Positions 1-64,000 of a stretch of DNA of 64,000 nt are shown here, one piece after another. The stretch covers positions 26,725,855 to 26,789,854 of the forward strand of contig NC_054867.1 of assembly GCF_018320785.1 (NCBI RefSeq), in the 5' to 3' direction. The stretch's first letter is position 1; the number at the start of each line of letters is the position of its first letter. The notes under the pieces were generated by a model. That model saw only the letters and a list, made by a program, of their open reading frames with translations. It was not told where the DNA came from and did not search any database. Made by a program: the position numbers and the translations under genes. Source of the stretch: Cheilinus undulatus. Lineage: Eukaryota; Chordata; Actinopteri; Labriformes; Labridae.

Positions 1-1444
1 CAAAGAGTCCCACCCTGCAAATTCTACCATCTGTGAGTCACAAACAGATTAAATTAGAAGACAGGATCTCAAAATCTGACAGCCTGTCCTCAAACATGAT
101 ATATTCATATTCACCCTGTGTCCACTTTGTCTCAGATACAGTTACTATTTAGTAATGAAGGCAATGCATGAAATATTCAGCTTCAGCAGATTTACAGACA
201 GTATTTGTTGTCTTGATATCACTTAAGCTGAAGAAAACTGTAGAAAACATGCCAACTTAAGAAGAGGCGGAAACGTAAAAATGTATGTGGGAGAATTGAG
301 GAAAGACATTCATGTTGCAAATAAAAGTGGCATATTGCATCATCCTCAGGAAGACTTTATGTGAGGTACCAAATAATCCACTTTCCTCTTATCTTTAAGC
401 TTCTCACAGATTTACCTCCTCAGAAAAAAAAGAAGCACTGGGCATCCTGTGTCTCTGATATTTATTCTCCATGTTTCATTTATTTTTGAATGCTTGATTA
501 ATAATTTTACCATTTACTAGAGGGGTTCTCAAACTTTTCAGCCTGACCCCTAAATATCAGTGCCAGAGATCGAGGACCCCTACCATCCCTGAATGTGGTT
601 AAAGTGTTTAGTGTTGCACAAAGCATTATATACAAGTTTACATTTTAGGATTTTTTGTACACATAAGTTACATTTTTGCATTAATTTCACTTAATAACTT
701 TGAAATGTAACTCATTAAGGTTTTTTATTAGAGTGTATCACTTGAACTCATTTGAAATTCCTCTGGGTTTTTTTTTTTTTTTTGGAAAGCCTCCCTTTCT
801 GTATGTCACTGTTTAAGCTGATGTTTTATTATGTTACAATGTCATTTAGCAGACACTTTTGTCCAAAGCGACTTACATTCACTGTACTTATTGTTTATTG
901 TGAACTTTGTGAGTCTAAAGAAGTGTTACTTTTGAAACTCCATAACACCGCCATTCTTCTAGTCAGGTATCCATGGAAAAAGAGAACTTTGATCTCAATG
1001 TGACTAACCTGGTTGAATAAATAAAATAAAATAGACTTCTTCCTGGATGTTTCAACATTTCCTTCCAGGCCCACCTTCGAGACCCACTGGAAACAGCTCT
1101 GCAACCCACTTTTGGGTCCCAACCCGCAAATTGAGAACCACTGGACCTTGCTATGAGTGAAAACATTTTCCTTCTTAAGATAGAAACGCTTTTCCACAGT
1201 TACGGGCCCATTGTGTAAAAAAATAAAAGGGACAACGGTCATTTTTTCTTTCTTTCTCTTCCTTTCTTTCCTCTTAAAAACTAAAACTAAAACTAATAAA
1301 ATCGTTTTTTACTTTTATATGAATATTTGTGCACACCTTATGTAAAAACAGCTGGTGAAACATAAACACAATATCGACCACCGACTCTTTTGCACCCACA
1401 CGGCACTGCACAGGTTAAGAAGCAGACGCTGTTTATATCCTGTG
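1..1444. other. Upstream flank of spryd3, repeat-bearing, no gene seen
   Basis: I see no coding exon here on either strand. The stretch is AT-rich and holds a hAT-like repeat (about 519-1144). Within that repeat, about 832-880 resembles a very common fish dispersed repeat (core TTTAGCAGACACTTTTGTCC). The short open frames show no recognisable protein and no splice context. Confidence 0.5.
519..1144. mobile_element. hAT-like non-autonomous element
   Basis: The ends are inverted: the left reads GAGGGGTTCTCAAAC and the right, on the other strand, reads CAGTGGTTCTCAATT. This CAGNGGTTCTCAA terminus is typical of vertebrate hAT elements. No convincing 8-bp target duplication is left and there is no transposase frame. 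Another dispersed fish repeat appears nested near 832-905. Exact ends are uncertain. Confidence 0.45.
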
Positions 1445-1563
1445 AGCTGATTGGTCATGGGGGCAGGACTTCCGGTAGCGCAGGTTGGACATAAAGTGAC
1501 AGACTTCATCTCCTTAAATTTTGAGGAAAACCTGAAGGACGACGCTTTACACGTATAAAAACA
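1445..1563 (+). promoter_or_regulatory. Candidate spryd3 promoter and untranslated first exon
   Basis: An inverted CCAAT box (GATTGGTC, 1449-1456) lies 12 bases before a canonical ETS site (ACTTCCGGT, 1468-1476), a common arrangement in TATA-less broadly active promoters. A good splice donor (ACA|GTAAGAA) follows at 1563/1564. The spryd3 start-codon exon opens with a strong acceptor (2945/2946), so an untranslated exon upstream is required. Assigning it to this place is inference; no transcript evidence is available. Confidence 0.35.
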
Positions 1564-2945
1564 GTAAGAAACTAACATAAGACATCCAGACGTTTAGTAG
1601 TGTGTGTATTACCTAAGGTTTAATATTGTTTACACCACAGTTTCAACTACACAGCGCGGTAATGTTGTATCGCTGAAAGCAGCTAGCCAGCCAACCGAGT
1701 CTGCCTGTAGTTTGGTAAATTTAATGCTGCGTTTACGGAAGGCTCGTAAATAGGAAGTCCGAGAAAGTAACGCGGAACAAAGAAAGAATGTAGATGATAA
1801 ACAGCATTTTGGCATATTTTTCCAAGTCATGGAAACATATGGTGACATCCTCTACTGTTTAGTGCAGTTGTTACTGAGGTGAAATATATTTTTAATCATA
1901 AATTAAAAAGGCCCATAACTTCCTCGTATTGTTTTGGTTTAAGAGGAACAGACAACAGTAAAATGGATTTGTATGAAACTACTCTACCCCAACGTATGCC
2001 TATTAAACTGGAAACAGAGGCCTAAGATGTAAAAAAAATAACTCTTCTGTTTAGTTACGAATAGATTACGCGCACCTGGCGTAGGTATTAGAAAAGGTAC
2101 TTCCACGTTGACCCCAGTTGTGATTACATAACCATTAAATCATATTTATATACAGTATTGTCGTAGTGCTGAATTTAAACGATCAATAAGTTGTGACTGA
2201 AAATATTGTGAAAATAAACTGATTCTTTTGCTCCTGTATTTTAACCTTGCAGATGTGGCGAACTATTCAATTAACTATACATTTGTTGTATTGGCACTGC
2301 TCAGTCATTTTACACGCGTCACACTTTTACTGGTAATGTTGAAAGTTACATTTAAAGCGATCAGGCACACATTACTAAATTTTGGCATCTCATACACTCA
2401 TCCAAAAATCCAGTCTGTACTTGAATCAGTCCCAGATCATTTTGGGTGGAGGACACCTTTGGGACACACCTGACCATCACGGGACTCACACGAACAGGGG
2501 ACTCGCAATCATGCCTGCTGGCGGTATACAGTCACTGTCCAGGCCTTTGCTTGTCTTTGGAATGTGGGATTGAACTTAAATGGAAAAAAACAAACCTACG
2601 CACTGACTCCTTCACAGGAAGGGTTTGGCCTGAGCTTCAAAGCCAAGACCTTCTTGTTGTCAGGCAACAGTGGTGATCATTTTGAGGTCAAAGATGTTTA
2701 CTGTGTGTTTTTGGAGGATCTGTTCTTTTATGGTCCGGATCCTGCTTGGTCTTCTGCACAAGCTGCTATGGCTAATCATTTACTGAACGACTGAGATGTA
2801 AATTGAAAAGGCCAAAAAAAGAAAAAAAAATTGATCAATCAATAATATGTTACACAAAGTAACAAAAATAGATGACCTATGTTTATCACAGTACCATAAA
2901 AATGAATAACAGCATTTTTTTTTTGTTCTTTTTTGTGTATCCCAG
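1564..2945 (+). other. Probable spryd3 5'UTR intron
   Basis: No recognisable gene. It ends in a T-rich tract and acceptor (GTGTATCCCAG) directly before the exon carrying the spryd3 start. A 76-codon open frame at 2564-2794 matches no family I know and has no splice or start support. Confidence 0.35.
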
Positions 2946-3092
2946 TTTGTAATGATTTTCCGACATGGACGACATAAACCTTCACTATCGTTTTCTAAAC
3001 TGGAGGAGGAGAATCAGAGAAATTCGTGAAGTGCGGGCAGTGAGATATCGGGAACGTCTGAAAAAGATGCTGAGGGATGGAGACATACTCAG
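2946..3092 (+). CDS. spryd3: spryd3 coding exon 1 (start codon)
   Basis: The exon follows an acceptor at 2944-2945. Coding begins at 2965 after 19 untranslated bases and encodes residues 1-42, ending with two bases of codon 43 (CTC AG|GTAACAG). It carries the conserved basic segment NWRRRIREIREVRAVRYRER. Confidence 0.92.
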
Positions 3093-6000
3093 GTAACAGT
3101 GATAAGTAATGGCACTGTTAGACTTTTTGTTATACTGATTTAAAGCATCATATATCAGAGCTCCATTTGCTTTATCTGCCATTTTCCTGAGTGTGTCAGA
3201 AGTGATGGTCACATTCACTTCTTTTTTACTTGTAGGTATCATGGGAATTCAGATGAAGTCGGCTGTTTTGTGGCTGCCAGGCCTTTGTCGAAGCGAAATC
3301 GCTATTTCGAAGTAAGAATTGATCCTTTTCTTTCGCCCCATGACTGTGAGTACATCATGAGTCACATCAGTGCAAAGTTACAAATTTGCCTTATTTACAA
3401 TAACTCTATACTTTGAGTGGTGATTAAACAATGAACCTTAAATGATTCTGGTAGCTTCATTGTTTATGAAAAATAAATGCAACTATCTTCCTTTGTCAGA
3501 CGACTTTAATGCCGGCTTCAGCAGTCTGTTTCCACAGTTAACTAACATTGATGACTAGATCTAGATCAGTGTTGCTCAAACCTGCAAAACCAAAGAGCCA
3601 AATTGTTGACAAATACCTTTGCAAGAGCCACAATCCAAACCTGAGGGAGAAATCCAATTGATACTAAATAAATAAGTATTAACAAGAGTAAGCAGAGAGC
3701 TTGGTTTCAGCTTTCATTTTCATTATTTTTCTTTATCTGCAGTCAATAAAGATAAGTGATTGGATTAAAAAGCAATTTTATGCTATTAGTTTTTATTCCC
3801 ATTGTCAGCTCCATCAGATATCTGTCAACTTTGTCAAGTGATGATTTTGTTCATTATACCAAAAATACTTAATCCTCTGTTAATTTTATTCTACTTATTT
3901 GATAAAATGTCAGCTTATAAATATGCAATAATAACTTACTTATTTAAAAAGATTAGTTTGAATTTGGTTAAACTTAGATATTCAGAAAATGATTAAATTC
4001 AGAGATGAGACACTTACAGAAAATTCAAAAATGAGTGGCATCATACATTTTATTACCAAATATTATAATTTAATACCAATATTGGATAACTGAAAACTTG
4101 ACATTGATCTGGATTTGATCGAATAAAAAGTTAAGGTTTTTAGGGGGAAGAGCCACAAATTGTCACATAAGAGGCACATGTGGCTCAAGAGCCACGCGTT
4201 GAGTGTCGCTGCTCTACATGCTTTTATTTCTGACATTTATCAGCGTTTTTACTTAAAAAGTTTAGAAAGTGTCATGATAAAACAGATTCATTGTGCTGTT
4301 TTAATACAAGTCAACTAATTCAAATGAAGAGTGAAGGCATAAAAATGGGACCAATGAAGATCTGCTTAAGTTTCTTTGGGTACTTATATGTATCCTTATG
4401 TATGTATAGGGCTGTTCCTGCGCTGAAGTTTTAACACATGAATTTTGATTCAGCACACTATATTCAATGGTTTAATCAAATATTATAGGAGGTAAACAAT
4501 AAGATAGATACACTTATTTGAGCTATAAAACATTGTCATTCATAAGACAGCAGTTTAAGCTCTCATATATTTCAGAAAAAATAGAAGCAGTGTCAGTGGT
4601 ATCAGTGTTTGTTATGAATTTGAGACTCTAGAATTTTTCTGTGTTGTTGAGTGGAGACTTGGCCAGCTTTATGCGTGTGATTACCTCCACATAGTCGAAC
4701 CATAATAAAAATTAATCATGACACTTCCTGGGAACAGGAGAGAGATCTTTCATCCTAGAAATAGATTTGTAGAAATACTTGGCAGCGCTTTCTCTGATGT
4801 GTGAGTGGACCAGGCCCACAGTAGTTAAAGCTGATCCTCTGGGTGATATAATGTCTAATTTATGCTCAAACCATTGCTTGTAAGGTCAAATGCATTGTGT
4901 ACAAGTGAGGATAAATCTTAGCTCAATAAATAGCAACAATTCCTGTTAGATTCAAACACAAACTGGTTCTGTTTGATCAAACCAGAGTTTAACTTTGGAT
5001 TACATTACTCCAATTGTGAAGCCTATGGGAGGTGACAGTATTTTAGAAATAAAAAAGAACAAATAAGTAAAAACTTTACAAGAAACTCACTTCATAGTGT
5101 TACAGCACATTGAAGAAACTTAAATCTAGCAGTTATACTTTCTTGTCAAAATATTTCTTTTCAGTTATTATAAGCCTTGTTAATCTGATGAGTAAAAAAT
5201 ATCTAATTATAAGATATGAAAAGCAAAAATACTACATGCATTGATTGTGTTTAGTAGTACAGCAAGCACATTTTACTGGTTGAGTGTGTTGAAGAGATGT
5301 TTATATCAACAGTGCCTTCAGAAAGTATTCAAACCCCCTTCACTTTTTAAATTTTGAGGTGTTGCGGCCTGATGCTAAAGAAAAGAAAATCATATTTATT
5401 CTCATTAATCTTTACTCTTTAACCCATAATGGCAAAGTGAAATTTGAATTTTAGACATTTTTGCAAATTTGGGAAAAAATGAAAACTAAATATCACATTG
5501 ACATAAGAATTCAGTCCCTTTGCAGAAACACTTGAAATCTAGCTCAGGTTGCTCCAGTTTCTCTTGATCTTTACCGATATTCCAACACCTTGATTGGAGT
5601 CCATCTGTGGCGAATTTTATTCGATTGGTCGTGATTTGGAAAGGCACACATCTCTCTGTAGAAGGCATCACAGCTGACAATACATATCAGAGCAAAAACC
5701 AAGTCATGAGGAACTGCCTGCAAAGCTCAGAGACAGGATTGTTGACAGGCACAGATCTGGGGAAGGCTACAAATATCTGCTGCACTGAAGGTTCCCTAGA
5801 GCACAATGGCCTCAATTATTTTCAAATGGAAGAAGTCTGGCATAGCCTGGACTCTTCCAAGAGCTGAATTTATAGCAGAGTTGTTAGACAGAAGCCTTAG
5901 AGCAAAACACATGAAAGCCCGCTTGGAGTTTACTGTAAGCATCAAGGCCTTATTTTTTGCTTTTTCATCATTGTTTCACTTTTCAAGTGACTTTGGCTTT

Positions 6001-9000
6001 TGATAACTGTAATTAGATCATTCTGACCAGAACTGAGGCATATTTGGCGAAGACTTGGATTTTTGCAGTGCACCACATGCATTTCCTCTTGTCACTCTAC
6101 AGAAAATGTGTTCCGCTATCACTGATTTTGTATACTAAAGTTTCTGTTGCCATGCCATCCATCTTCTTCATTGTAGTATGAAACATGCATGTGTTAGACT
6201 CAGGCTGCAAAGAACACTAGCTGCATGCAACAGTGCACCAGCAGGCACAGTTTTTAAAATCATGTATGTTGTGTTTTCTCCACTGAAAGGTAATTGGCAC
6301 TCAACTATTTACAAACTTTCTAAATCATGACCAAGTTAAAGTGCCAGTCTAAAAATAAGGTCAGCACTTAACTTCATACTAGGGTTGCACAATAAAGTGC
6401 TATTTTAATATCATTTCAATATAAGTTTTTGCTATAAATACATGGCAGAATTCTTAGTTTATTACAATCGAGAAACAAATATTTAATTGACAAAAGTGAT
6501 GTTTTTTCAGTTAGCATATAATAATTTTCCTTTGGCCTGAGTGTTACAGTTGGATTGTCATACTATTTTTGAGACCATCAGATGAATTTCAGACTATCAG
6601 CTCCCCTGAGATGAAAAGGTGCTGATTTAGAAGTGAAAAAATATGCTTTTTTATTTGTGTTGGATTCAGGAGGGACATGCTGCCAATTGCTATAGCAAAA
6701 GTGGAAAACAGAATTTATAGTATTATATTTATTATACTTTATATTATTTTATATTGTTCAGGCCAAAGTTGAAAGTAGACTGAAGTATAAAATATTTAGA
6801 TTTTAATTCTGAAATTCCAATGTTAATTGCCCGTATTTAACCCTACATAATCAGGTTTTAGGTGGACGTCATCCTCTGTATTTTTTAATATCACAATAGA
6901 TACTGCAGAAAGAAAAGAGATCGCAGTGTCAGTTTCTCCCAGTTTCGTTCAGCCCTACTTCAAACAGTGAAATAAATGAGGAAACAGATGTACAGACTTG
7001 ATCTAAATCAGGAGCTAATCCTGTCTCAGCCCTGACAAATTGGTTTCACAGGGCCAAATCTGTCACAGCTCATAACAAATCATGTGCTGCTTTGTTTATT
7101 TCTCTGCTTCTGCTTATCTAGACCATGTAGTTCATAAACAACCCAAGACAGAGAGTGTTAGTCAGAATAAACCGTGTTCAAACCTGCCTTAAACACGCAT
7201 CCTGCCCAGGTGTGACATGTAGTGAAACAGTAACTAACCCTCTCAACCTTTATACTTTCGTCTGCTTCATAATTGTGAGTCACTTTGTGGGAAAGACGTT
7301 TGCGTAAAAGATGGGAGATAGTTATAATAATAATAATACATTTTATTTATAAGCACCTTTCTGAACACTCAAGGTCACTTTACAGATAAAACCAAGCACA
7401 ATAAAAACAATAGATAAAAGCAAACACAGTATAAAATGGGACAAAGAAATTACAAAGAATAGGCTATCCTGAACAGGTGGGTTTTGAGTTTAGATTTGAA
7501 GAGAGGGAGAGAGTTATTGTAGGTTTTTTGGTTCACCAGTATGCTTTACTCTGAAATAAAGGCAAGTATTACTTATTACCCTCAGGAGACCATAGTTGAG
7601 GTCATGGGAAAGAACTTAAAAGTTTTTCCCCTTCCCCTAGTCCTGGATTTGGCAGCAGGCTCTGGTTGCAGTACATCCATGTAAGGCTCCTCAGAAATGA
7701 TGTCATATGGTCAGAATTCAGTTATCATAACAATAGTGAGGGCAGGCATTTTACTGAAGGGCTTTCACTTTGACACAACAAGCAGTGCTGTACAGATACA
7801 CTGTTTAGTTTCCCGTTTGTGTGTCATGAAGAAAAAAGAGAAGCAGCACATATAGAAACCTAAAGTAAAGACGTGTGATAGATAATCTATGGCTGCATGC
7901 TCGAAGGAGCAGATAAACCAGGAACACTATAGCACAAATCTCTTTAAATCGCTTTTACCAACATAAAACCTGTCAACATCTGAACTAGAAGTGAGACACT
8001 TTGAATCACTGAACAGTTCTTGGATGGTTTACTATTTATAGTCTGAATAAAATGAATATTACTGTCTCTAGTAATCCCTTAAAAGCGTTGCAAACTAACA
8101 GCATTGATTGCCACTAGTGTCAGCCCATTCTCTGTTTGGGCCAGTTAGCAATAAAAGCTAGTGCTGTTGTATTCAGCATTTAGTAAGTATTGCAGCTAAC
8201 GAGGCTGTTGACTCTTCTTCAGTTTAAATATAAAGACTCAAAGGCTGTTGAAACATGATTGTTGGCCTTGATTAAAACCTGTTTCTTATAAACATAACAC
8301 ACAGAATTTTTTATTACTGAAGTTCATTTATGTCTGTGGTTAATCATGTATCTCTGACTATATCAAACCTAATAAATCTGGATGGAAAAAGCCAATTCAT
8401 CTGTGTCCTTGGTCCTCACTGCAGCGCTGCCTTACTCCCCCACCTTTTCTGCCTCGACAAAGTTTCCTCTGCTTTAGCTGTCTCACAAAGTGAAAGCCTC
8501 CCACATATGATTTGAAATGAGTAGTTCATCCCCGGTGGTTACTGAGGAAGTAATGACAGCATCTTTGAAATTCAAGGTTTAAAGACGCCTCTTCTTGTGA
8601 CAGATGCAGAATAAACTCTTGTTTTATTTGGAGGATACAGTGATATGTTTATCGACTAGCTTTGTTTTCATCTTATATCTCTGAATTTCACGATGTTTGA
8701 AAAATTTAAAGTCATCAGTTACAAAAATACATACAGTGCCATGAAAAAGTATTTGCCCCCTCTCTGAATCCTGAAATTTTTGCATATTTATCACACCTAA
8801 ATATTTTGGATCATCAAACCAATTTTTATATTTCGCAAAGACAACCCAAGTAAATACAAAATGCAGTGTTTGAATGATTAGGCCATTCTTTAAGGGGGAA
8901 ATAAAAATCCAAACCTATCTGGCCCTGTGTGAAAAAGTCATTTCCCCCCTGAACCTAATAACTGGTTGTGCCACCCTGGGCAGCAATAACTGAAATCAAG

Positions 9001-12000
9001 CGTTTGCCATAACTGGTAATGAGTCTTTCGTATCATTGTGGAGGAATTTTGGCCCACTCTTCTTCGCAGAATTGTTTTAACTCAGCCATATCGGAGGGTT
9101 TTTCGAGCAAGAACTGCGCATTTCATTTGCTGTACACTTGTTGGTGTATTTTGGGTAGTTGTCCTGCTGCATAACCCAAAAGTGCTTGAGCTTGAGGGCA
9201 CATACTGATGGCCGGACGTTGGCCTTCAGGATTTTCTGGTAGACAGCAGAATTCATTGTTCCATCAATCACAGCAAGTGGTCCAGGTCCTGAAGCAGCAA
9301 AGCAGCCCCAGACCATCACACAGCTGCCACGATGTTTTACTGTTGGCATGATGTTCTTTTTATCAAATGCTGTGTTATTTTTACGCCAGATGTAATGGGC
9401 CGCGCAGCTTCCAAAAGTTCAAGTTTTGTCTCGTCAGTCCACAGAATATTTCTCCAAAAGTCTTGGGGATCATCAAGATGTTTTTTGGCAAATGTGAGCT
9501 TTTTTTGTGTGTTCATTTTTGTCAGCAGTGGTTTTGGCCTTGGAACTCTCCCATGGGTGCTATTTTTGCCCAGTGTCTTTCTTATGGTTGAGTCATGAAC
9601 TCTGACCTTAACTGAGGCCAGTGTGGCCTACAGGTCTTCGGATGTTGTTCTTTTTCTTTTGTGACCTCCTGGATGAGTCGTTGTTGCACTCTTGGAGTCA
9701 GTTTGGTTGGCCAACCACTCCTGGGAAGGTTTACCACTGTTCCTAGTTTTCTCCATTTGTGGATAATGGCTCTGACTGTGGTTTGCTGGAGTCCCAAAAC
9801 TTTGGAAATGGCTTTGTATCCTTTTCCAGACTGATAGATTACAATCACTTTGTTTTTTCATTTGTTCTTGAATTCCTTTGGATCGTGGCATGATGCGTTT
9901 CTTTTTGAGATCTTGTAGCCTACTTCACTTTGTCTGACAGTTTCTATTTAAGTGATTTCTTGATTCAACAAATCTGGCGGTAATCAGGCCTGGGCGTGGC
10001 CAGTGAAATTAAACTCAGCTTTCCAAAAATTGTGGTTATTCACAGTTAACTCATGATTTAACAAGGAGGGCAATTACTTTATCACACAGGGCCAGATAGG
10101 TTTGGATTTTTATTTCCCCCTTAAAGAATGGCCTAATCATTCAAACACTGCATTTTGTATTTACTTGGGTTGTCTTTGCGAAATATAAAAATTGGTTTGA
10201 TGATCCAAAATATTTAGGTGTGATAAATATGCAAAAATTTCAGGATTCAGAGAGGGGGCAAATACTATTTCACAGCACTATAATTTGCAAGAAAATGGCT
10301 TTGAATGAGGATATATACCTTTTGTGTTTTGGGATAATAAAATAAAAATATGATTTTTACGGCAGTGATACTTTCCTTTCTGTTTTTAGTATTAATTTCT
10401 TGTGGGTTTTTTGTAGGTGACCATCACTGATACAGGAGTGAGGGGGATGATTGCTGTGGGTTTGGTGCCACAGTTCTACAAACTGGACCACCAGCCGGGC
10501 TGGCTCCCGCAGTCTGTGGCCTTTCATGCTGATGATGGAAAGTATGTGACAGTGAGGTTTTTTTGAACAAATCATGTAGACTAAAGATGTGGAATTCCAT
10601 AATTGATATCCATTTTTTCTTTGTCCTCCTAGCCAAAATGGTCATTGAGAGATTAGTGTTTGTATTGGACTTTAGAATTTGTTATGTAAATAACTCACTT
10701 TGTACGATTTTTTTAAAGTTATGAGAAAACATTACATATCTTATGATCATCATTAGAGCACCAGAAAATTGATGAGCATTGGGGAAGTACACAGGACTGT
10801 CCATTTACAGTTGTTAAAAGAAAATATGATGTGAATGTTTGCTCTCTGTTTCTGCTTAAAAGATCATACTGGAATATATCAACCCAATGCAACAGTGCTA
10901 AAAATGCCCAGTCTCAAAGTAGAGCTTCGGTTTTCTCTTAGTAGAAAGTTAGCTTACTGTGGATTCGTGAAAAGCAAATAAAGGGAAAGATGGGAGAGAG
11001 ATTGAAATAACATGGAACAAAAACACAGGCCTCATTATCTCAGAAAAGTTTGAGTCAATAGAAATGTGCGTATAAGACAAACGTAAGAATAAAACAGTGA
11101 GAATCAATAACTTTGGTATAGTCCTCTGACTTAACATTCTTTAGAGAAAATACTCAAGAGGAAGAAGCAAATGATTGTTATTAGTCTTCTTATTAGGTTA
11201 CTAAAAGAATATTTTGCTTGTCCTCTGATTTTTCTCAGTAAAAATGTTCAATATCCAGGACCTGATGATGAGCCCTTATCTTATACATTTGACCTGGCCT
11301 ACTTGTCTCTCTACAGGCTGTATAATGGAAACACTCTAGGACAGCAGTTTGGTCCTAAATGCTGCAGAGGTGACAGAATCGGCTGTGGGATATCTCTAGA
11401 CTCTGAGGATGGACATTTAACTGTGTTTTTTACCAAAAATGGAAAGGAAGTAAGTTCTCCTCACCCTTTCTTTACTTTACATAGAAACATTCAACCAGAA
11501 TGCTCTGGAAAGTATATTGAGTATTGCTGTCAAATGTTTGATTAATTTTGATTACTTAATCTCGGGGATGAATAATATTAAAACATGTTTGCTGGTTGCT
11601 TGCGCTCTGATGTGAACACACAGTCGTCTAAAGTAACTTTGTAACTTTGATTAGAAAAAGTGAAAAATTTCTCTGTATTCAAAAGTTTTATAAATTTATG
11701 AAAAAAAAAATCCCATATTCTACAGATTAACACCCCCCCTAGATTGACTTCTAAGTGGACAATCTGTCCTTGGTCTCAACTTCTTCTGTTTCAGAAGCTA
11801 GTAGAAATTTTTAATGCCATTCAGAAACATTTCCTTTCTGATATTTTTGTAACTATATATAAATATAACAATAATGCAGTCTTTCTCAAATTATCGACAT
11901 ATGTGATTAATTGCACTTAATTAATTACATATAGCCTAACTGACAGAGCTAATATTTATCTAACCTGCAAAGCAGGTGGATTGGCCAGATAGGATGTCTG

Positions 12001-15000
12001 TCATCAGGCAGATCAATCTTGCAAAACTTCAAGCTGATACACTTGTTCCCTATCAGATAAGGACTGGACAAGGGTCTGTCTGCTCTGAGGTTGTTAAGAT
12101 TAGGTTACTCATACAATCTAAAATCATGATAAAACACCTATGAATAGTTCATACAAAGATACTGTGATAAGAAAACTTATGTTTTAGGTTAAACTGTTTT
12201 ACTTTAAAGAACAAAAACAATTAAAATTGATACATATTTTTGACTGCATTATATCACTTTTTTGCGTGGGTCTCAAGGGGCCTCAGCTCTTTATAGATAC
12301 AAGTAGGGGGGCTCAGTCAGAAAAAGGTTGGAAACCACTGATCTACGACTTATGTTTTGGTGCTCTGATTGGCCTGTAATTATTGTGGCAGTTAAAGTCT
12401 TTGTCCTATCATCCTTTGAGGTTTTTTTTTTTGTTTGTTGTTGAAATTACTCTTCTCAAACACTGTCTATGGGGACAGATGTGAAATGTATCCCAGTCAG
12501 TTTAACATTAATCCACATAACACAGGTGTCTAAGTGACTCTAAATAGCTCTTTCTGGGCTCAGGTTGGCAGTGTTGAAGCCCCAGGGCCTCCTGAAGCTC
12601 TGTACCCAGCTGTGGGGATGCACTCCCTCGGAGAAGAAGTTCTGCTGGACCTGAACGCTGAATGGGGGATGGATGAAGATGATGGGCTCATGATAGTGGA
12701 CAGTCATGAAGAGGACTGGAGCCGTCTCCATGATGTCAAGGTGACCGGCACGGTAAGTCCCATCACACAGAAAAGATGAACAAAATAACTTCATTTACTT
12801 TTAGATTGTCTTTTATTTTACTTTGAGCCACATTTAAGTAAACTGATAGTTTTTCTTGTTAAGCCTTTTTAAGTGTGGTGATTGCCTGGTATCAGCTAGA
12901 AAATGAGGAGAATCTGTAAACACCAGATCATTTCAGAATGCCACTGGCAACTCATATTCACAGTAGTCTTTTATTTAACTAGCGGTCAGTTTAGCTCAGT
13001 TAGTCAAGCCTATGTATAAAGGCTACAGTCTTAAGCACAGTGATGGTGTGTGTCTTCCTGATCTCTCTCTCACCACATGTCCCATCCTTCCTTATCTTTC
13101 CTGTCTGTTATAGGCAAAAGCCCAAAATAGAAACTTAAAGGACTGTGTAACAGAGTCTTGAGATTACTGCTTATGAGGTTATTAAGACTTTACTGTTATT
13201 GGGTTTGAATTGAATTGAATTATGCTCAGAGCTTTTTAAAAAGTTAATTTCAAGATCTAATCATAAGCAAACTCATCTACAGCCATTTTAAATTAGCCAC
13301 CTGGTCCTTAACATGCTGTAAGATTTTACTTATAACTTATATATACAGTTGAAACCAGAAGTTTACATACACTATATAAAAAGGCACATAAACTTTTTTT
13401 TCTCACCGTCTAACATTAAATCAGATTAAACTTTTCCTGTTTTTGGTCAATTAGGATTACCAAAATTATTTCTATTTGCTAAATGCCAGAATAATGAGAG
13501 AGATCATTTTTTAGACATTTTTTCATTATTTTCTTGAGAGTCAGAAGTTTACATACATTTCATGAGTATTTGGTAGCATTGCCTTTAAACTGTATGACTT
13601 GGGGCAAATGTTTTGGATACGCTTCCACAAGCTTCTCACAATAGTTTGCAGGAATTTTGGCCCATTCCTCCTGGCAGAACTGGTGTAACTGAGCCAAGTT
13701 TTTAGGCCGCCTTGCTCACACATGCCTTTTCAGCTCTGCCCATAAATTTTCAGTGGGATTGAGATCAGGGCTTTGTGATGGTCACTCCAAAACATTGACT
13801 TTGTTATCCTTAAGCCACTTTGTAACCAGTTTGGCAGTATGCTTAGGGTCATTGTCCATTTGGAAAACCCATTTGCGCCCAAGCTTTAACTTCCTGGCTG
13901 ATGTCTTGAGATGTTGCTTCAGTATTTCTACATAATGTTCTTTCCTAATGATGCCATCTATTTTGTGAAGTGCACCAGTCCCTCCTGCAGCAAAACAACC
14001 CCACAACATGATGCTGCGACCCCCATGTTTCACAGTTGGGATGGTGTTGTCAGGCTTGCAAGCTTCCCCCTTTTTTCTCCAAATGTAACGATGGTCATTA
14101 TGGCCAAAAAGTTCAATTTTAGTTTCGTCAGACCACAGAACATGTCTCCAAAAATGAAGGTCTTTGTCCCTGTGTGCATTTGCAAACTGTAATCTGGCTT
14201 TTTTATGTTTCTTTTGGAGTAATGGCTTCTTCCTGGGAGAGTGGCCTTTCAGCCCATGTCGGTACAGGACTCGTTTGACTGTTGATAATGACACACTCTT
14301 ACCAGCTTCAGCCAGCATCTTCACAAGGTCTTTGCTTTTGTTCTTGGGTTGAGATGCACTTTTCAGACCAAAGCATGTTCATCTCTTGGACACAGAACCC
14401 GTCTCCTTCCTGAGCGGTATGATGGCTGGACATTCCCATTGTGTTTATACTTGCGTATAATTGTTTGAACAGATGAACGTGGCACCTTCAGGCATCTGGA
14501 AATTGCACCCAAGGATGAACCAGACTTGTGGAAGTCCACAATTCTCTTCCTGATATCTTGGCTGATTTCTTTTGATTTTCCCATGATGTTACACAAAGAA
14601 GCAGTGTGTTTCAGGTGTGCCTTAAAATACATCCACATGTGTGCCTCTGATTAACTCAAATGTTGTCAATAAACCTATCAGAGGCTTCCAAAGACATGAC
14701 ATCATCATCTGGGCTTTCCCAAATTGTTTAAAGGCATAGTAATCTTAGTGTATGTAAACTTCTGACTCTCAAAAAAATAATAAAAAAATGTCTAAAAAAT
14801 GATCTATCTCATTATTCTGGCATTTAGCAAATAGAAATAATTTTGGTAATCCTAATTGACCAAAAACAGGAAAAGTTTAATCTGATTTAATGTTAGACGG
14901 TGAGAAAAAAAAGTTTATGTGCCTTTTTATATAGTGTATGTAAACTTCTGGTTTCAACTGTACATTTCAACTCACTAAACATATTAGAAAGGCTGCTTGT

Positions 15001-15107
15001 TGCTGATAAGTCTTTATTATTCAAAATCTTTATTAACTTTTAACTAATCTGTGTATCCTTGGATGAAAAGACAAATATTCAAATGAAAACACCGCTAATT
15101 ATCCAGA

Positions 15108-15151
<44 letters not shown>

Positions 15152-18100
15152 GATGTAAAGAAGAACTACTATATGTATGACTTAAGACCTTTTTGTGGAA
15201 CCACAAGGTGCTGTCTATACAATATAAATATCTCATGAGACCAAGGCCTGAGTGTATTTGTTTACTGAAATTGTTGACCTGATTTCATGTGGATAAAAAA
15301 GGAAAATCCATCTGAAGTCATGTATTTTCAGTGATATGATACAGAATAGGTGGAGCTATTTCAAATCCAAGCTTTTAAAAGTCCATAATGCAGATCTTGA
15401 AGTCAGTATTCTGGGTTTTATTGGTGTTTGAAAAAAGATCTAAATAAATATTTGCTTCTGCTGATCACATATTAAGCAGACATAACCATTTGGAATAACA
15501 TTTAGTCTAAAATGCTTCCTGACCTCTCCTCTCCCTGTGTTTGGGTGTCCGACCCTGCCTGTGATGGCAGGGCTTCAGTGTTTGTGTCTGACTCAGGCGT
15601 TGATAAGCACAAAACCTGAATGGGGGGTGGGTGGAGATCGCAGCTGACTAGCCTCGAGGCAGGAGTATAACTTGTGTGCCACCCGCACATCCAATTATCC
15701 TTTATTTCAACAAATACAGCCCTGTCCTTTAAGAATGAAGGGCCAGCAAACCACAGGCTGATACTCCTGAAACTTATCATTTAGCACATCTTACACTACA
15801 GCAGAGAAGCCAGTAAATAAATAAAAACAAAAGGATTTTAGGAACAACACAGAGGGATGCCTTTTTACTGGATATCAGTGCTCTTACTATCATGTATCCT
15901 GTGCTCTGAGCCCATTTCATACAACTATGCATCATTTTCAGATTTATTGTTAACGTTGCTGCTTTTTGCTGATATGTGATCACGTGTGAATCAAAGCTTG
16001 AGAAGCTGCTACTCTGGTATTTTAAAAACACATATTTAGGGGACAGAAAAATCATTTATCTTCACAATAAGGGATAATTTTGAGATAAGTGAATGAATCA
16101 TTATCAACTCTCACCTAAATGAGCATCTGTTTACCTCTGTTGTTTGTGTGTACAAACAAGGGGAAGGGAGAAAAGGAGGCTTTAATGAAGAAAACCCAAG
16201 TTTTCAAGGAACTCTGAATGAGGAACCAGTAAATTAACATCATGTAATGAAGGCCAAAGTTACAGGGGCTGATTTTAGTAAAATATATTCCATTGCTAAC
16301 ACAGATGTCTACCTCATATACAGTAAGCCTCTGTTTTCCTGATAAAAGAAGAATTAATATTAACTGGACTGGTAGAAAACACTGGTAGAAATGTCAGACA
16401 CCTGCAGAAATGTTTATGGTTACACTGACATTCATTTCATTTATCTTGAGATAGCTGTGATATTGTCCTGGGTTCATCCACAGTGTTGACAGATAATCAA
16501 ACAAAGAGGTCACTATGATTCCTCGTGTACACTTGTGTTGTTTCTATCACTGTAGCTTTGCCTTAGTATCCAATCAATGCCCAAAACCTGACCTATTAAT
16601 CCCCAGAAAGAAAGAACTGCATGACGTTGCAACCTAATTTTTCAACTCATAGTTGCATCCCTTAAAGCATATTCTGTGAATAAAACATGTATCACTTTAT
16701 TCAACTCCTCCATCAGTACTGAACTGAAAAGAATTTAAAGCTATGTCGCTTAAATATCAGACATGCTGTCAAGAGCTTCTTATTTAATATGATTACCTCA
16801 ACAAACTTTTTTTTTGGGACACACTTATGTGAAGGGGGCAATCAAGGGTTATCACACAATTCAGTCTGGTATTCTATGATACATTACTTTGCATTTCATC
16901 ATGTGCAAGATATCGCGATACAGTTGTCCTCGAATACCTGATATATTACTCAGTTATCATAAAAAGCTACTACCTGGTTAACTAAAGAAGATATAATGCT
17001 CCTGAAATGATAAAGTGTAGGATTAATGTATTTATTTAGTGCAATTTGGTGTCAGCTTTTGGCTTTTAACATTTATCTGTAGTTGTTTTCTTCTTTGGCC
17101 AATGCTCCAATCACATCAACTCAATTTATATTATATTCATGTCATCAGGAGTCATAAAGTGGTGATGCAGTCTGTCAAAATTGCCAGGAAAATCTTTTCA
17201 TTTATTTTTATTTTTTATGTTTGTTTTTTTTTAATTTAGATTTGGATGTTTGGCACCAGTGGTTTGGTGCCAAACTACATAAACATTGACTTTTCTTATT
17301 TTTCTCACCACTACATCAACCTAGCCATACAATAACTATTTCACTGTGCTTGACAAAGAAGATGGTGTTAATATTGATCTATTTGATTATTCAAAATCAC
17401 AAATATATCAGTCTTTTCCTGTTTTAGATAAAAAATAGAACAGTGAAGGTAATGTGCTGTGTTTTACTCAAGTCAGTGGAACAAAGGCTAGCAGGGAAAG
17501 GAAGCAGATTTTTGCTCTTTGATTGGGACTGCTATTTTGGATTTTTAATGTTGGATAACAATATGTAGCAGAAATATAACTAGAGAAGGCTCAAAAAGAC
17601 AAGATAAAAGCAACTGATCTACCACTAGGTAAACTGAGCTGTTATAGCAGCTGAAGAGTGAGATTAAGAGACTACAGCTCTGTAAAATTAGCTTACCTTC
17701 TCAGTGATGCATCTTACATCGCCTCATATCCTCAAAATCAGCAAAAATTCACCAAAATAACTACAGCTAGTGTATTGAATTGACGCCTTTAAGAGCAGGG
17801 TTCTCAGCTGGTCTAACCTCAGGAGCCACCACATCCTTTTGAGAAATCACAACCCAAATTCCTGAAAAAAATCAGTGTTTTAAATTTACTAAACAAAAAA
17901 AAAAGATGCACTTTAGGTCTTAGATAGAATGACAATTAACTGATAAAAGAGACAGGACAAAAATGTTTGGTAAGTGCAACAAGACAGTGGCCCTGATAGG
18001 ACATACTTTTATACTTTAAATTTTACACAATTTTGCCATGATAGCATTTTAATTTGGGTAATTATCCAGGGATCTTGAGGAAGCCCTCAGATACTCTTAT

Positions 18101-21100
18101 TATCACAGAAAAACTAACCTCGTGAAGCCAGTGAATTGGCCATACTTCGTGTCTGTCATCAGACAAATCCATTTGCAAAGCTCCAATCCAAAACAATTCT
18201 GCCAGGTCTTAGAACAGACTGGACAAATCAGTGGCATTTTTGGAGAATACATGGTAGTGATAGGCCTGGTTCAGTTGTTCAGGAAGTTTGCAACATCTGC
18301 TGGTGGAGTGATTCGCTCGGATGTATCTACAGTACAGCAGCAGTTTTTTTATGAGATCCATAGAGCCACACTGAAAGCTTCTCTTGGAGAGGAAGATATT
18401 TTTGCACTTCTCCCAAGTGGCCTTGTTTTGAGTTTTATCCATGAACAAGCATCACCATTTGAGAAATACAATGATTATTTGCAGACTTCACAGACTGAAA
18501 CAACAGTTATTTTTCCTTGTTAGTACAAAAAGTCGAGAACTGTGCTTCAAATCATAAAATCACTAGTTTAATCATTAAAATAATAACGGATGTGGATGGG
18601 CAAAAATACTTAAAAATATTGATTGTTTTTTCCCAGTAAATTGACTTCCTCTACGCACCCCTTTAAAACAAAACAAATGTTTTAGTTTAACAGGGATTAT
18701 AGATCAAAATATATGCTCTCTGTGCAAGACGAATTCCCTATGGGGCAATAAAGGTTTCATTCATTCATTTAAAATGCTAAAATGCTACAGACCTAATATT
18801 CAGAAATATGAATTCAGTGACTTTCTTTACTTTTAATTTGTGTGTTTGTGCGTAATTTCTACAGCTGCTGGAGTACGTGGGTAAAGGGAAGAGCATCGTG
18901 GATGTGGGCTTGGCTCAGGCCCGTCGACCTCTCAACACACGCTTCCACTACTACGAGCTGGAGATCACAGATGCAGGAGAGAAATGTTACATCGCCCTGG
19001 GGCTGGCACACAGGGTAAGAGCCTCCTTGTTTTAGTCATCATGCCATTATCATCGACACAACGTGTAACTTAGCATGCACACGCTGTGGTTATTCGTCTG
19101 CAAAGAAACCCCCTGTTTTACCCTGCTTATGTCTCGTCATCGCTCTCCCTTATACGCGCCCCTGTTCTCACTGTTTCCAGCCTGAGTGATTGATGACTGA
19201 CCGAGGAAAAGCTAACAACAAAATAAATATTGTCTCATTTTACCCCCACATCTGCTTTTCCAAAGTGAGCAGGATTTTCCGTCTACATGTAAAATGACCA
19301 TGTTAACAAAAACACTGCAGTCAAATGAAATGTTAGCTTTGATAAGGTGGAACTGTTAGTATGTGTTTCTTTATGACTGATTTGTGTTATTTTCTTTTTC
19401 ATGCTGCCTGTAACTTTACACAAGAGCAAATAGAAAGGAAAGAATTAAAAGTATGCAGGACTTCCTCAGGCTAAACAATTTAGATTTAATATCCTAATTA
19501 ATTTGGCTCCATTAAATGCTCTTAATCTGAAATGATGACAGTGATGAAGTGATGATCAGTATTTTGGAAATAAGCAGGGTGTGAGAGAGGACTTGTTGAG
19601 TGTTTACACATCAGAGATGCACTCGTCTTTCATCGCCCTGATTGGCTCATCCCAACATCCTTATTGGATACTAATTGATTGTTTTTGCAGCTGTGACGGT
19701 GCTCACAGCCAGGTAGGGCATCGTTAAACTTCTCCTCTACTCCTCTGCTGTCACATATTACGTGTATGGCCTCTACGCCCTCAGGTCAGACTGTGAGGAG
19801 AACAGAGCTCTGTCCTTTTGCTGATTGTTTTCCAGGAATTGTTTTCCTCAACATGTCTGAGGTTTAGCAGAGCGTTATAAATCCATCAGTTGGTCATTCC
19901 TGAGGTTTTCTTCCTCCCCTGTCATCTCCTGCACCAGTCTGCTAATGCGATGCTACAAAAATCAAAACAAAGATGTCTCTCTGTCCCGGGGTAACTCATA
20001 CTGAACAGTTTCTGGTTGCTCAATGGTTGTTTATATTGGATAAATGAGCAGTTGTTTATGGTGCATTCCTTTTCTCTTTTTCTTGCGTCAGGGAACTTTT
20101 ATTGTTCTCTATGCCTGAGTCTTTGCAGAAAACGTATCTCTTGGACTAGAAAACCTTCATGGATTTACAGTTCCTGCAGTTTAGAGGGGATCAGCATCAC
20201 ATTGCTTTGGGAAAACTGATGTTTTTTTTCCTACAAATATCTCTATAGAGCCCTTTTCACATATGCAACCCTGAAAGTAATTTACCCTGAAGAGCTGAAG
20301 AGATCCTAAGTAGCTTGGGTCAGAGGGCTGAAAGGGCTTAAAATGTAACAATACTGACAGTTGTATACATTATATGTAGCTATATGTTTGAAGCTGCATT
20401 TCAGAAAGCAAATACTCAACAATAAGAAACTGGGCTTCATTTTTAATAACACACAAACCCTGTATTTACCTACCCATATATTGCATTGTTTTTGTCAACA
20501 TTTAGTTAATTTTGATGCCCCACCCAACATTTATTTTGCTAAATGGTTTTAACCCCTTAAATAATGTACAGTAATGTGATCTTCATTTGGATATCCCCGT
20601 TACAGACAAATGCATGTGTTACTGAGTACATCCAAATTTCCCCACCTTTCCACTCTATATAGATTTTTGTGAGACACATCAACCACTGGAATGTTTAAGC
20701 TGGAGCATGGTGGACTTAGCTCAGTTTGTAAAGAATTTCAAGCTTGGCGCTGTTTGGTGTATGTCTTTCACCCCATCTCTTTCCCCCCTATATTTCCTCT
20801 CTTCAGATGTCCTATCAAGTGAAGGCAAAAGGGTCCAAAAAAGTTGGCTTACAAAACAGAGCAGGGAACAAATCTTGTTAATTTTAGACAGTTTGCCTAA
20901 TTTAGTGAAATCAAAATTTGATACTGATATTAAAATCAAATGGATGGAAAGATATTTGAGACAAGTTGAGCTGCCAATTAGGGTACTTACTTTCTCTTTT
21001 TTTACAGGACTACCCTAAAAACAGACATCCTGGCTGGAGCAGAGGGTCCATAGCTTATCATGCAGGTGGGTATTATCTGATAATAATGTTATTATTATGT

Positions 21101-21893
21101 CGAAATGTGGTCCATTCAAGTTTTTCATCTGGAAAAAATGGTCATATAGTTTAGTTGTTTCTCTTTCAGCAGTCATAAAGGCAAGACATAATGTAAGCAG
21201 ATGTTTGTTGTGTTTTAGAGGCACATTTTCTGTCTTGTTTGCATCACTCTCCTATGTATGAAGCAAACAGCACTGATGAGCCCTTCTGGTTTTTTTTTGG
21301 GGGGGGGGTTTAGACGATGGGAAGTTGTTTCAGGGCAGTGGGGTCGGGGACCCGTTTGGACCACGCTGCTTTGAAGGTGACATCATGGGCTGTGGGATCA
21401 TGTTTCCCCGTGACTACAGTCAGGAGGCTGGAGGTGGAGATCTTTTATATCATTTAATACACTTTACATCCTTGGGTATGCTCATTAATCATCATTTCTT
21501 TTTTCTATTTCATGTGTTTTTTTGTTTTTGTTCTTTTCAGATGATGTAGATGACTGGGACCTTGAGGTGGCACCTAAGCCCAGCGAGGTTCAGAACGACC
21601 TTTATGCAAACAATGAAGACGAGGAGGAGGAAGGAGAAGATGTAGATGGGAGGAAAGTCATGGTGAGATCCTGTCAAAATGTAGGAAAGTGAAATCAAAA
21701 CTTAAACATTCAGTATGAGTCATCTCATACTCTCTTTGGTGTCTCTTTGTGTGATCAGGTGTTCTTCACTAGAAATGGGAAGGTGGTGGGACGCAGAGAC
21801 GTGGCCTTACCTGCTGGAGGCTTTTACCCCACAATCGGCATGATGAGCACCGGGGAGAAGGTGAGGGTGGACCTGCACCCTCTCAGTGGCTGA
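2965..21893 (+). CDS. spryd3: SPRY domain-containing protein 3, whole gene (10 coding exons)
   Basis: Ten exons with GT-AG junctions and matching phases sum to 1,236 nt, giving 411 residues plus stop; the human protein is about 440. The start is the ATG at 2965: in the same exon the frame meets TAA and TGA just upstream. The N-terminus (MDDINLHYRFLNWRRR) and C-terminus (GEKVRVDLHPLSG) are diagnostic. Two SPRY/B30.2-type domains span about residues 45-190 and 225-408. The second is interrupted by an acidic low-complexity insert (about 327-363) rich in Asp and Glu. SPRY domains are protein-interaction modules; the specific partners of SPRYD3 are poorly known, so no function is asserted. No signal peptide or membrane segment is visible. 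Introns 2 and 5 are each 6-7 kb and full of transposons. Confidence 0.95.
3236..3311 (+). CDS. spryd3: spryd3 coding exon 2
   Basis: Acceptor CTTGTAG|G and donor GAA|GTAAGA give 76 nt, completing an Arg codon and reading YHGNSDEVGCFVAARPLSK onward to RYFE. This is the beginning of the first SPRY domain. Confidence 0.93.
3567..4211. mobile_element. hAT-like non-autonomous element, 645 bp
   Basis: The left end is CAGTGTTGCTCAAACC and the right end, reversed, is CAGCGACACTCAACGC. Both ends continue into sequence containing AGAGCCA. Flanking 8-mers ATCTAGAT (3559-3566) and CTCTACAT (4212-4219) match at 6 of 8 positions, as expected for an aged 8-bp hAT target duplication. There is no transposase. 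Confidence 0.6.
5310..5880. mobile_element. Truncated Tc1-like element
   Basis: The left terminus CAGTGCCTTCAGAAAGTATT is a well-known fish Tc1-like end. Downstream sequence matches the usual layout, with transposase remnants on the minus strand. No partner terminus is found, so the right side is lost and the end coordinate is approximate. Confidence 0.6.
6380..6957. mobile_element. hAT-type MITE, 578 bp, with target duplication
   Basis: The termini are TAGGGTTGCAC and, reversed, TAGGGCTGAAC. They are flanked by CTTCATAC (6372-6379) and CTTCAAAC (6958-6965), an 8-bp target duplication with one mismatch. The interior is AT-rich with no coding potential. Confidence 0.7.
7320..7760. repeat. Dispersed teleost repeat with (TAA)n start
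   Basis: After a short TAA run, the segment ACACTCAAGGTCACTTTACA and the later GGTGGGTTTTGAGTTTAGAT are familiar parts of a very common fish interspersed repeat. I cannot assign the superfamily; the right limit is approximate. Confidence 0.4.
8735..10280. mobile_element. Full-length Tc1-like element, 1,546 bp
   Basis: Long inverted repeats of about 210 bp bracket the element. The left begins CAGTGCCATGAAAAAGTATT, the reversed right TAGTGCTGTGAAATAGTATT, both followed by TGCCCC. It sits between TA dinucleotides (8733-8734, 10281-10282), the Tc1/mariner target. The inner repeat portions (for example AATGCAGTGTTTGAATGATT) are nearly identical between ends. The minus strand carries a decayed transposase. 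Confidence 0.88.
9077..9891 (-). pseudogene. Tc1-like transposase pseudogene
   Basis: Reading leftward from 9891 it starts MPRSKGIQEQMKKQ, shifts frame near 9845, and continues with a paired helix-turn-helix DNA-binding region (GYKAISKVLGLQQTTVRAII and TKLTPR). Further frame breaks follow. The catalytic part keeps WTDETKLEL (first Asp) and MVWGCFAASGPG. The normally conserved DNDPKH motif reads DNYPKY, and the frame ends early. Several breaks make it inactive. Confidence 0.85.
10417..10541 (+). CDS. spryd3: spryd3 coding exon 3
   Basis: Acceptor TTTTTTGTAG and donor AA|GTATGT; 125 nt. It encodes VTITDTGVRG through LDHQPGWLPQSVAFHADDGK, the core of the first SPRY domain, including the conserved PGW and HADDGK motifs. 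It begins 136 bases after the Tc1-like element ends. Confidence 0.95.
11317..11449 (+). CDS. spryd3: spryd3 coding exon 4
   Basis: Acceptor CTCTACAG and donor GAA|GTAAGT; 133 nt. It reads LYNGNTLGQQFGPKCCRGDR, then IGCGISL and FFTKNGKE, the conserved SPRY strands. The open frame continues at both sides into intron, so the larger open frame around it is not the exon. Confidence 0.95.
11877..12340. mobile_element. hAT-like degenerate element
   Basis: The left end CAGTCTTTCTCAAATTAT and right end (reversed) CAGTGGTTTCCAACC resemble hAT termini. No target duplication is recognisable. An internal 100-bp stretch (11976-12075) is related to 18127-18225 in the next large intron. Confidence 0.4.
12564..12752 (+). 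CDS. spryd3: spryd3 coding exon 5
   Basis: Acceptor CTGGGCTCAG and donor ACG|GTAAGT; 189 nt, 63 codons. It encodes the end of SPRY domain 1 (LYPAVGMHSLGEEVLLDLN) and the acidic linker to domain 2 (MDEDDGLMIVDSHEEDWSRL). Confidence 0.95.
12985..13150 (+). repeat. tRNA-derived SINE copy
   Basis: A Pol III A-box-like start (TTTAGCTCAGTTAGTCAAGC) is followed by the fish SINE body rich in TCTCTCTC/CCCATCC and a tail reading ATAGGCAAAAGCCC. Same layout as the copies near 20700 and 38425. Diverged; limits approximate. Confidence 0.5.
13346..14960. mobile_element. Sleeping Beauty-type Tc1 element, 1,615 bp
   Basis: It is bounded by TA (13344-13345, 14961-14962). The inverted repeats are about 215 bp and differ at only a few positions. 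Each repeat carries two transposase-binding direct repeats, outer (CAGAAGTTTACATACAC, from 13356; partner ending near 14950) and inner (13542-13557; partner 14749-14766). This IR/DR layout defines the Sleeping Beauty/Tdr group. Near-identical ends point to a fairly recent insertion. Confidence 0.93.
13560..14584 (-). pseudogene. Sleeping Beauty-type transposase, nearly intact
   Basis: From the ATG at 14584 it reads MGKSKEISQDIRKRIVDFHK, a PAIRED-like DNA-binding domain. A frameshift near 14363 separates this from a 180-codon open stretch (14324-13782) holding HVLWSDETKIELFG, the glycine-rich box MLWGCFAAGGTGALHKIDGI and WVFQMDNDPKHTAK. The frame then meets two TGA stops (where Trp and Arg are expected), continues with SPDLNPTENLWAELK, and ends FKGNATKYS. 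All three DDE catalytic residues remain. Total length of 1,025 nt is close to the 340-residue family norm. Three lesions make it non-functional. Confidence 0.92.
15113..15147. repeat. Poly-T run, 35 bases
   Basis: Uninterrupted T run. It could be the reversed tail of a minus-strand retroposon, but I see no SINE or LINE body beside it. Confidence 0.8.
17797..18530. repeat. hAT-like dispersed repeat sequence
   Basis: Begins with a hAT-like CAGGGTTCTCAGCTGG terminus. The internal part 18127-18225 shares phrases such as GTCTGTCATCAG and GACTGGACAA with 11976-12075. It carries a 133-codon open frame (18122-18523) that has no recognised domain and lies in repeat sequence. No right terminus found. 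Confidence 0.35.
18724..18771 (+). repeat. LINE-like 3' tail with ATTC repeats
   Basis: GACGAATTCCCTATGGGGCA followed by ATAAAGG and TTCATTCATTCATTT is the usual ending of a fish LINE: a conserved 3' end plus a short tandem tail. No upstream LINE coding sequence is visible. Confidence 0.4.
18865..19014 (+). CDS. spryd3: spryd3 coding exon 6
   Basis: Acceptor TTCTACAG and donor AGG|GTAAGA; 150 nt, 50 codons. It encodes LLEYVGKGKSIVDVGLAQAR, HYYELEI and GEKCYIALGLA, the opening strands of the second SPRY domain. Confidence 0.95.
19015..21007 (+). other. spryd3 intron 6 (2.0 kb)
   Basis: It includes a tRNA-derived SINE (about 20700-20850); otherwise nothing recognised. Confidence 0.6.
20700..20850 (+). 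repeat. tRNA-derived SINE copy
   Basis: A-box-like TTAGCTCAGTTTGTAAAG is followed by a C/T-rich body (CCCCATCTCTTTCCCCCC) and the characteristic tail GATGTCCTATCAAGTGAAGG with CAAAA. Plus orientation. Confidence 0.5.
21008..21065 (+). CDS. spryd3: spryd3 coding exon 7
   Basis: Acceptor TTTTTACAG and donor GCAG|GTGGGT; 58 nt. Encodes DYPKNRHPGWSRGSIAYHA, containing the PGW motif of SPRY domain 2. Confidence 0.95.
21314..21433 (+). CDS. spryd3: spryd3 coding exon 8
   Basis: The acceptor follows a T run and G run (GGGGTTTAG). It encodes DDGKLFQGSGVGDPFGPRCF and GDIMGCGIMFPRDYSQEAG. The donor GGAG|GTGGAG is weaker than the others; reading on gives an open intronic extension, so intron retention would not stop immediately. 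Confidence 0.92.
21541..21662 (+). CDS. spryd3: spryd3 coding exon 9 (acidic insert)
   Basis: Acceptor TTCTTTTCAG and donor ATG|GTGAGA; 122 nt. Encodes DDVDDWDLEVAPKPSEVQND and NNEDEEEEGEDVDGRKVM, a disordered acidic insertion in SPRY domain 2, at the same place as the Glu/Asp run of the human protein. Confidence 0.93.
21759..21893 (+). CDS. spryd3: spryd3 coding exon 10 (stop)
   Basis: Acceptor GTGTGATCAG; 135 nt including TGA at 21891-21893. Encodes VFFTRNGKVVGRRDVALPAG, GFYPTIGMMSTGEK and VRVDLHPLSG. Confidence 0.96.
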   Translation: MFFTRNGKVVGRRDVALPAGGFYPTIGMMSTGEKVRVDLHPLSG

Positions 21894-24800
21894 GCTGAGT
21901 GGAGGTGATAAAAACAAAGGTTTAAAATAAGAGCAAGGACTAATAATCGAGCTCTGATGCATTTTGGAGATCAGACAATAAGTAATACCTCTGTATCATC
22001 AGGCTGTAAGACATTACTTGAATAGTCACTCCAGTGTAGCGGGTTCATGGTGCTTCCTTGTGCTTCAAGAATGATCTGATTTTGGCAGATAATTTTTATC
22101 AAGAATGATCAAAATGTATTTTTATATCACATGTGCCTCAAAGAAACGCTTTAAAGTGAAATGGTTTTACATGAAAAAGCATTTGTGGGAGAAAAACACT
22201 ATTTTTTTGTGACAAATTCATTAGTTAATGGAACATAAATGCCAAAAAGAGAAGGAATAATGAATGTATAAATCTCCTGAGCTTCGTAGTGGACCACTTT
22301 ACCATCAGAGATGTATAGACATACAGAATCTCAGCAGGCATGTAGCCTGCAGGTCTACAGAACTCAAAACTTGAGCTCTGCTGTGTCTCTGTCAAACAAT
22401 GGTGTGTTAGTGACACTCAGTGGTGAGATGGATAATATGAAAAAAGGATGCTGACAAAGTACTCTGAAAGAAAAAAACAAACAGTGCATTGCATTTAGTG
22501 TGCTGCAAAGTCTTTTAAGAAGCTGCTTTATTTCTGTGGTTCTGTATGAATATTTCTGCTTGTTCTCTTACTCATATTCAGTAATGCAACACCAAGAGGA
22601 ATTGTGGGAACATTTCAAAATAATGAAAAGAGTTTTTTAAAATCAAAGAAATGTTTTCATATTTTAGTCTGATTTCAACATAATGTGCTGCCCTTTAAAA
22701 GGCATGGTGTAAAATCCCTCCATCCTCCTTGGGATAAATGCTTTCATCTACAAGTGAGAACCACAAACAGATTAAACCGAAAGTAACTGAGCTGAGGTTA
22801 TGATCAGACATCTTTCATTGCTTTTCCTCTACGGCGAAGATGTCAAGTATTCAAGTGTGACAAGTATTGGTGGTGATATATCCTGAAGTTTGCCACGTGA
22901 TGGGGTTAAGTGAAGTAATTAAACAAAGCATTTAAAAAAAGATTTTCATAGAAAAATGTTTGTAATTTCTGTGGATTCTGAAGCACTTTTGGTCAAAAGG
23001 ATGCCAAGTGTAAAAAAGGGAAAAAAAATAGAGATGGTGAACAGGACAAGAATGACTTGGGATTAACTTGAAATCTCAGTAAATCTGTCAATAATTACAG
23101 TGATTTAATTTTTTTCTGACTGATTTAAATGAAGCCATACAGATATTTTTGTGCTCTCAGGTGTTTGAAAATCAAATTAAACACTCTGTTTTCCTATAGT
23201 GATTACTTTGTGATATCACTGTATTATAGTCAACATGAACTGTCACAAACCTTTAATTTTTTTTTATGTTTTTATGTTGGTGACAAACTCAAATCACTCA
23301 ATGACACATTTTTTTATTTGACTGTCAAAGTAGGAAACTGTTTTTCCCAAATCTTCAGTCAATGGAAAAGTTGTAGTTGCATGCAAGAGAGCTGATTTCA
23401 TTTTTCTGGACTAAATGCTACACACCACTCTTACTTCTCATCTAAATTATAGAGATGAAAGAGCCGCTTCTTATCCCCCTGATTTCTCTGCTATGAATTA
23501 TGAGTTGTACATGAAAAATGTAATTACAAGCTGATGGCAACAACTGCAACTTTTAAATGTTCTGTAATTTTTACCTGTACCACAGTGATTAATGTCTTTT
23601 GTAAAAATAAGATTAAGGTGTTTAAAATGTTACACTGTGACAGTGGACAATCTTTTTTTGTAACATGTCTGCAGACTGTGCAGGTCACTGAGATCTTACA
23701 AAACCCTAATTCATCATGTTTAGGAGCTTTATTTTAAAATGTCTAATACATCCATTAATGCCTCCCTGGTTGATAACAAATATTCAAGTCAGTGGTGTTT
23801 GTGTGTTATTTGTTGTGCTGCTACTACATGTGCCAAGGCAAACCTTTGCACATCATCATATCAGCCTGTACTGTAGACAGTGTACTCATTATTCTGCTCT
23901 TATATATGAACCTTTTTGTTTAATCATTGCTGAAGTTTAAAGAGGACATATCATAAAACCCCACTAACCCCCCCCCCTTTTTTTTCTTTTTTTTTTGCAC
24001 ATATATTTGGGTATTCAGAGATTTACCGACCCAAAAATGTGAAAAAGGAAAATGAGTCCTGTGATCTACCTATTTCATGACAAGAAATCTTCCAGTCTGT
24101 TTAGAGTCTGTGCTCCTTGAGACATCAGTCATTATAATGTTACCTTCCTCTTACCTGGTGTCTCCACCCACAGGGGGTCGGGATCAGAAGGAGCTCATTT
24201 GCATTTAAAGAGACACACAACCAAAACCAATACAGGGCCAAAAACCTTCTCTGGTGCTCAAAACATATTATATTTTGACCAAAGCATGACGCAGATGTTT
24301 CTTTAAGATCACAGCATCTGTGTCTACAGGTGAGAAAGGGGTATGATGCGTCACCTTTAAGTCCACATACTGCCATCTTTGTAGATGTATCTTCACTCTG
24401 GGCCTTTTCATATTTTTAAACCAGATAAAAATGCCAAAAATGATGCAAATTTAATAAAAACATTTACAATCACCTCCTTGGTGTATCTTGATTTTGCTCT
24501 CCTGTGTTGTACCAAAATAAAAACTGTCACTTTTGTCTACAGGGATTAAATGCTTTTAAAATGCAGATCTAATATACATTTAACTAAATCATGTTTGTGT
24601 GTTCTTATTGACAGACAAGTATAGTTTCGACTGCTAAGTTCCTGTAGTCTTCCTTTAAAGAGTCGTGATATTGCTGTGGCATGTCTTCGCTGAGCTTATG
24701 TAGCTTTGCTCCTTGCCCCTGCTGTCTGGCAGCTTCTTGAGGAGGCATTCCAGGTGTGAGGCAACATGTATGTCCCTGTTCATAGTCCTATCGGCCTGTT

Positions 24801-27058
24801 GCCAAATCTCAATGGCTTCCCTGACTCATTGTGGTACCTGTCGCTCTCTGGACAGATTAACTTGGCATAATGTGGTTTTTCTATTTGCAGTGGTCTGATA
24901 TGGCTGACTTTAAGTTATCCTGTTTAGTTTTGGCAACCTGTCAGTTAAGACAGGATGACTAAACCTGCATAAGAAGAGCTGATAAGACACAACAACGTCA
25001 CGACTTCTGAGGGAGACAGCAAGAAGTTAGCAGTCAAAACATGTCAAGGTAACACAAAACTACACTTGTCCGTCAGTGAGAAAACAGAAAAATCTAATAG
25101 TTTGGGAAGATGGTATGAACTTATTGGATTAAATCATGTTTGTGTTGTCTTTCTCTCCAAGTCTGTTTTGTTGCTACTAATGAAAATTTTAAGAAATTAC
25201 ACATTTTCACAGATTACACACTCAGTGCCACCATCTTTGAAGTGCAATAGCTCAGTGTAGCCTAGTGTTAGTTCATGTAGGACATGGTAGTCATACTCCC
25301 AGCCTTGATCAGCTGACAGCCAGCTGATCCTAATTACTGCCTCCCAGCTCACACAGCTCATCACAGCTCTTTCTCTCAACACAGCCTTGTATTTAAATAT
25401 GACGTACTTCTCACTCATCCCTGCTTGCATCAATGCTGATGCATCACGCTGCTGCTGGCAAAGTTTAACCTCTTCCACCCCAGCCTCCTCCTTTATAGCA
25501 TAAAGCTTGTTACATCCTTGTATTCAGATTCATGCTACTATGGATTCATTGCTTCTAAACTAGTTTTATTGTGTTCAGTAAGCATTTTCATAAATATATT
25601 TATCCATATAGCGGTTTCTTGACATGTGGTCCTCGGAGAGTCGAAGTATGCTTAATAACTAACCCAGGAGCATCTTTTTGAGCAGAGCCTTCTCTGCCAA
25701 GTAAAACTGAATATACATTTTGCAGTATAAAGGTTAAATGTATGACGAGAGTGTACCTTACTGAAATACAGTTTGCTGTAGGTTTGATTTATTGTAAAAG
25801 AGGCAGTGTCATTTTGTCAAACTGGGTGTTTCCTATTTAAGACATTTTAATTGGTTTAACAGCTCATACAGTAAAACCCACTGTTCAATGGTACAAATTA
25901 ATGGAAAATATTCTGCAGTGCAAACACATATTCCAAAGCATATTTTAAAATACAAAATGATTTACATGCCAAATAAAATGGATCATATTTGAAAATAAAA
26001 CCCAAAAGTCTATACAGCTCAAAGAGATGAATAACATTGTGCTTGTGGATTAAAAGAATTGTCACACAAAAAAAATGTTACTTTTCTGGTTGGTTTATAC
26101 CAAGATCAGGTTGATTTTTTAACAAATGCCCTTCTGACTCCTGACTGATACTATTTGAAGACTACAGTTCTACACAGAGCTATAACCACAAAGAAGCTTC
26201 TTGTGTAGTTCACCCGTAACTGTACAGCTCTAGTTGTACTTTATCATCCAACAGTGCCCCCCTGAGGACAACGCTAGTAAAAGGGGATTTCTATTTTTTC
26301 TGTAAGAGGGTGATTACGTAGAACAATTTAACAAAACAGTCTGCTCTCCAGTATTTTTAATGTGCGGGGCTTCCATAGTACTAAGTCCAATGAAAAGGGT
26401 ACAAATGATCAATGACACTCACGGCGTCTTTTAACCTGAGAGACATTCACAACATCAATGCAGATAAAAATCTAATTTACATGACATTTATTTGGGTTTA
26501 TATCCTTTTTTTTTTTTTTTTTTGCTATCAGTTCTAATTCAATGATGACGATGTGTGAAAAATATAAATAATAAAATGCCCAGATATCTTACAAACAGTA
26601 CTGTGGCAAAAAAAAAAAAAAAAAGTTTTTGAATTGAGGTCAGAAAATTACAAATGAAAGGCATAATGCCTGTTGTTACTAATGCAGAGGGCTTATGGCT
26701 GTTATTATAAAGCACTAAAACTAAGCATATAAAAAGTTTTTTCAACACATTACCTGCAAATGGAAACACCACAGATGGTGCTGCAATAGAAGAGGTTTTT
26801 AGAGGCAATAAAAAACTATGAAGGCCAAAGTTCCAGTAAAATCAGGAGTCATATAAAAGCTGCATTATCAGTTCATCATTAAAAATTTTGATTCTGAACT
26901 TAATTAAAGGCAGTTAATGCAAATTATATGCACATACATAATAAATGTTGGTCTTATAAACTAAAAAAACTGGCAAAGCTCTATTTGGATCTACTTAAAG
27001 ACTCAGATGAAAACTCAGAAGTGTAAAATGTTGGCTTGGTATGACATTTAAAGAGTTT
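21894..27058. other. Tail-to-tail interval: 3' ends of spryd3 and lima1
   Basis: No additional gene seen. The spryd3 3'UTR starts at 21894; AATAAA occurs at 24453 and 24516 as candidate poly(A) signals. A minus-strand AATAAA for lima1 is possible at 26487-26492. The interval contains a piggyBac-like MITE (23941-24356) and T runs (about 26506-26523). Transcript ends cannot be fixed from sequence. Confidence 0.5.
23941..24356. mobile_element. piggyBac-like MITE, 416 bp
   Basis: Flanked on both sides by TTAA (23937-23940 and 24357-24360). The left end is AGAGGACATATCATAAAA and the reversed right end is AGGTGACGCATCATAC. A TTAA target with short imperfect inverted ends is the piggyBac signature. 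No transposase. Confidence 0.6.
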
Positions 27059-42228
<15,170 letters not shown>

Positions 42229-42249
42229 CTCTGGCAGCTATGATAATAC

Positions 42250-45200
42250 CTAGAATTAAACACAACAATCATTAGCCATGTTCTGTAACTCATCACCTCT
42301 TTATTTTTTTGTTTTACTAAACCTTCGATGGGAAAAAGGAAACTGAAGTAATACTAGAACCATTCAAAAACATTCCTGATAGTACATTTTTATCACTCTT
42401 CTATCTAAAAGGTGTGTGTTTGAGGGTATTAGGGTTGCGTGGCAACATCAGACAGCATTTACGTAGACAAAACAGCTGATTTAAATAGAAAAACATGGAT
42501 ACAACCTAACCTGACAAGTAAAAACTCTTCAGTGTTCTCCTTCCAGATCCCAGGTTTGTGCTTGCAGAGGGACTCTTTGCTGTCTGAGATAATTGTTTTG
42601 CAAGTTTGTACCATCCTCTCCATCAGTGTACCTCCTGTCTCCCCCCACTACCTGACAGAGGATACATACCAAAGACTGCTTGCACATATGTGTGCACACA
42701 CAGAAGCATTCACACAAACAGGTCAACATGTTCAAACTTGAACTTCAGCTTGTGCCGCTTGATCGCCAAGATGGAAACACGTACTATAAGAAACTGACCT
42801 CAGCATGGGCACATTATCATTATGAGGGGAAGGAGGCGTGCACAGAGAGGACAATCACGCTGCATTAAACATAGTCTGTCCCTCTTAAACTTCATGACAG
42901 CAAATACACACCTAACAAGAAGGTGCCACAGACAGACAGACAGTCAAGCCTCTGATACATTTTTTGTCTCCATAGCTCGATCTAATGTCAGGCTATGAAT
43001 CCCTCTTTAGCACTCAGACAGTATGTGCAGTCACCAAAGCTGATATAGTTAATAATCTCCTACTGTCTGGGATTTTTCACCCAGGTGCACCTATTACATC
43101 ACCATCCAGATGAAAACAGCACCGTTGACGAGTGGTGAGAGGACTTTGGACTGAACTTCAACATGATTGGGACCATCAGAAAATAAAATCAAAGAAATTT
43201 CCTTCTGCCTGTACAGGGCAACCATAAAGACAGCATTATCTAAATCAACCTACAACATTACAAAGTCTTACCTAGATACGATTATATTTTATTTTTCCAT
43301 AGCCTATACAGTCATTCTAGTTGTACCTAATGGGCAGGGGAAAGGAAAAACACAAGCAGAACGTGGTGGTCCGCTTGTCAGGCACTATAGCTGGGGTTAC
43401 ATCTGAATGGCTTGGGGCTATTAACTGTTGCTAGAGGTTTCAGCCCTGATGGACGAGTCGGATTAGTCAGTTGATTAGCTCCTAAACGTTTCACTAGGTA
43501 CAGTTCAGGGTCCATCAGATTTTAAAATTAGACTAATTTCTGGGGAAGGTCAAGAAGTCTGAAGAAAAGTATGCTGGCTCAAAAGTTAACATTACTCATT
43601 GCTATAAATATATATATAATTTAACTGTAGCCTTCTGGTGTGTGGTTCTTCCTGCTCTTTTATAGTAAAAATCAAACAATACTGATACCTGTTTGATACC
43701 AGAATGACAAAAGTTCCGGGTATCCAATACTGTGTATGTAATCTCTTGTCTTTAATGGACAAAAAAATGCAAAACTCCTGCACAGTGTCTGAATATGTTT
43801 GCAGTGTTTCGGTACCAAAACGTTGCCAACCTATATGAGAAATCAAAACACTATTTGTAAAGATATGACAAAAAAATATTTATAAAAGTTTGGTTCTTTT
43901 CATCACCATTGATTATTAAAACACAGATGCTATGAAACATATGGTAAGCTATAGAAAAGTATTTAAGTCATTTTGGCATGGAATAAACTGAATCATTTCC
44001 CATGCACAACACAATTGGATTGGCTGGATGTCACATTTGCTCCAAATATCAGATTTCAGTCTCATGTACTACTAATAATTGGTAATGCCTGACCTGAAAA
44101 CTCAATATCAGTAAGTCCCTAGTATTGACAACCTTAGTACTGTCATTATTGCATAGCTCCGTGGGTATGAGCATAAAATAATGTAATTAGACCTCCATGT
44201 TGAGAATATCATTCCTGTTGGTCTTTTTGCAAGACATCAGAGTAGTTAAGTCTATGTGTGCAGTAGCATATGCATTGGATGGCATGCAGGGACACACCCC
44301 ATTAAGATCACAAGTCCTTCTGCAAGGACAGCACAGGTGAGGTGAGTTTAGAGTCGCCAGTCCACCTTGTTTGCATATCCTTCAACTGTTAAAGAAAGCC
44401 ACAACAACTAAGGAAAAGCTGGTAAAACCAATAACCTGCCCAGAGATAAAAACAAACACTGTCAGTCAAACTCAAGTTATCCTCGCATTATTGCACAAAA
44501 AGAATAGCTGAACAGAGCTGTGTGCTGAAAATCAATTCACTACAGGAAATGTTTCTGATTCAAATAAAGAATAGGGTGAGGCCATTGCACGCTTTGCCTG
44601 TATTTGAAAACAACCTTAATGCCCTACATTCAGACTTTTTATTACCTGGTTAGAAGGCTAGAGATTAAGATAACTAGAAAGTCTAACTCTTCAGACTTGC
44701 CTGTATTAAACTGAATATGACTTTTAGGAATACTGACTCAGTCTTTATTAATCAGAGGTTTAAAAAAGCATCAGAATACAAACAAAGCATAAACAAAGGT
44801 GTCCCTGTTTTAGTAGCAACAAGGCTCTAAATCATCCCAGGTTTGCTGAAATATGAGCTTCTGAAATCTGATCATCTGAACTCCAGCATTTTGCTCCATC
44901 CCCATCACTTATCAGTGAAAGGTGGATACTGATCTTTAACCCCTCATTTAAGCCAAGTTCTCCTTAACAACATGTAACCACAACATATTTGGGAATACAG
45001 TATGACTCATGTCAAAGGAGGAGTTCATATTTAGCACATGATTGACCTAAGAAACAATTATGATTAGGAGCAAACAAAAGCATATATTAAGTTGTTCATA
45101 AGGACATAATTAAGTTCAACCAGTAGTGAGGCGATGAAACAAACAGGCATGACTCACGTTAAAAAACTGGCCGCCCTGCACACAGGCCAGCATGTTATGT

Positions 45201-45625
45201 TATTACAGAGCTGTAATGGCAGGTGTGTTACACCATAAGCGCCTTGTTGAGTTCGTCTGTCACTTAAATCAAAACGCAAGCTATGGCGACGACTAATCAG
45301 CATAATTCATCTATTTTAAACAGCTACAGGGTTAGGTTACATGTAAGTTCTGATGTAGACAGTACAGAATGATTAAAGACAAAAAAATAAACTTTAAAAG
45401 GCTATAGGCATGGAAGCTGGGCTGGTTTGGCCTCAACTTTCCCAACAGACAGTGGGCTCGTTATTAGCAAGACTCTCTGTGCACGTGCGCAATTAAAAGA
45501 TCAAAGAACGAATCTCACTCTCGAGGAGTAATTTAACTGTTCAAATGCACAGTTTTAGGGATTTAACAGACACTGTTATCAAAATTATATCCATGGTTCC
45601 ACGTCCTCGCTTTGAGTTTCCTTAC
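42250..45625 (-). other. lima1 5'UTR intron (3.4 kb)
   Basis: No coding exon supported. About 43640-44130 resembles a degraded non-autonomous hAT-like repeat (ending TATTGACAACCTTAG). The remainder is AT-rich with only short open frames. Confidence 0.5.
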
Positions 45626-45730
45626 CTGAGCGAACTTCCGTTGACTCACTCTTTTTGTGAAACCTTCAGAGACACCCGACACTTGCTACTGCCACTGCGT
45701 CACCGCCCGGTGTGCACCCGACAGGGGTGG
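45626..45730 (-). promoter_or_regulatory. Candidate lima1 untranslated first exon and promoter
   Basis: On the minus strand a strong donor (CTCAG|GTAAGG at 45626/45625) closes a relatively GC-rich stretch holding an AP-1 site (TGAGTCA, 45642-45648) and an ETS-like CGGAAGT (45634-45640). The start-codon exon has an acceptor only 21 bases before its ATG, so an upstream untranslated exon must exist. The right limit is a guess. Confidence 0.4.
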
Positions 45731-48650
45731 GGTGAACACAAAGGTGTCATGGGAGTGGAAGAGCTGGGTCACATGGTTGTTATACACCAATGACCTTGGG
45801 TATTGCATTACCCTACCTGGTACAATCATGTGTGTGTGTGTGTGGGCGCGTGCTTGCGAGCATACCACCCACTCAAAAAATTCCCGAGAGCTATAAGCTA
45901 TCCTCGTTTGTTTTTCAAGAGAACAGAAAGTAAGACAAAGAAGGAAAGAAATAGAGGAGGCACACTGAGCTGCTCAGGTTTCTCACAGTTACAGTGCAGC
46001 TTTTGATTCCCCAGGGCAGAGGCAGAGATTTTAACTGTTTGTTTGAGATTTAGCCTTCCTTAAATCCAATGTGAGTTTTGAAAATTACTACTGATGCCTC
46101 TTTTCGCCTTCAAAAATAATAATGAACAATAGCAATGAGTTTGATAAGTTCTCTATTGTTACCTTTAATGTTGAAACTGCCTTTACATGGGTGGTGTGAA
46201 CCAAAGTTAACTACAAGCTGCTCTCACAGCCTTTCCTGCAGCATTCTCAGCAAAGGCTCTCCAATTGATGCAATTTTGACTGTTAAACGAATAAAAGATT
46301 TTTTTGTGAACATAAATTGCACATATGCAAAACCAGGAAAAAAAACAGATGAGAGGTCCCATTTTATCCACAGGAGGCAGTAAAATTGATACAAACCTGA
46401 AGTTCATCACAGAAGCTTAAAAGATGCTTTTAATTAATGAATTATTAAATGGTATTACAATGCATAAATACAAGTCATGTGAATAATATTGAACTTTATT
46501 AACATAGCAAATTTCCTACACAAATTCAGTTCAAAGAGCTTTACTGAAAATCAAAGACAAATATTACACAACAAATAAGAGCTTTTTATGCTTCATGCAG
46601 GGAAGAATGTTCTGAATTAAAATATCTCAGTGAGATGGTATCAAGTTAAACTTGTTCATTAAACAGCTCAGCAGATGTTTGCATTAAATTTGCCTCTGAA
46701 GTAAGGCAAGTCATTGTGAGTAGAGATTTCTTGAATTTGTTTGATGTTACAATGTTTTCAAGGAGGCTTGTCTAGTCAGTTCAAGAACCTTTATACCACT
46801 GGACCATTATTGGGAAGCAGATTTCGAGGGTCAGGGTTTTATTTTGAAGACATTTCAGGGGGATATGAGGGTCTGAGGTTGTGGAACACAAGGGCACACG
46901 TTTGATCGTGTTAATAATATGCTAACAACACAATGGCTCAGCGTTGATGTACTGCTCTGAGCAAGTCTCACAGTGTGGGATACATGTAATACATCTGATA
47001 TGTCAATTTTCCCCTTTGAATTAAAAGATGTACACTCTCCTCCAAAAGTTTTAAAACAATTCCTTTATTTTTTCTGTAGACTGAAAACATTTTGGTTTAT
47101 CAGAAGATGAGAAGACAAGAGATCAACATTTCAGCTTTTATTTCTTGGTATTTACATCTGGATCTGATACATACCTTAGAAGATAGCGCCTTTTGTTTGA
47201 ACCCACCCATTTTTCATGTGAGCAGAGTGTTGGAACATTTGAATGACAAGTATGTTTTGTTGCCCAGGTGTGTCCTATTACAATGATTATTCAAACAACA
47301 AATAGCGCTGAATGTCTACGCTCAGTTTCAGATTTGAGTTTTGCCTGTGCAGACTGCATTCATAGTTAGAGGTGTAACCAACATGAAAACCAGAGAGCAT
47401 GTAAGATGACAAACGAGTGATTTTGAAGCTGAGAGGAGATGGAAAATCAACCAGTCATTGCACAAACACTGGCCATAGACAGTACAACCATTTGGAATGT
47501 CCCACAGAAGAAAGAAACCACTGGTGTACTAAGTAACAGATGTCGATCGGGTAGACTAAGGAAAACAGAGACAGAAACATTGTGAAAGCTGTAAAGAAAG
47601 ATCCTAATACAACTGTTAGTGACATCAGCAACAACCTCCAGAGGACAGGAGTGAAGGTATCGCAATCTAATGTTTGCATAATACTTCATGAACAAAAGCA
47701 CAGAGGCTACACCAGCTGATGCAAACTACTCATTAGCAAGAAGAACAGGAAGGCCAGGCTGGATTTTTTTCCAAAAAGTACAGACATGAGCCTCAAAATT
47801 CTGGAACAATTCTTTTAAGGGCTAATGAGACAAAGAGGAACCCTTACCAAAGTGATGGAATGACTAAAAAATGAAAAAGAAAGGATCTGCTCATGATCCC
47901 AAACATACATGCTCATTTGTGACAGTGGAGGTAATGACACAGGGTTAGGGTAAAACCATTGGTTAACAGTTTTACCATAGCAAGTTATTTTCATGAGATC
48001 TTGCAAAAATGACTGAAATTGACTTGTTGCCACAGGAAAACAATTTTTACTTTAAAAAGATTACAAGACAGATCTGCTAGGTCAAGACAAATCATGAGCA
48101 TAAAGGATCAAACAAAAATCTATAGATGCATGTGTACATAGCCTACCAGATGTATCATTTTGTTAATTCTGAAGAGAATATAGGCCTAATTGTGTAACAG
48201 GAGTGTGCTTATTTTATAGTAAATTTCTACCAACAAATCAATAAAGTGTCATTATTTTTTCACATCAGGCATCTTTCAAGCATAAAAACAACAGTCTCAT
48301 CAGAATAAATGAACAATAACACAGTTAATGACGCCATCTGCAATTAAACGGCAGATTGGGAGGAGCTTTATATTTATATTAAATATCCTATTAGTTAAAG
48401 GAGTAAAAGGGCTGAATTGTTGTAATAAAATAATAATGCTAATTTGTTTGATGCTTCAGCCAAACAGGGAGGGCGATGGACAGCTAACCAATACAACCAC
48501 TACGATTCTGCACGTCCCTGTTTTCTCCCATTTTAGCGTCCACTCCTTTTCATCTGTTTTTTCCAGCCGTCGTCTCAGACACAAATCGTGAGGCTCGAAC
48601 TACCTAGAAACGACACAACTAGACGTTACGTTATTAATTCGATAATTTTT
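45731..48650. other. Intergenic interval between divergent lima1 and znf740
   Basis: Holds a TG microsatellite (about 45829-45842) and a degraded Tc1-like element (about 47031-48020). No host gene seen. Confidence 0.55.
47031..48020 (+). mobile_element. Degraded Tc1-like element
   Basis: Begins TACACTCTCCTCCAAAAGTT. The plus strand from about 47400 shows transposase remnants in broken frames: TIWNVPQKKETTG, then IVKAVKKDPNTTVSDISNNL and RTGVKVSQSNVCIIL, then KKNRKARLDF. No right inverted repeat is found. Confidence 0.65.
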
Positions 48651-48839
48651 ACAGTATTAAAAAATATGTTATGAAACATATTCAGTGTGCACTCTTAGCT
48701 CTGTGTTCATGGGAGCAGAAAGAAGAAGATGAGCTTTTTCTCTGGGCTGGAGGAGGCTGTGCTGCTGCTGTGTGGGGGAGTGGGTTACATCCTGTGGCGT
48801 TTCCTGTGTTTGTAAACTAGACGATCTGGAAAACGTCGG
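48651..48839 (+). promoter_or_regulatory. Candidate znf740 untranslated first exon and promoter
   Basis: A strong donor (GTCGG|GTGAGTGAGG, 48839/48840) ends a stretch lying about 2.3 kb before the exon with the znf740 start codon. That exon has a good acceptor just 2 bases before its ATG, so an upstream exon is required. The transcription start is not determined. Confidence 0.45.
48729..48815 (+). CDS. Short open frame in znf740 5' exon (28 residues, hydrophobic)
   Basis: ATG at 48729 has an A at -3 and reads MSFFSGLEEA followed by VLLLCGGVGYILWRFLCL and TAA. The second half is a plausible single membrane segment. The frame ends 24 nt before the proposed donor, so it would be a complete upstream open frame in the znf740 leader or a microprotein. 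I recognise no family; coding status is unproven. Confidence 0.3.
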   Translation: MSFFSGLEEAVLLLCGGVGYILWRFLCL

Positions 48840-51172
48840 GTGAGTGAGGCTTTAAGGTAGAGACATATCTTTTCCCTTTTATCCAGTTCTCTGTTAATTT
48901 AGGTAATGCATTCAACAGTCTGCTATTTACTTTATAAAACCTAATGCTCAGAAATAGCAGATAATGTATTAGCTTAATATTTCAGCGTCAATGTTAGCCA
49001 TCGCTGACTTGCTAACAAACGTTAGCTTAATCATCGGGAGGGGGAGGCACTCGCAACGACGGCCATCACGAATGTCTTTATCGTTCAATCTTGTCTCCAA
49101 CGAGTTAATCTTTGATTGCATTAACAAAAAATACAAGGATGAATTGATCCACTTTGCAAAGATGATACCCTCGTAAAGCTCGTATATCAAACTGTGTAGC
49201 AGGTGGGGGGGGGGGGGACCTCAAATTGTAACATTTTAGTGGGCGAGGGCGCCAGCGAGCAACTGGCTAGCTGCCGTTAGCCAGCTTGTTCAACATCAGC
49301 AAAACTAACGAGAGGTCGGGTGGTAGTGTGAAGGCCAGCTCAGTCCGTGTTGAAAATCTCAAGATGTTCCGGGTACTTCGTGTAGGATTTTATGTTTAAC
49401 TCATTGCAAAATACAGAGGCCAATGCAAAGTAACAAACTGCATGTAACTTAGCATTGTAGTCTATAAAAACCATTAGCAATTGTTAACCTTAGGCTAGCT
49501 GTCTGTTTTCCTAGCAGCGTTAGCTAGCAACGTAGCTTTTAACTGTCTGTGCATTTGCTGGGCTGTTGTCAGTATTCATATCCTCTATGATGGTATTTAA
49601 TAGTAGGGAACGTGAAGAAAAGGAAGACGTTGTTAGAATTAATCGATAAAATACAAGATAGGGCAGTATTTCTGTGATGAAATACGTGGCCTCCTCCAAG
49701 TACACCGTTACATGTTAAAACCCCATTTCCAAAAGTACAAAACTTAAAATTTCACATTACAAATAAGCATAACTGTAAACTAATATAATTAGTTTTGGGA
49801 GGATAATCGCACTGCCTTGTCCTGGAATATTAGGTGTGCTAACCTTCATGAACAAAAAATAAAACCATCCCACTCAGACAAGGTTTGTCCTACTTTACTT
49901 GGGCTGTAGTTGTTCCTTTTTATCCATACTGAAACATACTGAATTCAGCAGTTTCTATCAAAGTTTTACTGAAAAAGTCTTATGATTTTAATGTTTTTGG
50001 CATTGAAAATAAAAATCCTTGCCCAGATAAAGAGAAAATAATCAACACATGAATACACACTTAAAAGTTTTAGATATAATATTCTGCATGTCTTATCAAT
50101 TATACGTTCTGTATACTGGACATATTTTGTGTAAAAAGTTCATCTGCTTCAGAGTTTCTCTTAGTCACATTTCTTTATCTTTCATACAGTATTAGTATTA
50201 GATGTCAGTTATGGCAAAGCTTAGAAACTACGCATTTTAAGTTTTTATGCATTTATTGAATACTCAAAATGTACAAATATGCTTTGTGGTTGGATTGTCA
50301 GCATAAAGTTTAGTGATGTGCAAACTAATAAAAAACTTCTACTTAAGAAGCAGCCCTATAACCAACGTTATTAATGTTATTTGTGCTCAATTATTTTATG
50401 TAGATAACGGTTTCTAAATCCAAACTTCCCTTTAGTTTGTGGTTGAATGAGTGGTTGCTTTTGATGTTGTCTCAGTCAAAAGTCACACTTTTTTTTTTGT
50501 GGTAACTTAGTTCACAGAAGAACTAGGCTATTGCTTATTTCATTTATTACCTACTTTTTAGTTTCTAAAACTTTTGACAGTCCAGGTAGAAAAATATTTA
50601 ATTTTATTCTGACAATCGAGTAAAACTTAATGTCTTAAACTAACAGTTCCAAGCTAGACCCACTGTTTCTATACCAAGCTTGAAATTTTTTATGTGTATT
50701 GGCAAAACATCTTCTGCCAGTTGGTGCTTCTGTTATTATGTGATTTATTTTGTTGCTGAAGTAGTCAGGATGTCCAGTTGAAGGCAAACCCACATGTCTG
50801 TTATGGAAGTTTTTTCCTCACATGTTGGAGTTATTCATTTGCAAATATTTGTGGATGTCTTGTCTACTGGTGTATCGACTACTGAGCCATTATACAATCA
50901 TATTTTTGTGTGTCATGTTTTTAGATGTGTAAATTTTGTTTTAAATAAATGACCATTGTAAGTTGAGTCAATGTAATGTGTAATCATAAAGACAGCAAGG
51001 GATGCTGCGGTAATTTTAATGTCTGTCTGTTTCATCCACATCCTCCTTTTCTTCAGTTTTAATGCTAGATGAGTGAGGTGGGTGTGGCTTCCCACCAGCC
51101 CGACCATCCTGACTGACGGATCTCTGGATGACCTTGTCCCCACCCCTGTCCCTGCGCTCACATACACCACAG
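48840..51172 (+). other. Probable znf740 5'UTR intron
   Basis: No exon supported. Contains a G run (about 49204-49217). Otherwise AT-rich unique sequence. Confidence 0.45.
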
Positions 51173-51219
51173 CAATGTCACATCTGCCCAGCAGCTCAGT
51201 CCGCGACCATATGAAATGG
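51173..51219 (+). CDS. znf740: znf740 coding exon 1 (start codon)
   Basis: Acceptor ACACCACAG; ATG at 51175; donor TGG|GTTTGT. Encodes [15 protein letters not shown] and joins in phase 0 to [21 protein letters not shown] second possible start exists at the Met in the next exon (51454), but this upstream exon keeps the frame open and precedes a conserved LLxCE segment. Confidence 0.75.
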
Positions 51220-54200
51220 GTTTGTTGTTCTTGAGACCACCGAAGTGGTTACAAATAACTTTAATGCAGTCTTGTGTCACTCAGGATGTTGTCGTTGAAG
51301 ACTAGCTCGGCAAATGCCATTTGAGTTGTAGATATTCCTAAATTGTAAACGCTTTTTTAAATCTTTGACAGATTAAGTTAATGTTGTCCTTTATGCTCTT
51401 TCTTGACAGGCGGGGCTGCTCGGGTGCGAAGCTGTCCTCTCCAGCATGGCCCTAATGCAGGCCAGCTCCATGGCTGCTCCATCCAAAAAAATGATGACTC
51501 CACTCGGCCATGGACCGCCACAGAGAGAGGGACCTGACCGTGCACCCCAGAGTCACATGATCCTCCCATCTGGAATGAGCTGTCCACCCCTGGTTAGGAC
51601 CTTGAACTTGTCATAATGGATCATCCCTCTTTAGTAAAAAAGATTTTAAGAATTGAGCATGATTAACAGGTTATAGATAACATTAAACCATAGTGTAAGA
51701 GGCTCCACAAAATAGCCCCAGACCCCCACCTATAATTTTCTCTTATGCTAAAATGTAGATCTGTTTCAGATAGCACTTGTCCTAATCAGCATAGATCATC
51801 TTTCTCACTAAGAATAGAAAATGCTTAAGACAGTTGCTTTTTGCTCATTTGACTCAAATTTTCTAACCCACACTATTAAACACTGCATAACCATCCATCA
51901 TAAATGACAACTTAAAGGGGCTGCATTCACACTGTAGGCCTGAATGTTACCTGAATCTGATTTTTTCCCTTTTAATCTTTCTGAACAAAGCTTAGATCAC
52001 ATGGAACATGTTCTCTTCGAGTCAGTTTTGGGGCAGTTATGTGTGGATCCATTATAGTCAACACAGTAGTCTGATACAAGCACCACACTTTAAAAAGTGA
52101 TGTGAACAAAAAACAGACCTGAGCTAAACAAACAAACAGAAAACAGAATTGAGCATCAAAGCTTGCAGTATAAATGCAGCCATTGATCATTAAGTCATAC
52201 TCAGATAATTGGTCTTTAATTGCAGGGTTTCTAAAATCAGAAAATAATTGACATTTTCTATCTCCATAGCTTATCCGGAAGGAAGGTGAATTCCAAGCTC
52301 CCCGCCTGCTGGACGAGAAGGAGATGAGGGCCAATGAGGACATGCAGCAGAAAAAAAAGAACAGGAAATCAGTAACGCCCTGTAAAGTGAGAGAACAAGA
52401 GGGAAGGGGAGGGAAGGTCAGTGGCTGTGGTCGCTAAAAAGGGATTGGTCTCTGCCATGCATGTTAATTCCCCCTATTTTTTCTCGAATTAAAACAAAAA
52501 AGTGTTGCGAGCTGCTGGCACATGTGTTTGTGAAAACACTTCACTATACTCAAGTGTGGCTGAATCGGAGCCTTCATGTGTGCACTTTTTGTTTGTGTGG
52601 GGATGGGGGGAGGAGTTCAGGGAAGATGTGGAGGGGGTGGAGGATCTCTGGAGAGGAAAGAGGGGGAGGGGAGCGGAGTAAAGCGGAGCACAATAACTGC
52701 AGTTGTGTGCATATCAGGGGGAGCAGTAACATGGGGGCATTAGGCCATCAGAAGAGATTGTGCGATTTTTCTCAGTTTTGATGTTAATTACATGTTGTCA
52801 ACGAAGAAATGATGAGCCTTTCAATTGTCGTGGGTTCGCTCATAGATAATTAGGGTTTTAGAAAAGGGGAAATATGCAGGGGAAATAAAAAAATAACTAT
52901 GCAAAGTCTTTAGTGCGTGATCAACACCTTATGGCTTACATTTACTACCGTTCACCTAAGATCTAGCATTTCATCAGCAGTTGTGGGTGGGTATGTTTGA
53001 CAGATTTTGTGTTTTCACTATTAATGCCACAATTGAAACAAATGCTGAAATATTTTCCCTGTTCTCTGTAGGGCACAGGTGGAGATGAAAATGGCCCATC
53101 ATCCAAAGTGCAGAAAAATTTTATTTGTGATCACTGTTATGGAGCATTTAGGAGTGGATATCACCTAAAGAGACATATCCTCATTCATACAGGTATGGGT
53201 CACACTTGGAACAATTTTAATTCACTGTTAAGCCACCTTGTTGTGCCTGATTACATGAACCATGTGTTGATAGAGGCCCTGAAAGCTTGAGTTGGACTGA
53301 ATCTAGGAATGTGCAGCAACTGTAAGGTTTTGCAATGGCCTGCTAAAAAACCTTGTTTGGTAATAGCTTTTGCCTCACAGCTAATTGGTGGAATCTGTGG
53401 GGACTTGAACTAAAACTGGTGCTCTTCGGTTTAGGGGAGAAGCCGTATGCTTGTGCCGTATGTGACATGAGGTTTATTCAGCGTTACCACCTGGAGAGAC
53501 ACAGCCTCATTCACACGGGTATGCGTCTTTTAACCGTACCCATATTACATAAATGGGACTACATGTGTAGTCCATCACTTGGATTAATGGACAGATGCTC
53601 AGGGTTCATTTTGTCTTTGGACAGTAATTTCCAACAAAGCCACCCTTCAAATCTGTTCACCCCAAAATCAAAGCACAGTATTTGTCTCATTCATATTGAT
53701 TCCCCAACACCAGGAAAATTTGACAGAAGAGGATTAAATACAGCGTGGTCCAATGGTCCTGAGTCCACTATTGAAAATTGTTGTTTAAACTTTTAAAATT
53801 GATTATAGATCTTTCTACTTTGGACATCAAACATTGGCCTTACTGATTACTTTGATTACACTGGTAATGTTGTGAGCCTGCTGCTTATAGAGGAATTATA
53901 TACCTCACTTGTCAAGGTTTTTTTTGCATATTTGATCTTTGAATCTTTTAACAGTTTTCTTTATGTTGTTTGGTACATGCTTTGAATGGGGCTGATATTT
54001 TCAACTTGTTTGTTACAAGATATTTGAGCAAGTCCAGCAAGATGTTCTTTACCCATTTGAATTTGTGCTGCGGATGCAAATGCTGTTGTGTCCTGGAAGG
54101 ATATTGGCTTGGCACACTGGTGTTTTGTAGGGTGTGTTCACTAAAAGTGTAGTTTTTTTTTTCCTAATAAAAATACAGCTGTGTTTCCCACCAAGCTATT

Positions 54201-57200
54201 GCTGCTTGTTGCACAGCTCATGTAGTATAGCACCGCAGGCTGCATGAATGGGGAATACTTTATTACATGAGATGAGTAAGGGCACAAGTATGAAGAACCC
54301 AATCTGAATACCTACACAGTTTGACCATCAGAAAAGCACTTCACTGGAAACATATTTCACTACTTCTCTTTCATGGAGTGTCTTTGGGTTATTTGACCCA
54401 AGAATTCCTGTGCAGTCTTAAGTTTAGACGTGAATCAGAGTAAAAGGACGCACCTACAATTCAGCAACACCAACTGGATCCTTGGGACCCACTGGCAGTT
54501 ACTAGTCAGCTAAACTTATGAATAATATGTCTGTTAATTCAGGCCCACAGTGCTGGTTGAATGTTGTGTCTAAGCTGTAACACAGCTGCCTGCCACTAGC
54601 TGGAACTGGAGCTCCCTTTAACAGCTAATGCCATGTTGACTGAATGCTCTTCTGTTGAGAGAGTGTACTAGACAGATGGCATCTTGTAGCACAGAGCGGT
54701 TTGATATAGAGAATGGACATTAAGTTGGATTTGGACTATGTCATGTGGAACTAGCATAAAAACACTTGACTGAAGCAGTCTTTGACTGACACGGGTGTCT
54801 GAATGTTGACCTGCTAACCAGAATTTCCTCAGGATCCTTGCATGCTGCAAGCAAGTAGTGCTGCTTCATTCCACATATGTGCCATGTTATTTTTAACTGG
54901 GGCGCTCCAAGCACACATCAAGCTGAATAGAGCAGATTAGCAATTTTGAAATAAAACCCCATGTACAGACTGCTAATAGTGTTTACCATAGCTTATCAAC
55001 CTAATGTTAAAACAGACACCAACTGAACAGCAACCCAACCTTGTAAAGACATGCTGTTTTCACATTGTTTTATTTGCCCCTGATATTTGGAAGTGGTGAT
55101 CCATCTGTGGTGACTTCTTTAAAATTTGATCCAGTGGGCGTGGCGCTGTTAAAAAGAGTGAAATCATGGCACAGACAGATCGTATCATGCATGAATCCTG
55201 TTGGTTACAGCGTGTAGGACGACCAAAGGTGGTGGTTCTAGCAATGCCAGCATTAGATAAACCAAAAGACATTGTTTGCATACTTATTTATTCTCCAATA
55301 AAAGACAAAATTAAAAACAAATGCTGCTATGTATTACAAGCATTTCATATTCTTCTTTCAGACAATTGATATATGTTTGACTTATCTAAGTTTTTTCCTA
55401 AAAAATGCAGATAGATGAGATAGAAACTAAACTTAATTTTTTTTCAAGTAACTGGGATAAACAAAAATTAATTGCTCAAGATAAAAATAAACAGTTCTGT
55501 GAACAAGACTTTTTGATAGTGGACTTGAAAGTGGACTCAACTTTGTGGACCCCAGTGTATGAATGTGAAAGCCTCCAAACACAGGCCGATAAAGACATGC
55601 AAGATTTGTCTCCTTTTGTTAAACAAAATGTTTGTGTGTAGTTATTGCATGGACATCAAAGGACTATGGTTTAAATAAATTCTAGAGTATAATCAATGGA
55701 TAATTCAGGACTTAATATTAAAAAAATTGTGTTGCACCTTTTCATAAAAATATCTTTGTTTTCTATTGTTTAAGAAGAATGCTGTGGGTAAGTGAACTTC
55801 CACCAAATACCTCCCAGAGTCATTGGCACCACCACAGTATTCACAGTGAAAACCAATGGTGACATAATCCAGCTGGTCCAGTTGGGATGATTTAAACAAG
55901 CATATCTTTTTCAATTCGGTATCCCAGTATCCAAGCTGTTTCTTTTATGTGGCGACAATGCATCTGTTCTTTCTTTTTTTTTTGTTGTCCACATTTTATT
56001 TGATAGACCAAATAGCTAATATTCTTATGCTCTGTGTGTGTAGGAGTGAAGCCGTATGCTTGTTCCATGTGTGACATGAGGTTTTTCCAGCGTTACCACC
56101 TGGAGAGACACAGACTCACTCATACGGGTATGCGTCCTTTTGCCGTACCCAGATCAACTATATGAATTGTTTAGAAACTATAGAAACATTACCTTATGCC
56201 AAGCTGCTCTAGGATCAGTTCAGGATGAATAAAATTACAGCATTAAGTAATGCTCAGGTTTAACTATTGGGGTTCATACCTGAAATCATTGGTACACTGA
56301 TATGTGAGAAAACTGTTAAGGTATCCTTTAAATACACTGTAACCTTAATAGCACAGTCTTGAACCAAAGACAGCTGCTAAAATCACTTGATCAACTAAAT
56401 TAGGCCAACACACTATAGCAATATACTTGTAGTTGTGCACCACATGTTTCCAGTGATTGGCTCTTTTTAAGTGTATGCAAACACTTTAAAGGAAGGCATA
56501 TCTCCTGTGGACTGCTCAGAGTGAATTATCCCTGTTGTACCATTGCTGCTTAACATTTTCTTTGCGTTTTTATTACTTTTTTCCCTAGGCACTGGGTTTT
56601 TATCACACTTACAGAGTCACAAACATACAAAAGCATTTTTAAAAACCTCTGTTGAATCAAAGGAGATACAGCATTTATTGCATTATCCATCATTGATTGA
56701 AGTACTTTTATATATGCATTAGAAGCAATGGACTCATTGTAATAAGGACAAAATATATATTTTTTTAACAAGTAGGACTATCTAGCCAAGGTGCATTGAA
56801 AAATTTGCTTGATTGTTGCTTTACTTGAAGGCCACAATCGGCTTGATAACCAACAGTTAAAAGTTTTAGTGTATTGTTGTTAATAGATCGTTTTTATGCC
56901 ATTGTTCCTGATAAAGCCTGTCAGCCATGGTATAATATGGGAATAGTCCTTTGATGTCCACACCTATTTTATACCACTATTTATAGCTGTTTGGCTCACA
57001 TGTCGATGCTGTAATTTTCAGGCTTTTGTAACGGGATTTTCTATTGTACTGTTGCTTGTGAACATGTCCAGCTGTTAGCGTATGGCAGAGATCAGACTGG
57101 AAGCTTTTTAAAGTTGAGGCAGATCTTCAGTGTAGAGTCCTAGAGAACGATATGACTTGTAACACTAAAGAGAAACATGCACTTTGAAAGCCAACAATCC

Positions 57201-60200
57201 AGCTTTCTTAAATCTGCACTTATTTCAACCTGCAGTAAGCAGCAACACATACATCCTCTAAAACATTCAAATATGTTGAGTCGTAACAGCCCAAGGCAGA
57301 GAGTTGTGTTATGCGATCATTATTCTAGATGTTTTGTTTCTATCGCTGCTGAGGTTTCTGTTTGTTTTACATGCTTGGCTTATATGCTGTTGCTAATCCT
57401 GTTTCTCAATGTTTTTGGTCATTTGAAAATGAATGCTCCATTTGATAAAAAATACTTTGGCTTAAGTAAAACAAATCCCCCTTTTGGCATGAAGCTTGAT
57501 CGGAATGTTCGATGTTTGCCAGGTCCCAGTGATTAAATGTTTGTGAATCATGCTGTCCTTTAATGCTTTAGTAACTTCTTAGCTAACATGTTGATACTCT
57601 GTGTATGTAGGGGTGAAGCCGTACGCTTGCTCCATGTGTGACATGAGGTTCTTCCAACGTTACCACCTGGCAAGACACAGCCTCACTCATACTGGTATGC
57701 GTCTGATTACCTGAGTTCATTAGGTAGTGGGATTTTAAGACGTATCATAACTGTTTAACCTGTAGACAGAGATTTAGGCTGTCCAAAATGACTACAAGAC
57801 TGAAATACTCTCATACTGAGTAAGGATGTATCCAGACATGTGTTAGGAAGGTAGGATTTAAAACTAGCCTTTCTTAGGGAAAAGTTGATTGTATTATGTT
57901 AATATCTATCTGTTTCAAGCTTTCATTTGCATACTTTTCATGTGTGTAGGGGTGAAGCCATACGCTTGCTCCATGTGTGACATGAGGTTTTTCCAACGAT
58001 ACCACTTGGCAAGACACAGCCTCACTCACACGGGTACAAGTTCCCCTTTTCTTTACTCCACAAGGGCCTAAATACCCTGTTTACTTAAGATTACCTTCCC
58101 CCTTTTTAGCTTCACTGCTGTGCCAGTTAATAAGATCTTAACTTGTGTCTTCAGACTTCACCTCTAACTTCCAGTATTGAAAAACTGCACTTACTTCTCT
58201 TAAAGGTATTTTTATTGTTGCCCCCTTATTGTTAACTAGGGGTGTAAAGGTACATGTATTTGTACCGTACCGTACTGATTCGGTACGTTCCTCTCAGTAC
58301 GGTACAGATGTGTACCGAATGGATACATGTGGATCAAAGCTCACATACAGACAGAAAACCAGAGCGCAACTCCCAGTCACTCTGTCCTGGCAACCACACA
58401 ACCACAGCAAACGACAGCAACAGCCTGAATATTCCCAGGTAAAAGTGTCCTGTTTAGGAACACTTTGGTTCCCAGTAAAATGCGACAGTGGACAAAGACA
58501 ACAACAGTAGCGCTGACATTATTCAGCAGCTGTGCCGCTGACAGCACGTCGTCCAGCAGATCAATGAAAGCGTTTTAAAAAGCACCACTCAAACAAGAAC
58601 GTCACTGTAATGAGGAAGAACAACAAAGTCTCACCCGCCGGTTATGAATTTTCTTTTAAGATTGTTTTTGTTATAAAACTGGTTCTCTGGCTTTGTGAAT
58701 CAAATTAATTCTAAACACGTACCTTCAACTGTCAGCCTCAGAGGAGGGGGACAAGGGACTCCATCATGTCTGCATCTGCATCGTAGAAAAAGTTATCCTC
58801 AGATTTCAAACGGCTCTAACTTCTTTATCTGCCAAGATGAGCTGTGAAAAGTTCTCCCAAACTTTGTAGTAGGTCCCATTGTTTAAAAAAGTAATCCAGT
58901 GCTGAAGAAATTTTAGTGTTTAAAGAAGTTATTTATTCGCTTAATTACCGTACCGAAAACGTATCTAACCACAACTTCAAAACCGAGGTACGTGCCGAAC
59001 CGAAATTTTTCTGTACCGTTACACCCCTATTGTTAACACATCAGAAAATTTAAACGCTTTAAGTGTGAAGTCATATCAGCGCCCCTGCTTTGGCATGTCT
59101 GGATACATAACTAAAGTGAGTGTGTCCTGTTCAGTTTTTTTGTGTTGTTTTTAAAAGTATATTTCTCTGTGTGTGCAGGGGTGAAGCCATATGCTTGCTC
59201 CATGTGTGACATGAGATTTTTCCAGAGATACCACCTGGCAAGACACACTCTCACACATACGGGTATAAGTTTTACTTACCCCTCTCACCCAACACCTTCA
59301 GGGGTTATACATGCTAGCTCTTATGTGTAGGCATTTCCTACTTGTGAGAGAACTTTGATACAAAAATAAAAAACTTGAGCTACTCAGTCCATGTTGCTGC
59401 TTTATTTTCTAGTGCACTCATTGTATTTAACTGTTTAAGATTTTAGTTTCCAATTTTCTGTCTTGTTTGTACATTGACCAAGAAACCATAAAGTACAACA
59501 GTTACTACTGTATATAAAATGTCTAAATAGTTCATGAGAACACTTTTCTAAAGTTTGGTACTGTATGCGTTTAGGGGTGAAGCCATACGCTTGCTCCATG
59601 TGTGACATGAGGTTCTTCCAGCGTTACCATTTGGCAAGACACAGCCTCACTCATACTGGTATGCTTGAATTAACTGTTCCCCTTTCCCTACAAGCCTTTC
59701 ATATACACATCCTCCACATTTTTTTCTTAATGTCAACTCCCCCTCTAAAATGTTTATGTAGGCTTTGTTGGAAAACTGTCCACTGAAAAAGTGACTCTCT
59801 GTCTGTAACCATTTTTGTGATTGATTTTGTAATATACTATTGCATGTGTATTATGAAGTGTTATGTTAAATATTTATTAAAAAGCATATCACACTAACAA
59901 GAGTTCAAACACAAGCTGTGATAGTACTATAATCCAGTTAGAAATTACAACCTTTTTCAAGATTGTTGAAGGCAAATAAAAGAAGCCTGATAAGTTTTTA
60001 ATCTCTGTTAATACTTGTGTATTTGGCATTGTTGTCTAAATTATAGTTTTTAAACCTGTCTGTTTTGGAGATGCTTCTTAACTCGACATCTGCTGGTTTT
60101 TGGACTCTGTGGTGCTTTATGCCTAATAGATTTTTGTCAGAGCTAATGCATGAACAATCAGAATTAATGCTAAGTAAACTCAATTTCACCTTTGTGCTGA

Positions 60201-63200
60201 AATGCATCTAACATTATTTTGCTCTGTTTAGGGGTGAAGCCATATGCTTGTACCATGTGTGACATGAGGTTCATACAACGTTACCAACTGGAAAGACACA
60301 GTCTTACTCATACAGGTATGTCCTCTTTTTTAAAAACCTTGATCTCTATCACTGCTTTAAGTTGTGCATGCGCCTCACATTTACGGTAATATGGCTGCCT
60401 CAAACTCGAGTTTGTGCTGCTTTCTGTCACTTTTTTAATAGAAGAGCTAATTTTAGCTTCTGTAACCTGCACCCATACTTTGTATTTGAAATGACAACTC
60501 AGGTTTTAGTTCCAAATCTTCTTTGGCAAGGTAAAACAGGAGTCAGCACAGTTTCTCTGTTAAATTATGTAACATGAAATGCTCAGTAGCTTAGTGGCAC
60601 AAATAGGAATATTTTACCAGCACTTAAACTATTAGGCTGTCCTGCAAGCAAAAAGGTAAAACTTTACATGTAGATCTCTTTTCTTTATTTGATACGCATG
60701 TAAAGCTTCCTGATGAAGGAGTAAGGTTGTCAAAGTTTTCCATACTTTGATGCTTTTTCGATACCACGTGCTTTAAATGATACAGTATCCATCATTTTTA
60801 TGTTTGATAGCACCAAAAGTATCAAAGTTTGAAGGAAAAAAAAACCAAATATACATTTAGATTTCATCCCAAAAATGTCATTAGAGGAGAGAGGTAGACA
60901 GCGTGCAATGATGGGCCATCAAAAGAGAGCAAGTGTCGGCGTCCTGTTGCTAAAACAGAGTTGTGATATGGAGAGAGAAGATGTCATCTCCAGATTGTTT
61001 TATAGTGGTGCTTCTAAAGAAGTTAGAAATGCACAAAAACCTCTGCACAGACATGAAGGAAGATTCAGGATTTTGGTTTGACTGATGCGAGCCTCTTTCT
61101 GCCCAGTGTTTTCCTCTCTGCCCTCCATCACAGCCTCTATAATTGCTGTGGGGTTTGTTATTTCGCGAATTTGTTTATTAAGTCCCTTTAGCACCTCTCA
61201 AAGATGAAGCATTAACATTGTTGTCAGGGATAGTGATGTCGCCTGATTTCTAAAAGTTTTCCTTTACATCCTGACCTGTAGACTAATGACAGCTTCACAG
61301 CCCCGCACAAACACTGACCCCTATAAAATAATATATAAGAATAACTTTGGAATTACAGTCAGGGAAGAGAATCACTGCCTACAGCCCGTTTGGTTTGTTG
61401 ATGATAATTGAGGGGAAATATTTGATTTTAGGTAGTCCCTATACCAGTTTTATTAGGAAAATCTTATGGTTTTCTTATTACTTTGTATGTTATGTCAAGT
61501 GCTTGGGTGTAAACAATAAAAAACAAATCAGTTTTGAGTGTTGCTTTGGTATCGAAACGGGTATTGATATTGTTTGATTTTTAGCTAGTATAGTATTGAA
61601 ATTTATAATTGTGGTTTGTGACAGCTCTAGTTTAGAGATGTCATGTTTTAATATCACATCAGAGCTGTGAGGAGGTTCAATAAAGATTAGACATATTAAA
61701 TGGTGTGATGCTAAATCTGAGTTAAAGAAGATGTATACTGTCTAACAGTTGCAGGTGTATGACAGCCCAGTGATAATCAAATCTTTAAATGTTCAACAAA
61801 AGACGATGGAACCACATCAGCTTTAATTTTTCTTATTGAAGGATTCAAGGACTTTCCAGGATGCGACAAAAGATGGTTCAAATGAATGAATTAGTACATC
61901 ATAGTCTTGTTTCCTGGTGAAATGCAGAGACCCACTGAATCTTAAGGTGTTTTCACAGCGACAGCTCCATAGGAAAGCATTGCCATCATAATGCCTTCAG
62001 ACTTTGGTTTTGGTTCAGCAACAGCTTTGTATGAAGTGTCCTGATATGGTGCAGCAGGAGCTCCACATGCACACACAGTCAGAAATGCTACATTGGCTTT
62101 AGTTAGTGTCGGTAGGACTGATTATAATCAAAATTGACAGATTTTTATCCTGTTTAGAAAATATGGCTGACTTTTCACACAATGTTGTAATTGTGTCATT
62201 TCACATTCAAAGTTATGGTTAGGAAATAACATGTAACCCTCTATAATTAATACTTTTTATCTCAATGGCTTTCATAATGGAAAACAGATATATGTAAGGA
62301 CATTTGTTACTTGTTATTCTGCTTTAACAACAGTTTTAAACCTGTAAGAGAGAAGAGTTATGGATTTATTTTGAATTGAATCGTGAACTATTTTCTTTAT
62401 GATGATTTTCAGAATATATTCTGTATTCATATACTTTATTTGAAGCTAAATCATTTGCTCTGCAAACTAATGTACAACCTTATTGTGCTCTGCATATTCA
62501 TAAAACCAACTGCCTAAAATAGTCTGACCTCTGTGATCAGCGTGAAAGAAATTCAAGATGTCAGATGACCAATTTAACCCAGAAATCAACATTATGCAAG
62601 CTGAAATTATATGAAGACAAATCTATTTGGCATAAGCTGAAAAATTTCCTATTGTGCAAGCTGGAACATGCTTACTGGGGATGTTTGCCTCAAATAACTG
62701 GTTTTAGTAGGTTTGGCAGTAAGGTGAATTTTACTATCGTGGAATATCTATATTTTATCTTCAACATTGGATCTCTAGCAGTCACTGGATCGTTTGAATG
62801 AAATGCTGATTCTAATTGGAAAAGCGGATATTTTGGAACCATGCTGGATTTTCCAGTTGAAATAAAGCGCTGATGAGTGCAACCAAACTTTACTAAGCAA
62901 TTAGTAAAGTTTAACATCGATCATTTTTGGCAGTTGAGTGTCTTTGTGCTAAAGTTGGTACTTTGTGTGTATAGGGGTGAAGCCGTACGCTTGCACCATG
63001 TGTGACAAGAGGTTTTTTCAGCGCTACCACCTGGCGAGACACAGCCTCACTCATATGGGTATGCCTCTGCCAATCTTAACCCAATCGTATGATTAGGATA
63101 CTGTAACATCTGTGTACTTGATTAAGTCTTAAACTTCTATGTTTTATCATTTAAGTTGACTACAAATAGATAGCATCCTCATCTCATATACTGTGATGTG

Positions 63201-63948
63201 TAAATGGATGTAAGATCCCATCTGTGAATTTGGTATATGAAGACCACATCTTCTTATCATTATATTGTACCTTTTTTAATTTAGGGTATTACATTGGTTA
63301 TTAACCACAGTTATCAATTGAAACCCAGATAACTTTTATAGCACAGATTTATCTGTTTTGTCTTGGCTGCAGAGACATGAAAAATAATTGTCTTGCTGCT
63401 CTGCATTTAGGTGTGAAGCCTTATGCTTGTTCCATGTGTGACATGAAGTTTTTTCAGCGTTACCACCTGGCGAGACACAGCCTCACTCATACTGGTATGG
63501 GTCCGTGCACCGTGCCCATGACATTTAGTGTTAGAAATCAGTGTGCACATGTTGGCTTTCTAAGTTCACCCCATACATATGCCTGCTTTATTTATGGGAA
63601 ATAACATTTGGAATATTGAAAACTATTCCCTCAATTTCTGTAACTAGTATTTATATCTTGAACATGATGTGAATATAATAGATATTTTGTTAAGTTTGCT
63701 GGTAACCACAATAATGAGAGAGGTATTACTTTGATCTTAAAAAGTCTTGTTTTTGCATGAATTGGCATTGTGTGGTTAATAACCAATAGCTTAGGTTAAA
63801 TATTTTTTTAATGACACAATGGAAATGGAGGCAAAGTAATAAAATACTGCTACTTTGCATTTAGGTGTGAAACCTTATGCTTGCACCATGTGTGACAAGA
63901 GGTTTTTTCAGCGCTACCACCTGGCGAGACACAGCCTCACTCATATGG
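51175..63948 (+). CDS. znf740: Zinc finger protein 740-like, gene continues beyond window
   Basis: Four N-terminal coding exons (45, 183, 147 and 121 nt) followed by ten 84-nt exons, all in consistent phase, encode 445 residues if every exon is used; the 3' end is outside the window. The N-terminal region has APSKKMM and [19 protein letters not shown]. Finger 1 ([20 protein letters not shown]) and finger 2 ([14 protein letters not shown]) match mammalian ZNF740 closely. ZNF740 is a nuclear C2H2 protein with a known preference for C-rich DNA. Mammalian ZNF740 has three fingers; here eleven are in view, nearly all with helix residues Q-Y-H-R at -1, 2, 3 and 6. The linker TGEKP is TGVKP from finger 3 on. 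All array introns are phase 1, so any unit can be skipped in frame. Confidence 0.92.
51410..51592 (+). CDS. znf740: znf740 coding exon 2
   Basis: Acceptor TTCTTGACAG and donor CTG|GTTAGG; 183 nt, 61 codons. Encodes [40 protein letters not shown] and on to [19 protein letters not shown] is shared with mammalian ZNF740. Confidence 0.88.
52270..52416 (+). CDS. znf740: znf740 coding exon 3
   Basis: Acceptor TCTCCATAG and donor AAG|GTCAGT; 147 nt, 49 codons. Encodes [20 protein letters not shown] and the basic stretch [20 protein letters not shown], a plausible nuclear localisation signal. Confidence 0.9.
53072..53192 (+). CDS. znf740: znf740 coding exon 4 with finger 1
   Basis: Acceptor TCTCTGTAG and donor ACAG|GTATGG; 121 nt ending in phase 1. 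Encodes [17 protein letters not shown] and finger 1 (C144, C147, H160, H164; [10 protein letters not shown]). Confidence 0.95.
53193..53434 (+). other. znf740 short intron between finger 1 and finger 2 exons
   Basis: 242-nt intron, donor GTATGG, acceptor TTCGGTTTAG. No repeat recognised. Confidence 0.8.
53435..53518 (+). CDS. znf740: znf740 finger 2 exon (84 nt)
   Basis: Acceptor CGGTTTAG, donor ACGG|GTATGCG. Encodes [20 protein letters not shown] then RHSLIHTG. This is the array unit closest to mammalian finger 2 and the only one with the canonical TGEKP linker. Confidence 0.96.
53519..56043 (+). other. znf740 intron before finger 3 (2.5 kb)
   Basis: No recognisable exon or element; ends with a TG-rich acceptor (CTCTGTGTGTGTAG). 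Short open frames only. Confidence 0.55.
56044..56127 (+). CDS. znf740: znf740 finger 3 exon (84 nt)
   Basis: Encodes [20 protein letters not shown] then RHRLTHTG; acceptor GTGTGTGTAG, donor GTATGCG. Helix residues Q-Y-H-R. The first unit with the V-for-E linker change. Confidence 0.95.
56128..57610 (+). other. znf740 intron before finger 4 (1.5 kb)
   Basis: No element recognised. The start (GTATGCGTCCTTTTGCCGTA) is shared with the intron after finger 2. Confidence 0.55.
57611..57694 (+). CDS. znf740: znf740 finger 4 exon (84 nt)
   Basis: Encodes [20 protein letters not shown] then RHSLTHTG; acceptor GTGTATGTAG, donor GTATGCG. Same peptide as fingers 5 and 7, with silent differences only. 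Confidence 0.96.
57950..58033 (+). CDS. znf740: znf740 finger 5 exon (84 nt)
   Basis: Same peptide as fingers 4 and 7; acceptor CATGTGTGTAG, donor ACGG|GTACAAG. The 255-nt intron before it is one of the shortest in the array. Confidence 0.96.
58237..59029. mobile_element. hAT element, 793 bp, with perfect 8-bp target duplication
   Basis: Ends are TAGGGGTGTAAAGGTAC and, reversed, TAGGGGTGTAACGGTAC. It is flanked by TTGTTAAC on both sides (58229-58236, 59030-59037), an exact 8-bp duplication. Inner repeats rich in GTACCG/CGGTAC follow each end. No transposase frame, so non-autonomous. It lies between the finger 5 and finger 6 exons. Confidence 0.92.
59179..59262 (+). CDS. znf740: znf740 finger 6 exon (84 nt)
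   Basis: Encodes [20 protein letters not shown] then RHTLTHTG (Ser to Thr relative to fingers 4, 5 and 7); acceptor GTGTGTGCAG, donor ACGG|GTATAAG. Confidence 0.96.
59575..59658 (+). CDS. znf740: znf740 finger 7 exon (84 nt)
   Basis: Same peptide as fingers 4 and 5, differing at the DNA level only silently; acceptor GCGTTTAG, donor ACTG|GTATGCT. Confidence 0.96.
59659..60231 (+). other. znf740 intron before finger 8
   Basis: 573 nt, no element recognised. Confidence 0.6.
60232..60315 (+). CDS. znf740: znf740 finger 8 exon (84 nt), divergent helix
   Basis: Encodes [20 protein letters not shown] then RHSLTHTG. The His at helix position 3 seen in every other unit is Gln here. Ile after the conserved Phe and Glu before RH recall finger 2. 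Acceptor GCTCTGTTTAG, donor ACAG|GTATGTC. Confidence 0.95.
60316..62974 (+). other. znf740 intron before finger 9 (2.7 kb)
   Basis: Contains a probable degraded hAT-like repeat (about 60724-61630) with ends AAGGTTGTCAAAG and, reversed, AGAGCTGTCACAAAC and GTATCGAAAC-type inner sequence. The rest has nothing recognised. Confidence 0.45.
62975..63058 (+). CDS. znf740: znf740 finger 9 exon (84 nt)
   Basis: Encodes [20 protein letters not shown] then RHSLTHMG. Met replaces the usual Thr of the inter-finger linker and Lys replaces Met after CD. Acceptor GTGTGTATAG, donor ATGG|GTATGCC. Confidence 0.95.
63411..63494 (+). CDS. znf740: znf740 finger 10 exon (84 nt)
   Basis: Encodes [20 protein letters not shown] then RHSLTHTG; acceptor TGCATTTAG, donor ACTG|GTATGGG. 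Confidence 0.96.
63865..63948 (+). CDS. znf740: znf740 finger 11 exon (84 nt), mosaic of fingers 10 and 9
   Basis: The first 18 or so bases and the GCATTTAG acceptor match finger 10; the last 65 bases are identical to finger 9, including the THMG end. Donor ATGG|GTAGGCG. The gene continues past 64000. Confidence 0.95.
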
Positions 63949-64000
63949 GTAGGCGCCCGCCCACCGTACCAATGTCACTGAGATCAAAGTAACATGATGT

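Follow-up and report, generated by a model that had tools for sequence, protein, structure and literature searches.

Tandem single-finger exons between fingers 1 and 2 of znf740a in Cheilinus undulatus: hybrid-like structure, constraint, and likely variable-finger splicing

Introduction

The number of fingers in a zinc-finger protein is usually fixed by the gene sequence and altered only by mutation. A stretch of 64,000 nucleotides from the labrid fish Cheilinus undulatus (the window) raises the question of whether finger number can also be set by splicing, as it contains a row of short exons of equal length, each encoding a single C2H2 finger. In a preliminary description of the window these exons were assigned to znf740 and viewed as a possible modular source of DNA-binding proteins with variable finger number.

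Rows of repeated exons that give a variable number of repeats or a choice among them are known from the titin PEVK region, the CD44 variable exons, and the Dscam clusters; none of these encodes DNA-binding fingers, and in Dscam the exons differ from one another and are used in a mutually exclusive way. In CTCFL (BORIS), unlike the gene considered here, the fingers differ in specificity and are encoded by ordinary exons with no known tandem exon duplication. Variable finger number through splicing is described for BORIS in the available part of the corresponding paper (PMC4230356) and also, in the accessible text of another (PMC12896614), for IKZF1 (Ikaros), where alternative finger-bearing exons, as proposed for znf740a, change the number of DNA-binding fingers, and where finger number was the basis for analysing clones with edits in exons 4 and 6. 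The IKZF1 exons, in contrast to those of znf740a, are few and dissimilar, with no tandem near-identical copies. Thus variable finger number by splicing is already known, whereas a fish znf740 exon array, with tandem near-identical finger exons, was not found described in the open-licence literature searched, which included the titles and opening abstract lines of 40 of the 113 papers that name ZNF740.

Results

Identity of the Gene

By sequence comparison, the gene at the array locus is teleost znf740a, a C2H2 transcription-factor gene. N-terminal sequences of the ZNF740 family (including LIRKEGEF) and finger 1 (F1) are both present at the locus, and finger 2 (F2, reading CDTCDMRF in C. undulatus), finger 3 (F3, SRTDRLLRHRR), and the C-terminus GRLAV are found 6.4-8.0 kb past the window end (Table 1). 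In a tree of the N-terminal part and finger 1, constructed for the window and 48 proteins chosen from 218 (rooted at the midpoint, with 14 of its 44 inner branches left open), the window sequence fell within a set of 19 clupeocephalan znf740a rows with support 100/99, and all rows of gar, bowfin, and teleost znf740b lay outside this set. The ancestral znf740a product is presumably a protein with three fingers, F1-F2-F3. A possible in-frame start lies upstream of the coding part of the 5' exon, at 51069, and the donor of this exon is weak (1.66 by a 5' splice-site matrix with a maximum of 12.62; all donor scores below are from this matrix).

Table 1. Exons of znf740a in the window and in the following genome sequence; positions past 64000 continue the window numbering along the same assembly
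Feature	Position	Strand	Length and phase	Remarks
5' exon, coding part	51175..51219	+		tblastn of teleost znf740a proteins and sequence
Exon ending ...CPPL	51410..51592	+		tblastn against teleost znf740a models, 84-97% over the exon
Exon ending ...GRGGK	52270..52416	+		tblastn against znf740a models
Finger 1 (F1) exon	53072..53192	+	121 nt, phase 0 to 1, asymmetric	match to teleost znf740a proteins
Cassette C1	53435..53518	+	84 nt, phase 1	intact C2H2 finger
Cassette C2	56044..56127	+	84 nt, phase 1	
Cassette C3	57611..57694	+	84 nt, phase 1	
Cassette C4	57950..58033	+	84 nt, phase 1	protein identical to C3; weak donor
Cassette C5	59179..59262	+	84 nt, phase 1	protein end ...ARHTLTHT; weak donor
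Cassette C6	59575..59658	+	84 nt, phase 1	protein identical to C3
Cassette C7	60232..60315	+	84 nt, phase 1	Q at helix position 3; strongest donor
Cassette C8	62975..63058	+	84 nt, phase 1	
Cassette C9	63411..63494	+	84 nt, phase 1	
Cassette C10	63865..63948	+	84 nt, phase 1	protein identical to C8; last cassette inside the window
Cassette C11	64353-64436		84 nt, phase 1	beyond window end
Cassette C12	67183-67266		84 nt, phase 1	beyond window end
Cassette C13	67641-67724		84 nt, phase 1	beyond window end
Cassette C14	69934-70017		84 nt, phase 1	beyond window end
Finger 2 (F2) exon	70422-70540		119 nt, phase 1 to 0	finger 2 and first part of finger 3; beyond window end
Last exon	71782-71955		 	stop codon ends at 71955; beyond window end

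Structure of the Exon Array

Fourteen exons of 84 nt, here called cassettes, follow F1 in the genome and precede F2 and F3, all of them bounded by AG and GT and in phase 1 (14/14). Since they lie between F1 and F2, the cassettes are not the original fingers of znf740a. The window edge splits the array, leaving ten cassettes inside and four (C11-C14) in the following genome sequence. For the ten, the preliminary description was right in coordinates, splice-site dinucleotides, open frame, and the presence of all Cys and His ligands in one C2H2 finger per exon; all ten are real, but the count was incomplete, as the genome has 14 units. Its statement that any subset can be spliced without frame loss extends to the whole array, all 14 cassettes being symmetric. 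By contrast, its view that each exon has a good acceptor and donor holds for the AG and GT but not for overall donor strength: the donors of C4 (1.53) and C5 (1.90) are weak and most others are middling, with scores of 4.4-6.4 in seven of the ten window cassettes and 11 of 14 overall. The strongest cassette donor is that of C7 (9.64); F1 scores 8.44 and the F2 exon 7.3. Acceptors of the window cassettes are 61-78% pyrimidine in the 18 bases scored (n = 10), and a TG-repeat tract is present in six of the 14 acceptors (C2, C3, C4, C5, C8, and C14).

Every cassette has the form C-x2-C-x12-H-x3-H with the hydrophobic F and L (14/14). A strict C2H2 pattern matches the 64-kb window 11 times, at the ten cassettes and finger 1, and has no match in 100 first-order Markov simulations of 53001-64000. 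The introns between cassettes measure 255-2746 nt, and every skip or join preserves the frame. A hypothetical protein with every cassette joined would have 17 fingers; Pfam zf-H2C2_2 recognizes 16 stretches in it, and zf-C2H2 is also found. Among the best 60 of 217 matches to solved structures were other C2H2 proteins, none of them named ZNF740. Hidden, decayed, or minus-strand cassettes in the array introns of the window were considered and rejected, as tblastn with a cassette query (E up to 10) returned only short weak matches there.

The 100-nt intron flanks of the ten window cassettes are 56-69% alike upstream and 55-67% alike downstream (downstream values involving C10, which the window end cuts, are left out), slightly above a baseline of random pairs with mean 58%, standard deviation 3, and maximum 73% of 200. 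In most cassette flanks the similarity detected by blastn ends within some tens of bases; it reaches further for C10 versus C12.

The intron segment just 3' of C1 (53519..53667, + strand), when translated, is 67-80% like read-through models of three percomorph entries, with 26/33 identical residues for P0017, 39/49 for P0020, and 33/49 for P0029, versus only 14/49 (ungapped) for P0019. The read-through frames after C1 have no common end among the models. These similarities, which come from protein models, suggest that the segment may contain either a conserved regulatory element of the intron or a short alternative 3' end.

Relation of the Cassettes to the F1 and F2 Exons

The 14 cassettes were compared, segment by segment, with the F1 and F2 exons of the same genome. 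On average, exon positions 1-48 agree with F2 at 77% and with F1 at 35% of bases, and positions 49-69 at 85% and 70%, respectively, both segments being closer to F2 in 14/14 cassettes; positions 70-84 are 42% like F2 and 76% like F1, and closer to F1 in 14/14. The affinity to F1 continues past the exon: the first 12 bases of the intron match the F1 intron at 62% and the continuing F2 exon at 35%, and are nearer to F1 in 13/14. The best switch from F2 to F1 falls between exon positions 68 and 70, and when the 64 informative sites, taken as independent, were permuted 20000 times, no permutation scored as high. Immediately upstream of the cassettes, 15 bases of intron show 43% similarity to the corresponding bases of F2 and 27% to those of F1, a similarity so low that the origin of the acceptor can be traced only weakly. 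Thus each cassette looks like a hybrid of about 69 nt of finger-2 body with 15 nt of finger-1 end and the finger-1 donor.

Such a structure probably arose when, in an ancestor of clupeocephalan teleosts, the exons of F1 and F2 underwent unequal exchange, with the exchange point in the GAGACA stretch of the finger helix, which is common to both. A single exchange of this kind would yield exactly the order F1 - hybrid - F2, the hybrid combining the F2 body with the F1 end and donor. Neither parent can be repeated in frame, because the F1 exon (121 nt) and the F2 exon (119 nt) are asymmetric, whereas the hybrid would automatically be symmetric (phase 1-1), and so open to inclusion, skipping, and further multiplication without frame loss; it would then have been amplified and retained. 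A weaker alternative to the exchange is that the F1-like 15-nt tails could have arisen in part by convergence on a common linker and donor.

The distribution of these features was followed in 148 znf740-like proteins among 218 fetched. Tails of the F1-like form xLxHT/M occur in 107 of 128 F2-type fingers of 37 picked clupeocephalan znf740a models, the other 21 being KRVHS, versus 0 of 54 F2-type fingers in a second set of 23 models, picked from elopomorphs, osteoglossomorphs, tetrapods, lungfish, and fish with three fingers. Cassette-type fingers are present in 36/37 clupeocephalan picks, the single exception being P0024, in 0/23 of the second set, and in 0/88 of the remaining proteins, that is, in none of the other 111 znf740-like proteins, gar, bowfin, and znf740b included. 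Teleost znf740b and gar, bowfin, and bird znf740 share the finger types F1, F2, and F3 with znf740a and have no cassette-type finger in the fetched models; the name znf740b is used in a zebrafish paper (PMC9748118).

Cassette Subsets in Database Models

Protein searches, with matches counted as clusters at 90% identity, were considered to the best 120 of 649, 42 of 42, and the best 120 of 3759 matches. Eighteen models of other clupeocephalan teleosts are complete, i.e., contain the N-terminus, F1, F2, and F3, and hold 0, 1, 1, 1, 2, 2, 3, 3, 3, 4, 4, 4, 4, 4, 5, 5, 5, and 6 cassettes; the model with none is P0024 of Brachionichthys, and those with one are P0018, P0021, and P0025. The other 19 of the 37 were set aside from the count as incomplete, fused, or reading into introns (e.g., P0001, P0003, P0005, P0012, P0130, and P0122). 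The longest run, of eight cassettes, is in a Cyprinus model without F2-F3 (P0122). No listed model holds all cassettes, and most of the isoforms were predicted automatically, a procedure in which short reads may be stitched together; several predicted znf740a models end inside introns.

The Danio models labelled X30 and X19 do not differ in their N-terminal parts and contain 1 and 5 cassettes, respectively; they are titled differently, as zinc finger proteins 148 and 501, and we infer that they represent one gene. Isoform labels reach X49 in Salvelinus alpinus. The cassettes are colinear with those of C. undulatus in 20 of 21 percomorph or salmonid models, and in 11 of the 12 that allow a test of order, the exception being the percomorph model P0001 from Poecilia. 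Among 17 otophysan, Denticeps, or salmonid models, five depart from the sequence in which the ten window cassettes follow each other, so that either the copies differ between lineages or the annotations are wrong. Two short contigs are probably RNA: in P0020 (957 bases) several exons are joined through F1 to C1 and the sequence then runs into the intron, and P0144 (at most 2193 bases) comes out of the intron before C14 and then has C14, F2, and F3 joined. Contigs of this kind presumably derive from sequence-read archives, and the Nothobranchius entries we take to be of transcriptome origin.

Judged mostly from predicted models of other fish, variable-finger splicing of znf740a is likely. The earlier suggestion of a locus with variable finger number is partly supported by the frame neutrality of the cassettes and by the subsets in database models, but the diversity would concern finger number and reach rather than binding specificity.

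Selection on the Cassettes and Alternative Explanations

The cassettes are constrained. Over 91 cassette pairs, mean pS is 0.406 and mean pN is 0.060, giving pN/pS of 0.15, and codon position 3 holds 637 of the 988 base differences between cassettes. Models of Takifugu, Aulostomus, Nothobranchius, Scophthalmus, and Pagothenia contain the C7 type, with the helix QRYQLER, exactly; the Salvelinus form differs from it by one change.

This conservation bears on the possibility that the three-finger core alone matters and that the cassette combinations are weakly spliced or are artefacts of gene prediction. The models are indeed mostly predictions, two donors are weak, and the Brachionichthys model is complete with no cassette; however, unused copies are expected to decay, and both the low pN/pS over 14 copies and the C7 type, unchanged in five fish genera, argue against mere splicing noise, which we consider unlikely. 

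Intact and constrained frames in 14/14 cassettes would equally be expected if (nearly) all cassettes were spliced in, so that the gene made a single unvarying protein with as many as 17 fingers, and skipping were rare. Mandatory inclusion has a precedent in the duplicated helix exon of vertebrate COE/EBF, one extra copy that occurs, unlike the many copies of znf740a, in all gnathostome transcripts characterised in the part of the paper available (PMC2394523). Nevertheless, no complete model exceeds six cassettes, the Danio pair differs by four, donor strengths are uneven, and the search that admitted proteins to about 949 aa (42 clusters) gave none with more than eight, all of which makes a constitutive chain decidedly unlikely.

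A choice of exactly one cassette per transcript, as in Dscam, is suggested by the tandem near-identical exons of the same length and phase and by the three complete models holding one cassette. Still, it is very improbable, since two or more cassettes are present in 14/18 complete models, most of them predicted; moreover, with introns of the observed lengths and a frame that is always kept there is no steric or frame barrier to joining cassettes, and exact complements of 9-12 nt common to the introns, the only words sought as docking/selector pairs, did not exceed the maximum of 30 shuffles.

Finally, a recent repeat expansion or an assembly artefact with no lasting function is scarcely credible and was rejected, for although C10 equals C12 and C11 equals C13 over all 84 nt, with the introns between them 78% alike, and C14 is near C1 and C2 (dS 0.10 and 0.13), so that part of the array must have been block-duplicated or converted, dS is at least 0.30 in 41 of 45 pairs of the ten window cassettes, and the same cassette types, including orthologous cassettes, are found in models of several teleost families. 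The identical exons and similar introns point to duplication or conversion of a two-exon block. The block C10-C11 (63865-64436) compared with C12-C13 (67183-67724) suggests gene conversion or synonymous-site constraint.

Discussion

Overall, an account in which the locus is znf740a, its cassette array was founded by a hybrid exon, varying subsets of the cassettes are spliced in, and their inclusion affects site length or affinity seems to us the probable one. The residues contacting DNA are nearly uniform in the array: 14/14 cassettes have Q at helix position -1 and R at position 6, 13/14 have H at position 3, where C7 has Q, and 13/14 have Y at position 2, where C14 has N. By the usual recognition code, helices of the cassette type would prefer a GGR-type triplet. 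The DNA motif of ZNF740, which we take to be C-rich, agrees with this predicted preference. Constraint together with near-invariant contact residues implies that what the array would vary is the count of fingers and not their specificity; a main role in diversifying DNA-binding specificity was considered and judged unlikely, given the nearly invariant contact positions.

In the mechanism that we propose, cassettes with mostly middling splice sites would be taken up as varying subsets, with the genomic order kept, and the joined cassettes, linked by TG(V/E)KP, would form proteins of three to many fingers. More cassettes would mean a longer recognised G/C-rich tract or higher affinity with unchanged sequence preference, as near-identical helices should extend the site or its affinity and hardly alter its letters. 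A more specific version is conceivable but doubtful: znf740a could act as a splice-programmed molecular ruler, in which regulated choice among the 14 exons sets how many near-identical GGR-type triplets are spanned (three to about 17 fingers), the array having been founded by one unequal exchange. If that is true, one gene would supply a graded set of proteins that read how long a G/C-rich tract is.

Compared with genes whose finger number is fixed by their sequence, znf740a appears to have it set by splicing, with near-identical fingers. It would thus allow a study of how the number of fingers affects DNA binding, with specificity little changed. The putative hybrid exon, moreover, offers a simple route from two asymmetric exons to a frame-neutral exon that can be amplified, and makes the origin of skippable domain exons directly testable across fish genomes. 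The COE/EBF family is similar to znf740a in having an exon duplication inside a DNA-binding protein with an asymmetric parent exon; there, as far as the accessible text goes, the parent exon became insertable via a new donor in a two-step process (PMC2394523), whereas in znf740a a hybrid with the neighbouring exon would have served this end.

Extra fingers occur in other znf740 genes as well. In elopomorph, osteoglossomorph, lungfish, and frog models, finger 2 or groups of fingers are present in additional copies, and the F2-type units of these models have finger-2-like ends, in most cases KRVHS or KRIHS, in contrast to the clupeocephalan cassettes; with such ends, these expansions probably arose separately from the znf740a cassettes. 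The kinds seen outside clupeocephalans include pairs of fingers 2-3 and finger 2 with an LW linker, and such differences by lineage imply that extra fingers arose more than once in the ZNF740 family. Repeated finger 2-3 pairs with proline-rich spacers, in proteins of up to 845 aa, are seen in relatives from eel, bonefish, arapaima, and mormyrid (P0124, P0126, P0127, P0128, P0131, and P0132), and additional finger-group copies in the lungfish and frog ZNF740 models P0048, P0110, and P0115.

Elsewhere in the window, three open frames resemble other proteins by eye: a Tc1/mariner-type transposase at 13782-14378 (- strand), a SPRY-domain protein (SPRYD3-like) at 11135-11545 (+ strand), and a LIM-domain protein (LIMA1-like) at 27059-28129 (- strand).
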